A DNA stretch of 64,000 nt from Hyphomicrobiales bacterium (GTDB taxonomy: Bacteria > Pseudomonadota > Alphaproteobacteria > Rhizobiales > Aestuariivirgaceae), in assembly GCA_025359215.1 (NCBI GenBank), contig JANYHE010000123.1, positions 62,001 through 126,000 on the forward strand. The letters are read 5' to 3'. The stretch's first letter is position 1. Each line of letters opens with the position of its first letter. Below the pieces are notes generated by a model. The model was not told the DNA's origin, did not search any database, and was given only the letters and a program-made list of their open reading frames with translations. Shown here in pieces: positions 1 through 64,000 of this stretch. Both the position numbers and the translations under genes were made by a program.

Positions 1-502
1 TCTTTTCGGAATCATCGATAAACAAACATTCCGCGGCCACCAACTTGTTACGTTTCAAGCTGAGTTCATAAATGGCTGCATCAGGCTTGATCAGCTTCTC
101 ATCGCCGGAAACCACAATATCGCGGAACAAATTCAAAAATGGAAAGCGCAGCCGCGTTTCGCGGAACTTGTCCTGGTTCCAATTGGTGATGGCATAAAGC
201 GGAACATTCTTTTTATGCAAGCTTTCTAAAATATCCACACTGCCATCAATGGCACCGGGAATTGTTTCATGCCAGCGCGTGTCATAGGCTGCAATTTCTT
301 CGGCATAAGTGGGGTGTTCAGCGGAAAGCAATTTTACTGCTTCTGAAAATGTGCGACCACGATCTTGTTCCATATTCCAATCATGATTGCAAACATTGGC
401 GAGAAACCACTCAACCTTGGCTTCATCATCAAAAATCTTGCGGTAAAGAATACGTGGGTCCCATTTGATGAGAACCATACCAAGATCGAAAATGACGTTC
501 AT
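1..502 (-). CDS. HAD-superfamily hydrolase (partial, runs off the window start)
   Basis: Reverse-strand reading from ATG at 502 gives MNVIFDLGMVLIKWDPR...CLFIDDSEK; HAD motif I-like start and FIDDS motif; start codon overlaps the smc stop. Confidence 0.8.
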   Translation of the reverse strand, partial: MNVIFDLGMVLIKWDPRILYRKIFDDEAKVEWFLANVCNHDWNMEQDRGRTFSEAVKLLSAEHPTYAEEIAAYDTRWHETIPGAIDGSVDILESLHKKNVPLYAITNWNQDKFRETRLRFPFLNLFRDIVVSGDEKLIKPDAAIYELSLKRNKLVAAECLFIDDSEK

Positions 503-3500
503 TACACAGCCTCAACCAGTTGTTCAGCCTCTTCTAAATTCACCGACACCAATTGCGATACGCCACGCTCCATCATGGTCACTCCAAACAACCTGTGCAT
601 CCGCGCCATTGTTAATGGATGATGCGTGATGATGAGAAAGCGCGTTTCCGTGCGTTGAAGCATTGCATCCAGCAGATTGCAGAAGCGCTCTACGTTATGA
701 TCATCCAGCGGTGCATCCACTTCGTCGAGCACGCAGATCGGTGATGGGTTGGTGAGGAAGACTGCGAATATAAGAGACAAAGCCGTAAGCGTTTGTTCTC
801 CGCCGGAAAGCAATGACAAGACTGTTGGCTTTTTGCCCGGCGGATTAGCCAGAATTTCAAGCCCCGCTTCCAGCGGATCATCAGATTCAATCAGTTGCAA
901 TTCTGCCTTGCCACCACCAAACAAAGTGGTGAACAATTCGCCAAACTTGGTGTTCACTGTGTCAAATGCATCCAGCAAGCGCTGGCGGCCTTCGCGGTTC
1001 AGGCTACCTATAGCACCGCGCAATTTGGCAATGGCTTGCACCAGTTCGTCTTTTTCAAATTTCATGGTGTCTAGCTGTGTGCTCAGTGCTTCAGCTTCTT
1101 CATCAGCCCGCAAATTCACGGCACCCAGGCGCTCGCGGTCTTCACGAAGACCGATCAGCTTTTTCTCAATTTCGTCGCCAGCAGGAAGTTTTGCAGCGTC
1201 AACTTCGGCGCGCTGCAAAATTTCTTCTGGCTCACATTGCAGCGTTTCTGAAATGCGCGACGTGCAATGCTCTAAGCGGCTGGATGAGGATTCAAGATGA
1301 GCCCCTAAACGTGCATGGGTTTCGCGTGAAGTGGACGCCAATTCTTGTGCGGCACGTAAGGCCTGATCGGCAGAACGCACGCTGTTTTCTGCTGTTGCCA
1401 AAGCATCAGCTGCAAGCTTGCGCTCGGTTTCAGCTTCGCTCAACGTATTCATGAGCTTCAATCGACGATCCGCCAAGGCTTGTGGCATGGCGCTCATTTC
1501 AGTGATTGAAATCTCAGTTTCTTCAACACGCTTTACCAAGGCCGCAGTTTGTTCCTTGGCTTTGGCCGCGCGGTTTTTCCATTGCTCTTGCTCTGAAGCA
1601 ATGGCCTTCAATCTTTCGGCACGAACACGCGCTTCACGCTCCAAGCCATCATGCTTGGCGCGGGCTTCAGCATAAGTGGCGCGTTCACCATTCAAAATGT
1701 CGCGCAGTTTTTGCAACTCATGTGCAATGCCATCGGCAGCGGGCAAGGCAGCAAACTCAATTTGGGCCACATCAGCAAATCCACGCGCTTCGCTCATCCG
1801 TGCTGTGCTGCTGCGGGCTGCTTCTTCCAAAGCACTCGTCTGTGCGGCAGTTTCGGCCATGCGCCGTTCATGGGCCTGCAAGGCTTGGCGCGACACATCT
1901 AAGGCAGAAGTTGAAGCCCTCCACGCATCACGCTTTTCACGTTCAGCTCGAACACCCGTTTCAACCGCCACACGCGAAGCTTCATAATCAGCTTTCAAAG
2001 CATCAGCAGCGGCTATCGCAAGCTTCATATCTTCTTCAATCGAGGAGAGGCGATTACGTTCAGCCAGTCTTTTGGCAGCGGCACTTGGTGCATCGGCTGC
2101 AGCAGTAAAACCGTCCCAGCGCCACACATCGCCTTCAGTGGAAACCAAACGCTGGCCGGGCTGGAGCTGCGCTTGCAACGCAGCGCCAACAGCTTTCGAA
2201 ACCACTCCAACATGAGAAAGAATGCGAGACAGCGCATGCGGTGCTTGCACAAATTGCGAGAGTGCTACAGCATCGCCGGGAAGCGTTGCCACAGCATCCA
2301 GCGGCGGCAAGCCACGCCAGAACACCGGCGCTCCTTCATCGGCGGAGGCTTCAATATCTTCACCCAAGGCAGCAGCAAGTGCACCTTCATAACCCGGCTG
2401 CACGGTGATTGAGTCAACAAGTGATGGCCACAAATCGCCACCACCAGCTTTCAATAAATTCGTCAATGTGCGGACTTCAGTTTGCAAGCGTTCAGCTTTG
2501 CGCCGTCCATCATCAAAGGCTTGGCGCTTGTCGCCTTCCACTTGCCGTGAAACCCGAAGCCCCACTTCTGAATGTCCGGCCGCTTGTTCGGCAGCACTGG
2601 CCACAGCAACGGCTGCTTCAACAGCGGCAATCAATGTGGCGCCATCAGCGGCTGAACCAAAACGTGCCTGCAAAGCTTGGCGGCGCTGTTCAATATCGGC
2701 TGCTTCACGGTCCAACTTAGCAATACGATTCTGATGCTCGGCAATCGCCCGCTCCATGGCGCTTCGTTGGGCCGAGAGTTCCGACAAACGATTATTGGCT
2801 TCATCCGCAGCTTCTTGGGCGCGGGCCAAAGAGGCGGCAGATTCTTGCAAGGCAATGGCCGCTTGGCTGCGAATATCAGTATCTTGGGAAAGCGCAGTTT
2901 CCAAACCAACGGCTTCATCTTGCAGCTTGACAATCACACCATCGGTATCTTGCACCAATTCTTCTTCACGGCGAAGATCATTGGCGGCCTGGGTGCGACG
3001 TTGCTTGAGTTCACTCAAACGACTCTCAACACGTTTTTCTTCTTCATCAAGAGAAGCGCGTTCAAGTGTAATCCGTTGCAGAACTGCGGCACGAATGGTT
3101 TCTTGTTCACGTAAATTTGGCAGAGTTTCACCCAATTCATCACGAGCGCGTAGCTGTGATGATGCAGCCAAAGTATGCTCAGCCAACACGCGGGTCATTT
3201 CGTCGAGCGCTTGTTTGTCGGCACTCATCGCAACGCTGGCATCGCGCCACGCCACGAACAATCCCGCCGCTTCAAGTTTGCGAATATCTGCTGAAACTTG
3301 CTTATACTTAAGCGCCTGTCGCGCTTGGCGCTTCAAACTGGCGAGTTGGCTTTCCAGCTGGGCTGTCACATCATCCAGCCGTGCCATATTGGCTTCAGCG
3401 GCTTTAAGTTTTAATTCCGCTTCGTGGCGGCGGGTGTGCAGGCCCGTAATGCCTGCTGCCTCTTCCAAAATTAAACGCCGTGCCTGTGGCTTGGCATTGA

Positions 3501-3957
3501 TGATCTCAGAAATCTGCCCCTGCCGCACCAAGGCGGGAGAGCGCGAGCCGGTAGAAACATCCGCAAACAAAAGCTGCACATCACGGGCGCGAACTTCTGA
3601 ACCATTGACCCGGTAAGTCGAGCCTTGATCTTTTACAATCTGGCGCGAGATTTCCACCATCTCGGAATCATTATAGGCGGAAGGCGCAGTGCGGTCCTCA
3701 TTGCCCATGGTGACTAAAACTTCAGCCATGTTGCGGGCAGGGCGGCCTTGGGTGCCGGCGAAAATAACGTCTTCCATGCCTGAGCCGCGCATGGATTTGT
3801 AAGAGTTCTCCCCCATCACCCAGCGCAGCGCTTCAAGAAGATTAGATTTGCCACACCCATTTGGCCCCACCACTCCGGTGAGGCCGCGCTCAATCACAAG
3901 CTCAGTTGGCTCAACGAAAGATTTAAAGCCCGTCAGTCTAAGTTTGGCAAACCGCAT
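502..3957 (-). CDS. smc: Chromosome segregation protein SMC
   Basis: 1151 aa; N-terminal MRFAKLRLTGFKSFVEPTELVIERGLTGVVGPNGCGKSNLLEALRWVMGE Walker A, C-terminal LSGGEQTLTALSLIFAVF signature and CVLDEVDAPLDD Walker B, long coiled coil. Confidence 0.97.
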   Translation of the reverse strand: MRFAKLRLTGFKSFVEPTELVIERGLTGVVGPNGCGKSNLLEALRWVMGENSYKSMRGSGMEDVIFAGTQGRPARNMAEVLVTMGNEDRTAPSAYNDSEMVEISRQIVKDQGSTYRVNGSEVRARDVQLLFADVSTGSRSPALVRQGQISEIINAKPQARRLILEEAAGITGLHTRRHEAELKLKAAEANMARLDDVTAQLESQLASLKRQARQALKYKQVSADIRKLEAAGLFVAWRDASVAMSADKQALDEMTRVLAEHTLAASSQLRARDELGETLPNLREQETIRAAVLQRITLERASLDEEEKRVESRLSELKQRRTQAANDLRREEELVQDTDGVIVKLQDEAVGLETALSQDTDIRSQAAIALQESAASLARAQEAADEANNRLSELSAQRSAMERAIAEHQNRIAKLDREAADIEQRRQALQARFGSAADGATLIAAVEAAVAVASAAEQAAGHSEVGLRVSRQVEGDKRQAFDDGRRKAERLQTEVRTLTNLLKAGGGDLWPSLVDSITVQPGYEGALAAALGEDIEASADEGAPVFWRGLPPLDAVATLPGDAVALSQFVQAPHALSRILSHVGVVSKAVGAALQAQLQPGQRLVSTEGDVWRWDGFTAAADAPSAAAKRLAERNRLSSIEEDMKLAIAAADALKADYEASRVAVETGVRAEREKRDAWRASTSALDVSRQALQAHERRMAETAAQTSALEEAARSSTARMSEARGFADVAQIEFAALPAADGIAHELQKLRDILNGERATYAEARAKHDGLEREARVRAERLKAIASEQEQWKNRAAKAKEQTAALVKRVEETEISITEMSAMPQALADRRLKLMNTLSEAETERKLAADALATAENSVRSADQALRAAQELASTSRETHARLGAHLESSSSRLEHCTSRISETLQCEPEEILQRAEVDAAKLPAGDEIEKKLIGLREDRERLGAVNLRADEEAEALSTQLDTMKFEKDELVQAIAKLRGAIGSLNREGRQRLLDAFDTVNTKFGELFTTLFGGGKAELQLIESDDPLEAGLEILANPPGKKPTVLSLLSGGEQTLTALSLIFAVFLTNPSPICVLDEVDAPLDDHNVERFCNLLDAMLQRTETRFLIITHHPLTMARMHRLFGVTMMERGVSQLVSVNLEEAEQLVEAV

Positions 3958-3975
3958 CTTTCGTGGGCCTCGTTA

Positions 3976-4605
3976 CTATTTCAACAGCGGATCGAGAATG
4001 GCCTTCATCGCATCATAAGTGCGCTCGCCATCATATGATTTACCCGCGATGAAGAATGTGGGAATGCCAGTCACGCCATAGCTCTTGTCAGCTTTGTCGC
4101 GAACTTCAAAAATGGCCTTCGCCACTTTTTCATTTTTGAGGCAGGCTTCAAAGTCAACTTCGGTCATGCCGCTTTGTTTAGCGATTTCCTTCAAACCATT
4201 ATAGGCATCGGGCACCCATTTTTGTTGGGTCTTGAAAAAGACATCAACCAGAGGGAAATATTTTTCTTTAGGCGAGCAGCGTGCAACCATGAAGGCTGCC
4301 ATAGCTTGATCGTTGTGAGGAAATTCGCGGAAAATGAATTTCACTTTGCCGGTGTCAATATACTCCGATTTAATTTTGCCAAACACATCATTGTTAAAAG
4401 CCGCGCAATGAGGGCAGCTTGCAGAAGCATATTCGACGATTGTAACTTTGGCCGTGTCAACGCCCATCGTCATGTCACCTTCGGAAGGGGGCGTCATCAA
4501 ATCAGTTAAATCAACTTTTTTTGCATCCTCAGCAAAAGCTGGAATGGCTGTGGCAGCCAAAGCGGCAGCGCTGAGCATTAGGGTACGGCGGGATGTGTTA
4601 ATCAT
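3976..4605 (-). CDS. DsbA-family thiol:disulfide oxidoreductase (secreted)
   Basis: 209 aa, signal peptide, EYASASCPHCAAF CxxC motif, GVTGIPTFFIAGKSYDG cis-Pro region. Confidence 0.93.
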   Translation of the reverse strand: MINTSRRTLMLSAAALAATAIPAFAEDAKKVDLTDLMTPPSEGDMTMGVDTAKVTIVEYASASCPHCAAFNNDVFGKIKSEYIDTGKVKFIFREFPHNDQAMAAFMVARCSPKEKYFPLVDVFFKTQQKWVPDAYNGLKEIAKQSGMTEVDFEACLKNEKVAKAIFEVRDKADKSYGVTGIPTFFIAGKSYDGERTYDAMKAILDPLLK

Positions 4606-5138
4606 GAGGTTTTCCTACTAGATGTTGGGGGAACTGGCCAATCCCTATTTTCCCCTGTGGAGAACGTGGAAAGTTTGGGACCATTCGGAGCCGCATGAGA
4701 AGCCAGACGCGCCAAGGCAGCTTTCAAATCCTCATCGGCAATATCGTCAATTTTATCAGCCCAAGCTTGCTTTGCGGCAGGGGCCATAGGACGAATTTCA
4801 GGTTTTTTAGGTGCGGGCTGAAGACTGCCCTGAATGATTTTGAGCGAAGTAATAGCGCCATAGCCCAGAAACTGGTTCACCCGCTCAATAATGCGCGGTC
4901 CTTCATATTGCAGCTCTAACCCTCGCCCGGCAACCGCGCGCAAAACCAAAGTTCCGCCCGTTTTTCGGGCATTCTCGGCAGCTGATTTGGGCCATTTTAT
5001 CTTATCTGGCAGACAGAAATCAGCAAACGGTGGTCCAATAACCGCCCCCCATTGCGAGATGAGCTGTTCACTGGCAAAGCCATGGCGCGTGAAAGCCGCC
5101 TTGGCGAGGGTTCTAAAATGCTTGTCGAGTGTTTCCAT
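4602..5138 (-). CDS. DUF721 (DciA-like) protein
   Basis: METLDKHFRTLAKAAFTRHGFASEQLISQWGAVIGPPFADFCLPDKIKWP DUF721 pattern; internal start at 5138 preferred over ORF start 5270; divergent from mutY. Confidence 0.8.
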   Translation of the reverse strand: METLDKHFRTLAKAAFTRHGFASEQLISQWGAVIGPPFADFCLPDKIKWPKSAAENARKTGGTLVLRAVAGRGLELQYEGPRIIERVNQFLGYGAITSLKIIQGSLQPAPKKPEIRPMAPAAKQAWADKIDDIADEDLKAALARLASHAAPNGPKLSTFSTGENRDWPVPPTSSRKTS

Positions 5139-5184
5139 CAGAGAGTTCAAAATGCTGTTATCCAATGATATTTCACGTAAAACC

Positions 5185-6228
5185 ATGGCGGAACAAGGGC
5201 TGCAACAAGATTTAACAGGTAAATTATTGGAATGGTATGATGCCCATGCTAGAGATTTGCCATGGCGCATGAAGGGCGGAGAGGCCGCCGACCCTTATAA
5301 AATATGGCTTTCTGAGATTATGCTGCAACAAACCACTGTGGCAGCCGTGCAGGATTACTTCATCAAATTTGTTGGTTTATGGCCCAACGTTAATGCGTTG
5401 GCGGCAGCTTCCACCGAAGATGTGATGAAAGCTTGGGCGGGCCTTGGCTACTATGCCCGGGCTCGAAATCTGCACGCCTGTGCCAAAATTGTGGCAACCG
5501 AAATGGCAGGAAAGTTTCCAGCTTCAGTTGTGGAGTTGCAAAAACTCCCCGGCGTCGGCCCCTACACTTCAGCCGCCATTGCGGCCATTGCGTTTGATAT
5601 TCCCGCCGCTGCCATTGATGGCAATGTGGACCGCGTAATATCTCGGTATTTTGCAATTGAAGAGCCATTGCCACAATCAAAACCGCGTATCCGCCAAGAA
5701 ACCGAGGCGCTGGTGCCGGAAAAACGCAGTGGCGATTTCGCTCAAGCACTGATGGATTTGGGGGCCACCATTTGTACGCCAAAATCTCCTTCTTGCGATA
5801 TTTGTCCGTGGACGGATCAATGTTCGGGTCGTCTACGTGGCATGGCCACCGCATTGCCGCTCAAGTCCAAAAAACAAAAAATCATAACCCGCTATGGCCA
5901 CCTCTATTGGATCGAGAATTCCAAGGGTGAAGTGCTGGTGCGCACCCGCGAAGCCAAAGGCCTGCTGGGCGGCATGACAGAATTCCCATCAAGCGATTGG
6001 TTCCGCGACACTCTGGAAAATTTTGAAGCGCCGTTTCCATCAAGTTGGAAAAAAATGATGGGTGTGGTCGAACACACCTTCACGCATTTTCATTTGGAAT
6101 TGACCGTCTGGAAAACCCAAAGCGAGCAGCCTGAATTGAAATCGCACTTTGTGCCACGAGGTGAATTAGCAGGGGAAGCCCTGCCATCACTCATGCGCAA
6201 AGTGGCGGCGCATGTTTTGAAATTTTAA
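5185..6228 (+). CDS. mutY: A/G-specific adenine glycosylase
   Basis: WYDAHARDLPWR, LSEIMLQQTTVAAV, LPGVGPYTSAAIAAIAF HhH, 4Fe-4S cysteine cluster CTPKSPSCDICPWTDQC; start chosen at ATG 5185. Confidence 0.96.
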   Translation: MAEQGLQQDLTGKLLEWYDAHARDLPWRMKGGEAADPYKIWLSEIMLQQTTVAAVQDYFIKFVGLWPNVNALAAASTEDVMKAWAGLGYYARARNLHACAKIVATEMAGKFPASVVELQKLPGVGPYTSAAIAAIAFDIPAAAIDGNVDRVISRYFAIEEPLPQSKPRIRQETEALVPEKRSGDFAQALMDLGATICTPKSPSCDICPWTDQCSGRLRGMATALPLKSKKQKIITRYGHLYWIENSKGEVLVRTREAKGLLGGMTEFPSSDWFRDTLENFEAPFPSSWKKMMGVVEHTFTHFHLELTVWKTQSEQPELKSHFVPRGELAGEALPSLMRKVAAHVLKF

Positions 6229-7235
6229 AAAGCCGGCACCCATTGCACCTGATCAATCCGAGTGGCCCCAGTCGCCAGCATAATCACACGATCTAACCCC
6301 AAGGCTACACCAGACGCTGATGGCATGATGGCCAGTGCGGCCAGCAATTCTTCATCGATAGGATAACGCTCGCCATATCGGGCTTCCTTTATATCCATCT
6401 CGTCCACGAAACGACGGCGCTGTTCTTCTGGATCGGTCAATTCGCCAAAGCCATTGGCCAGTTCAACGCCACAAGCGTAAAGCTCAAACCGTTCCGCCAC
6501 GCGCTCGTCATGAGCGCAGGTGCGGGCCAGAGCTGCTTCAACCGAGGGATATTCATATAGCACTGTTATGCGGCCATTACCCAAATGGGGTTCCACCTTT
6601 TCAACCAATATGCGGCTAAAAATATCGGACCAAGTTTCGGTTTTTTGAAATGCCACAGGAGAGATTGCGGCCAGTGCATCACGATTATTCAGTGTACTGA
6701 GCAAATCAACATCGGCATATTTCACAAAAGCATCCTGCACGCTCAACCATTCAGCCTCAGCCAGCGGATTGCAGATGCGGCCGCGCCACTCAAAATTCTT
6801 TTGCCCTGCTGCCAATCGCACCAAAGCCAAAGTGTCATGAATGATAATGCGGTATTCTTCTTCAACCCGGTACCATTCCAACATCGTAAATTCTGGTGCA
6901 TGTGTCAGCGTTCGTTCGCGGTTTCGGAACACATGGCCCAGATTGAAAATTCGCCTTTCACCAGCGGCTAGTAATTTCTTGCAAGCAAATTCTGGTGATG
7001 TGTGCAGATAGCGCGGCACTCCAACACCATCATTTCCGATCAATGTGGTTTGAAAGGCATGAAGATGCGCTTCATTGCCAGGCGATACTTGAAGGGCAGC
7101 GGTGTCCACTTCCAGAAAATCACGTTCGGCAAACCACTGGCGTATGTCGGCAATAATTTTATTGCGCGCCAACAAGAATGGCCTGCGGTCGGCATGGCGT
7201 AAGGGGTGATACCAAGGGGAATCAGGTCTGGGCAA
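6225..7235 (-). CDS. epmA: EF-P lysine aminoacylase EpmA (GenX/PoxA)
   Basis: Class II LysRS-like: YLHTSPEFACKKLLAAGERRIFNLGHVFRNRERTLTHAPEFTMLEWYR; GVALGLDRVIMLATGA motif 3; divergent from efp. Confidence 0.93.
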   Translation of the reverse strand: MPRPDSPWYHPLRHADRRPFLLARNKIIADIRQWFAERDFLEVDTAALQVSPGNEAHLHAFQTTLIGNDGVGVPRYLHTSPEFACKKLLAAGERRIFNLGHVFRNRERTLTHAPEFTMLEWYRVEEEYRIIIHDTLALVRLAAGQKNFEWRGRICNPLAEAEWLSVQDAFVKYADVDLLSTLNNRDALAAISPVAFQKTETWSDIFSRILVEKVEPHLGNGRITVLYEYPSVEAALARTCAHDERVAERFELYACGVELANGFGELTDPEEQRRRFVDEMDIKEARYGERYPIDEELLAALAIMPSASGVALGLDRVIMLATGATRIDQVQWVPAF

Positions 7236-7313
7236 AGGGGTTGGCTTTCAGCTGTTTCACTGCTAATAGCCGCGCCAACATCAATTCGCAAAATTTAAAA
7301 AGAGAGAATATCC

Positions 7314-7886
7314 GTGGTAAAAGTGATAGCCAGCGGCGTGCGTAAAGGCAACGTCATCGAACATGAAGACGGCAAGCTCTATATCGTGCTCAAAGCCGAA
7401 TCCATGCATCCTGGCAAGGGCACGCCCACCACCACCATCGACATGCGCCGCATTTCTGACGGTGTGAAAACTGTGATGCGTTATAAAACCACCGATGCCA
7501 TGGAACGCGCTTTCGTTGAAACCATTATGCACACTTATTTATATCAGGATGGCGACAACTACGTTTTCATGAACCCTGAAAGCTTCGAACAAGTGCCGCT
7601 GACTGGCGACATGGTGGGCGATTATGTGCCTTACCTGCAAGAGGGCATGGAATGCCAGATTGCCATGTTCAATGATGGGCCAATTTCTATTGAAATTCCG
7701 CCACGCATTACGTTGGAAATCATGGAAACTGAGCCTGCGATTAAAAATCAAACTGCTTCGTCTTCTTTCAAGCCCGCCATGCTGAACAATGGTGTTCGCA
7801 CCTTGGTGCCACCCCACATTAATGTGGGCACCCGCATTGTGGTGGATACCAATGATGGCTCTTATGTGGAACGCGCGAAAGATTAA
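7314..7886 (+). CDS. efp: Elongation factor P
   Basis: 190 aa, KOW-like N-terminus, [10 protein letters not shown] loop with conserved Lys, C-terminal [21 protein letters not shown]. Confidence 0.96.
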
Positions 7887-8464
7887 GCGTGGCCAGCATC
7901 CGCTGATAACATGCGCGGATCAACACCCAGTTTTGCAAGGGCTGCCCAGTGCAGCCCTTCATAATTTCCAGAGAACACCAAATTCAAATCAGCATCGCAA
8001 TGCAGCCAGCCATTGCGTTTAATCTCTTCCTCCAGTTGTCCGGGCGACCAGCCCGCATAGCCCAGCGCTAATAATTTGCGCATGGGCCCTTTGCCTTTGG
8101 CAATATCACGCAAGATATCGACAGTTGCAGTCAGAGCAAATTCGGGTGTGATTTTCAAACTTTCAACAGGCGAAAAATATTCACTGCTGTGCAGCACAAA
8201 TCCTTGAAATTGCTTGACGGGTCCACCAAAAAGGATCGGCGTGAGCAATGTTTCTTCGGTGATATTTCCCTCTTCAGGTGAAATATCCAATTTATCGACA
8301 AGATCGGCAAAATACATGCGCGGTGCAGGCTTGTTAATCACAATGCCCATGGCGCCATCTTTATTGTGCTCACACATAAACACCACCGAACGCGCAAAAT
8401 CATCCCCCTGTATAGAGGGCATGGCGATCAATAATTTACCTTTCATGGAAATGCGTTTGGACAT
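7883..8464 (-). CDS. YqgE/AlgH family protein (UPF0301)
   Basis: [38 protein letters not shown] ... [23 protein letters not shown]. Confidence 0.93.
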
Positions 8465-8540
8465 GAAATGAACTTACTCGAAATTTACGCTAACGGGAAG
8501 GTGACTGGCATTTGATAGTGCAATTGCTTATTGGCTAAAT

Positions 8541-9278
8541 ATGGACCGCAGAATTTTTATTTCAACTCTCTTGAGTTTGCCTTTGGTGACCAACGCGCGC
8601 GCCGCCGTGCAATGGCAGGCTGAATTTATCGCAGATGGTTTTGACGGCAAGAATTACATCGCTGGCCTGCACATTTCGCTCGCCAAGGGCTGGAAAACGT
8701 ATTGGCGCAATCCTGGCCAAACAGGAATTCCGCCCGATATTAAAATTACGGGCAACAACATCGAAAGTTTCAGTGTCGATTTTCCTCTGCCGCTTCGCAT
8801 TATTGACGGCAGCGGGGAAGCATTTGGCTATCACGATGAAGTTGTTTTCCCCATTTCTATCAAGCCCAAAGACCCGAACAAGCCGGTTTCTGCCCATCTG
8901 GCCTCGTTTTTTGGCGTTTGCGCTGAGGTGTGCACGCCTGCAAAATTTGAAGCCGATGCCAATTTTAAAATTGGCGCACCACAACTATCATTCTTAAAAG
9001 AATGGCAAATGCGGGTGCCTCAAACATCGCAGTTCATTGCGGCGTCTCGCCTGTCTGAACATTATTTAGTTTTGGAATTAAACCAACCACTCACCGATAT
9101 TTTTGTTGAGGGGCCAGACCGCTATTATTTTGGTGCACCCGATTTTAAAAAGGAAAACGGCAAAGCGTGGATAAAGGTTGCCGGATTGAAGAATGATAAG
9201 GATCTATTGGGTTTAGAATTGCGTATAACCGCTGACGCAAACGGGCAGGGCCTTGAACAACAGGTTGTTGTCGCCTAA
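8541..9278 (+). CDS. DsbD N-terminal-domain-like secreted protein
   Basis: Signal peptide; GLHISLAKGWKTYWRNPGQTGIPPDI and FFGVCAEVCTPAKFEA (CxxxC) typical of protein-disulfide reductase DsbD-like domain. Confidence 0.75.
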   Translation: MDRRIFISTLLSLPLVTNARAAVQWQAEFIADGFDGKNYIAGLHISLAKGWKTYWRNPGQTGIPPDIKITGNNIESFSVDFPLPLRIIDGSGEAFGYHDEVVFPISIKPKDPNKPVSAHLASFFGVCAEVCTPAKFEADANFKIGAPQLSFLKEWQMRVPQTSQFIAASRLSEHYLVLELNQPLTDIFVEGPDRYYFGAPDFKKENGKAWIKVAGLKNDKDLLGLELRITADANGQGLEQQVVVA

Positions 9279-9305
9279 ATCCCAAACACAACTCGAGGAC
9301 CTATA

Positions 9306-9788
9306 ATGACAATTAAAATCGGCGATAAGCTGCCAGCAGCTGAATTCAATGTAATGACGGCTGATGGCCAACAAAAACTTTCAACCGATGTAATTTTCGC
9401 CGGCCGCAAAGTGGTGCTGTTCGCAGTGCCAGGTGCGTTCACCCCAACATGCTCCAATAACCACATGCCGGGCTTCCTCAGCCATCTTGATGCGATCAAA
9501 GCAAAAGGTGTGGACACCATTGCTTGTACCTCTGTGAATGATGTGCACGTGATGAGCGCTTGGGCCAAACACGCGGGCTCCGAAGGAAAAATTATGATGT
9601 TGGCCGATGGCAATGTCGCATTTGCCAAAGCCTGCGGTTTGGAGTTGGATTTGAATGTTGCCGGAATGGGGTTGCGTTCCAGCCGCTATTCCATGATTGT
9701 TGACAATGGCATAGTTAAGTCTTTGAATGTGGAAGATAAATCTGGCGTGAATGTTTCGGGTGCGGAAACTATTTTAGAGCAGCTTTAA
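9306..9788 (+). CDS. Peroxiredoxin (Prx5-type)
   Basis: [22 protein letters not shown] peroxidatic Cys motif. Confidence 0.95.
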
Positions 9789-10228
9789 CCCTTAAACGGT
9801 GCCATGCCTTGGCGCGCCAGTTCATCGGCTCGTTCATTTTCAGGATGGCCCACATGACCCTTTACCCAGTGCCATGAAATTTCGTGGCGCTTGATCGCTT
9901 CGTCAAGCGCCTGCCATAACTCTAAATTTTTAACAGGCTTTTTATCAGCGGTTTTCCAACCATTTTTTTTCCAGCCGTGAATCCATTTGCTAATCCCATC
10001 CTTCACATAGGATGAATCAACATGCATCTCCACTGTGCAGGGGCGCTTCAAGGCATTGAGGGCTTCAATGGCCCCTTTTAATTCCATGCGATTATTGGTT
10101 GTTTCTTTTTCGCCGCCGCACAGTTCTTTGCGCGTGCCGTTCCAATCCATCACCGCGCCCCAGCCGCCGGGGCCGGGGTTGCCAGAACAAGCGCCATCAG
10201 TGTGAATAATAACAGGGGCTACTTTCAT
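9785..10228 (-). CDS. rnhA: Ribonuclease HI
   Basis: [53 protein letters not shown]. Confidence 0.97.
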
Positions 10229-11187
10229 GCCAATGTTGCAGCGGGCCGAAGTTCACGCGGCAATTTGAAAGACACATTTTCCTCACGCAAAACCACTTTC
10301 TCAACTGAAACGTTATAGTGCATTTTAAACGCATCAATAATTTCATTGACCAGCACTTCCGGTGCAGAAGCACCAGCCGAAAGGCCAATGGCTTTCAAAC
10401 CTTTCAAAGTGGACCAATCCAAATCCACCGCTCTCTGCACCAAAAGTCCGCGTGGGCAGCCGTTTTTCTCACCAACTTCCACGAGCCGCAGAGAGTTTGA
10501 TGAATTTGGCGCACCCACCACGATCAGCAATTCTACTTTGGACGCAATTAATTTTACCGCATCCTGACGGTTGGTTGTGGCATAGCAAATATCTTCCTTC
10601 AGAGGTCCTGTAATGGAAGGAAACCGCCGCTGCAAAACCGCAATTACATCTTTCGTATCATCAACTGACAATGTGGTTTGCGTGACGAAAGCCAATTTAT
10701 TTTCATCGTGCACCACAATTTTTTCTGCGTCTTCGGTGGTTTCAATCAGTGTGATTGCGCCTTCGGGCAGCTGGCCCATGGTGCCAATCACCTCCGGATG
10801 ATTTTTGTGGCCAATCAGAATAATTTCCAAACCTTGTGTGTAGTGCCGTTGTGCTTCCATGTGAACTTTAGTCACCAGCGGGCAGGTGGCATCAATCTGG
10901 AACATGGCGCGGCGCTGTGCTTCCGCAGGCACAGCTTTAGGAACACCATGGGCAGAAAAAATAACGGGGTGATCGCCCACTGGAATTTCATCCAGCTCAT
11001 CCACAAAAACAGCACCCTTGGCCTTGAGATCATCAACCACAAATTTATTGTGCACAATCTCGTGGCGCACATAAACAGGTGCCCCATAAATTTCGAGGGC
11101 CCGCTCAACAATATCAACAGCACGCACCACGCCCGCACAAAAACCACGCGGCGCAGTGAGGAGGATTTTAAGGGGGGGTAGGGACAT
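10225..11187 (-). CDS. ispH: 4-hydroxy-3-methylbut-2-enyl diphosphate reductase
   Basis: [59 protein letters not shown]; start at internal MSLPPLK preferred. Confidence 0.96.
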
Positions 11188-11268
11188 GAAGGGAGAAATG
11201 ACGTTAGTACGCAGATATGTCAAGTTAGGGCATTGATGATTCGTAATCTTTAAAGGTGGGGCATTTCA

Positions 11269-11736
11269 ATGTCGGATATGGATACCAGAACCAGTTCAGT
11301 GTCTCTGCAAAAATATGTCATGCAATTTGCTGGTATTTATGTGCTCTGTAACATCGCCATTTTTACGATTACAACGCTGTTGAATTTTGACGTTCCAAGT
11401 TCCATGGGCGTCATAACGCTGATCGCTTCGACAGCGCCCGTTATGCAAAGTTTTGTAAAGCGCGAGCAGCGCGTGCCTTCGAACCGTGAAAGAACTTCAT
11501 TTGCAACCTTGGCCACCGCAGCAAGCCTCATTTTATCAGCCATGTTGGCTGGCATAATGCTGGCAGTTTATCAGATCAACCCGCTTGCACTCATGGATGT
11601 TTTTTCAATACCCGTCTGGGCCGTTCTAGCGATGGTGCTATTTGCAATTGTTTTAACGTGGGTGGTCATTTATTTCTTTAGCGGATTCATGGCCAAACAA
11701 ACGCTCAAGCAGATTGAAAAAGCCAAACACAAATAA
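11269..11736 (+). CDS. Integral membrane protein (ABZJ_00895-like)
   Basis: 155 aa with about 4 hydrophobic segments; architecture resembles ABZJ_00895 family, family call tentative. Confidence 0.6.
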   Translation: MSDMDTRTSSVSLQKYVMQFAGIYVLCNIAIFTITTLLNFDVPSSMGVITLIASTAPVMQSFVKREQRVPSNRERTSFATLATAASLILSAMLAGIMLAVYQINPLALMDVFSIPVWAVLAMVLFAIVLTWVVIYFFSGFMAKQTLKQIEKAKHK

Positions 11737-11738
11737 CG

Positions 11739-13542
<1,804 letters not shown>

Positions 13543-13560
13543 ATTGTTCCCCTGTGGCTA

Positions 13561-13667
13561 GGGACCTCATCCGCCCCGTTGGGGCACCTTCTCCAAAGGA
13601 GAAGGGCGATGTCCAAATTCACCCTTCTCCTTTGGAGAAGGTGTCGCGAAGCGCCGGATGAGGTCCC
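13561..13667. repeat. Palindromic intergenic element, subfamily A copy 1 (RIME-like)
   Basis: Perfect 13-bp terminal inverted repeats GGGACCTCATCCG...CGGATGAGGTCCC; two internal hairpins CCTTCTCC-AAA-GGAGAAGG (13587-13605) and CCTTCTCC-TTT-GGAGAAGG (13623-13641). Confidence 0.9.
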
Positions 13668-13687
13668 TTCACGCAGGTAGCACCAAC

Positions 13688-14806
13688 CTACAACAATGCC
13701 AACTGTTCTCCCAAAACAGGAGGTCGCTTGAACAGCTCTGTCGTCAGCTTCACGCGCTTGGCATTCAACCCCAATCTCTGTGCTGCCAACTGAAAACGCC
13801 TGCCAATCGTCCACGCATAAGGACCGCGGCCCGTCATACGGGTTCCAAAATTCGGGTCATTCTCATCGCCACCGCGCACTGATTTTACCAGCGACATCAC
13901 TTTATTGGCGCGGTCTGGATATTCTTTCTCCAACCAGTCTTTGAAAATGTCCTTCACTTCATGCGGCAAGCGCAACATGGTGTAACCCGCTTCACGCGCG
14001 CCCGCAGCGTAAGCCGCTTTTAAAATCGCATCAATTTCATGGTCATTCAGACCTGGAATAATTGGCCCCATCATCACCACGGTGGGAATGCCCGCAGCAG
14101 ACAAAGCTTGGATGGCCGCCAAGCGCTTGGCAGGACTGGAAGCGCGAGGCTCCATGGCGCGGGCCAGTTTCGCATCCAACGTCGTGATCGAAATCGCTAC
14201 CTTCACCAATCCCAATGCGGCCAGAGGCTTGAGCAAATCAATATCCCGCACCACCGAAGCCGATTTGGTGACGATGCCAAACGGATGTTTGAATTCAGCC
14301 AGCACCTCAATCACTGAGCGCGTAATTCTATAGGTACGCTCAATCGGTTGATACGGGTCCGTGTTGGCGCCCAGCGCAATGGTTTTGGGCACATAATTGG
14401 TCGCGGTTAATTCCCCCCGAAGAAGAGCCGCCGCGTTCGGCTTTATGAAAAGCTTAGTTTCAAAATCAAGGCCCGGCGAAAGCCCCATGTAAGAATGGGC
14501 AGGCCGCGCATAGCAATAAACACAGCCATGCTCACAACCACGATAAGGATTAATCGAACGATCAAAGGAAATATCAGGTGATTGATTGCGGGTGATAATG
14601 GTCTTGGGTGTTTCCGTAAAAATCTCAGTCTTCAGCCGCGGAATTTCAGCCAGTGAATCCCAACCATCATCCACCAGCTCTTCGTGCAAAGATTCAAACC
14701 GCCCGGATGGGTTAATCTTCGCTCCACGCCCGCGATTCATCTGCGGAAGCGAAGTGTAGCGACCAGCCCCCAAAAGGCCAACGTCGAGCCCCGACGAAGG
14801 GCGCAT
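13688..14806 (-). CDS. PA0069-type radical SAM protein
   Basis: SINPYRGCEHGCVYCYARPAH CxxxCxxC radical SAM motif, LGANTDPYQPIE, LRLPHEVKDIFKDWLE; start downstream of ORF start. Confidence 0.88.
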   Translation of the reverse strand: MRPSSGLDVGLLGAGRYTSLPQMNRGRGAKINPSGRFESLHEELVDDGWDSLAEIPRLKTEIFTETPKTIITRNQSPDISFDRSINPYRGCEHGCVYCYARPAHSYMGLSPGLDFETKLFIKPNAAALLRGELTATNYVPKTIALGANTDPYQPIERTYRITRSVIEVLAEFKHPFGIVTKSASVVRDIDLLKPLAALGLVKVAISITTLDAKLARAMEPRASSPAKRLAAIQALSAAGIPTVVMMGPIIPGLNDHEIDAILKAAYAAGAREAGYTMLRLPHEVKDIFKDWLEKEYPDRANKVMSLVKSVRGGDENDPNFGTRMTGRGPYAWTIGRRFQLAAQRLGLNAKRVKLTTELFKRPPVLGEQLALL

Positions 14807-14901
14807 GTTGATGAGTGAAACCATGAACAGAATATGGGATAAAACGAAGAACATATCAAGAACAATCTTGCAGAGCGTCGATTTTAAATGCATGTCAGGT
14901 G

Positions 14902-15774
14902 ATGGTAATTTCAAAAAAACTATTTCTGTCGGTGTTGGCTCCTGTGTGTTGGGGCAGCAGTTTCACGCTGGCCAAATCAACGGTGGCCCATTTCCCTCCG
15001 CTTTTCATGATGTTGATGGTCTATACGGGGATCGCTTTGATCATGCTGTTGACGGTGCGAGAGTCATTTAAAACCCCTTGGCCACAGCTGCTTTTGATTT
15101 CAGCATTTTGCGTGACAATTCAGGGGGCATTATTATTTATGGCGATTGGCGATGTGGAAGCCACCACTGCAAATCTGGTGCTGCAAACCCAGGTTCCCGC
15201 GGCTGTTTTTATGGGTTGGCTGATTGCCAATGAGAACTTAAATTTTCAAAAAATCGTTGGAACGGCCGTTGCCATTCTGGGTGTTGCCATTGTGATTGGC
15301 CTTCCCGAAAAGCGACCACCGTTCGTTCCAGTGGCCATGATTATCGTAAGTGGCTTTGTCTGGGCGGCAGGTCAAGTTCTGGCACGCAAGCTCAGCAAAG
15401 ACTCTGGCATCATGTTGCTTAAATCCAATGCGCTTTTTGGCGTGCCGCAGTTGGTGGTCGCAACTTTGGTGATGGAAACAGGCCAATGGCAATCTATCGT
15501 CTCGGCCACACCGCTTGATTGGGTTCTTTTGGCCTTTGTTGGCGGGGTTGGTTTTTATGTGGCTTATATCTGTTGGTTTTCACTTTTGAAAATCGCCCGT
15601 GTTGATGAGGCCGCACCCTATATTTTATTGATGACGCCTGTTGGCATTGTCACAGCGTTTTTATTTTTGCATGAGCGCATGTCACTGGCCCAAATTATTG
15701 GGGCAATTGTTTTGATGTTTGGCCTAGCCATCGTTGAGGGACTGATTAAATTCAAACGCTCATTTGCGGCGTAA
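14902..15774 (+). CDS. EamA/DMT-family transporter
   Basis: About 10 TM segments, two EamA repeats (PVCWGSSFTLAKS..., IIVSGFVWAAGQVLARKLS...). Confidence 0.87.
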   Translation: MVISKKLFLSVLAPVCWGSSFTLAKSTVAHFPPLFMMLMVYTGIALIMLLTVRESFKTPWPQLLLISAFCVTIQGALLFMAIGDVEATTANLVLQTQVPAAVFMGWLIANENLNFQKIVGTAVAILGVAIVIGLPEKRPPFVPVAMIIVSGFVWAAGQVLARKLSKDSGIMLLKSNALFGVPQLVVATLVMETGQWQSIVSATPLDWVLLAFVGGVGFYVAYICWFSLLKIARVDEAAPYILLMTPVGIVTAFLFLHERMSLAQIIGAIVLMFGLAIVEGLIKFKRSFAA

Positions 15775-16290
15775 ATGTTCTTCCAAGCGTGGCATGATTT
15801 CGATGAAATTGCAGGGCTTATGGCGATAATCGAGTTGCGGCTTTAAAATCTCCTCCCAACCATCGCGGCATGCACCGGGGGAACCGGGCAGGCAGAACAC
15901 ATATTTACCACTCACCACACCAGCGGTGGCGCGGGATTGCACAGTCGACGTTTTGATTTTTTGGAATGACATCATATGAAACAAAACGCCAAACCCTTCG
16001 ATTTCTTTATCGAACAGGGGCCGCATGGCTTCAACAGTCACATCGCGGCCTGTAAGTCCGGTGCCTCCAGTGGAGATGATCACGTCAACATATTTATCTT
16101 TTGCGAGTTTGCGCACCAAGGCGCGAATGGCCCGCACATCATCTTTTACAATTGATCGTCCGGCGAGGCGGTGGCCTGCTTCGGCGATGCGGTCCACCAA
16201 AGTTTGGCCAGATTTATCGTCAGCCAAAACCCGCGTGTCGGAAATGGTGATCACCGCTATGCCAACGGGAATGAATTCACGCTCACTCAT
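15760..16290 (-). CDS. moaB: Molybdenum cofactor biosynthesis protein MoaB
   Basis: VAVITISDTR, DVIISTGGTGLTGRDVTVEAM, FCLPGSPGACRDGWEEIL. Confidence 0.93.
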   Translation of the reverse strand: MSEREFIPVGIAVITISDTRVLADDKSGQTLVDRIAEAGHRLAGRSIVKDDVRAIRALVRKLAKDKYVDVIISTGGTGLTGRDVTVEAMRPLFDKEIEGFGVLFHMMSFQKIKTSTVQSRATAGVVSGKYVFCLPGSPGACRDGWEEILKPQLDYRHKPCNFIEIMPRLEEHLRRK

Positions 16291-17060
16291 TTCAGTTCAT
16301 CCCATTTCATTTTGAACGCCAACAAATCGCGCCACGCTAATTTCTTCTGCGCGGGAAGTTTAAGAAGCTCATCAGGGTGAAACGTTGTCATCACTGGTGT
16401 GCCGTTTACTGCCAGCCATTTGCCGCGCTGGCGCAGAACGGAAGCATCACCGTTGGCAAGATATTGTCCAGCAATGGCACCAAAGCTCAAAATCATTTTC
16501 GGCTGAATGAGTTCAATCGCTCGCGCCGCAAAGGGTTGACACAGGGCAATTTCATTTTCTGATGCATTGCGATTGCCCGGTGGTCGCCACGGAATGAAAT
16601 TCATCAACGCCACATCTTCAATTTTTATCTCAATCGCGGCGAGCATCGCGATGAGCAACACGCGTGATTTTGCAGCAAACACTTGGCCGGATTTATCTTC
16701 CTCATTGCGTGGGCGGTCCCCCACAATCAAAATCGCCGACTGCATGTTGCCTTCAATAAAGCTCAGCTGCGTCGCAGATTTGCGCAAGGGATTTGCATCA
16801 AAATAATTCAGCGCCTGGGCTAAAGCTTCAATTGTTTCGCAAGAAGACGCCTGTGCGGCAGCGTCAGCGGCAGATTGATCTGGCAAGGTCGACGCGCGTT
16901 GTATAGGCGCAATAGCGATGGGCTTGGGCGTTTCTGCCACAACACTTGCAGCAAAACGGTCCACCGCCGCTTCTCCCATAATCTCGTCAGCCCCCATCTC
17001 CACAAGCCAAGCCAAGGCTTCGGCGGCATTCATGTCGTTTGGCTGCTGATCAGTGTCCAT
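16287..17060 (-). CDS. Uracil-DNA glycosylase (family 4-like)
   Basis: ILIVGDRPRNEEDKSGQVF, NFIPWRPPGNRNASENEIALCQPF, TFHPDELLKLP. Confidence 0.9.
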   Translation of the reverse strand: MDTDQQPNDMNAAEALAWLVEMGADEIMGEAAVDRFAASVVAETPKPIAIAPIQRASTLPDQSAADAAAQASSCETIEALAQALNYFDANPLRKSATQLSFIEGNMQSAILIVGDRPRNEEDKSGQVFAAKSRVLLIAMLAAIEIKIEDVALMNFIPWRPPGNRNASENEIALCQPFAARAIELIQPKMILSFGAIAGQYLANGDASVLRQRGKWLAVNGTPVMTTFHPDELLKLPAQKKLAWRDLLAFKMKWDELK

Positions 17061-17134
17061 TTTGGCTGCTTGTCATAAAGGGTTGATTGCCTATAACAGA
17101 TCAAATCAATTGAGCCAAATCTAGGGATAAAAAT

Positions 17135-18775
17135 ATGCAACGCGAAGCCATGGATTATGATGTTGTGATTGTGGGTGCAGGGCCTGCGGGCTTGGCTGCC
17201 GCCATTCGCGTGAAGCAGCTTTCGCCGGATACAACTGTTTGCGTCCTCGAAAAAGGCTCGGAAGTGGGTGCGCATATTTTATCGGGTGCCGTGGTGGATC
17301 CCATAGCGCTCAATGAATTGATTCCAGATTGGAAAGAAAAAGGCGCTCCCCTTAACACTGAAGTGGTTGAAGATCGCTTCTTCGTGCTTGGCCCATCGGG
17401 GGCTTTGCGTCTTCCGAATTTTATGATGCCACCTTTAATGAGCAACCACGGCAATTATGCCGTGTCGCTGGGTAATGTGTGCCGCTGGCTGGCCACTCAG
17501 GCTGAAGAACTGGGTGTGGAGATTTATCCAGGCTTTGCAGCGAGCGAAGTTTTGTACCGTGAAGATGGTTCGGTGCGCGGCGTTGTGGCTGGCGTTATGG
17601 GCATAGCTAAAGATGGCACGCATAAACCAGATTATCAGCCGGGCATGGAGCTCACTGGTAAATATGTGTTGATCGCTGAAGGTGTTCGCGGGTCACTGGC
17701 CAAAGAAATCATCGCTAAATATAAATTATCAGAGGGTCGCGAACCGCAGAAATTCGGCCTCGGCATGAAAGAGCTATGGGAAGTGAAACCTGAAAACCAC
17801 AAGCAAGGTCAGGTGACGCATACGATGGGTTGGCCACTGGGCATGAAAACCGGTGGTGGCAGTTTCATGTATCACTTGGAAGATAATCTGGTGTCGATTG
17901 GTTTTGTGGTTCACCTCAACTATCAAAACCCGCACTTATTTCCTTATATGGAATTTCAGCGCTTCAAGCATCATCCATTAATTGCAAATGTGCTCCAAGG
18001 CGGCAGGCGTGTGGCTTATGGTGCACGGGCGATTACCGAAGGCGGCTTCCAATCCGTGCCCAAACTGCCATTTCCCGGCGGCGCTCTGATCGGCTGCTCG
18101 GCGGGCTTTGTAAACGTTCCGCGCATTAAGGGCAGCCACAACGCCATGAAAACCGGAATGATGGCAGCCGAAGCAGCGGTGGCCGCCATTCAAGCGGGCC
18201 GCAGCGGCGACACGCTGAATGAATATCAAACCGCTTATGAAAACTCTTGGGTCTATGAGGATCTTAAAAAAGTTAAGAATGTAAAACCCATGTGGTCAAA
18301 GCTCGGCCTGTTGGGTGGTGCGGTTCTGGGTGCCGCCGATATGTGGTTAAACACCATTGTTGGTTTTGGCTTTGGAACCTGGAAGCATGGCAAGCCAGAC
18401 TATGCCACATTGAAGCCTGCTGCTGAGTGTAAACCCATTGTTTACCCTAAACCCGATGGCGTGCTATCTTTCGATCGCCTCACCAATGTGGCCTTTTCTG
18501 CGACATCGCATGAAGAAGATGAGCCCACCCATCTGCAACTAATAAATAAAAATCTGCCCATCGCGGTGAATTTGCCCACATGGGATGAACCTGCACAACG
18601 CTATTGCCCTGCCGGTGTTTATGAAGTGGTGCGCGCCGAAGGCCAAGCGCCTCGCTTCCAAATCAATGCGCAAAATTGTGTGCATTGCAAAACATGCGAC
18701 ATAAAAGACCCGATGCAGAATATCAATTGGACTGTACCGCAAGGCGGCGAAGGCCCCAATTATCCCAATATGTAA
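17135..18775 (+). CDS. Electron transfer flavoprotein-ubiquinone oxidoreductase
   Basis: FAD motif YDVVIVGAGPAGLAAAIR; C-terminal 4Fe-4S NAQNCVHCKTCDIKDPMQNINWTVPQGGEGPNYPNM. Confidence 0.97.
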   Translation: MQREAMDYDVVIVGAGPAGLAAAIRVKQLSPDTTVCVLEKGSEVGAHILSGAVVDPIALNELIPDWKEKGAPLNTEVVEDRFFVLGPSGALRLPNFMMPPLMSNHGNYAVSLGNVCRWLATQAEELGVEIYPGFAASEVLYREDGSVRGVVAGVMGIAKDGTHKPDYQPGMELTGKYVLIAEGVRGSLAKEIIAKYKLSEGREPQKFGLGMKELWEVKPENHKQGQVTHTMGWPLGMKTGGGSFMYHLEDNLVSIGFVVHLNYQNPHLFPYMEFQRFKHHPLIANVLQGGRRVAYGARAITEGGFQSVPKLPFPGGALIGCSAGFVNVPRIKGSHNAMKTGMMAAEAAVAAIQAGRSGDTLNEYQTAYENSWVYEDLKKVKNVKPMWSKLGLLGGAVLGAADMWLNTIVGFGFGTWKHGKPDYATLKPAAECKPIVYPKPDGVLSFDRLTNVAFSATSHEEDEPTHLQLINKNLPIAVNLPTWDEPAQRYCPAGVYEVVRAEGQAPRFQINAQNCVHCKTCDIKDPMQNINWTVPQGGEGPNYPNM

Positions 18776-18916
18776 CTCTAGTGTCTTTTTTAACTATAGG
18801 TTGCAGCCATCGGGCAATGCACTGGAATAACTAAAAAGCAACCATTCGCGGAAAGGGGTTGTTGAACTCTTCGCGGTAGAACCTCCCATGAAATATCCTT
18901 TTGGGAGACTTGTGCT

Positions 18917-20296
18917 ATGCGTTCCAGCGATAAAAAATCGAGATTGGGTTCCTTCTTCAAGCGTTGGCTGAAGAACGACTCTGGTAACGTGACCATGTTT
19001 TTTGGCTTTGCCATTATCCCTGTCATTTTAGCATCAGGCTCTGCCATTGATTTTGAACGCGTTGCCGATGCCAAAACCAAGCTGCAGGCCTCAGTGGACG
19101 CCGCCACCCTCTACGCGGCTTCGCTCAACGAGACCCAAGACGAAGTTTTGAAAACCAAGTCGCAGCCTTTCATCACAGCCAATTATGTTCATGATAGCGA
19201 TATCACGTTGACCTCATATACTGCGCACAACGCAGGTGACAACGTGGTTGGAACGGCGGAAATATCGGTCAAGACATGGTTTATGGGCGTGTTTGGCGTT
19301 CAAACAATGTCGGTGAATTCGAAATCCATGGTCAAGAAATCTGGCGTCAATTTAGAAGTGTCGTTGGTGTTGGACAATACAACTTCTATGGCCGGCACAC
19401 CGATCACCAACCTAAAAACGGCTGCAAAAAACTTTGTGACTAAAGTTATGCCTGAAACTCAAGGCCAATTTTACACAAAGATAGCCGCAATTCCTTATCA
19501 AAATGGTGTGAATTTAGGCACAACAGTGAGTTCTGCCCGAGGTACAATCCAAACCGGAACGAGCACGAGTCCGGGCTATCAGAATTACACATTTACCAAC
19601 GGCGATGGCAATTCAAAGACCTTTGCAGTAACGAACTGCGTGACAGAGCGCACTGGTGCACAAGCTTACACAGACGCATCATTCGCAACTTATCCTGTCG
19701 GCAGAGCCTATATGGGGAGTAATAACCCTTGTGGCGTGCAGCAAATGGTACCTTTAACCACGACTGCTTCAACGTTGAACACGACAATTGACAACATGAC
19801 TGCCGGCAGCTCGACAGCTGGGCAAGTTGGCATTGCTTGGGGTTGGTATGCATTGTCGCCAACCGTGGGCATGTGGTCTGGCGCAAGCCAACCTGCAGGT
19901 TATGACAAACTTACGACCACCGACGTAATGTCCAAAGTCAAAAAAGTCATGATTTTGATGACTGACGGTGAATATAACTCTGCAAACGCCAATGGCGTTA
20001 TCACAGGCAATCCAACTGTTTCTGGCAGTGGCGGTTCAAGTGATCATATCAATCTTGCTGCTACCAATGGTGATTCTTATGCTCAATCAACAAGTATGTG
20101 TGCAGCCATAAAAGCATCAGGTGTTGAAGTTTATGTCATCACTTTTCAGCTCGACAAGACCGTTGCCAAGCGGGTTGCACTCGTCAACGGTTGCGCAACC
20201 GATGCAAGCCATGTTTTGGATGCGGATACAACATCACTCGACGTTGCCTTTAACGGCATTGCCAACAGCATTCTTTCTATGCGGGTAGCACAATAA
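18917..20296 (+). CDS. TadG-like pilus assembly protein with vWA domain
   Basis: SGNVTMFFGFAIIPVILASGSAIDFERVADAKTKLQASVDAATLYAA TadE/G N-terminus; VSLVLDNTTSM MIDAS-like and KVMILMTDGEYN vWA motifs. Confidence 0.85.
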   Translation: MRSSDKKSRLGSFFKRWLKNDSGNVTMFFGFAIIPVILASGSAIDFERVADAKTKLQASVDAATLYAASLNETQDEVLKTKSQPFITANYVHDSDITLTSYTAHNAGDNVVGTAEISVKTWFMGVFGVQTMSVNSKSMVKKSGVNLEVSLVLDNTTSMAGTPITNLKTAAKNFVTKVMPETQGQFYTKIAAIPYQNGVNLGTTVSSARGTIQTGTSTSPGYQNYTFTNGDGNSKTFAVTNCVTERTGAQAYTDASFATYPVGRAYMGSNNPCGVQQMVPLTTTASTLNTTIDNMTAGSSTAGQVGIAWGWYALSPTVGMWSGASQPAGYDKLTTTDVMSKVKKVMILMTDGEYNSANANGVITGNPTVSGSGGSSDHINLAATNGDSYAQSTSMCAAIKASGVEVYVITFQLDKTVAKRVALVNGCATDASHVLDADTTSLDVAFNGIANSILSMRVAQ

Positions 20297-20323
20297 TCAG
20301 GCGGCGGGCCTGAGGCCAAATCG

Positions 20324-20359
20324 AGGGTGGGCTTTCAGCATTGAACGCCCACCCTTTTT
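20324..20359 (+). terminator. Rho-independent terminator after the tadG-like gene
   Basis: AGGGTGGGC-TTTCAGCATTGAAC-GCCCACCCT followed by TTTTT; 9-bp perfect stem plus inner TTCA/TGAA. Confidence 0.88.
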
Positions 20360-20429
20360 ACTTGCGGTATCCCTCAAAAAACCCCAATCTCATGTGATTG
20401 ATTTATTCGCTTTTTGAATTGAGATTCAC

Positions 20430-22127
20430 ATGATTTTACGCTCCACCCTCGTTGCCATCGCAATGGCAACATTCACCATCACAGCCCATGCTGAAACTGA
20501 TAATTCTTTGGCAGGAAATTATTTGGCGGGTAGAACGGCAGCAAAATTGCGCGACACGTCTGCGGCCAGTAATTATTTTGCAGCAGCTCTTGGTGAGGAT
20601 CCGCAGAATCCTGTTTTAATTGAACGTTTGTTTCAACTGCAACTGGCCGCAGGTGATTTGCCCGCCGCCGAGGAAAGTGCGGCAAAAGTTATCACGTTTA
20701 ACAGCCAGCAACGCATGGCCCGCATCGTATTGGGCCTTAAGGCTTTTCGAGATCGCCAATATTCTGATGCCCGCGCCAATTTTGCCGAATCGTCATATAC
20801 CCCGGCTGGCGAGCTCACATCCAATCTGCTCAGCGCTTGGTCTTATGCTGGCGAAGGCTCGATTAACGCAGCCATGAAAGAGCTCGACAAACTTGATTTA
20901 CAAGAAGGTTTTGCCAATTTCAAAGCGCTACACGTCGCTCTCATTTCTGATTATCTCGGTTCCAATGTGCGTGCCGAATCTGCCTATCGCAAAGCCTATG
21001 AACAGGCAGGCACTAGCTTGCGCGTTGTTCAGGCTTTTGGCAATTTTCTGGAACGAAATGATAAAACCGCCGAAGCGATTAAAATCTATTCGGGGTATCT
21101 CACGGCGGTTCAACATAATGTGCTGGTCGAAGCCGCATTGGCAAGTGCTCAATCGGGCATAAAGCCGGAGCCCTTTGTTGCCACCCCGGCTGCTGGAGCA
21201 GGCGAGGTTTTATTTTCGTTGGCTGCGGCTATGAATGAAGAGCAAACCATCGACGCTGCGCAAATATATGCGCAAATGGCACTGCAGCTCAGCACTGATC
21301 GCCCCGTAACCCAGTCACTTCTCGGCGACATATTAACCGATATGAAATCTTATCAGGCGGCCAATGATGCCTTCGAAAAAATTCCTACCACATCGCCTCT
21401 CCGCACCTATGCCGATACGGAAATTGCCATTAATCTCCAGCGACTTGACCAAAACAAATCTGCAGTAGAGCGCCTGAAGACTGTTCTCGCCAAAGACTCA
21501 AAAAACTTGGACGCTTGGACTTCGCTTGGTAATATTTACCGGGTGAACAATGAGAATGAAAATGCCGTTGCGGCCTACACCGAAGCCATCAAATTGTTGC
21601 CTGAAAAAGGCAGTGGAAATTGGCAGCTTTATTATAATCGCGGCATTGCCCACGAGCACATGAAGGCTTTTGATAAATCTGAGGCCGATTTTCGCGAAGC
21701 GCTCAACATTTCAGCCGATGAGCCATCGGTGCTGAATTATTTAGGATATGCTCTCATTGATCGCGGTCAAAAATTGGATGAGGCCATCGGCATGGTTAAA
21801 CGTGCCGTCGACTTGCGCCCGAACGATGGCTACATTGTTGATAGTTTAGGCTGGGCCTATTACACTTTGGGCGATTACGAGCAAGCCGTTGGCTATCTTG
21901 AACGCGCAGTTGATTTGGCCCCTTATGATGCAGTGATTGCAGAACATTTGGGCGATGCCTATTGGCGTGTGGGGCGCAAAGTTGAGGCCGGTTTTCAATA
22001 TCAACACGCCAAGGATAATCATCCTGAAGCTGATGATGCCGTGCGCATTGAGGCCAAAGTGAAAAACGGTTTAACTGATTCTCCAAAAGCCACGGCGGCT
22101 GATGTGAAACCAGCAGTCAAAAAGTAA
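20430..22127 (+). CDS. Tetratricopeptide repeat protein (secreted/periplasmic)
   Basis: Signal peptide; multiple TPR units (e.g. LDAWTSLGNIYRVNNENENAVAAYTEAIKLLP, VDSLGWAYYTLGDYEQAVGYLERAVDLAP). Confidence 0.93.
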   Translation: MILRSTLVAIAMATFTITAHAETDNSLAGNYLAGRTAAKLRDTSAASNYFAAALGEDPQNPVLIERLFQLQLAAGDLPAAEESAAKVITFNSQQRMARIVLGLKAFRDRQYSDARANFAESSYTPAGELTSNLLSAWSYAGEGSINAAMKELDKLDLQEGFANFKALHVALISDYLGSNVRAESAYRKAYEQAGTSLRVVQAFGNFLERNDKTAEAIKIYSGYLTAVQHNVLVEAALASAQSGIKPEPFVATPAAGAGEVLFSLAAAMNEEQTIDAAQIYAQMALQLSTDRPVTQSLLGDILTDMKSYQAANDAFEKIPTTSPLRTYADTEIAINLQRLDQNKSAVERLKTVLAKDSKNLDAWTSLGNIYRVNNENENAVAAYTEAIKLLPEKGSGNWQLYYNRGIAHEHMKAFDKSEADFREALNISADEPSVLNYLGYALIDRGQKLDEAIGMVKRAVDLRPNDGYIVDSLGWAYYTLGDYEQAVGYLERAVDLAPYDAVIAEHLGDAYWRVGRKVEAGFQYQHAKDNHPEADDAVRIEAKVKNGLTDSPKATAADVKPAVKK

Positions 22128-23012
22128 GTGCCGCTCGAAGTTTTCGAAACCGCCCACGCCAAAATCAATCTGGCTCTTCATGTGTTGGGCCGACGTGAGG
22201 ATGGCTATCACGAGTTAGATTCGGTTGTGGCCTTTGCGAGTATTGGCGACGAGTTGCGGATCAATATTTCAGAACAATTAGAATTGCAAGTTATCGGTCC
22301 TTTTGCGCTCCGCGTGCCACTGAGCAAAGATAACATGATTATAAAAACGTGGCATGTCCTTTATGACATTCTAAAAGTTCGTAATATTGGTTTGCCCAAT
22401 GTGAAAATTGAACTCACCAAGAACTTGCCTGTTTCATCAGGCATCGGCGGTGGTTCAGCTGATGCAGCGGCGATGATCCGTGCGCTCATTGCGCTCGCGC
22501 AGTTTAAATTAGAAACTGACGAGATAAAGTCCTTGGCCCGTTTGTTAGGCGCTGATGTGCCTGTCTGCTTTTATCAGAAACCATGCCGCATGCAGGGGAT
22601 TGGTGAAACCATAACCGCTCTAGAAATTGAATTGCCCCGCGCTATTGTTTTGGTCAATCCCAATTTACCGTGTTCGACTGCAGAAGTGTTTAAAAATCTG
22701 AACCTCGCAAAAGGGCAATCTTTTGGCACTGCAGTCCAGCTCGAAAATCCCCCCAGTTGGCGCAATGATTTATCGAGCTCCGCCTTCAAAGTTCAACCCG
22801 AAATTAGCAAAGTTCTAGCCGCGCTAAACCAAGAGCCATGTTTTTCCGCAGTGCGCATGTCAGGATCCGGGGCCACCTGTTTTGGCCTTGTAGCAAGCAT
22901 GGCTGAAGCATCTTCGGCAGTGGCAAGATTGTCGGTTAAAAACCCCAACTGGTGGATAAAAGCGGCTCAGATTTTGCCGTTAAACAGCCAAACAAGCACA
23001 CTAGAAAGGTAA
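22128..23012 (+). CDS. ispE: 4-diphosphocytidyl-2-C-methyl-D-erythritol kinase
   Basis: AHAKINLALHVLGRREDGYHELDSVV, NLPVSSGIGGGSADAAAMIRAL, MSGSGATCFGL; GTG start. Confidence 0.95.
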   Translation: MPLEVFETAHAKINLALHVLGRREDGYHELDSVVAFASIGDELRINISEQLELQVIGPFALRVPLSKDNMIIKTWHVLYDILKVRNIGLPNVKIELTKNLPVSSGIGGGSADAAAMIRALIALAQFKLETDEIKSLARLLGADVPVCFYQKPCRMQGIGETITALEIELPRAIVLVNPNLPCSTAEVFKNLNLAKGQSFGTAVQLENPPSWRNDLSSSAFKVQPEISKVLAALNQEPCFSAVRMSGSGATCFGLVASMAEASSAVARLSVKNPNWWIKAAQILPLNSQTSTLER

Positions 23013-23151
23013 TGAAACTCGATTGGCCTCATTCAGAATGAAATTTGTGTTGGCGCGCATAACATAGTCGTGTCCCTAGAATTTGCCTTTTATGCGTTGG
23101 ATTTGGTGGCACTTAAGCGCCTTTTCAGTGTGACCAGCCCTACCTTAGGAG

Positions 23152-23301
23152 ATGCAATCGACGGTCTTAATAACAATAGGCTTCACTTTTTATTTGTTTT
23201 ACGCCATTTATTGGTTCTTCATATGGTTGGCTTACTATGCCCCCAAATGGGTTGGAGATTTGATGTCGCTTGCGGCTGAGATCATTAGCATATTTAAATA
23301 A
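23152..23301 (+). CDS. Candidate 49-aa small hydrophobic/membrane protein
   Basis: ATG...TAA frame translating to MQSTVLITIGFTFYLFYAIYWFFIWLAYYAPKWVGDLMSLAAEIISIFK; in-frame stop just upstream; below the ORF track size cutoff; AGGAG sits directly against the ATG (poor spacing). Confidence 0.45.
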   Translation: MQSTVLITIGFTFYLFYAIYWFFIWLAYYAPKWVGDLMSLAAEIISIFK

Positions 23302-23334
23302 TCGGCACTTAGTAACCACTCGTTCACCATATTA

Positions 23335-24174
23335 TTGTTAGGTTGCGCTGACATGCAATTAGCAACTCAAAGAAATTCTGACACCGCCCCGTCATCTCAG
23401 CCGGTTGGCACGGCTATGCCGTCGTCATTGTCGGAAGATGCATTTCTCGGCGGTAAGTTGAACATCCTGCAGCCTGAAAAAGGCTATAGGGCGGGCATCG
23501 ACGCCGTGTTTCTGGCAGCAGCCATACCTGCTATCGCCGGAGAAACGGTATTTGAAGCAGGCATAGGCGCAGGGGTTGCATCCTTATGCCTTTTGGCACG
23601 CATGCCCCAATTGCACATCACCGGCATTGAAGTGGCCACGCGTTATGCAGTGCTGTGCGAACAAAATGCCAAGCGCAATAATTTTGCAGAAAATATGCAT
23701 GTGATCACAGCCGATGTGAAAGATGCCATGCGCCGTGAATTGGCCCACATGCCGCAGCACGGTTCGTTCTCACATGCTTTTGCTAATCCGCCTTATTTTG
23801 AAGATGGTAAAGTCACCGCTTCGCCATCCATTTTGAAAGCAACGGCACATGCATTTGGCCCCGATGATTTGGAAATGTGGATTAAAATTCTGCACGCCAT
23901 GGTCACATTGCGCGGCACCGTGACTTTAATTCACCGTGCTGAAACACTAGGCAAAATTCTGACCTGCATGGAAGGCAAATTTGGTGATGTGCGCGTGGCA
24001 CCACTTTATGCGCGCATGGGCACTGCAGCTTCGCGTGTGATTGTGCAAGGCGTCAAAGGCTCTCGTGCGCCCATGCAGCTGTTGCCCGGTTTAATCCTGC
24101 ATGAAGGCGATAACAGCTTCACCCCCGATGCTGAAGCCGTGCTGCGCGATGGCGCTGCTTGGCGCTTGCGTTAA
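23335..24174 (+). CDS. TrmN6-like tRNA1(Val) (adenine-N6)-methyltransferase
   Basis: LNILQPEKGYRAGIDAVFLAAAIPAIAGETVFEAGIGAGVASLCLLAR SAM motif, FANPPYF NPPY motif. Confidence 0.88.
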   Translation: MLGCADMQLATQRNSDTAPSSQPVGTAMPSSLSEDAFLGGKLNILQPEKGYRAGIDAVFLAAAIPAIAGETVFEAGIGAGVASLCLLARMPQLHITGIEVATRYAVLCEQNAKRNNFAENMHVITADVKDAMRRELAHMPQHGSFSHAFANPPYFEDGKVTASPSILKATAHAFGPDDLEMWIKILHAMVTLRGTVTLIHRAETLGKILTCMEGKFGDVRVAPLYARMGTAASRVIVQGVKGSRAPMQLLPGLILHEGDNSFTPDAEAVLRDGAAWRLR

Positions 24175-24211
24175 GCTTGATATTAAGGCCCTTCCACCCT
24201 ACATCTGGCCG

Positions 24212-25048
24212 ATGATCAAAACACTTCTCAGGCTCATTCCGTCCAAATGGCGGAAGAAAACCAATTCCATAAATGTTGTGCGTTTGCAGGGGGCCATTTC
24301 GGCAGGCGGTGGCCTTCGCCCCGCACTGAATGCCAAAGATTTAGAGCCGCTGTTAAAACGCGCCTTTAAAAAAGGTGTATCTGGCGTGGCGCTGGCCATC
24401 AATTGCCCCGGTGGCTCGCCTGTGCAATCTTCGCTCATTGCCGCCCGCATTCGGGCGCTGAGCACTGAACACAAAATTCCCGTATATGCCTTCTGCGAAG
24501 ATGTGGCCGCCTCTGGCGGCTATTGGCTGGCGTGTTCTGCAGATGAAATTTATGCCGATGAGAGCTCTATTGTAGGTTCCATTGGCGTGATTGCTGCTGG
24601 TTTTGGTTTTGTCGACGCCATCAAGAAAATTGGCGTTGAGCGACGGGTTTACACGTCTGGCACGTCTAAAAGCATATTAGACCCCTTCAAACCTGAAAAA
24701 GAAGAAGACGTGAAACGCCTGCTGGATTTACAAGAAGATGTGCATGAGGGTTTCAAAGCCTATGTGCGCAAGCGCCGTGCTGGCAAATTAAAGGCTGAAG
24801 AAGCAGATTTGTTTACAGGCGCTTTTTGGACTGGAAAACGAGGGTTAGAATTGGGTTTGGTCGATGGTCTTGGCCATATGCATGAAATTTTGCGGCATAA
24901 ATTCGGTGAAAAAGTAGAAATATCAGAGGTTTCCGCCCCTAAAGGCTGGGGATTGAAACGTTTAGGCTTGGGCTCTGCCATAGATTTGCCCGATGCGGCG
25001 ATTAATGCACTGGAAACACGTGCAATGTGGTCGCGTTTCGGACTATAA
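24212..25048 (+). CDS. S49-family peptidase (SppA/SohB-like)
   Basis: GVALAINCPGGSPVQSSLIAARIR, CEDVAASGGYWLACSADEIYADESSIVGSIGVI catalytic Ser region; internal start preferred. Confidence 0.93.
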   Translation: MIKTLLRLIPSKWRKKTNSINVVRLQGAISAGGGLRPALNAKDLEPLLKRAFKKGVSGVALAINCPGGSPVQSSLIAARIRALSTEHKIPVYAFCEDVAASGGYWLACSADEIYADESSIVGSIGVIAAGFGFVDAIKKIGVERRVYTSGTSKSILDPFKPEKEEDVKRLLDLQEDVHEGFKAYVRKRRAGKLKAEEADLFTGAFWTGKRGLELGLVDGLGHMHEILRHKFGEKVEISEVSAPKGWGLKRLGLGSAIDLPDAAINALETRAMWSRFGL

Positions 25049-25056
25049 TCAAAAAC

Positions 25057-25266
25057 ATGAGTGATGGAGTTCCAAAAATGGGTTTTTTCAGAACAGCGGC
25101 TTTGATGATCGTTGGCTATATTGCCATGAAAACAATCAAGCGCGCCATGCAGAACATGGAAGCGCAGTTGGTTAAAGCCAAAGTGAACGAGCAAAAGGCA
25201 GCGCCGGGTGAAATTAAAAGCTTGAAACTCGATCCCATCACCGGGGCTTATGTGCCTGAAGCGTGA
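25057..25266 (+). CDS. Hypothetical protein, short membrane-anchored
   Basis: MSDGVPKMGFFRTAALMIVGYIAMKTIKRAM...; between S49 peptidase and glyQ. Confidence 0.65.
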   Translation: MSDGVPKMGFFRTAALMIVGYIAMKTIKRAMQNMEAQLVKAKVNEQKAAPGEIKSLKLDPITGAYVPEA

Positions 25267-25308
25267 AGAACTTGACCGAATGTTGTGGTGCCCTTAGATG
25301 CACCCATC

Positions 25309-26217
25309 ATGACTTTACAACCTACAAAAGCCTTCCAAGACCTCATCCTCACGCTGCATAATTATTGGGCAGCGCAGGGCTGCGTTATTTTGCAACCTTA
25401 TGACATGGAAGTGGGCGCTGGCACCTTTCACCCGGCCACCACATTGCGTTCGGTTGGCCCTAAACATTGGTCGGCGGCCTATGTGCAGCCCTCCCGCCGC
25501 CCAAAGGATGGCCGCTATGGCGAAAATCCCAATCGCTTGCAGCATTATTATCAATATCAAGTGATCATGAAGCCATCCCCTGCCAATTTGCAGGAGCTTT
25601 ATTTAGGCTCGCTCAAAGCCATCGGCATTGACTCATCCTTGCATGATATTCGTTTTGTGGAAGATGATTGGGAAAGCCCAACACTGGGCGCTTGGGGCCT
25701 GGGTTGGGAAGTGTGGTGCGATGGCATGGAAGTTTCGCAATTCACATATTTTCAGCAAGTGGGCGGCATGGATTGTTCGCCAGTTTCAGGCGAACTCACC
25801 TACGGATTAGAACGCCTCGCCATGTATGTGCAGGGTGTTGATAATGTCTACGATCTCAATTTCAACGGTCTCGAAGGCGAACGCAAGATTTCTTACGGCG
25901 ATGTGTTCCTGCAAGCCGAACAAGAATATTCGCGGTTCAATTTCGAACATGCCGACACTTCAATTTTGCTGCGCCATTTTGAAGATGCTGAAAAAGAATG
26001 CGCAGCCCTTTTGAAGGCGGGCGACAAAGACGGCAAACACGAATTGGCATTGCCTGCCTATGACCAATGCATCAAAGCTTCACACGCGTTTAACTTGCTG
26101 GATGCGCGCGGCGTGATTTCGGTTTCTGAACGGCAAAATTATATTTTCCGCGTTCGCGATTTGGCCAAAGCCTGTTGCGAAGCGTGGAGTCGAACCTCCG
26201 GCGGGAGGGCTGCATAA
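25309..26217 (+). CDS. glyQ: Glycine--tRNA ligase alpha subunit
   Basis: [77 protein letters not shown]. Confidence 0.98.
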
Positions 26218-28472
26218 TGCCTGAACTTCTCCTTGAATTGTTCTCCGAAGAAATCCCAGCTCGCATGCAAGCCAAAGCGGCTGAAGATTTGCGAACTATG
26301 GTCACCAATGCGTTGGTTGATGCCGGCCTCACATATGAAGGTGCGCAATCTCACGCAACACCGCGCCGCCTCGTGCTCTCGGTTGAGGGCCTCAACGCCA
26401 AGGCCGCAGACACGGTTGAAGAACGCAAAGGCCCGCGTGTGGACGCACCACAGCCGGCCATAGACGGATTCCTCAAATCAACCGGTTTGAAACTCGACCA
26501 GCTCACCGTGCAGGATGACAAGAAAGGCCAGTTCTATATGGCCAAAATTAAAAAATCGGGCCGTGATGCAACCCAGGTGATCGCTGAAATGGTGCCCATT
26601 GTTGTGCGCAATTTCCCATGGCCAAAATCCATGCGCTGGGGGTCGGGCCAGTTGAAATGGGTGCGCCCGCTGCAAAGCATTCTTTGCACCTTTGATGGTG
26701 AAGTGGTGCCGTTTGAAATTGAAGGCATTCACAGTGGCAACACCACCATGGGCCACCGCTTTTTAAGCAGTGGCAAAATCGAAGCGCGGCGCTTTGAAGA
26801 TTATGCGCTGGCTTTGCACAAAGCCCACGTGATTGTTGATGCGAATGCGAGAGCTGAAACCATCCGCACCGAAGCCAAGAACCTCGCCTTCGCTCGTGGC
26901 CTTGAAATGATTGAGGATGAAGCGCTTCTAAAAGAGGTGGCAGGTCTGGTCGAATGGCCCGTTGTGTTGATGGGTGAATTCGACAAAAACTTTCTCAGCG
27001 TTCCCCCCGAAGTGATCATCACGACCATCAAGAATAACCAAAAGTGTTTCTGCCTTCGCGGCCCAGATGGCAAGCTTTCGCATCAATATCTGATAATCGC
27101 CAACACGGTCGCCACCGATGGCGGCAAGATAATTACCGCTGGCAACAACAAGGTGATTGCCGCGCGGTTGAGCGATGCCAAATTCTTCTGGGATCAAGAC
27201 CGCAAAACCAGGCTGGAAGATTTATTGCCAAAGCTGGATGGCATTACATTCCACGCCAAACTGGGCATGGAGGGCGAGCGGATTAAACGCATTGAAGCCC
27301 TCGCAGCTGAAATTGCCAAGACCATTGGGGCCGATGTTGAAAAAACAAAATTGGCAGCACGCCTTTCAAAAACGGATCGTGTTTCCGCCATGGTTGGCGA
27401 ATTCCCCGAACTGCAAGGCTTGATGGGTCGCTACTATGCTTTAGATCAAGGCATCGACGCCGAAGTGGCCGATGCCATCCGCGACCATTACAAACCACAG
27501 GGGCCAAGCGATTCAATTCCAGTTTCGAAGGTAGGTCAAGCTGTGGCACTGGCGGATAAGCTGGACACTTTGGTTGGCTTCTGGGCCATTGATGAAAAGC
27601 CAACAGGATCGAAGGATCCTTATGCTTTGCGAAGGGCTGCGCTTGGTGTTGTGAGAATGATCTTGGAGAATCAGCTCAGGTTGCCATTAGGGAAGCTTAT
27701 TGAAAATGCCGTCGTCCCAATTCTAATCTACACAGCTGAAAAAATTCTAGAGCCCTCATTTGACGCTGTCGTAAAAGTAGCTGAACTTCTTGGGAAGCCA
27801 AAACTGATTAAGCAATTTGAAGCTACTGATGAAGTGGCGGAGGGTTGGAGTGATCATGTGCATCATGGCACCCTGCGAGTTCAAATTGAACTTTGCACCT
27901 TTTTGTCCGAGCGGCTTAAAGTAACTCTAAAAGAACAGGGGAAGCGACACGATCTACTAGATTCAGTTTTTTCAGTTCGACCGTTTACTGATTTCTTTCT
28001 AGATGCATACGGTAGTTCGACTGGCGAAATACTAGAAAAAAATGGTTTTGATGATTTGCTCATGGTGGTGCGCCGTGTGAAAGCGCTGTCGAAATTCCTT
28101 GAAACCGATGACGGCAAAAACCTGCTGGCTGGTGTGAAACGCGCCGCCAATATTCTGCGCATTGAAGAAAAGAAAGATGGCAAAAAATACTCTGGCGATG
28201 TGAACCCATCGCAGCTCATCAAGGGTGAAGAAAAAGCCCTGCATCAAGCCATCTCATCCGCCTCCGCCTTGGCCCGCAAAGCCGTGGAAGCCGAAGATTT
28301 TGAGGCTGCAATGCGCGCCATCTCAAAACTCCGCGCACCTGTTGATGCATTCTTCGAACAAGTGACAGTAAACGATCCCGACCCCACCTTCCGCGAAAAC
28401 CGCCTGCGTCTGTTAAACCGCATCCGAGAAGCCACCGCCGAAGTGGCGGATTTCTCGAAGATCGAGGGGTAG
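26217..28472 (+). CDS. glyS: Glycine--tRNA ligase beta subunit
   Basis: [56 protein letters not shown]-terminal DALR-like region. Confidence 0.97.
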
Positions 28473-28476
28473 CTCA

Positions 28477-28620
28477 CTTCTCCTTCCTCGCAGCGCGGGG
28501 AAGGTGGATCGCGTTAGCGAGACGGATGGGGACTTCGGAGTTAAATTTTTGATTTCGAGCCACCCCATCCGCCCCAAGCGGGGCACCTTCCCCGCGCTGC
28601 GGAGAAGGATAAGAAAGGGA
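28477..28620. repeat. Palindromic intergenic element, subfamily B copy 1 (left flank of DUF559 gene)
   Basis: CTTCTCCTTCCTCGCAGCGCGGGGAAGGTGGATCGCG...CCACCCCATCCGCCCC...CACCTTCCCCGCGCTGCGGAGAAGG. Confidence 0.9.
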
Positions 28621-28627
28621 GAGTTTT

Positions 28628-28954
28628 ATGGCCAATGAGATCGCCCGATCTTTAAGAAAACGCATGACTCCCCACGAGGTCAAACTCTGGCAACAATTGC
28701 GCTATCTTGAAGGCCATCACTTCCGTCGCCAAGTTCCCATCGGTCCCTACATCGTGGATTTCGCTGAGAAGACTGGAAAACTTGTGATCGAAGTCGATGG
28801 TTCGCAACATGGTGAAGCGCCGAATTTGACCAACGATGCAGCGCGTGATCAGTATCTTAAAAACAAAGGTTTCAAAGTTCTACGGATTTGGAACATTGAA
28901 GTTGATCAAAATATGAGTGGTGTGATTGATACGATATTGCTGGCGCTGAAATAG
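28628..28954 (+). CDS. DUF559 endonuclease-domain protein (Vsr-like fold)
   Basis: ARSLRKRMTPHEVKLWQQLRYLEGHHFRRQVPIGPYIVDFAEKTGKLVIEVDGSQHGE; typical DUF559 signature. Confidence 0.92.
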   Translation: MANEIARSLRKRMTPHEVKLWQQLRYLEGHHFRRQVPIGPYIVDFAEKTGKLVIEVDGSQHGEAPNLTNDAARDQYLKNKGFKVLRIWNIEVDQNMSGVIDTILLALK

Positions 28955-28960
28955 CTTTTT

Positions 28961-29096
28961 TCTCCTTCCTCGCAGCGCGGGGAAGGTGGATCGCGCAGCG
29001 AGACGGATAGGGAGCTCGGTGTTAGATTTTTTTATTTCGAGCCGCCCCATCCGGCGCAAGTGCGCCACCTTCCCCGCGCTGCGAGGAAGGAAAAGA
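28961..29096. repeat. Palindromic intergenic element, subfamily B copy 2 (right flank of DUF559 gene)
   Basis: TCTCCTTCCTCGCAGCGCGGGGAAGGTGGATCGCG...ATTTCGAGCCGCCCCATCCGG...CCACCTTCCCCGCGCTGCGAGGAAGG; same orientation as copy 1 including the non-palindromic centre. Confidence 0.9.
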
Positions 29097-29107
29097 GGTG
29101 GAGAAAT

Positions 29108-29995
29108 CTAACTCAACTTTGCAGCTAAAAATGCTTTCACATTGTCTTCATGCACACGCTCATAAGGCGCGTATAAATTCACCCAGCCCATTTGCAGCGG
29201 CCCGGCGATCAATTCAGTGAGTGGCTTTGCCCGCAGCTCCGGTTCACTCGCGCAGCGCTTCAACATGCGAATATATTGTTGCGTGGCGCGGATGAAGGTT
29301 TTTTCATAACCACCCAGTGCAATAATTTCAGGGTCGCCATGGTTGGGTAAAATTTGGGCAGGGGCCAGCGCCCATAGGCGGTCCAAATCGGCTAGATGCG
29401 TTTCGAACTGTTCGGGTTCGCCCACATAGGTGATGGTATCTTCCATGGTGTCGCCTGCCAGCAAAATCTCTGGCTCGTCAATCCACACCACACTCGCATC
29501 ATCGCTGTGAATGTTGCATTCAATAAATGTGAGCTTCAGTGCCCCCACTTGAAAGCTCATCTCACCTGAAAAGGTTTGCGTGGGCATCACGAGGGGGTTG
29601 ATGACCGGCAGACCATGATAGCTGCCATCTTCAATGCCCGCTGTGTGTTTCAATAAATGCGCTTCAGTTTTTGTGTTGGCGATAATCACACAATCGGCAA
29701 AAGCCGCAGTGCCCGCCACATGGTCCAAGTGCCAATGGCTGAGCAGCACCGTGATTTTAGTCACTCCACGTGCTTCCAAAAATTTCCGAATGAACGCCGC
29801 ATGTTCGAGCGACACATGCGTGTCATAAACCAGCGCTTCGCCACCATCGACAATGGCATAGCTGGCAATGCCCAGCGACAACGCGCCATTATCCACCCAG
29901 TTTTCTTCCGGCATGAAGCGATAGCCTTCCACCCGCCCATCATAAAACGCAAAGATTTTTTCATGGGGTGTGAGCACGCGTAAATGTGGCAACAT
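29108..29995 (-). CDS. MBL-fold metallo-hydrolase
   Basis: VLLSHWHLDHVAGTAAF HxHxDH motif, ILPNHGDPEII; start at internal MLPHLRV preferred. Confidence 0.92.
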   Translation of the reverse strand: MLPHLRVLTPHEKIFAFYDGRVEGYRFMPEENWVDNGALSLGIASYAIVDGGEALVYDTHVSLEHAAFIRKFLEARGVTKITVLLSHWHLDHVAGTAAFADCVIIANTKTEAHLLKHTAGIEDGSYHGLPVINPLVMPTQTFSGEMSFQVGALKLTFIECNIHSDDASVVWIDEPEILLAGDTMEDTITYVGEPEQFETHLADLDRLWALAPAQILPNHGDPEIIALGGYEKTFIRATQQYIRMLKRCASEPELRAKPLTELIAGPLQMGWVNLYAPYERVHEDNVKAFLAAKLS

Positions 29996-30657
29996 TAAAT
30001 CAAACTCATTTGGGGTGAAGGGGGTTTGGGCGGTGGCGCGTTGCGGGCAATGGTGGTGGGCTCCATCACCCAATAATCATCCGGTGGCGCTTTGAGTAAA
30101 TCCTGCACCTGCTCTTCAGTGCCATCCAACCAGCGATCAAAATCTTGAGGAGGGATCACCACCGGGCTGCGATCATGAATCGTGGCCACAGGTAAATTCG
30201 GCTCGGTCGTCAGCATGGCAGCGGATTCTAATTCCGAACCATCAGCCCCCATCCAATGTTCCCAAAGGCCACCAAAAGCAAAAAGCGAATGATCGGGCCG
30301 ATGAATGAAATAGGCCTGCTTTTTGCCAGGCACATCACCTTGCCATTCATAAAACCCATCGGTTGGGAAGAGGCAGCGCCGCCTGCGAATAGCATTTTTA
30401 AATGAGGGCTTTTCATAAACTGTCTCAACGCGCGCATTGATGAGGGGGCGGCCCGGCTGCACCTCTTTCACCCAAGAGGGAATGAAGCCCCAGCGCACCA
30501 AATCCAAATGCCGCTGCTTGTCGGGACCTTGGCGCACGATGGCAATAGGGCTGCCGGGTGTCACATATTGACGTGGCGGATAAACATGGCCGTCAATAAA
30601 TTTGAACAGCGCCCTTGCTTCATCAATAGATTTACGGAAACTATATAGACCACACAT
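29995..30657 (-). CDS. SOS response-associated peptidase (YedK/HMCES-like)
   Basis: MCGLYSF Cys2 start, NARVETVYEKPSFKNAIRRRRCLFPTDGFYEWQ, HDRSPVVIP. Confidence 0.95.
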   Translation of the reverse strand: MCGLYSFRKSIDEARALFKFIDGHVYPPRQYVTPGSPIAIVRQGPDKQRHLDLVRWGFIPSWVKEVQPGRPLINARVETVYEKPSFKNAIRRRRCLFPTDGFYEWQGDVPGKKQAYFIHRPDHSLFAFGGLWEHWMGADGSELESAAMLTTEPNLPVATIHDRSPVVIPPQDFDRWLDGTEEQVQDLLKAPPDDYWVMEPTTIARNAPPPKPPSPQMSLI

Positions 30658-30674
30658 GAGAAGACCTTAGCGAA

Positions 30675-31085
30675 ATGAACACCTCGCAACAATTGCCAAT
30701 TCTCGCAGCTTCAGTTTGCTTGCGGCGTGGAACCGATGTTCTGCTCATCCAACGTGGCAGAGAGCCCGGCCTTGGAAAATGGGCATTCCCCGGCGGCAAA
30801 GTGCATTGGGGCGAAAGCACAGCCATAGCCGCTTTGCGTGAACTGCAAGAGGAGAGCGGATTAGATGCAATCATCGGACCTCTCATCTGCCTCTATGAAG
30901 TTATCCAACCCGCCTATCATTTCGCCATTGCCTGTTATTTCGCATCGAACCCGCATGGGCTCTTACAAGCCGGCACTGATGCAGCAGACGCACGCTGGAT
31001 GAACATTAGTGAAATTGCCAGCCTGCCCTTGGCTTCAAATATTGCTGATGCAGTTATGCTTTCACAACAATTCGAAACTCTTTAA
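30675..31085 (+). CDS. NUDIX hydrolase
   Basis: GGKVHWGESTAIAALRELQEESGL Nudix box. Confidence 0.94.
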   Translation: MNTSQQLPILAASVCLRRGTDVLLIQRGREPGLGKWAFPGGKVHWGESTAIAALRELQEESGLDAIIGPLICLYEVIQPAYHFAIACYFASNPHGLLQAGTDAADARWMNISEIASLPLASNIADAVMLSQQFETL

Positions 31086-31105
31086 AACAAATGCCGCCAC
31101 CCGCG

Positions 31106-31125
31106 TTAACCTTCAATTAAGACTC
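31106..31125. promoter_or_regulatory. Putative CtrA box plus GANTC site
   Basis: TTAA-CCTTCAA-TTAA at 31106-31120 (reverse strand TTAA-N7-TTAAC) abutting GACTC at 31121-31125. Confidence 0.55.
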
Positions 31126-31201
31126 TTCTTAACGACCCCATCTGCTCTGCTAGGTTCGTTTTGTTCAAGGTGTGGGCCTTGGCGTTGTGCAGTAGAGATT
31201 G

Positions 31202-31462
31202 ATGTATAAAGCAGCAGAAGAAGATTTCAGTGAAATGGCACCGCAAGAAGCCAAACAAATGGCTCTGCGCTATATTCTCGAAGCATGGGAAGAAGCCATC
31301 TATGAAGGTGTGGACCCCGATGCCATTGCCACTGCTGCCATTTTTGCAGCCCTTTCAGATATGATTGCAACTTATGGCGAAGAGCCTGTTGCAAAAATGT
31401 GTGAAAAGCTACCAGATCGCATTCGCACGGGCGAATTTACCGTAGGCAAAACTACGCAATAA
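31202..31462 (+). CDS. Hypothetical protein (about 86 aa)
   Basis: MYKAAEEDFSEMAPQEAKQMALRYILEAWEEAIYEGVDPDAIATAAIFAAL...; open frame with coding-like composition. Confidence 0.75.
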   Translation: MYKAAEEDFSEMAPQEAKQMALRYILEAWEEAIYEGVDPDAIATAAIFAALSDMIATYGEEPVAKMCEKLPDRIRTGEFTVGKTTQ

Positions 31463-31479
31463 CGTGCTATCCATAGCGG

Positions 31480-31869
31480 ATGATTGACGCCCGCTTCGTT
31501 ATGCGCTGCTTAATGTCTGCATTTTATTTGGCAGCAGGCATACTTCATCTAAAATCACCACATGGCTTTGTGATGATCGTGCCTTGGTTTGTGCCATGGC
31601 CAGAGACAGTTGTGTGGCTGACAGGCTTGGCTGAAATTGCGGGTGCAATCGGATTATTCATTCCCAAATTGCGTTATGCCGCTGGCATTGGCTTGGCACT
31701 TTATGCCGTGTGTGTTTTTCCGGCCAACATCAATCACGCACTCAACATGATTGATGTAGGTGGCCTGCCCAACAGTTGGTGGTATCACGGCCCGCGGTTT
31801 TTGCTGCAGCCCATCTTAGTGTGGTGGGCGCTTTATTGTTCACGGGTTATCAATTGGCCATTTAAGTAA
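31480..31869 (+). CDS. DoxX-family membrane protein
   Basis: 4 TM segments; YLAAGILHLKSPHGFVMIVPWFVPWPETVVWLTGLAEIAGAIGLFIP. Confidence 0.82.
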   Translation: MIDARFVMRCLMSAFYLAAGILHLKSPHGFVMIVPWFVPWPETVVWLTGLAEIAGAIGLFIPKLRYAAGIGLALYAVCVFPANINHALNMIDVGGLPNSWWYHGPRFLLQPILVWWALYCSRVINWPFK

Positions 31870-32848
31870 GATCCACCACCACACGCCCACGAATTTTTCC
31901 TTCGACAATTTCAGCTGCAACACGCGGCACATCATCAAGCTTCACATGGGTGGTGAGTGCGTGAAGCTTTTTCAAATCGAGATCACGCTCTAACCGGGCC
32001 CAAGCGGCAAGGCGGCGCTGCATAGGAGTGGTGACAGAATTCACACCAATCAAGCGCACACCGCGCAAAATAAACGGTGCCATATTGCCCGGAAAATCCA
32101 TGCCCTGCGCCAAGCCACAAGCGGCCACCGCACCTTCAGGAATAATCTGCGAAATCACGTTGGCCAAAGTGGTGGAGCCAACAGAATCAATCGCTCCTGC
32201 CCAGCGGGTTTTGCCCAAAGCTTTTGCAGGTCCGTTGAATTCCGAACGGTTCACCACTGAAGCGGCTCCCAGAGATTTGAGGAAGGCTTCTTCTTCCATA
32301 CGGCCCGTTGAAGCCACAACGGTGAAACCGAGTTTTGAAAGAACTGCTATGGAAACAGTGCCCACGCCGCCGGCCGCACCTGTCACCAAAATCTCACCTT
32401 GCTCAGGTTTAATGCCTTGTTCTTCCAGTGCCATCACGCACAGCATTGCAGTATAGCCTGCAACACCAATGGCCATGGCATCGGCCGTGGTAAATGCTGC
32501 GGGCAGGGGCACCAGCCAATCACCATTCACACGCGCCACCTGTGCAAAGCCACCATGATGGCTTTCACCCACACCCCAACCCCCCAGCACAACTTTGTCG
32601 CCCACTTTCCAATTTTTGTGAGCAGAACTTTTCACAGTGCCCGCAAAATCAATGCCGGGGATCAATGGATAGTTGCGAATGATTGGCGCTTTGCCGGTGA
32701 TAGCGAGGCCATCTTTATAGTTCACCGAGGAATGTTCGATGTTAACCGTGACGTCGCCGGGCATCAGGTCATCTTCGGTGAGATGGGTGAATTCAATCTT
32801 TTGTCCAGCTTCAAATTTGCTGACCAATAATGCGCGAAATTTATTCAT
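31862..32848 (-). CDS. MDR-family quinone oxidoreductase/acrylyl-CoA reductase-like (YhdH/AcuI)
   Basis: SSVNYKDGLAITGKAPIIRNYPLIPGIDFAGTV, EILVTGAAGGVGTVSIAVLSKLGF. Confidence 0.92.
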   Translation of the reverse strand: MNKFRALLVSKFEAGQKIEFTHLTEDDLMPGDVTVNIEHSSVNYKDGLAITGKAPIIRNYPLIPGIDFAGTVKSSAHKNWKVGDKVVLGGWGVGESHHGGFAQVARVNGDWLVPLPAAFTTADAMAIGVAGYTAMLCVMALEEQGIKPEQGEILVTGAAGGVGTVSIAVLSKLGFTVVASTGRMEEEAFLKSLGAASVVNRSEFNGPAKALGKTRWAGAIDSVGSTTLANVISQIIPEGAVAACGLAQGMDFPGNMAPFILRGVRLIGVNSVTTPMQRRLAAWARLERDLDLKKLHALTTHVKLDDVPRVAAEIVEGKIRGRVVVDLT

Positions 32849-32850
32849 GC

Positions 32851-34158
32851 TTAGAACCTCACTGCTTCGCCAAATGCTTTTGCCGCCAATTCACCTTGCC
32901 ACATGGCCAAGTGGCCGCGCACAAATGTGCCCACCACCCACCCTTGCACTTTCACACCATCATAAGGTGTCCAAGCGCTACGGCTTTGGATCCATTGATT
33001 TGTAATGGTTTCGCGGCGCTTCAAATCCACGATTGTGAAATCAGCATCATAACCTTCGGCAATGCGGCCTTTCCCTATCAGATTAAAAATCCGCTGCGGG
33101 CCATGCGAGGTGAGATCAACCAAACGCTGCAAGGGCAGGCGACCCTTATTGACGTGATCCAACATAATGGGCACTAGTGTTTGCACTCCCGTCATGCCTG
33201 AAGGCGACTGCGGATAAGGCTTGGCTTTTTCTTCCAGCGTGTGCGGCGCGTGGTCCGAGCCCAGCACATCCACCAAGCCAGAATTAATCGCGCGCCACAA
33301 AGCATCACGGTGGTGGGCATCCCGCACGGGCGGGTTCATCTGCAATTTGGTGCCAAGGCGCGCGTAGTCATCAGACGATAGAGTAAGATGATGTGGTGTG
33401 ACTTCCACGGTTGCCAACTCTCGATTGGCGGCAAGCAGCGGCAATTCGTTAGCAGTTGAAATGTGCAGCACATGAATGCGCTTGTTATATTTCTTTGAAA
33501 TCCGCAGCAGTCGTTCGGTGCACAGCCGCGCTGCTTCAGCATCTCGCCAGATGGGGTGGCTTGATGCATCACCCGGCACTTGGTGGCTCACTCGGTCTCG
33601 CAATCGATATTCATCTTCACTATGAAAGGCAGCACGGCGGCCCAAACGAGAAATAATCTTTTCGAGTCCTGCGTCATCTTCCACCAGCAGGTCACCTGTC
33701 GATGATCCGATGAACACTTTAATACCAGCCGAACCCGGCAGTTTTTCCAGTTCAGATATTTGCTCAAAATTATCCCGCGTGCCACCCACATAAAAAGCAA
33801 AATCGCAAAACATGCGGTGCGTGGCGCGGGCCACTTTGTCGGCCAGCGCTTCGGCACTGGTTGTTTCCGGCTTGGTGTTGGGCATTTCAAACACAGCCGT
33901 CACCCCACCCATAACAGCGGCGCGGCTGCCTGATTCCAAATCTTCTTTGTGGGTTGGTCCTGGGTCACGGAAATGCACTTGGCTATCAATCACGCCGGGC
34001 AAAATATGTAAGTTACGACATTCCAAAACTTCTGCAGCTTTGAAACCCGACATATCACCTAAGCCCACAATGCGGCCCGCGTTCACGGCAATATCGCGCA
34101 CATGTTCGCCATCCTGATTGACGACCGTGCCACCTTTCAAAATCAAATCAATATTCAA
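32851..34158 (-). CDS. pyrC: Dihydroorotase
   Basis: VIDSQVHFRDPGPTHKEDLESGSRAAVMGGVT, DVLGSDHAPHTLEEK. Confidence 0.92.
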   Translation of the reverse strand: MNIDLILKGGTVVNQDGEHVRDIAVNAGRIVGLGDMSGFKAAEVLECRNLHILPGVIDSQVHFRDPGPTHKEDLESGSRAAVMGGVTAVFEMPNTKPETTSAEALADKVARATHRMFCDFAFYVGGTRDNFEQISELEKLPGSAGIKVFIGSSTGDLLVEDDAGLEKIISRLGRRAAFHSEDEYRLRDRVSHQVPGDASSHPIWRDAEAARLCTERLLRISKKYNKRIHVLHISTANELPLLAANRELATVEVTPHHLTLSSDDYARLGTKLQMNPPVRDAHHRDALWRAINSGLVDVLGSDHAPHTLEEKAKPYPQSPSGMTGVQTLVPIMLDHVNKGRLPLQRLVDLTSHGPQRIFNLIGKGRIAEGYDADFTIVDLKRRETITNQWIQSRSAWTPYDGVKVQGWVVGTFVRGHLAMWQGELAAKAFGEAVRF

Positions 34159-34212
34159 GACTGCATTCCTTGCGCTGTGCGTGAACCTTACCTAATGTGG
34201 AGCAGAACCGCC

Positions 34213-34986
34213 ATGACAAACCTTTCATTTTCACCACAACTTCGCCCCGACCGAGCCGTGATTTCCATTCGGGGTGACGGGGCATTGGCCTTTTTGCACA
34301 ATCTGCTCACCTGCGATGTGGCAGATTTGGCTTTGGGGCAGGCGGCCTATGGCGCCTTGCTTTCGCCGCAGGGCAAAATTCAGCATGATATTTTTGTGCT
34401 GAATGCGGGCGATATAGTTTTAATTGATTGTGCTGCAGAGCAGCGGGCAGCGCTGTTGCAAAAGCTGATGCTCTACAAGCTCCGCGCCAAATTGGAAATT
34501 ATGGCCCGCGATGATTTGGAAGTTGCTGTTGGCGATGAAGGGTATCCCGATCCCCGCGCAACGGAAATGGGATGCCGATTTTTTGCAGCCAAAGGCAGTT
34601 TTAAAATCGGTAGTGGCTATGATGATCAACGCATTGCGCTGGGCTTGGCCGATAGTGTTTTGGATATCGGCTCAAACATCCTGTTTCCGCATGAGGTGAA
34701 TTTTGATCGCATGAATGGTGTGAGTTTTACCAAGGGCTGTTATGTGGGCCAAGAAGTGGTCTCGAGAATGCAGCACAGGGGCACGGCCCGCAGCCGGATT
34801 GTGAAAATAGAATGTGAGCCCATTGCTCCACCGAAAGGAACGGCAATTATGAGCGGTGAGAAGACAATTGGCGAAGTTCTTTCATCAGTAGGCACCCATG
34901 CTTTGGCTCTCATTCGGACTGATCGATTTGCTGAATCGACCCTGCCTCTGCTCGCGGGGTCAATCAAGATTCAGGTGCAAAAATGA
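34213..34986 (+). CDS. Folate-binding protein YgfZ-like
   Basis: IRGDGALAFLHNLLTCDV, SFTKGCYVGQEVVSRMQHRGTARSRIVKIE (K-G-C-Y-x-G-Q-E motif). Confidence 0.94.
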   Translation: MTNLSFSPQLRPDRAVISIRGDGALAFLHNLLTCDVADLALGQAAYGALLSPQGKIQHDIFVLNAGDIVLIDCAAEQRAALLQKLMLYKLRAKLEIMARDDLEVAVGDEGYPDPRATEMGCRFFAAKGSFKIGSGYDDQRIALGLADSVLDIGSNILFPHEVNFDRMNGVSFTKGCYVGQEVVSRMQHRGTARSRIVKIECEPIAPPKGTAIMSGEKTIGEVLSSVGTHALALIRTDRFAESTLPLLAGSIKIQVQK

Positions 34987-35561
34987 TTCACGATGATGGC
35001 ATATGCCGCTGTGGCTGGTGCGGCACCGATCCGCTTTACGTGCATTACCACGACACAGATTGGGGTGTGCCGGAATATGATTCCCGCGCGCTGTTTGAAA
35101 AGCTCATTTTAGATGGTTTCCAGGCAGGTCTTTCGTGGATCACGATTTTGCGCAAACGGGAAAATTTTCGTAAAGCATTTGATGGCTTCAAACCCGAAAT
35201 TATTGTGAACTATGACACACGCAAAACAGACGCGCTGATGCAAGATGCAGGCATTGTGCGCAATCGCTTGAAAATTGATGGCACAGTTTTGAGTGCAAAA
35301 GCCTATTTGGAAATCGAAGATTTCTCCAAATATCTCTGGAACTATGTGGATGGAAAACCCATCAACAGTCGTGTTGAATCAATGAAGCATTTGCCCACTT
35401 CCACACCGCTCGCCGAAAAAATCTCGAAGGATTTAAAAAAGCGCGGCTTCAAATTTGTTGGCCCCACAATTGTCTATGCCTTCATGCAAGCCACCGGATT
35501 TTACAATGATCACATGGTCGATTGCCACCGCCATGAAGCCGTGAAGAGATTGGCACGGTGA
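34983..35561 (+). CDS. tag: DNA-3-methyladenine glycosylase I
   Basis: RCGWCGTDPLYVHYHDTDWGVPEYDSRALFEKLILDGFQAGLSWITILRKRENFRKAF. Confidence 0.96.
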   Translation: MIHDDGICRCGWCGTDPLYVHYHDTDWGVPEYDSRALFEKLILDGFQAGLSWITILRKRENFRKAFDGFKPEIIVNYDTRKTDALMQDAGIVRNRLKIDGTVLSAKAYLEIEDFSKYLWNYVDGKPINSRVESMKHLPTSTPLAEKISKDLKKRGFKFVGPTIVYAFMQATGFYNDHMVDCHRHEAVKRLAR

Positions 35562-36145
35562 CAGCGCCCCGCGCATGGCAGCGGATGCTTTCTGGGCGCA
35601 GGCTTGATTTGCTGGATCCTTCGCCGCTGGATATTGAAATTGAAGACATTGCCCACGGCCTTGCACGCGTGGCGCGCTGGAATGGGCAGACACGGGGCGA
35701 TCATGCCTTCTCAGTGGCGCAACACTGCGTATTGGTCGAAGCGATTTTTCGCCATTGCAACAAAGCGGCCTCTCGTGCCAGCCGTTTGGTGGCGCTGCTG
35801 CATGACGCACCAGAATATGTGATCGGTGATATGATTTCACCGTTCAAAGCAGCGTTAGGCGTTGATTATAAAGCCTTTGAGCATCGGCTGATGGCGGCTA
35901 TTCACGTGCGATTTGGCTTGCCGCCAAAAGCTTCGCAAGATTTGGAAGCATTGGTAAAAGAGGCTGATAAAATGGCCGCCTATTTGGAGGCCACGCAATT
36001 GGCTGGCTTCAGTGTGCCGGAATCTGAGAAGTTTTTCGGAAGGCCAAAAGGGCTCAACGCCGATTTTCAAAATCTCCAGCCCTTGGCCACCAACCAAGCC
36101 TCTGCTCAATATATCGCGGTATTTAAAACATTGGTGGGCGCATGA
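35558..36145 (+). CDS. HD-domain phosphohydrolase (YfbR-like)
   Basis: GDHAFSVAQHCVLVEAIF, LVALLHDAPEYVIGDMISPFKAAL HD motifs. Confidence 0.9.
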   Translation: MTAPRAWQRMLSGRRLDLLDPSPLDIEIEDIAHGLARVARWNGQTRGDHAFSVAQHCVLVEAIFRHCNKAASRASRLVALLHDAPEYVIGDMISPFKAALGVDYKAFEHRLMAAIHVRFGLPPKASQDLEALVKEADKMAAYLEATQLAGFSVPESEKFFGRPKGLNADFQNLQPLATNQASAQYIAVFKTLVGA

Positions 36146-36645
36146 TTATCGTCTGTGGACTTAACCACGCTCAAACCCAAATTGATCTGCATGGCGCCAA
36201 ACAGGTGATCAGCATATTGGGGCCAGAAACACCGCACCGAGACTTTGTGGGCGTAGATCGTGCGCAGCACTTGCGGTTGACCTTTAATGACATCAACACT
36301 GAAACCCAGGGCCTCATTCCAGCGAGTTCATCGGATGCTGCTAAACTCGTGGCCTTCATTAGAAATTGGGATCAGAAAGCACCGCTGCTCATCCATTGTT
36401 GGGCTGGCATCAGCCGTTCCACGGCATCTGCGTTCACTGCGTTGTGTGTTCTAAGACCGAAATCCGATGAGATGGCTTTGGCACAAGAGCTGCGCGCGTC
36501 TTCGCCCTCAGCCACGCCCAACCGAATGATCACTTACCAAGTTGACCAGCTCCTCGGGCGCGGTGGACGTATGTTAGAGGCTGTTGAGTCGATCGGTCGA
36601 GGCGCCAATGCTTATGAAGGCGCGCCGTTTATATTGAAGCCGTAA
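36142..36645 (+). CDS. Tyrosine/dual-specificity phosphatase family protein
   Basis: PLLIHCWAGISRSTASAF (HCx5R). Confidence 0.9.
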   Translation: MIIVCGLNHAQTQIDLHGAKQVISILGPETPHRDFVGVDRAQHLRLTFNDINTETQGLIPASSSDAAKLVAFIRNWDQKAPLLIHCWAGISRSTASAFTALCVLRPKSDEMALAQELRASSPSATPNRMITYQVDQLLGRGGRMLEAVESIGRGANAYEGAPFILKP

Positions 36646-37542
36646 TCAGCCGTTGGCGTAGAAAATGTGGTGGCCAATCTTGGCCAAGCGCCGCATGGTT
36701 TTGGCCCAACGGGGCTTCACATAATCAGCATGATAATTAGTTGCAGCACCCATCATGGCAACAGCAGGATCATTGTTGATTGCGCGTTGCGCAATTGATT
36801 TAGCATGAGCCCAAGCACCCGGTTGGTTCACATCATCAGGCAAACCATCGCAAGCGAATGAGAATTGGCAGGAATTGCGGGTGCCAGACCCTTGATAAAC
36901 CACACCGCAGATTGATTTTGGATAGTCCGGCGCTTTCACGCGGTTCAAAATAACTTTGGCCACAGCAAGTTGGCCCATGTCAGATTCGGACCGTGACTCA
37001 AAATAAACAGCGCGAGCCAAACAGTTTTCCTCAGCAAGGCGAACGCGGCGTTGGGCAACAACCTTTTGCTTTTCAGCTTTACCAATCTTGAATGATGGAT
37101 CAACACTGGCAATCGATGGGCTCACCACCAAACGCTTAACTGCGGGCTGAGAATCATTCTCATGTTTTAAATCAACACTGGCCGGAGTGATTTTAACGCT
37201 CTTGTCGAGATTGGCAATTTTAGTAGGTTTAGCTTTAGGCAGCGGTGGCGGAACAGGTTCAACCACACTGTTAATTTGTAAATCTCCTTTGCCTTCGAGA
37301 ATTACCGACTGTGCACGCAAAGAATTGGCACCCAAAAGCGCAAAAGTTTCGCCTTCTGGCAGCAAAGAACCCTTAGTAGCAAGCGGGGTGGTGGCAATCA
37401 GAAGCGGTTGTATTTCATCGAGGCTGGCGTTGTGGGCTTGCGCATTACGGCCAATATAATGGCCTGCAAAAGCGAATGCAGTAACAAGCATAAGGCCTGC
37501 AAACACGAATGGAACATAGTCCATAACGCTGCTGCGCTTCAT
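36646..37542 (-). CDS. Cell wall hydrolase (SleB / Hydrolase_2)
   Basis: NCLARAVYFESRSESDMGQLAVAKVILNRVKAPDYPKSICGVVYQG; N-terminal TM. Confidence 0.93.
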   Translation of the reverse strand: MKRSSVMDYVPFVFAGLMLVTAFAFAGHYIGRNAQAHNASLDEIQPLLIATTPLATKGSLLPEGETFALLGANSLRAQSVILEGKGDLQINSVVEPVPPPLPKAKPTKIANLDKSVKITPASVDLKHENDSQPAVKRLVVSPSIASVDPSFKIGKAEKQKVVAQRRVRLAEENCLARAVYFESRSESDMGQLAVAKVILNRVKAPDYPKSICGVVYQGSGTRNSCQFSFACDGLPDDVNQPGAWAHAKSIAQRAINNDPAVAMMGAATNYHADYVKPRWAKTMRRLAKIGHHIFYANG

Positions 37543-37768
37543 AACAGGTTCCTCAAAATATTGAAGTTCTTGGCGGCGCCGATGTTGTGGACGTGGCTTT
37601 TGATACAATGCTCGCGTTCCTGCAATTAACTAAACGAGGCGGATCAGCCCCCGGCTGAAACCATTACTAGAAACGCGTTTAGCATAGGTTAACCATGACG
37701 ACAACCCAAAGAGGTCACTTTTCCGCCCTCAAATTGTACGAATTAATGTTTTGGTTAATCTGTTGAAT

Positions 37769-40426
37769 TTAAATCATATTACTCGATTTTTTGAGGCTAG
37801 CCTGAGCTGCCGCAAGCCTGGCGATGGGCACGCGAAACGGGGAACACGAGACATAATCCAGCCCTGCTGCCTCGCAAAAGGCAATCGAAGCCGGGTCGCC
37901 GCCATGTTCACCGCAAATGCCGAGATGCAAGTCGGCCCGCCCTTTGCGCCCGCGCTCCACCGCAAACTCGATCAATTCGCCCACGCCATCCACATCCAGC
38001 GAGATGAAGGGATCATGCGGGAAAATGCCCCGCGCCGTATATTCTCCAATAAAACGCGCACTATCGTCACGGCTAATCCCAAAGGTCGTTTGAGTTAGAT
38101 CATTGGTGCCGAAAGAGAAGAATTCAGCTGATTTCGCAATATCCTCGGCCCGCAAGGCAGCGCGTGGCAATTCAATCATGGTTCCAACCAAAAAGGTAAA
38201 TTCTTCTTCCGATTCGCGTTTCACGTCCGCCGCTACTGCTTCAATGCGCGCACGAACAGCATCGAGTTCAATGTGGGATGAAACCAGCGGAACCATAATT
38301 TCAGCAATCGGTGCGTGGCCTGTGTTGCGCTGCACATTCACGGCGGCCTCAAAAATGGCGCGTGCCTGCATGTCGGTAATCTCAGGATAAGAGAGCAACA
38401 GCCGCACGCCGCGATGGCCCAGCATGGGGTTTTGCTCACGCAGTTCATTAAGCCGCCGCCGCAAAATGACGGGTTCAACGCCCAGTGCTTTAGCAACAGC
38501 GTCAATTTCTTCACCGCCCGAAGGCAAAAATTCATGTAAGGGTGGATCAAGCAAACGAATGCACACGGGCATGCCCGCCATAATTTCAAACAATGCTTCA
38601 AAGTCTGCCCGCAACATGGGCAGAATTTTGGCCAGTGCTGCTCGGCGTTCCTTTTCGGTGTCAGCCAAAATCATCTCACGCATGGCGATAATGCGGTCGC
38701 CTTCGAAGAACATGTGTTCAGTGCGCGAAAGCCCAATGCCCTCAGCGCCAAAGTCGCGCGCAATTCTGGCATCATGAGGAGTTTCGGCATTGGTGCGCAC
38801 TTGCATGCGCCTTGCTTTATCAGCCCAGCTCAGCAGTGCTGCAAAATCACCAGAGAGTGATGGCTTTATGGCGGCCACCTCACCCTTCAACACTTGCCCG
38901 GAGCTGCCATCAATGGTGATCATGTCGCCCTTACGCAACGTCAGGCCTGGCGCTTTTAGAGTGCCTTCAGCAGTGTCAATTTTCAGTGATGAAGCACCCG
39001 CCACGCAAGGCTTGCCCATGCCGCGTGCAATCACCGCCGCATGACTGGTCATGCCACCGCGCGTAGTGAGAACACCATCGGCCACATGGACGCCTTTTAT
39101 ATCTTCAGGTGTTGTCTCCGGCCGCACCAAAATAACCCTTTGCCCCTGGCCCACCAGAATCCGCGCTTCAGCGGCATCAAAAATAATAATGCCAGAGGCC
39201 GCACCAGGTGAAGCTGGCAGGCCAGCGGCAACAATTTCACGCTTGGCATCAGGATCGAGTGATGAATGCAGGAGTTGATCAAGTGAAAGAGGATCAATGC
39301 GCAGCAAAGCTTGGCCTTCGCTAATGCGCCCCTGTCGCACCATATCGGCAACTATTTTGATCGCGGCATAGGTCGTGCGCCGCGCTGGCTTGCAATCGAG
39401 CAACCAGAGTTGCCCTTGCGCCACAGTGAAATCCACCGTCACCGCATCACAATTCTCGTATTCCAGTTTGGCAATACTATATTGCAAATCAGAAAACGCT
39501 TTGGGCATGGCCTGTGCAAATTCCATCGTCAGGGGCCAGCTCTGCCGTAACCGCGCCACCAAATCCGGCCCTTGAGCTTCTGGAAGATATTCCCCCTGTA
39601 ACTGGGCCTCACCGGTTTGCGGGTGGCGGGAGCTAGCCGTGCCAGCACCTGAAATTTCCGACTGGTTTCCAAACACCATCGCTTGCACGACAATCGCAAT
39701 GCCTGCTCCAGCGTCGATGCCATGCAGCTTGCGATGGGTTTTTGCACGAGGGCCATTCCAACCACGAACTAGGGCTGTGATGGTGCTCCAAAGTTGTTCC
39801 GTAACATCTTGCGGAAAAGCTTGGCGACCATGGCTTTCAAGCTGTGATTTAAAACGCGTGGTGAGTTCTCGCGCATCAGAGGTCTTAATTTCTGTGGCCG
39901 AAACATAGCCGCGCTCTTCAATAAACAAATTGAGCAAATCTTCAAATGCTGCCGGATCGTCGCCCATCACCACATGGGCATAATTTTGAATAAAGCGGCG
40001 GTAACATTCATGGGCAAAACCGGGGTCGCCTGATGATTTGGCCAACCCTTCCACCGTGGCATCATTCAAACCCAAGTTAAGAACAGCTTCCAAAGTTCCG
40101 GGCAAGGCCATGGGTGTGGATGGCCGCACGGCGAGCAACAAAAGTCGTTTAGCGTCACCCAACTCACAACCCGTCTCTTCAGCCATGTGGTGAAGTGCGG
40201 TTTCAATTTCAATTTTCAGATTGGCAATGGCCTGTTCATCGCCTGCTGCTATGAGGCGGCAAGCTTCTACACTCAACACAAATCCGGGTGGCACTGACAG
40301 GCCAAGCCGAGCCATGTTCAAAAGGGCTGCACCCTTTTGACCAAGATTGAGTTGCGAAATTGCGGCTCTTAATTTACCGAATGGCGCAATCAGCGATGGT
40401 GAATTTTGTTTCATGTTCTGCTGCAA
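37769..40426 (-). CDS. ppdK: Pyruvate, phosphate dikinase
   Basis: 885 aa; TTRGGMTSHAAVIARGMGKPCVAG catalytic His, GIGLSRTEHMFFEGDRI, SFGTNDLTQTTFGISRDDSARF. Confidence 0.97.
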   Translation of the reverse strand: MQQNMKQNSPSLIAPFGKLRAAISQLNLGQKGAALLNMARLGLSVPPGFVLSVEACRLIAAGDEQAIANLKIEIETALHHMAEETGCELGDAKRLLLLAVRPSTPMALPGTLEAVLNLGLNDATVEGLAKSSGDPGFAHECYRRFIQNYAHVVMGDDPAAFEDLLNLFIEERGYVSATEIKTSDARELTTRFKSQLESHGRQAFPQDVTEQLWSTITALVRGWNGPRAKTHRKLHGIDAGAGIAIVVQAMVFGNQSEISGAGTASSRHPQTGEAQLQGEYLPEAQGPDLVARLRQSWPLTMEFAQAMPKAFSDLQYSIAKLEYENCDAVTVDFTVAQGQLWLLDCKPARRTTYAAIKIVADMVRQGRISEGQALLRIDPLSLDQLLHSSLDPDAKREIVAAGLPASPGAASGIIIFDAAEARILVGQGQRVILVRPETTPEDIKGVHVADGVLTTRGGMTSHAAVIARGMGKPCVAGASSLKIDTAEGTLKAPGLTLRKGDMITIDGSSGQVLKGEVAAIKPSLSGDFAALLSWADKARRMQVRTNAETPHDARIARDFGAEGIGLSRTEHMFFEGDRIIAMREMILADTEKERRAALAKILPMLRADFEALFEIMAGMPVCIRLLDPPLHEFLPSGGEEIDAVAKALGVEPVILRRRLNELREQNPMLGHRGVRLLLSYPEITDMQARAIFEAAVNVQRNTGHAPIAEIMVPLVSSHIELDAVRARIEAVAADVKRESEEEFTFLVGTMIELPRAALRAEDIAKSAEFFSFGTNDLTQTTFGISRDDSARFIGEYTARGIFPHDPFISLDVDGVGELIEFAVERGRKGRADLHLGICGEHGGDPASIAFCEAAGLDYVSCSPFRVPIARLAAAQASLKKSSNMI

Positions 40427-40471
40427 TGCAGCAAAGCCCCTGCGGTGCAGAAGGTCAAGAGATCAGTTTGG

Positions 40472-41878
40472 TTAAAGTGAAGGATCAGGCGGCAACACCT
40501 TGCCGGGATTCATGATGTTGTTCGGGTCGAACAGTTTTTTCAACCCGCGCATCATCTCAAGCTCCACCGGTGATTTAATCCGCAGCATATCATCGCGCTT
40601 CAATTGGCCAATACCATGCTCGGCACTGATCGAGCCTCCATGCTTTAAAACCACATCAAACACCGCCCAATTCATATCGTGCCACTGAGCGAGAAATTTC
40701 TGTTTATCCATGCCCACGGGCTGCGTGACGTTAAAATGCATATTGCCATCACCCATATGGCCAAAACACATCAACCGCGCTCCCGGCATAAAGCGTTGCA
40801 CCGCTTCTGCTCCCTCGGCTATGAAAGCCGGGATATGGGAGACCGGCACCGATACATCATGCTTGATCGAGCCGCCTTCGTGGCGTTGCGACTCTGGCAT
40901 CAACTCACGAATGGCCCACAAGGTTTGGCGCTGGGATTCTGATTGCGCGAGACTGGCATCCGTCACCAAGCCACGCTCCATCGCCAATTCTAAGATGCTT
41001 TCAAAATTGCCGGGTGCAGCATCGGCCAACTCCGTGAGCACGAACCACGGCGAAAGCAATTGAATGGGGTTGTTCACACCCATGTGTTTCACAGTGAATC
41101 CCATAGCAATATCCGGCATTAGTTCAAATGCAACAACACGATTGCCGCTTTCTGATTTGACCAGCGCCAATAAATCGACGGCCGCTTGCACCGACGGCAC
41201 AGCGATGAAAGCCGTGTCGTGCCTGCGCGGCTTGGGATAAAGTTTCAGCACTGCAGCGGTGATTACGCCCAGTGTGCCTTCCGCACCGATGAACAGGTTT
41301 TTGAGATCATAGCCGGTGTTATCCTTGCGCAGTTTCTTAAGGCCATTCCACACACGGCCATCAGCCAGCACCACTTCCAGACCCAAACATAAGTCGCGTG
41401 TGTTGCCATAGGCCAACACATTCAAGCCGCCTGCATTGGATGAAAGATTGCCACCAATCCGGCACGAACCTTCGGAGGCCAGGCTTAGCGGAAACAGACG
41501 GTCCACGGAATCTGCTGCTTCCTGCACCGATTTTAAAATAGCACCTGCTTCAACTGTAATCGTGTAATCAGCAGCATCAACATCAATAATTTTAGTCATG
41601 CGGTCCAGCGATAGCAGCACTTCCGAACCCGTGGGCATTTGCCCACCCACTAATCCGGTATTCCCCGACTGCGGAACAATGGCTGTGCCAGTCTCGTTGC
41701 ATAGGTTCAAGATTTGCGAAACTTCATCAGTGCAGGAAGGGCGCAGAACCAATGGCGAAGTGCCCGGCCAAAGGTCGCGCCATTCGCGCATATAGGGGGC
41801 CATATCAGCAACTGAAGTAATCGCATTTTTTGCACCGACGATGGCGATGAGGTGTTGGAGAGTTTGCTTAGTGATCAT
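40472..41878 (-). CDS. FAD-binding oxidoreductase (D-2-hydroxyacid/D-lactate dehydrogenase type)
   Basis: IVPQSGNTGLVGGQMP PCMH, GSCRIGGNLSSNAGG, ISAEHGIGQLKRD. Confidence 0.93.
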   Translation of the reverse strand: MITKQTLQHLIAIVGAKNAITSVADMAPYMREWRDLWPGTSPLVLRPSCTDEVSQILNLCNETGTAIVPQSGNTGLVGGQMPTGSEVLLSLDRMTKIIDVDAADYTITVEAGAILKSVQEAADSVDRLFPLSLASEGSCRIGGNLSSNAGGLNVLAYGNTRDLCLGLEVVLADGRVWNGLKKLRKDNTGYDLKNLFIGAEGTLGVITAAVLKLYPKPRRHDTAFIAVPSVQAAVDLLALVKSESGNRVVAFELMPDIAMGFTVKHMGVNNPIQLLSPWFVLTELADAAPGNFESILELAMERGLVTDASLAQSESQRQTLWAIRELMPESQRHEGGSIKHDVSVPVSHIPAFIAEGAEAVQRFMPGARLMCFGHMGDGNMHFNVTQPVGMDKQKFLAQWHDMNWAVFDVVLKHGGSISAEHGIGQLKRDDMLRIKSPVELEMMRGLKKLFDPNNIMNPGKVLPPDPSL

Positions 41879-41899
41879 GATGTTACCTCAAGCGAAGAA

Positions 41900-42003
41900 A
41901 CCTCATCCGGCCTTCGGCCACCTTCTCCAAAGGAGAAGGGCATTTGTTTGAATTCACCCTTCTCCTCTGGAGAAGGTGCCCCGAAGGGGCGGATGAGGTC
42001 CCT
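41900..42003. repeat. Palindromic intergenic element, subfamily A copy 2 (RIME-like)
   Basis: ACCTCATCCGG...CCTTCTCCAAAGGAGAAGGG...ACCCTTCTCCTCTGGAGAAGGT...GGATGAGGTCCC; matches 13561-13667. Confidence 0.9.
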
Positions 42004-42008
42004 TTGGT

Positions 42009-42923
42009 TCATCGTGGTGCCGCTGCCCTTTTCAATCGATCATTAATCGCTTCACCCAATCCTATATTTGGAATGGGTGCCACCGCAATGTGAGATGGGT
42101 TTCGATTGTCTAACTCATGAAGCATTCGAAATAAATTCGCGGCCGCTTCCACCACATCGCCAGACTGAGAAAGCGTGTATGTGGATTTATAAGGGCCAAA
42201 GCCCAAATATAATTCACCTTCAAGCCGTGCTTCCGCGTTCAACCGCATCGCTGCATGTGGCGCATAGTGGCTTTCAAGTTGGCCGGGTGAATACAATGCG
42301 CCGCCCGCGTCGGCTTCAGCAAGCCCAAAGCCCAGCGCATCCTCAATCACATCGCGGGCCAATCCGCCGGGCCGCAACAATCTGGGGCGATCCATGAAAC
42401 TCACAACAGTGGATTCCACGCCCACAGCACAAGCCCCGCCATCCAAAATCATATCAAGTTTTAACCCGGCTCGAACATGCTCCGCAGTTGTGGGGCTAAT
42501 CCGGCCCGACGGGTTCGCACTCGGTGCCACCACAGGCCGACCTACAGCGCGAATAAGTTCTAAAGCAATCGGATGGGCTGGCACTCGTAAAGCCACGCTG
42601 GGCAAACCGGCAGATGCCAATAAAGAAACCTTACAATCCACCCTTCTAGGCACCACCAGAGTTAAAGGCCCCGGCCAAAACCTTGCGGCAAGTTTTAATG
42701 CATCGGCTGAAAACTCACCCAATGCAAAAGCCGCCTCCACATCTTCCACGTGGGCAATCAAGGGATTAAATTGCGGGCGGCCCTTGGCCGCATAGATCTT
42801 CGCAACCGCATGGTCTTGCGTGGCATCCGCCCCTAGCCCGTAAACCGTCTCAGTGGGAAACGCCACCAAACCGCCTTGCAAAATCAAAGCGGCGGCTGTG
42901 GCAATATCGTCGGGCGTTGTCAT
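42009..42923 (-). CDS. L-threonylcarbamoyladenylate synthase (Sua5/TsaC)
   Basis: ALILQGGLVAFPTETVYGLGADATQDHAVAKIYAAKGRPQFNPLIAHV. Confidence 0.95.
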   Translation of the reverse strand: MTTPDDIATAAALILQGGLVAFPTETVYGLGADATQDHAVAKIYAAKGRPQFNPLIAHVEDVEAAFALGEFSADALKLAARFWPGPLTLVVPRRVDCKVSLLASAGLPSVALRVPAHPIALELIRAVGRPVVAPSANPSGRISPTTAEHVRAGLKLDMILDGGACAVGVESTVVSFMDRPRLLRPGGLARDVIEDALGFGLAEADAGGALYSPGQLESHYAPHAAMRLNAEARLEGELYLGFGPYKSTYTLSQSGDVVEAAANLFRMLHELDNRNPSHIAVAPIPNIGLGEAINDRLKRAAAPR

Positions 42924-42969
42924 CTGCGCCCCTATAGCATCGCAGATAAATTTGGGCTACCTCACAGGC

Positions 42970-43947
42970 ATGGCCACTTTTGTTTTTTCTCATCCTGCGT
43001 CAATGGCGCATGTCACCCCCGACGGGCACCCCGAACGCATAGACCGCATTCGGGCTGTGCATGATGTTTTGCGCTCGCTCCATTTCAAAAACATTGTTCA
43101 TCGTGAAGCTCCGCTGGGCCGCGAGGAAGATATTATCCGCGCTCACACCGAAGAGCATTATCAGCACATTTTAGCGTCTGCGCCTGAGCATGGATTTGAA
43201 TATCTCGACTCCGACACAATAATGTCTGAAGGGTCGCTTGCCGCTGCATTGCGCGCCGTGGGCGGAGCCAATGCGGCAGTGGATGCGGTATTTAAAGGTG
43301 AAGCGCAAAATGCATTCCTTGCCATGCGCCCACCTGGCCACCACGCAGAACATAACCGTGCCATGGGTTTTTGCATGTTTAACCAAGCCGCCATTGCTGC
43401 ACTCTACGCGCGCCATAAATATGATGCGGAGCGCGTGGCGGTAATTGATTTTGATGTGCACCACGGCAATGGCACGCAAGATATTTTCTGGTCCGATGCT
43501 GATTTGTTTTATGGCTCCACCCATCAAATGCCGCTCTATCCTGGCTCAGGTGCCGCCAGCGAAACGGGAGTAGGCAATATATTCAATGCACCCCTGAAAG
43601 CAGGCGATGGCGGCCCCGCGTTCAAAGAAGCAATGAAGAATAAAATTCTCACCAACCTCAACGCCTTTGAACCTGATTTGATTATCATCTCCGCCGGATT
43701 TGATGCCCACATCCGCGATCCATTGGGGTCGCTGGAGCTGGTGGAAGAAGATTTCGCTTGGATCACATTGCAACTCATGGAAATTGCCCAAACCCATTGT
43801 GAAGGGCGAATTGTTTCGGTGCTGGAAGGTGGCTATGATTTGCAAGGGCTGGCAGGCGGTGTCGGTATTCACTTGCAGGCACTCATGCATGGTTCTGCAG
43901 TGATGGGCAGTGAAGAACAAGACGACGAAGAGGACGAGGAACAATAA
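42970..43947 (+). CDS. Histone deacetylase-family (acetoin utilisation/AcuC-like) protein
   Basis: [61 protein letters not shown]; acidic C-terminal tail [11 protein letters not shown]. Confidence 0.94.
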
Positions 43948-44192
43948 TGGCCGACGAATTGGATATCAAAACCCTCTCCTTTGAAAAGGCTTTGGCAGCA
44001 CTTGAGGAGATCGTTTCCAAATTGGAATCGGGCCGTGTGGACTTGGAAGAGTCGATCAAGATCTATGAACGCGGCGAAGCCCTGCGCAAACATTGCGAAA
44101 CCAAATTAGCCGAGGCCGAAGCTCGCATTGAAAAAATCACCTTGGGTGCCAATGGCAAACCCACAGGCACAACGCCGCTTGATGTGGAATGA
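43947..44192 (+). CDS. xseB: Exodeoxyribonuclease VII small subunit
   Basis: [55 protein letters not shown]. Confidence 0.96.
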
Positions 44193-44914
44193 TCCGTCAA
44201 CGTCTCGATGAAGCGCTGGTGGCGAGACAACTTTATTCTAGTCGCGCTCGTGCGCGTGATGCTATTTTGCGCGGCACAATTCTGGTTGATGGAGAACCCG
44301 CCCGCAAGCCATCGCAAATGGTGTTGCAAGATGCGGCGCTAACCACGGCCGATGAAGCGCAGAAATATGTTTCGCGTTCGGCCCTGAAACTCGTTCATGC
44401 GCTTGATCATTTTGGCATTAATCCAGAAGGCCGAGTGTGTTTAGACATTGGCGCATCGACGGGTGGATTCACGCAAGTGTTGTTGCAGCGCGGTGCTGAA
44501 CATGTGTTCGCCATTGATGTGGGCCATGATCAAATGATGCTGGAAGGCCCCAAGATCACATTACATGAAGGGCTTAATGCAAGGGATTTGGAGCTCGAAC
44601 ACATCTCTCCAAAAGTCTCCCTAATCCTTTGTGATGTAAGCTTTATTCCACTTCGCATCGCATTACCAAAAGCTCTGAGTTTGGTTGAAGCAGGTGCTGA
44701 TTTAATTGCGCTTATTAAACCACAATTTGAAGTGGGCAGGCAAGGTGTCACTCGTGGCGGCATGGTGAAAGACGAAGCAGCACATGAGCGCGTGTGTGTC
44801 GAAGTGGCAGCCTTTCTGGTGGCCTCCGGGTGGGAAGTACTTGGCATTATCCCATCCCCCATGGATGGTGGCGACGGCAATGTTGAGTTCTTGATCGCAG
44901 CGAAGAAGACTTGA
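44189..44914 (+). CDS. TlyA-family rRNA methyltransferase/hemolysin A homologue
   Basis: S4 domain start [56 protein letters not shown]. Confidence 0.95.
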
Positions 44915-44917
44915 TTT

Positions 44918-45053
44918 CTTATCCCTTTTCGCGAAGCGGGGAGGGTGGATCGCGAAGCGAGACGGGTGGGGAGTTTATAGTCGGATACTGTATTCGTTGC
45001 TGCCACCCCATCCGGCGCAAGAGCGCCACCTTTCCCGCTAGCGGAGAAGGAGG
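44918..45053. repeat. Palindromic intergenic element, subfamily B copy 3
   Basis: CTTATCCCTTTTCGCGAAGCGGGGAGGGTGGATCGCGAAGCGAGACGGGTGGGGAG...CCACCCCATCCGGCGCAAGAGCGCCACCTTTCCCGCTAGCGGAGAAGG; same layout as 28477 and 28961 copies, divergent centre. Confidence 0.85.
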
Positions 45054-45070
45054 AGTTTAGGATTCAACAA

Positions 45071-46213
45071 TTAAATCTCCTTCAGCGCCTGCTCAATATC
45101 GGCGACCAAATCATTCACATTTTCGATACCAATTGATAACCGCACTAGATTATCGGGCAAGGTGCTGGTGGGGCCTTCCACGGTTTTGCGATGCTCTGCC
45201 AAACTCTCAACTCCACCCAAAGATGTCGCTGGGATGATCACTTTCAAAAGCGTGCAGAATTTTTTGGAGCCTGCAAAATCAGATTTCAAAAGCAAACTCA
45301 TCATGCCGCCATAGCCATTGGTCATCTGCCGTCGCGCAATCGCGTAACTGGGATGCGTGGCCAGTCCAGGGTAGAGCACGCGCTCAACTTTCGGATGATT
45401 TGAAAAATGCCGGGCAATGGCCAGCGCATTGTTTGAAGCTTGTGCATAACGCACAAACAATGTGCGCATGCCGCGCATGAGCAACCAGCAATCAAAAGGT
45501 GCGAGAGGCGAACTCGATTTTGTGCGCAGCCACTTTAATTCATTCCAGCGCGGGTTCACATCGCGCGTGATAAGTCCACCTGCCAACACATCAGAATGGC
45601 CGTTGAGATATTTTGTAACCGAATGGAAAACAATATCCGCGCCAAAGGTCAAAGGCTGTGTTGTGACGGCACCAGTGGCCGTTGCATCAACAGCAAGGAT
45701 TGCACCAACTTTATGGGCAGCCTTCGCCACCTCTTCAATATCAATCACATCCCATGTCGGGTTGATAGGCGTTTCAATCCATACCAAATCAGTGTTGGAT
45801 CTGATTGCGCCAACTAAGGCACCGGGAATATTTGAATCAACCAGAGTTAGTGTAATCCGGCCTTTGGCTTCGAGGCGTTGCAGCCACTCTCTGGTGTTGT
45901 AGTACATAACATCGAGCGAAACCACATGCGCACCTTGCGGAATAGTTTCAAACAGGGTTGTGATTGCAGCCATGCCAGAGGCAAATAATAAAGCGGCTTT
46001 ACCATGCTCAAGCTCAGCCAGAATGTCCTCCGCCTGCCATAAATTGGGGCTGCCGTTGCGAACATAGTTTTCTTTGAGCAGGGGTTCATAATTCTCATCG
46101 CGTGCATAAGTCGTCGATAAGTAAAGCGGCGGAACCACAGCGCCCGTAGTTTGGTCGGTGGCGCGAAGCGCGTGCGCCGCCACAGTTTCAGGCCGCAGTT
46201 TATCGTTAGACAT
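45071..46213 (-). CDS. Cystathionine beta-lyase / trans-sulfuration PLP enzyme
   Basis: PPLYLSTTYARDENYEPLLKENYVRNGSPNLWQAEDILAELEHGKAALLFASGMAA, FHSVTKYLNGHSDVLAGG PLP lysine; internal start preferred. Confidence 0.92.
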   Translation of the reverse strand: MSNDKLRPETVAAHALRATDQTTGAVVPPLYLSTTYARDENYEPLLKENYVRNGSPNLWQAEDILAELEHGKAALLFASGMAAITTLFETIPQGAHVVSLDVMYYNTREWLQRLEAKGRITLTLVDSNIPGALVGAIRSNTDLVWIETPINPTWDVIDIEEVAKAAHKVGAILAVDATATGAVTTQPLTFGADIVFHSVTKYLNGHSDVLAGGLITRDVNPRWNELKWLRTKSSSPLAPFDCWLLMRGMRTLFVRYAQASNNALAIARHFSNHPKVERVLYPGLATHPSYAIARRQMTNGYGGMMSLLLKSDFAGSKKFCTLLKVIIPATSLGGVESLAEHRKTVEGPTSTLPDNLVRLSIGIENVNDLVADIEQALKEI

Positions 46214-46955
46214 GTTGTCCGCCATTGATAAGAATTTCAGCTCCAGTGATGTAGCTTGAATCATTTGTGCAGAGGAAATAGATCGCCTTGGCAACTTCCT
46301 CTGGCTGGCCCAAGCGTTGCAATGGGAGTTGCTCAACTATTTTTTCAGTGCCTGGAGACAGAATTGCGGTTTCGATTTCGCCCGGCGAAATTGCATTCAC
46401 ACGAACGCCGCGCGGGCCAAAATCTGCCGCCATTTCACGGGTGAGCGAGGCCAGAGCTGCTTTTGATGTGGAATAAGCAGCGCCAGCAAAGGGATGAACA
46501 CGAGAACCAGCGATGGAAGTTACGTTCACCACAGCACCCTTGGCCGTGGTCAACTCGTCAATCAGCCCGCGTGCCAGCATGATGGGCGCAAAGAAATTCA
46601 CTTGAAACACGCGCTTCCATTCATCTTCATCTGATTCAATGGCATTGAGTCGCGCACCACCCGCCTTTTTGGGGCTGATAGCAGCGTTGTTGATTAATGC
46701 GTGAAGCCCGCCGCCATGTTTTTGCAACTTATCGCGCATCACCAAAATCGCTCGCGCCGTATCTTCTGAAGAAGCAAGGTCAACCACGATATGATCTTCC
46801 GGCCCAGCATCCCATGGGCAATCATCAGGAAATGGGTGGCGCGAGCAAGTAATCACCCGCCAGCCCGCAGTGGAAAAGCGCTTCACCGTGGCATGGCCTA
46901 TGCCTCGCGAAGCGCCTGTCAGAATAAGAGTTTTGCGTTGATCAGAATTGGGCAT
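46206..46955 (-). CDS. SDR-family oxidoreductase
   Basis: LILTGASRGIGHATVKRFS, NNAAISP, YSTSKAALASLTREMA. Confidence 0.94.
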   Translation of the reverse strand: MPNSDQRKTLILTGASRGIGHATVKRFSTAGWRVITCSRHPFPDDCPWDAGPEDHIVVDLASSEDTARAILVMRDKLQKHGGGLHALINNAAISPKKAGGARLNAIESDEDEWKRVFQVNFFAPIMLARGLIDELTTAKGAVVNVTSIAGSRVHPFAGAAYSTSKAALASLTREMAADFGPRGVRVNAISPGEIETAILSPGTEKIVEQLPLQRLGQPEEVAKAIYFLCTNDSSYITGAEILINGGQHV

Positions 46956-46958
46956 GAA

Positions 46959-47591
46959 TTATGGATACAACTTTGCCTTGGTCCAACCAGCACTTTGATT
47001 TTCTCGCCGGAAAACCACCCGGTCATGCAAGCGGAAGGGCCTGTCGTGCCAGAACTCAATGGAAAGAGGCAGAATGCGAAAGCCACTCCAATGGGGTGGG
47101 CGCGGCACGGTGCCTATTGCATATTTGGCAGCATACATGGCCACTGAAGTTTCCAACGCAAAGTGGCCTTCCAAAGGGCGTGACTGCGCACTGGCCCATG
47201 CGCCAATGCGTGAATCGCGAGGGCGCGAATTGAAATAGGCATCGGCTTCTGCAGCGGTTACTTTTTCCACGAGGCCGCGCACCCGCACTTGGCGGCGCAA
47301 TGATTTCCAATGCCACATTACGGCAGCCTTCATGGTGGCCTGAATTTCTTGGCCCTTTTGGCTTTCGTAATTGGTGTAAAACACAAACCCTTTTTCGTCG
47401 AAGTCCTTCAACAAAACCATGCGAACGTTTGGCAGTCCTTCTTCGTCCACGGTTGAAAGTGCCATAGCATTGGGATCATTGGGTTCAGATTTTTCAGCAT
47501 CCTTCATCCATTCGGCAAACAACGCGAAGGGATCATTGCGCTCAGTGAAACCTTGCTGAGCAGTGGTGACGGCGAGACGTTCTAAATCCAT
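46959..47591 (-). CDS. pdxH: Pyridoxamine 5'-phosphate oxidase
   Basis: [62 protein letters not shown]-terminal [24 protein letters not shown]. Confidence 0.96.
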
Positions 47592-48115
47592 TATTTTTCA
47601 ACAATCGCTTTCAAGTTTGCAAGGCCGGCTTCAAAATCTTTACCCACCACTTTGTCCATATCCATAAACATATGCATGGCCTTCATCATGAGATTTAGAT
47701 TTCCGCGCATTTCCCAATTAATTGTTGTTGCACCACCCTTTGGTGCCAGTGTGAATTCGGTCACATTATCGGCCTTAAAAGGTTTCAAAAAATGCAAATC
47801 AAGTTGCACCTTGGAAGAGGGAACCGAGTTGGTAATCTCCATCGAACCTTCACCCACTTTCTTATTCCCTAGCCAAGCATATTTTGCCCCTTTGCCCGAT
47901 GCTGGGCCAGTGTAATTGCGCTGCATAGAGGGGTCCATCTTGTCCCATGGTGACCAGTTCGCCCAGTTCTTAAAGTCATTAATCTGGGCAAACACTTTGT
48001 CAGGCGATGCATTGAGTGTGGCACTACGTGACATTGAAAATGTGCTGGGCCTGCTGTTGGCCAACAGCAAAAATGCGATGATAACGATTGCGATAAAAAC
48101 AAGTGCAGTTAACAT
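47591..48115 (-). CDS. SRPBCC-family (polyketide cyclase-like) membrane-anchored protein
   Basis: N-terminal [41 protein letters not shown]. Confidence 0.88.
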
Positions 48116-48196
48116 GGCGCTCTCCCTCAAGGCTTAGTAAAACAAGCATAGAGCCTATTGAGGGTTCCCGTCCAGCCCGTTGCAACTGTCAAGCGC

Positions 48197-48841
48197 CTAA
48201 CTCTTTTTGTAAACCAAATGCAAAGCCCCTTCACCTCCTGCCACTTCGACATTCGCATAGCCAAGCCCTGGCAAGTCAATACCTAAAAGCAGGTTCTCTC
48301 CCGCCCCAAGAACAGCAGGAGAAATGGCAAGATGCAGATGATCAACCAACCCGGCCTGCAGGAATTGCCGCACAGTGTGAACCCCGCCACTCAATCGCAC
48401 ATCTTTTCCGGCAGCAGCAGCTTTGGCTTTTTTCAGCACCTCAGCGGGAGAGCCTGTCACAAATTCAAAGACCGTTCCACCTTCCATAACCATGGGCGGT
48501 CTTGGATAATGCGTCATCACAAAAACGGGTGTGTGATAAGGCGGGTTCGGCCCCCACCAGCCTTTCCAACCATCATCGGGCCATTCGCCACGTTGCGGCC
48601 CAAACATGTTTCGACCCATGATGGCTGCACCGATATTCTCAAAACCGTGCGAGGCAAATGCATCATCAACGCCTGTCGAGCCCTCTGTTTTGCCAAACAT
48701 TTTTTGGAATGATTTGGTCGCAACGAACCATTTGCTCAATACCATTCCACCTTCACCGAAGGGATTCTCGAAACTCTGATTAAGGCCCGTGGAAAAACCA
48801 TCCACTGACATCAAAAAACTTTCAACGCGTAATTTGCTCAT
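48197..48841 (-). CDS. Dihydrofolate reductase/RibD-C-family protein
   Basis: KLRVESFLMSVDGFSTGLNQ, IMGRNMFGPQRGEW, DVRLSGGVHTVRQFLQAGLVDHLHLAISPAVLGAGENL. Confidence 0.9.
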   Translation of the reverse strand: MSKLRVESFLMSVDGFSTGLNQSFENPFGEGGMVLSKWFVATKSFQKMFGKTEGSTGVDDAFASHGFENIGAAIMGRNMFGPQRGEWPDDGWKGWWGPNPPYHTPVFVMTHYPRPPMVMEGGTVFEFVTGSPAEVLKKAKAAAAGKDVRLSGGVHTVRQFLQAGLVDHLHLAISPAVLGAGENLLLGIDLPGLGYANVEVAGGEGALHLVYKKS

Positions 48842-48850
48842 TCTGTTCTC

Positions 48851-49822
48851 CTAATTTTGAGCGAGATAGCTTTGCAGCTTATCCAGCGAACCCGTCCAGC
48901 CCTGCCGCATGCCATGATGTGCGGCAGCGAAGGTTGACGCCTCTGCATCGCTTACCTGCGCATTGATCCATGTTATCCGCAAGAGGGTTTGCTTTTCACC
49001 CTCCGGCACAAAGTCAAAAATTGTCTCCATTTCTTTCGGCCAATCAGGCACCATGGGATGCGTAGTCACGCCGCCATCTTTGTCGGAAAAATTTTGCGCA
49101 TAAACCAGCTGCGAATAAGGCGTGATGACTTTGTAGTGAACCATGCCCCACATTTCTTGGCCCTCTGGAGTTGCTATTCCATAATGATAAGTGCCGCCGG
49201 GTTTAAAGTCTTGCTGAGCCGAGATCACCGTTGTTCCAGCAGGCGACATCCATTCTTTGAGATGTTCAATCTTCGTGCAGGCTTCAAATAATCTCTGTTG
49301 CGAAACTGGGAAACTCCTTTCAATCACAAATTTGTTGAGCGGATTTGCCATGGGCGCAACATAGGCAGCAAGACGCTCCAAGTTCTGCCTGCCACCTTCA
49401 GCTGCAAACTGTGCAACAGCATTACGCGCCTCCATTGTCGCTTCCGTCATGCGCAATTCGATGCGGGTTTTATTGCCTTCTTCAAACAATTCTAATTCGC
49501 CCAAAAAGCGGTGACCACTCACATCATCCTCACCACCGTCATGGTCAAATGCCAAATAGGATGGTGGTGTAACCGTGCGGTAGATGATGCGGTTGGGCCA
49601 ATCCTTGCCATCGGGCCCATGCATGGTGAAAAGCCACTGCCCACCCACTTTCACATCCATTTGTTTGATTGTGTTGGTGAACCCATCCGGCCCCCAAAAA
49701 TGTTTAATGTGATCAGGCGTGGTCAATACAGCCCAAACCAAATCACGCGGGGCATTGAGCACGCGTGTGGTGATGATTTGGTGTTTGTCGCTCGGCAATA
49801 TCGTGCGGGTCAATCCAGTCAT
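48851..49822 (-). CDS. Tandem AHSA1/SRPBCC-domain protein
   Basis: Two AHSA1-like halves: ITTRVLNAPRDLVWAVLTTPDHIKHFWGPDGFTN... and FVIERSFPVSQQRLFEACTKIEHLKEWMSPAGTT... Confidence 0.88.
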   Translation of the reverse strand: MTGLTRTILPSDKHQIITTRVLNAPRDLVWAVLTTPDHIKHFWGPDGFTNTIKQMDVKVGGQWLFTMHGPDGKDWPNRIIYRTVTPPSYLAFDHDGGEDDVSGHRFLGELELFEEGNKTRIELRMTEATMEARNAVAQFAAEGGRQNLERLAAYVAPMANPLNKFVIERSFPVSQQRLFEACTKIEHLKEWMSPAGTTVISAQQDFKPGGTYHYGIATPEGQEMWGMVHYKVITPYSQLVYAQNFSDKDGGVTTHPMVPDWPKEMETIFDFVPEGEKQTLLRITWINAQVSDAEASTFAAAHHGMRQGWTGSLDKLQSYLAQN

Positions 49823-50151
49823 TGTTTAGTTTCCTTCAAGCTGTGCAAATAAGTTTCGAGCCGGTCCAGCCGCTGCTCCCACATCTCATGATAATCTTGC
49901 ATCCAAGTCGCCACTTCGGTCAGCCCCCCCTCGGCAAGCCTGCAAGGACGAGATTGCGCATTGCGGCCTTGTGTAATTAATCCCGCCGCGGTCAAAACTT
50001 TGAGATGTTTAGAAATGGCAGGCAGGCTCATCGAAAAAGGTTGCGCTAATTCATTGACTGACGTTTCTCCCAGTTTCAGTCGCGCCAGAATTGCCCTCCG
50101 TGTAGGGTCCGCTAGAGCTTGCAATTTGAGGCTGAGCCGGTCTTCGTCCAT
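49819..50151 (-). CDS. ArsR-family transcriptional regulator
   Basis: LQALADPTRRAILARLKLGETSVNELAQPFSMSLPAISKHLKVLTAAGLITQGRNAQSRPCRL winged HTH. Confidence 0.94.
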   Translation of the reverse strand: MDEDRLSLKLQALADPTRRAILARLKLGETSVNELAQPFSMSLPAISKHLKVLTAAGLITQGRNAQSRPCRLAEGGLTEVATWMQDYHEMWEQRLDRLETYLHSLKETKQ

Positions 50152-50580
50152 CTATTTCAGCCAGCTTCTGTTCAAAACCAGCACATTGCCTGGCCCGCAT
50201 ATAGCCGCGAACAACATGCCCGCAGCCATAGGAAAATGGCTAACAAAGGCACCAAAGTGCAACCCTTCCGGATCGGTCCAGCCACTGGGGCCATGAAAGG
50301 CAAAGGCCAGAAACAAGACATAAAGCGCGCCAAGTAAATTGGCCTCACGAAAATAGGCTCCAGTTAAATAGGCCAAGACCAGACCAAGTTCGAACAGTGC
50401 CGCAAGCCAGTTCAACACCATTGGAAAGGGAAAACCTGCGGCCGCAATTTGTTGTGAAATCATAGTCGACATGGCCACTTTGCCAACCAGTGCCAACGCG
50501 AACATGGCCGCCATGATAAATCTCGCCAAGAGCAACGCTCCGGTTTTCCATCCTGAAAAATCCATTATTTCCTCCATCAT
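50152..50580 (-). CDS. DoxX-family membrane protein
   Basis: 4 TM segments; LLLARFIMAAMFALALVGKVA...AGFPFPMVLNWLAALFELGLVLAYLTG. Confidence 0.85.
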   Translation of the reverse strand: MMEEIMDFSGWKTGALLLARFIMAAMFALALVGKVAMSTMISQQIAAAGFPFPMVLNWLAALFELGLVLAYLTGAYFREANLLGALYVLFLAFAFHGPSGWTDPEGLHFGAFVSHFPMAAGMLFAAICGPGNVLVLNRSWLK

Positions 50581-50588
50581 TTAACTGT

Positions 50589-50616
50589 ATATTTAATTAA
50601 CTAGTAAGTTAAATAT
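50589..50616. promoter_or_regulatory. Putative operator for the doxX-arsR-AHSA1-DHFR operon
   Basis: Inverted repeat ATATTTAA-N12-TTAAATAT just upstream of the first gene of an operon that encodes an ArsR regulator. Confidence 0.5.
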
Positions 50617-50761
50617 ATCTACTGTCGCCTTAAGTCAAGCCCACCACTTGCTGGAAAGTCTTGTAACTTTTCGTAACCTGCCGTTACTTTCTTTCTGCCC
50701 TTACCTATGCCAGAACGCGCCTAAGAGAGCTTCGAGCTAAACATTGGGTAATGGGATAATT

Positions 50762-51586
50762 ATGACTTTGAAATCGGGTATAATGGCAGGCAAACGCGGC
50801 TTGATCATGGGTGTTGCAAATAATCGTTCAATCGCGTGGGGAATTGCGCGGGCCTGTGCTGATCATGGTGCTGAACTGGCTTTCACCTATCAAGGCGATG
50901 CGTTGAAAAAGCGCGTTGAACCCTTAGCCGCCGAAGTGAATTCGCCTCTGGTTTTGCCATGTGATGTGAGCGACATGGCCTCCATCGATGCCACGTTTGA
51001 TGCAATTAAAGAAAAATGGGGCAGCCTCGATTTTGTGGTCCACGCCATTGGCTTTTCTGACAAGAATGAGTTGACTGGTCGCTATGTCGATACCTCAGCC
51101 GAAAACTTCACCAAGACCATGTTTATCAGCGTTTACAGCTTCACAGCCGTTGCTCAACGCGCCGAAAAAATGATGCCCAATGGTGGCTCACTTCTCACGC
51201 TCACTTACTACGGTGCAGAAAAATGGATGCCGCATTATAATGTCATGGGCGTTGCCAAAGCCGGGCTCGAAGCCTCAGTGCGCTATATGGCGGCTGACTT
51301 AGGCGTGAAAAACATCCGCGTGAATGCTATTTCTGCTGGCCCTATCAAAACTCTCGCAGCGTCCGGCATCAGTGACTTCCGTTACATTCTCAAATGGAAT
51401 GAATATAACTCGCCGCTCCGCCGCACGGTGACTACTGAAGAAGTAGGCGATGCTGGCATGTATTTCTTGTCGGATTTATCACGCGGCGTAACGGGCGAAA
51501 TTCATCATGTCGATTCAGGTTATCATGTTGTTGGCATGAAAAACCCGGAAGCCCCTGATATGTCGGTTGAAAATGCTCCTGAGTAA
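50762..51586 (+). CDS. fabI: Enoyl-[acyl-carrier-protein] reductase (FabI)
   Basis: GLIMGVANNRSIAWGIARACADHGAELAFTYQGDALKKRVEPLA, LLTLTYYGAEKWMPHYNVMGVAKAGLEASVRYMA. Confidence 0.97.
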   Translation: MTLKSGIMAGKRGLIMGVANNRSIAWGIARACADHGAELAFTYQGDALKKRVEPLAAEVNSPLVLPCDVSDMASIDATFDAIKEKWGSLDFVVHAIGFSDKNELTGRYVDTSAENFTKTMFISVYSFTAVAQRAEKMMPNGGSLLTLTYYGAEKWMPHYNVMGVAKAGLEASVRYMAADLGVKNIRVNAISAGPIKTLAASGISDFRYILKWNEYNSPLRRTVTTEEVGDAGMYFLSDLSRGVTGEIHHVDSGYHVVGMKNPEAPDMSVENAPE

Positions 51587-52181
51587 CCTGCCGATCTTAT
51601 ATTTCATCCGCCATGGTGAAACCGATTGGAACAAGCAGGGTCTCATTCAAGGTTCAATCGACACCGAGCTCAACGCCCATGGCATTGAACAAGCCAAAGA
51701 GGTCGCACGCGCACTGTCTGAAAAAGCGGGTGAATTTGATCGGTTCGATTTCGTCGTCAGCCCGCAGCTCCGTGCCCGCCAGACCATGAATTATATCGCA
51801 ACAGCCTTGAAGCTCGATGAAGGCGAAATAAAAATTGAACCGCGCGTACGCGAATTGGGATTTGGTATTTGGGAAAACCGGCCGTTTTGGGAATTGAAAG
51901 ATTCTCCAATCTATCCGGCTGATGCCGAAACCCGTTATGATTGGCGCCCCGAAGGCGGCGAAAGCTATGCAGACGGCGTGGCCCGCGTTGATGATTGGTT
52001 GACAACGGTTGACCGCCCAACACTGGTGGTCGCCCATGGCGCAGTCGGTCGTTGCTTGATGGGCCATGTGGCAGGACTGTCACCTGCGCAGATTGTTTCA
52101 TTAAAAACGCCACAAGGCTGCTACTGCCGCTTGCAACAGGGCCAGATTGATTGGTTTGACGCCAACCACGATGCAGCTTAA
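51567..52181 (+). CDS. Histidine phosphatase/phosphoglycerate mutase-family protein
   Basis: LYFIRHGETDWNKQGLIQGSIDTELNAHGIEQA RHGE motif. Confidence 0.94.
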   Translation: MKMLLSNLPILYFIRHGETDWNKQGLIQGSIDTELNAHGIEQAKEVARALSEKAGEFDRFDFVVSPQLRARQTMNYIATALKLDEGEIKIEPRVRELGFGIWENRPFWELKDSPIYPADAETRYDWRPEGGESYADGVARVDDWLTTVDRPTLVVAHGAVGRCLMGHVAGLSPAQIVSLKTPQGCYCRLQQGQIDWFDANHDAA

Positions 52182-52190
52182 TTAGATTGC

Positions 52191-53276
52191 ATGTCACACA
52201 ACACCTTTGGCCATCTGTTCCGCATCACAACGTTCGGCGAAAGCCATGGGCCAGCCATTGGTTGCGTGGTGGATGGTTGCCCGCCCGGCATTTTGCTCAC
52301 GCCAGACGATATTCAAGGCTTTCTTGATAAGCGCAAACCTGGCCAAAATCGCTTCACCACGCAGCGCCGCGAAGCTGATGAGGTTAAAATTCTCTCAGGC
52401 GTGTTTGAAGATGAACGCAGTGGCGGCCCGCGCACCACGGGTGCACCGATTATGTTGATGATCGAAAACACCGATCAGCGTTCCAAAGACTATTCCGAAA
52501 TTCGCGAGAGCTATCGCCCCGGCCATGCTGATTTCACCTATGATGCAAAATATGGCATTCGCGATTATCGTGGTGGAGGCAGGTCAAGTGCCCGTGAAAC
52601 TGCAAGCCGTGTGGCTGGTGGTGCTGTGGCACGCAAGGTGATTCCAAACGTCACCATTCGTGGCGCTATGGTGCAAATGGGCCCTCATAAAATTGAAAAG
52701 AAGAACTGGGATTGGTCTGAAGTCGATCGTAATCCGTTTTTCTGCCCTGATGCAAAAGCTGCTGCGGAATGGGAGATTTATCTGGACGGCATTCGCAAAT
52801 CAGGGTCCTCCTGTGGCGCGGTGATTGAAGTCACAGCCTCTGGTGTTCCAGCTGGCTGGGGCGCACCAATTTATGCGAAATTAGATTCGGAACTCGCCGC
52901 CGCCATGATGACCATCAACGCTGTCAAAGGTGTTGAAATAGGCGATGGCTTTGCCTCCGCGGCTTTAACGGGCGAAACCAATGCCGATGAAATTCGGATG
53001 CGCCACGGCAAGCCCGAATTCACTTCAAACCATGCAGGTGGTATACTAGGGGGCATATCCTCAGGCCAAGACGTGGTCGTGCGATTTGCTGTAAAACCCA
53101 CGTCATCAATTTTAACAGCGCGCAAAACGGTGACAGCCAAGGGCGAGGACGCTGACATCATCACCAAAGGCAGGCATGATCCATGCGTGGGCATTCGCGC
53201 TGTTCCTGTGGGCGAAGCGATGATGGCCATTGTGTTGGCCGATCAATTTTTAAGGCACCGAGGGCAGGTGGGTTAA
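52191..53276 (+). CDS. aroC: Chorismate synthase
   Basis: [75 protein letters not shown]. Confidence 0.98.
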
Positions 53277-53983
53277 ACCCCGTCTTCCAATCGCAAAAAT
53301 ATAAAGCCTGCGGCTTTCAATTTGAGAATGCCTTCAATCACACCTAGGCCTGCTGGCTTATTGGGCTGGTTCATATGAGCCACAATCACATCGCCATCTT
53401 TAGCTTTAGCAATTGTCCACGCCGACTTCTGCGTGGAAAAGCTCGCACCCCCATCACCCAAAATAGAATAGCCCGCAATCTTCAAATTCATATTCTGGAT
53501 GAGCTTAAGGCTGCTGGATGTATATTGCCCCGTCGCACCGCGAAACCAGCGTGGCTGATGACCGAAAGTTTTCACAATAGCGTCAGCACCGCCTATAACT
53601 TCATCATGCACTGCTTGCGGCGATCCCGCAGCGGCCAAACCAAACACCGACATTGGCACATCCACCGCAGGCCGGTGCATGGCCCCGTGATCTTCAACCT
53701 CAAACAAATCAGGATGCGCCTTTATTTGCTCAACCGCCTTGGCGTTATATTTAAGCCACCGCGCAGTCACAAAAATTGTCGCACGAATATGATTTTCAAT
53801 TAACGCTTGCAAAATCCGTTCATCAGTCTTGCCCATGCAAGCGTCCAAAGTGAGCGCCACATAAGGTCCATGCGATGCGCCGGGTTTAATGGTAAGAAGA
53901 GGCTCAATGAGCGATTGCGCTTGGATTGATTGCACCAAGCCGAATAGTAAAATCAGCGCAGCGCCAAATTTCTTAATTTTCAT
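53273..53983 (-). CDS. Polysaccharide deacetylase-family protein (secreted)
   Basis: [40 protein letters not shown]; signal peptide. Confidence 0.88.
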
Positions 53984-54093
53984 AGATCAACTCATAAAAG
54001 CAGAATATGAATTAATTGCGGTTTTGCTTTCCAAATATTGACCATCTTGATCCGTTGTCAAACGTGTGTTAATTTTTGTGTAGGAGTTCACAC

Positions 54094-54300
54094 ATGGCAA
54101 CAAATTTGGCAATTGATCCGAACCTAATTGAAGACGTGCTGAAACTCAGCGGTGAACGCACCAAGAAGGCTGCTGTTACTCTGGCTTTGAAAGAGTTTAT
54201 TGCAAGGCGGTGGGTTGAAGAAAATAGTGCAAACATCTCAGCATTCAATGACGAGATTGAAGCGAGGGGTGTATGGTCAGAAACCATGCGCAGCTGGTAA
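54094..54300 (+). CDS. Type II antitoxin: VapB-like N-terminus plus CcdA-like C-terminus
   Basis: MATNLAIDPNLIEDVLKLSGERTKKAAVTLALKEFIARR (VapB-like) followed by RWVEENSANISAFNDEIEARGVWSETMRSW (CcdA-like); overlaps the ccdB start (TAATG). Confidence 0.82.
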   Translation: MATNLAIDPNLIEDVLKLSGERTKKAAVTLALKEFIARRWVEENSANISAFNDEIEARGVWSETMRSW

Positions 54301-54611
54301 TGCGAAAATACGATATTTGTCGCAACACCAATGTGGCCTCACGCAAATTGGTCCCTTTTGTGGTTGTGTTGCAGTCTGATTTATTAAGTGATTTTCAAAC
54401 AGTAATCGTTGCGCCGTTGATGGTTGAAACCATGGCGACTAACATCAGCAGGCTTAATCCTTCTGTCAAAGTTCAAGGCAAGACCTACCGTGTCTCGATG
54501 GTCGAACTGGCGGGCGTATTGCGCAAAAAACTTGGTGAAGTTGTCGCTAATGTTAGCGGTCAACATTCAGAATTTGTTGCGGCGATTGATTTGGTATTTA
54601 CAGGGATATAG
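54300..54611 (+). CDS. CcdB-family toxin
   Basis: MRKYDICRNTN...VVVLQSDLLSDFQTVIVAPL...VQGKTYRVSMVELAGVLRKKLGEVVANVSGQHSEFVAAIDLVFTGI aligns with CcdB. Confidence 0.88.
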   Translation: MRKYDICRNTNVASRKLVPFVVVLQSDLLSDFQTVIVAPLMVETMATNISRLNPSVKVQGKTYRVSMVELAGVLRKKLGEVVANVSGQHSEFVAAIDLVFTGI

Positions 54612-54634
54612 GCAGAAATTTTTTTATTTGATCG

Positions 54635-55942
54635 CTAATTCCCCAAAACCGCCGCCTCAAGAATATCCAAGCCTTCCTTCAGAATCATGTCGCTCGCGGT
54701 GAGTGGCGTGAGCAAGCGCACCGTGTCTGCATAAACGCCGCAAGTTAAAATAAGCAATCCGCGCTCCAAGCACTTTGCAGCCAGTGCCTTGGCGCCACCT
54801 GCGTCAGGCTTGTTGCCGCCATGTTCGGTGACCAGTTCAAAGGCACACATGGCCCCCAGCCCCCGCACATCGCCAATCGGCATTCCCTTCTTTTTTGCTT
54901 TAATGGCGTTGAGGCGTTTCATAATCATTTCGCCTTGCTTCACCGATTTCTCCAGCAGGCCCTCAGTTTCAAAAGCTTCAAACACGCCAAGTGCAGCCGC
55001 ACAGGCAATGGCATTGCCAGCATAAGTGCCGCCAATGCCACCTGGATCGGGCGCATCCATAATCTTGGCCCGGCCTGTGACGGCAGCGAGCGGGAACCCG
55101 CCTGCCAATGATTTGGCTGAAGTCACCAAATCAGGCTCCACACCATAATGTTCCATTGCAAAGAACTTTCCGGTGCGGCCAAAGCCCGATTGAATTTCAT
55201 CGGCAATCAGCAGAATACCATGCTCATCACACAGCGCACGCAAACGCGTCATCAATTCTTGAGGGGCAATATAAAACCCACCTTCGCCTTGCACAGGCTC
55301 AATGATAATGGCAGCCACGCGTTGTGGCTCCACATCACATTTGAACAACAGCTCAATGGCGTGAATGGAATCTTCAACCGAAATGCCCTTATGCGCCACC
55401 GGAAATGGCACATGCCAAATGCCACCGGGCATCGGGCCAAACTTGGCCTTGTAGGGGTGCACCTTACCTGTCAGCGCCATGCCCAAAAGTGTGCGGCCAT
55501 GAAAACCACCATGAAATGCAATCACATCGGAACGGCCAGTATAACAGCGCGCATATTTGATCGCATTTTCAACAGCCTCAGCACCTGTGGTGACGAGAGC
55601 CGATTTCTTTTCACCAGCAATAGGCACAGCAGCATTGAGTTTCTCGCACACTTCAATGAAGGGCTCATAAGGCATGACCATGGCGCAGGTGTGGGTGAAT
55701 TTTTCAAGCTGCTCATACACGCGCTTCATCACCAGTGGATGGCGATGCCCCGTGTTGACGACGGCAATGCCACCGCCAAAATCCACATAGCGATTGCCTT
55801 CAATATCCCAAATTTCGGAATTCTCGGCCTTGGCCGCCATAACAGCAGCCCCCATGCCAATGCCCCGCGAAACAGCTTTGGCGCGGCGTTCCACCCATGC
55901 TTTGTTAGAACCAGCGGGCTGATGATGGACAGGTGCGTTCAT
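54635..55942 (-). CDS. gabT: 4-aminobutyrate--2-oxoglutarate transaminase
   Basis: IAVVNTGHRHP, VIAFHGGFHGRTLLGMALTGKV, LLIADEIQSGFGRTGKFFAMEHYGVEPDLVTSAKSLAGGFPLAAVTG. Confidence 0.95.
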   Translation of the reverse strand: MNAPVHHQPAGSNKAWVERRAKAVSRGIGMGAAVMAAKAENSEIWDIEGNRYVDFGGGIAVVNTGHRHPLVMKRVYEQLEKFTHTCAMVMPYEPFIEVCEKLNAAVPIAGEKKSALVTTGAEAVENAIKYARCYTGRSDVIAFHGGFHGRTLLGMALTGKVHPYKAKFGPMPGGIWHVPFPVAHKGISVEDSIHAIELLFKCDVEPQRVAAIIIEPVQGEGGFYIAPQELMTRLRALCDEHGILLIADEIQSGFGRTGKFFAMEHYGVEPDLVTSAKSLAGGFPLAAVTGRAKIMDAPDPGGIGGTYAGNAIACAAALGVFEAFETEGLLEKSVKQGEMIMKRLNAIKAKKKGMPIGDVRGLGAMCAFELVTEHGGNKPDAGGAKALAAKCLERGLLILTCGVYADTVRLLTPLTASDMILKEGLDILEAAVLGN

Positions 55943-56096
55943 GATAATTCTCCGTAATATGATCTGAGCAACTTAGCCTTGGCCTTGGTATGGGAGCAAT
56001 TGAAATGAATGGGGCCAGATTTCTCAGCATTTCCAAAGATGGATTGGACCAGTTGCGAAGCACCGCACAGTTCTCTAAAAAGCATCCACAATAACA

Positions 56097-56684
56097 ATGG
56101 GAACGCAAAATATGACATCTTCAATTCTTGCCAATCAAATCTGGCAACCTACCCAGTCGCTGTTATCGGTGCGCAATGTTGTGCTTGCCGTTCTTGGCAG
56201 CTTGGTCGTTGCAGTTGCAGCACAAATCAACATTCCAATGGTTCCCGTTCCAATGACACTGCAAACACTGGCGGTGCTTTCAATTGGTGCCGCTTTTGGT
56301 GGGCGTCTTGGGGCCGCAACCTTGGCGCTTTATGCTGTTGAAGGTGCCGCTGGTCTTCCGGTGTTTGCCCAAATGAAAGCGGGCGCTGCCGTTATCGCCG
56401 GGCCAACGGGCGGATACATTGTTGGGTTCATTCTCGCCGCTGCTGTGGTGGGTTATCTCGCTGAGCAAGGCTGGAGCCGCAATTTTGTGAAAATGATTGC
56501 AGCTTCTCTGCTGGGTGCAATTGTTCTTTATGTGCCTGGTCTCGTGTGGTTGCACCAATTTGCAAACGGCTGGGCACAAACATTTGAATGGGGTATCACA
56601 CCTTTCATTTATGGCGATATTTTAAAAGCTGTTATTGCTGCTCTTGGTTTTCAAGCGGCTTGGATGGGCGTCCCCAAGCGCTAA
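56097..56684 (+). CDS. bioY: Biotin transporter BioY
   Basis: AQINIPMVPVPMTLQTLAVLSIGAAFGGRLGAATLALYAVEGAAGLPVFA...GAAVIAGPTGGYIVGFILAAAVVGYLAEQG. Confidence 0.95.
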   Translation: MGTQNMTSSILANQIWQPTQSLLSVRNVVLAVLGSLVVAVAAQINIPMVPVPMTLQTLAVLSIGAAFGGRLGAATLALYAVEGAAGLPVFAQMKAGAAVIAGPTGGYIVGFILAAAVVGYLAEQGWSRNFVKMIAASLLGAIVLYVPGLVWLHQFANGWAQTFEWGITPFIYGDILKAVIAALGFQAAWMGVPKR

Positions 56685-58019
56685 TCACATCGGCTCAAAG
56701 TCACTTGCTCCGCGCACAAATTCATTCAGTGCGGCGGGGCGAGTGGCGGGCGGTTCGCGGCGCAAGTTGCAATTCTTGATGTCGCACAGCCGACACGTGG
56801 GGCCGAGAGGCCGCGTGGCACTGGATGTATAATTTGTTTTGGCCGTTTGATCGGGCGTAAAAACAATTCCGTTCATGCGGTTATTTTCGAGCACCGCCAC
56901 CATCATAACAGTGTTGCCATCATTATTTTTAAGGCTGACAGTTTTGATGTGATCTGCGCGATCAAAAAGAGGCAGCTGCCCACACAGGCTTCCTGACTGT
57001 GGCAGATGAAAACCAAGTGGCCCAAATTTTTCAATCACTGCGCCTGAAATATCGAGGCTCAAAAATCCAAGACCGAATGTCATTGCCATTCGTTTTGCGC
57101 AGTTCAAACGGCTCACACTGAACCGCAAGGCCAATGCGCCGATATCATAATGCAAATCTTCCGACGAAGACTTGAACCGCGCCGCCGGACACAAAATAGC
57201 CAATGCCAGCACGAGCCCCAGCTCCTGTCGCAACAGACGACAGCTTTCAGCCTGCTTGGCAAATGGTGATGAAGTGACAATCTCTTCAATTGCCGTGCGG
57301 CCTTCCAATTGAGCCACCAGCAAAGCCACCTCCCAAAGTCGTTGTGGGGCATTGAGCTTTTCAGAAATCAGCAAGCGTTGGGAATGGCGGTCATAACGCG
57401 CTCTGTCATGTCCCATAATGTCTGCGGGAATGATGCGCACATCAATTCCAGAGTGGGCCCGCAGCCTCGTTTTCAGGCCTGCCACCGGGTCATCTTTTGG
57501 CGAAAGTTCATACCAAATTTCTTCCGCCAAAGCTTCCAGTGAAGCAAAACTTATCTGTTGCTGCACAAAATGGCGCACGGCATCAAATGGAATTTCAGTT
57601 TGCATGGGCGCACCCAAAGCCATGTTCTTTGAAAGATCACCCAGACGCTTTAAGACTTCTCGATAAGCCTGATAAAGTTTAACCGTGGCGCCCACGAGAT
57701 TTGGAGCCACTAAAGCAGCCTCCTGCAATTCTGTGATAGCTGGAATTTCGCCCGCCAATAGCGGATCAGCGATCACCTCTTTTAACTCTGCCAACTTATC
57801 ACCTAACACAGGTGCCGAAGCGAGCTCAGCAATATCCACCCCATGTTGCGCGTTGAGTTTGATTAAAAGCTGAGCGGTGATCGGCCGCTGGTCGCGCTCA
57901 ATCAAATTGAGGTAGCTTGGCGAAATACCCAGGCTTTCAGCCAACGCCACTTGGCTAAATTCTAACCGATTGCGGATGCGCCTAAGCCGCGCTCCGGCAA
58001 ATATCTTGCTTCCAGACAT
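56685..58019 (-). CDS. ScfR/RamB/PccR-type short-chain acyl-CoA responsive regulator
   Basis: N-terminal XRE HTH ([40 protein letters not shown]), DUF2083-type C-terminus with [16 protein letters not shown] cysteines; divergent from aceA. Confidence 0.9.
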
Positions 58020-58020
58020 A

Positions 58021-58058
58021 TTTACAATCTTTACAAATTATCGAATATATATTTACAA
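58021..58058. promoter_or_regulatory. Triple TTTACAA motif in scfR-like/aceA intergenic region
   Basis: TTTACAA at 58021, 58030 and 58052, immediately upstream of the regulator start and divergent from aceA. Confidence 0.6.
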
Positions 58059-58139
58059 AAACTAACACATTATCTTGAACTTATTAGCAATTGCGGCAAT
58101 GCAATGCAAATATTAGTCATGGATTTACAGGAGTACACC

Positions 58140-59417
58140 ATGATTAATTTCGACGCCATAACCCCCTCTGCACCAAAAGGCCGCTTTGACGGCATTTTGC
58201 GGAATTATTCGGTGGCCGATGTGCAGCGCCTGCGCGGCTCCACCCAAATTCGCCACACACTGGCGGAAAATGGAGCAAACCGTTTGTGGTCACTCCTGAA
58301 AGAGGAACCGTTCATCAATGCCCTCGGTGCGCTGTCTGGCAACCAAGCCATGCAAATGGTGCGCGCTGGCTTGAAGGCGATTTATCTTTCCGGTTGGCAA
58401 GTGGCGGCTGATGCCAATGTTGCGGGCGGCATGTATCCCGACCAATCCCTGTATCCCGCCAACTCTGGCCCGGAACTGGCCAAGAAAATCAACAAGACCT
58501 TGCAACGCGCCGACCAGATTGAACACGCCGAAGGTAAAATGTCGGTTGAAAATTGGTTTGCCCCCATCGTGGCTGATGCCGAGGCAGGCTTCGGTGGTCC
58601 GCTCAATGCCTTTGAAATCATGAAAGCCTATATCGAGGCTGGCGTTGCGGCAGTTCACTTCGAAGACCAACTCGCCTCTGAAAAAAAATGTGGCCACTTG
58701 GGCGGCAAAGTGTTGATCCCCACTTCGGCACACATTCGCAATCTTGTTGCAGCGCGTTTAGCGGCCGACGTGATGGGTGTGCCCACTTTGATCGTGGCCC
58801 GCACGGATGCCGAAGCGGCCAAGCTTCTCACGTCTGATATTGATGAGCGTGATAAGCCTTTTGTGATGTTCGGTGAACGCACAAGCGAAGGCTTTTATCA
58901 CGTGCAAAACGGAATTGAGCCCTGCATCGCAAGAGCCATTGCCTATGCGCCCTATGCTGATTTGATTTGGTGTGAAACTTCAACGCCAGATTTGGCCCAA
59001 GCCAAGAAATTCGCCGAAGCTGTGCGCAAAGTTCACCCCAACAAAATGCTCGCCTATAATTGTTCACCCAGCTTCAATTGGAAAAAGAAACTGGATGATG
59101 CCACCATCGCAAAGTTCCAAAAGGAACTGGGTGCCATGGGCTATAAATTCCAGTTCATCACGCTGGCGGGTTTCCATCAATTAAACTTTGGCATGTATGA
59201 ATTGGCCAAGGGCTATCAAGCCACGCAGATGACAGCCTATTCAAAATTACAAGAAGCCGAATTCGCAGCCGAGGCCATGGGCTACACAGCAACGCGCCAC
59301 CAGCGTGAAGTGGGCACGGGATATTTTGATGCCGTGGCAACGATCATCGGTGGCGGGCAATCATCAACCACAGCCATGCATGAATCAACTGAAACTGCCC
59401 AATTCCAAGCTGCATAG
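58140..59417 (+). CDS. aceA: Isocitrate lyase
   Basis: [62 protein letters not shown] (KKCGH catalytic motif). Confidence 0.97.
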
Positions 59418-59426
59418 GAGATTGAA

Positions 59427-59663
59427 ATGTTACAAACACATGTAAAAGATCGTGCCGTTGCTCAAAGTTCTGAGATGAGTGAGCGCCAAAAACTGGCCAT
59501 AAATAGGTTGGCTAACGAACTTCACCGTTTGAACAACGCTGTTATCGCGGCCGTTGAGTCTGGAATTTCGGTTGAGCTGCAGCGCGGAGCGAGGCACCAT
59601 GCCGAAGGCGGCTATTGGGGCGATCTGATGATTCCCATTGTCGTTAAACAAGCGCCACAATGA
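59427..59663 (+). CDS. Hypothetical small protein downstream of aceA
   Basis: 78 aa, 9 bp after the aceA stop; coding-like composition. Confidence 0.7.
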   Translation: MLQTHVKDRAVAQSSEMSERQKLAINRLANELHRLNNAVIAAVESGISVELQRGARHHAEGGYWGDLMIPIVVKQAPQ

Positions 59664-59687
59664 CGCGATTATTTCGCAAATAGGTGA

Positions 59688-59716
59688 TTGCCCACGCCCC
59701 TTTTAGCAGCTATAGC
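59688..59716 (+). promoter_or_regulatory. Putative sigma70-type promoter of tRNA-Gln
   Basis: TTGCCC-N17-TATAGC ending 10 nt before the tRNA 5' end. Confidence 0.55.
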
Positions 59717-59726
59717 AGCCGCCAAT

Positions 59727-59801
59727 TGGGGCGTCGCCAAGCGGTAAGGCACCGGATTTTGATTCCGGCATTCGGAGGTTCGATCCCTCCCGCCCCAGCC
59801 A
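59727..59801 (+). tRNA. tRNA-Gln (anticodon TTG)
   Basis: TGGGGCG acceptor pairing with CGCCCCA, anticodon stem CCGGA-TTTTGAT-TCCGG (TTG), T-arm GGTTCGATCCC, encoded CCA. Confidence 0.95.
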
Positions 59802-59807
59802 ATCACT

Positions 59808-61736
59808 TTATGTCCAAGCGGCAACGTTTTGGGGCTTCACAGCGGCGGAGCCCAGAACAAGTTTCGCACCTTTTGGAACTTTCCAAGATTTTGTGCCGTA
59901 GTTGAATGCAAATGTGAGATTGCCGCATGTGCGCAAGCGAATGTGCTCAGGCAACTTTACAGTTTTCAGTTTGGCCTTGCGGCAGAGCACTTGCATAATA
60001 TCGTGCAACAAATCAGCGTCGGGCCAGCACGCTAAGTAGTGGTGCTGCCCTGATGCAATTAATGCTGCCTCTTTGTTTGCAAACCGCGCCAAAATTTGCT
60101 CGGACGTTTCAACATGTTCGCGCCAGCGCGAAGCTGTTCCTGAAACCTTGCCAGATACCGTGTCGTTTAATCCCGGCCGCAAAGATGCAATTTGTGTGAC
60201 GCGCATATTGAGCAGGCCACGCAAAGGTCCGGGGGCTAATCCATCAGGAATTGCAAAATGCCTCGTTTTTGAACCCGTTCGTGGCCCGTAAAAAACCACA
60301 CCCTTGGCTTTCTCGAAGGCTCTTAAAGCTTGATCGGAAATGTGAGGCAAAGACGGGACAAGAACCAAATCATAGTTTTTGAGTGAATGCCCGGGGGGCA
60401 CAAAATCAACATTGAGCCCAAGGCTCCTCACTGCTTCATACCAACGGAAAACCAGTTCATGATAACGGAAGTCTTGCCCCTGCGGTTGAATGCGGGTGAT
60501 CCATGAGGCTTCGTAGTCATAAACGATGGCAACGGGGGCCTGCTCAAATTTGGGCAGTTTGCCAATCTTTTTAAGCTCAGTGCCAACAGCCGCCGCTTCT
60601 GTTCCGCCCGCCGATAAGTCTGAAAGACCCGCCATATTGAGGCCAGCATGCATTTGCTCCTGGGCAAATGGCGCCTGACGCCACCGGAAATAGCTCACAA
60701 CTTCGGCCCCATGCGCCAAGGCTTCCCACGTCCACAATCGCACCATTCCGGGTTTTGGAACAGGGTTCCAAGGCGCCCAATTCACTGGCCCCGGCTGCTG
60801 CTCCATCACCCAAAATCGACCACGGCCAACGCCGCGATAAAGATCATGGTGAAACGGCGCAATGTCTGGATGCGAAGTCTCCGCCCATTTGATGTGATCT
60901 TGTTCTGAAAAAGGAAACTGCTCGGCAAAACCCAGTGGATAAGAATCATGCGAGGCAAAGTCGAGATTTTCTCCAAGTTTCCAATGATCAAATTCATTGA
61001 AAAAGCCCATAAAATTATGGGTCACCCAGCGCCCTGGAGAGTGCTTGCGGATAATATCGCATTGCATCTTGTCATAGGCCGCCACTTGGCCCGATTGAAA
61101 CCGCCAGAAATCGAGGCGCGCTGCCGGATTGGTTTCGGTGACTGTGAGATGAGGCAATGAAATTTGATCAAAATTCGAAACCTCCATCGACCAAAACACA
61201 TTGCCCCACGCTTCGTTTAATTGATCGGTGGTTTGATAAGTTTTTCGCAGCCAGTTTTGAAAGGCCTTCAGGTCCTCTGCACCCCACGACAAAACTGTGA
61301 GGTGGCAGCCATATTCATTATCTGTTTGCCATCCTGCAAGGGCAGGATGATTGCCATAACGCTTGGCTAAAACCTCAACAATGCGTGATGATTCTTTGTG
61401 ATAGGTCTCAGAAGAAAAAGAATAGTGCCGCCGCGAACCAAACCCGCGTGGCTGTCCGCGTTCATCCACAGGAGCAATATCAGGGTGTTCATCCATCAGC
61501 CATTTGGGCGGCGTTGCTGTGGGTGTGCCAAGAACTACTTTCAGACCCGCTTTGCCCAAAACTTCTATGGCACGATCAAGCCACTCAAAATCATAAAAAC
61601 CGCGCGAAGGCTCCATCCGCGACCAAGCAAATTCACCAATGCGAACGAAACGAATGCCCATTTCAAACATTCGCTTGGCATCATCGGCCCACCAGCTTTC
61701 TGGCCAGTGTTCTGGATAATAGCAAACCCCCAACAT
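59808..61736 (-). CDS. Beta-galactosidase, GH42
   Basis: MLGVCYYPEHWPESWWADDAKRMFEMGIRFVRIGEFAWSRMEPSRGFYDFEWLD, WQTDNEYGCHLT, WVMEQQPGPVNWAPWNP. Confidence 0.96.
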   Translation of the reverse strand: MLGVCYYPEHWPESWWADDAKRMFEMGIRFVRIGEFAWSRMEPSRGFYDFEWLDRAIEVLGKAGLKVVLGTPTATPPKWLMDEHPDIAPVDERGQPRGFGSRRHYSFSSETYHKESSRIVEVLAKRYGNHPALAGWQTDNEYGCHLTVLSWGAEDLKAFQNWLRKTYQTTDQLNEAWGNVFWSMEVSNFDQISLPHLTVTETNPAARLDFWRFQSGQVAAYDKMQCDIIRKHSPGRWVTHNFMGFFNEFDHWKLGENLDFASHDSYPLGFAEQFPFSEQDHIKWAETSHPDIAPFHHDLYRGVGRGRFWVMEQQPGPVNWAPWNPVPKPGMVRLWTWEALAHGAEVVSYFRWRQAPFAQEQMHAGLNMAGLSDLSAGGTEAAAVGTELKKIGKLPKFEQAPVAIVYDYEASWITRIQPQGQDFRYHELVFRWYEAVRSLGLNVDFVPPGHSLKNYDLVLVPSLPHISDQALRAFEKAKGVVFYGPRTGSKTRHFAIPDGLAPGPLRGLLNMRVTQIASLRPGLNDTVSGKVSGTASRWREHVETSEQILARFANKEAALIASGQHHYLACWPDADLLHDIMQVLCRKAKLKTVKLPEHIRLRTCGNLTFAFNYGTKSWKVPKGAKLVLGSAAVKPQNVAAWT

Positions 61737-62836
61737 TATTTTGAAAGGTCCCCGTTCAGAATGGTTTTGCCAGTGCCGTCAAACAAATGACAAGCTTTGG
61801 CTGGCACACCAAATTTGATGTGCGCGCCCGATTTTGCTGTGGTTAGGCCATCAGCTTTGACAGATAAATCTGTGCCATCAGCCAAACTGGCATAGAACAT
61901 GGTTTCAGAACCCAAATATTCGGCAATGCGCAGAGTGCCTTTCATCTCGCCATCGTTTTTTGTACCGATGGTGATGTGCTCAGGACGAATACCCAATGTT
62001 ATGGCTTGGCCATCACTGACTTTTTTACCTTGATCATCCAAAGTAATTTTCGAACCATCATTTAAACTGACAGCAATTTTTCCACCGCGAGCAGGGGAGG
62101 CGGTTCCTTTTACAAAATTCATTTTTGGCGAACCGATAAAGCCAGCCACAAACACATTATTGGGGCGATGATAAAGCTCTAATGGCGATCCCACCTGCTC
62201 CACAAGTCCAGCATGAAGCACCACAATCTTATCAGCCATAGTCATGGCTTCAACTTGATCATGGGTGACATAAATCATGGTGGATTTTAAATCTTGGTGC
62301 AGCTTTGTAATTTCGATGCGCATTTGAACGCGCAAATTCGCATCCAGGTTTGAAAGCGGCTCATCAAACAAAAAAACCTCAGGCTCACGCACAATGGCAC
62401 GGCCAATGGCCACGCGTTGCCGTTGTCCGCCTGAAAGTTGTGAAGGCTTGCGGTCAAGCAAGGTATCAAGCTGCAACATATCCGTTGCCACCTTCACCCG
62501 TGCTGCAATTTGATCAGCGGGCATTTTTGCCATGCGCATACCAAAGGAAATATTTTCTTTCACAGTCATGTGCGGGTAAAGCGCATAAGATTGGAACACC
62601 ATCGCAACACCACGGTCAGCCGACTGAACATCCGCCATTTCCTGGCCGCCGATTTGCAATGTGCCAGAGGTGATATCTTCAAGACCTGCAATCATGCGCA
62701 GCAATGTCGATTTACCGCAGCCAGACGGACCGACGAAAACACAAAATTCGCCATCAGCAATATTCAGATCAACGCCTTTGATGATTTCGACCGAACCGAA
62801 ACTTTTTCTCACATTTTTGAGTGTGACTTGCGCCAT
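61736..62836 (-). CDS. Sugar ABC transporter ATP-binding protein (MalK/UgpC-type)
   Basis: VFVGPSGCGKSTLLRMIAGLEDITSG, LSGGQRQRVAIGRAIVREPEVFLFDEPLSNLDANLR, C-terminal TOBE. Confidence 0.96.
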   Translation of the reverse strand: MAQVTLKNVRKSFGSVEIIKGVDLNIADGEFCVFVGPSGCGKSTLLRMIAGLEDITSGTLQIGGQEMADVQSADRGVAMVFQSYALYPHMTVKENISFGMRMAKMPADQIAARVKVATDMLQLDTLLDRKPSQLSGGQRQRVAIGRAIVREPEVFLFDEPLSNLDANLRVQMRIEITKLHQDLKSTMIYVTHDQVEAMTMADKIVVLHAGLVEQVGSPLELYHRPNNVFVAGFIGSPKMNFVKGTASPARGGKIAVSLNDGSKITLDDQGKKVSDGQAITLGIRPEHITIGTKNDGEMKGTLRIAEYLGSETMFYASLADGTDLSVKADGLTTAKSGAHIKFGVPAKACHLFDGTGKTILNGDLSK

Positions 62837-62839
62837 GAT

Positions 62840-64000
62840 TTAGTTTCCTTTTGCCGGTTCTAATTCAATCACAATAGCTGACTCTGGATGCAACACAGGC
62901 AGGTTGAGGCCACCTTCAGCCAAACAAGAAATGTCAAAATTAACGTGGCCATTCAGCAGATTTCTTTGATCTTCAGAGACACGCCTTTGTGTAATATTGG
63001 CGGGATGAACAGCAGCAACACGCCACAGCCCAGACAGTTCGTGTGGGATGCGAAATGGCGGGGCCTGTTCAGCTTTCATGTAAGTCGCTTGCGCCATGAT
63101 AATGATAATTTTTTGTGGGGTTATAACACCCCATGCCGATCGACCATCGAGCGGCTCCAAATGAAATTCCCCAACTCCGCCATGCAGGAAAGGTCGCAAT
63201 CGTTTGTGAAGGGTTATCCAATAGTTCAATTCACTGCGATCAGCTTGGTTAAGTTCGAGTGGATTCAGTTCCACACCCATGTGGTAAGCCAATGCGACAA
63301 TGGCACGAAACGCCAAAGTGTGGACACGGTGGGTTTGGTGGTTTGGAACTGCTGAAATATGACTGCCTAAAATTTCAGGCGGAATAAACAGGGAAGCCCC
63401 GCGCTGAATTTCCAATCGCTCCAAAGCATCTGTACAATCTGAGGTCCAAATGCGTTGGGTAAACCCCAGAATCCCATAGTCAATACGCCCCCCACCTGAG
63501 GCACAGGTTTCAATCTCAAGACTTGGGTGGGCTGAACGTATGCGCGCCAGCAAAGCATAAAGCGCATGCGTCTGCTTGCTCACCACCGCTTGGCCTCCGG
63601 TGCTTGCGGCATGTACAAGGTCGCGGTTCATGTCCCACTTGATGTAGGAAATTGAGCAAGAGTTCAGCACATCATCGATGCACGTGAAGAGATAGTCAGT
63701 GACTGCCTTTTGGGTCAGATCAAGCACCACTTGACTGCGCGAAAGTGGCATTGCGCGGCCCTTCACTTGTAATGCCCATTCCGGGTGATTGCGGAAAAGT
63801 TCAGAATTTGGATTGACCATTTCTGGTTCAAACCAAATGCCAAATTCCATGCCCAGCGAGGTCACGTGATCAACCAATGGCTTCAAGCCATCGGGATATT
63901 TCCGTTTATCGACGAACCAATCTCCCAAGCTCAATTTGTCATTGTCGCGAAGGCCAAACCAACCGTCATCTAATACAAACCGCTCAATCCCCAGTTCAGC
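62840..64000 (-). CDS. Alpha-galactosidase, GH36 (partial, runs off the window end)
   Basis: LGDWFVDKRKYPDGLKPLVDHVTSLGMEFGIWFEPEMVNPNSELFRNHPEWAL; upstream codons to 64000 read AELGIERFVLDDGWFGLRDNDKLS in frame. Confidence 0.94.
   Translation of the reverse strand, partial: AELGIERFVLDDGWFGLRDNDKLSLGDWFVDKRKYPDGLKPLVDHVTSLGMEFGIWFEPEMVNPNSELFRNHPEWALQVKGRAMPLSRSQVVLDLTQKAVTDYLFTCIDDVLNSCSISYIKWDMNRDLVHAASTGGQAVVSKQTHALYALLARIRSAHPSLEIETCASGGGRIDYGILGFTQRIWTSDCTDALERLEIQRGASLFIPPEILGSHISAVPNHQTHRVHTLAFRAIVALAYHMGVELNPLELNQADRSELNYWITLHKRLRPFLHGGVGEFHLEPLDGRSAWGVITPQKIIIIMAQATYMKAEQAPPFRIPHELSGLWRVAAVHPANITQRRVSEDQRNLLNGHVNFDISCLAEGGLNLPVLHPESAIVIELEPAKGN

Follow-up and report, generated by a model that had tools for sequence, protein, structure and literature searches.

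DUF559 nuclease genes enclosed by palindromic repeats: a candidate miniature mobile element

The window, by which we mean the whole 64,000-nucleotide stretch of DNA analysed here, carries a small DUF559 endonuclease gene enclosed by two palindromic repeats. This arrangement is general across many phyla and not local to the window, and genome comparisons show, as far as sequences can, that the repeat-DUF559-repeat unit has been mobile over evolution. We consider it likely that the unit is a miniature mobile element of ~0.5–0.65 kb, whose nuclease targets its own palindromes and drives the spread. Bacterial genomes commonly contain short palindromic repeats, and the DUF559 unit may account for a large class of intergenic repeats in bacteria for which no mobilising enzyme is known. 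A 2013 survey had a candidate mobilising enzyme for the GTAG class only (PMC3733652).

The DUF559 gene of the window and its flanking palindromes

The window gene (28628..28954, ATG to stop, + strand) encodes a 108-residue protein that matches PF04480 with E=6.7e-33. A possible ribosome-binding site, GGGAGAG (28617..28623, + strand), was recognised upstream by reading the sequence. The left palindromic unit (28477..28612, unstranded) consists of two inverted half-units with a short centre between them, and its DNA fold was calculated at -49.3 kcal/mol; the right unit (28960..29096, unstranded) is of the same family and in the same register. The two units are 87% identical over 138 aligned bp in direct register, and their single-strand folding exceeded that of shuffled sequences (z -8.8 for the left and -10.3 for the right). 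The first-pass annotation had placed the gene between two palindromes with 7-bp gaps on each side; both units and the gene are present, but the gaps measure ~15 bp on the left and ~5 bp on the right. Its description of the flanks as direct repeats holds for the window gene but is not a general rule, since most of the other DUF559 loci have inverted half-units on their two sides. Each unit is a palindrome made of two half-units, so that the window gene is also enclosed by an inverted pair, namely the inner half-units of its two palindromes. The third repeat copy without a nuclease, which had been reported at 44918, was located by its sequence match to the flanking units at 44918..45051 (unstranded). 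A match of the Rfam family MIR1858 was discarded as a hairpin resemblance far below the gathering score.

The gene occupies an intergenic position, with no intron, intein or conserved coding site, between glyS (end 28472) and a metallo-beta-lactamase-fold gene (29108-30073, minus strand). Among the genomes compared, glyS adjoins a metallo-beta-lactamase-fold gene only in the genome of the window. That genome (3.02 Mb, 148 contigs) contains 19 near-full copies of the window repeat, ~17 of them solo, and the two units flanking the gene are each other's best match (86.6%) among the 19. The solo copies lie mostly between predicted genes, one of them just outside the window. The host genome has two further DUF559 genes, each inside a different palindromic repeat family: one, between cysS and a citramalate-synthase-like gene, lies within CTTCTCCC...GGGAGAAGG repeats, and the other is enclosed by CCCTCTCCCC...GGGGAGAGGG repeats. 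Thus, each paralog is accompanied by its own repeat family.

An AlphaFold2 model of the window protein had a mean pLDDT of 88.7. The best PDB matches of the predicted fold were 3hrl and the homing endonuclease I-Bth0305I (E=3.8e-5), with E. coli Vsr weaker; a sequence profile supported the matches to 3hrl and I-Bth0305I (E=3e-5 for the latter). The invariant columns among DUF559 relatives include E17, D44, E55, D57 and H61. The protein does not pass the Vsr family model TIGR00632 (16.5 bits against a cut-off of 97.85), and among known defence proteins it had no full-length match, just short partial ones to larger proteins.

Repeats flanking DUF559 and GIY-YIG genes across genomes

To examine how often DUF559 genes have repeats on both sides, we compared 250 bp on each side of a gene by local alignment in direct and inverted orientation, and counted a score of 20 as a match. 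In the host's taxonomic family, where the gene bounds were set at the domain ends, the flanks matched at 43 of 53 DUF559 genes and at 3 of 292 background ORFs (non-DUF559 ORFs of these regions and of the window). Inverted matches were found for 38/53 true flank pairs, as compared with 17% for randomly paired flanks of different DUF559 loci. Among named genomes, in a set biased towards relatives of the query, 61 of 78 usable DUF559 loci but 3 of 97 neighbouring ORFs had matching flanks, and 58 against 0 had inverted ones (Fisher p ~2e-27); these loci come from Alpha-, Gamma- and Deltaproteobacteria, Gastranaerophilales, Chloroflexi, Ignavibacteriae and candidate phyla. An Alphaproteobacteria-wide sample gave matching flanks at 29/49 DUF559 genes, including 13 of 20 lower-scoring members, with a neighbour background of just 3 ORFs, too small to serve as a test. 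Hence the concern that DUF559 orthologues might mostly lack flanking repeats was not borne out (43/53, 61/78 and 29/49); genes without matching flanks made up about 20–40% across the three samples.

A recurrent form of the flanks is CCCTCTCCC-loop-GGGAGAGGG-TnAGGGTGAGGG, followed by the gene and then the reverse of the same. Hairpins with a stem of at least 8 bp were present in 222 of 263 flanks and in 28 of 134 random windows. The outer stem positions of the DUF559 repeats change mainly between C-G and T-A with pairing kept, as expected if the hairpin matters; this evidence is supportive only, because the stems were selected for pairing.

The sole strong inverted-flank match (score >21) among the 292 background ORFs proved to be a small GIY-YIG nuclease gene. 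Matching repeats on both sides were then found at 22 of 28 GIY-YIG genes of the same genomes (L128-L157; also L074:12941-13315). Their repeats, exemplified by GTCATCCCGGC-(A/G)AAA-GCCGGGATCCAG, form a class that differs from the DUF559 repeats. Classification by best flank told the two sets apart in 64/65 cases, and a strict count of the motif CGTCAY/RTGACG on both sides gave 14/30 GIY-YIG and 4/51 DUF559 loci. CGTC-tagged REPs are described as having a CGTC or TGTC tag, a stem starting with AT, a loop of 4-5 and a CCA tail, and were reported, mainly from Alphaproteobacteria, without a dedicated transposase (PMC3733652). As a class the GIY-YIG repeats fit this description, and the palindromes around the small GIY-YIG genes are mostly of this type. 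The classification shows that the nuclease fold is specific for the repeat class.

The nuclease and the repeats also co-vary. For non-syntenic pairs from different genomes, protein similarity correlated with repeat similarity (Mantel r 0.21 and 0.29), 0/1000 permutations being as high in each case. The repeats were not equally abundant in genomes without DUF559: among the matches listed, and with relatedness ignored, family genomes had a median of 17 repeat matches with DUF559 and 0.5 without, figures that are a rough guide only because at most 9 candidates were scored per genome and the queries came from DUF559 loci.

These observations bear on the explanation that the DUF559 gene is a passive passenger, which RecA-type recombination trapped or shifted between palindromes that are nothing more than ordinary intergenic repeats or terminators. 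The repeats are indeed abundant, mostly intergenic and able in principle to recombine, and some repeat-rich genomes have no DUF559 (G001, G035, G039 and G047). We nevertheless regard passive carriage as unlikely, given that the only background ORF with strong inverted flanks encodes another small nuclease, that each nuclease fold has its own specific class of repeat, and that protein and repeat co-vary. The coding sequences point in the same direction: dN/dS was 0.05-0.08 among the copies within a single genome, G054, and mostly 0.03-0.18 elsewhere, with 0.05-0.12 for the majority of pairs among copies and relatives, and the DUF559 copies are, as judged from these ratios, under strong purifying selection.

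Of the repeat-rich genomes without DUF559, G001 (22 matches) has neither a DUF559 nor a Y1 gene. It may have lost the nuclease while keeping its repeats.

Movement of the unit and its possible mechanism

Genome G054 has three copies of the unit (L073, L075 and L079), 91-93% identical, at unrelated sites. Homology among them begins ~160 bp before the coding domain and ends ~105-150 bp beyond it; in one copy the ends form inverted repeats of ~105 bp. Homology limited to the element was also found between genomes (L076/L081 and L002/L045/L063/L072). Compared by eye, the G054 copies showed no clean target-site duplication, and the element ends are not crisp because the outer half-units vary.

Occupied and unoccupied forms of the same site were found at two places, and these sites are thus polymorphic for presence and absence, contrary to one of the outcomes that the first-pass annotation had named as arguing against an element. 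At the cysS|cimA site, the gene is present in nine genus members, a solo half-unit stands before cimA in two, and others have neither. Downstream of glyS, where sequences were read by eye, the gene occurs only in the window's genome, ~11 relatives have a solo palindrome of a similar general kind and many have none; because no relative has the unit downstream of glyS, the window insertion is visible only as filled against solo or empty sites in other species. Two further candidates were set aside: the Azospirillum plasmids as strain-level empty sites, since the gene is present in all seven related plasmids, and E. coli strains without ycjD as a clean empty site, since the strains inspected have a different operon beside sapF.

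The second explanation to be weighed is that DUF559 is a selected host nuclease for repair (Vsr-like, of mismatches) or genome maintenance, with hairpins that regulate it or serve as its substrates, and without mobility. Besides the Vsr-like fold and the purifying selection, this has a precedent in Caulobacter VsrA, a DUF559 protein that causes an SOS response upon loss of a solitary cytosine methyltransferase; it is a predicted mismatch-repair nuclease that reportedly interacts functionally with the methyltransferase (PMC12907096), and some DUF559 members may therefore have host roles. As an account of the repeat-flanked genes, however, we find it improbable. DUF559 is very patchy, with 0-9 copies per genome and presence in 94 of 289 alphaproteobacterial genomes class-wide, similar copies occupy multiple unrelated sites, and paralogs in one genome lie within different repeat families. 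It is very unlikely that another enzyme acting in trans, such as a Y1/RAYT transposase, moves the repeats and the unit with DUF559 as cargo, since, although REPs elsewhere are tied to RAYTs (PMC3116915) and 13 of the 43 repeat-rich family genomes have Y1 genes, PF01797 was absent from the host genome, from 55/69 family genomes and from 30 of the 43 repeat-rich ones.

The most likely explanation is that the nuclease targets its own palindromes and spreads both the unit and solo repeats, in a REP/RAYT-like arrangement that employs an unrelated enzyme; cleavage and transposition are steps that we infer. The sole gene of the unit would supply a PD-(D/E)XK nuclease resembling Vsr and homing endonucleases, and this nuclease would recognise the palindromic repeat family at the ends of its own unit. 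It would nick or cut DNA at the repeats, probably during hairpin extrusion of the palindrome, and the whole unit or a lone repeat could then be copied to intergenic sites through repair or strand transfer, giving rise to solo palindromes. The fold, and the fact that no clean target duplication came to light, favour homing-type break-and-copy as the probable route over classical transposition. The first-pass annotation had proposed a nuclease-linked, REP/RAYT-like element with the solo repeats as its dispersed relatives; flank enrichment, element-limited homology, nuclease-repeat co-variation, purifying selection and the filled, solo and empty sites agree with that part. Its terms 'non-autonomous' and 'domesticated' do not fit, as the unit itself appears to be mobile.

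Comparison with known systems and wider meaning

A close parallel is the REPtron, or REPIN-RAYT system, which likewise has one small nuclease gene between palindromic repeats, inverted doublets together with dispersed solo copies, and nuclease and repeat families that co-vary (PMC3116915, PMC3733652). The repeats flanking DUF559 are, as in REPtrons, inverted doublets able to fold as a hairpin. The enzymes differ, DUF559 having a PD-(D/E)XK Vsr-like fold and RAYT being an HUH Y1 transposase. Copy number differs as well: several similar copies of the DUF559 unit exist, while RAYTs are described as having one copy and as apparently unable to move themselves (PMC3116915). Homing endonucleases of the I-Bth0305I/Vsr-like type are the closest mobile-element structure by both profile and fold, with a homologous catalytic domain, but the DUF559 unit resides in intergenic palindromes, many per genome, rather than within an intron or conserved coding site. 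With MITEs and insertion sequences the unit shares terminal inverted repeats (~105 bp in G054; inverted at 58/78 loci) and shorter gene-less relatives; it differs in having no known transposase domain, and no target duplication was evident by eye in the G054 copies. CGTC-tagged REPs (PMC3733652) resemble the DUF559 repeats as dispersed palindromes, mainly of Alphaproteobacteria, without a known enzyme, but the CGTC type flanks GIY-YIG genes here, and the repeats around DUF559 belong to a different class, YTCTCCC...GGGAGAR. In the open-access literature (subscription journals lay outside the search), titles, abstracts and searches yielded no account of the DUF559-repeat association, and there was likewise none of GIY-YIG linked with REPs.

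We give roughly even chances to the broader proposal that the two nuclease-repeat pairs represent a multi-phylum class of minimal mobile elements, in each of which a single-domain homing-type nuclease lies between palindromes of its own class and is specific for them (YTCTCCC repeats for DUF559; CGTC REPs for small GIY-YIG), and that these nucleases, having evolved separately from RAYT, are the missing mobilisers of a large share of bacterial intergenic palindromes. If this is true, two unrelated nuclease folds have converged on one lifestyle, a function can be assigned to DUF559, so far a domain of unknown function, and the question of what mobilises palindromic repeats becomes directly testable.

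In that event E. coli ycjD and the Neisseria protein 3hrl would also be members or relics of such elements. The N. gonorrhoeae gene with a product matching 3hrl has a palindromic repeat on both sides, in direct copies (L248:420-1130). The DUF559 gene ycjD, whose neighbours are sapF and fabI, is accompanied by a decayed half-repeat and by a full repeat downstream (L246:2400-3210, L243). The ycjD region was mostly covered in 3367 of 5426 E. coli genomes, and its downstream repeat occurs at a median of ~6 places per E. coli genome.

Some further observations concern individual genomes and loci. G080, an alphaproteobacterial genome of 3.4 Mb in a single contig, has ten DUF559 matches. The window contains, at 13616-13669 and 41951-42004, two copies of CACCCTTCTCC...GGAGAAGGTG...CGGATGAGG, which is related to the repeat type of the host's cysS|cimA DUF559 gene. 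At L001, L035, L037 and other cysS|cimA loci the DUF559 frame is open into the downstream repeat, and the palindrome may therefore encode a C-terminal tail.
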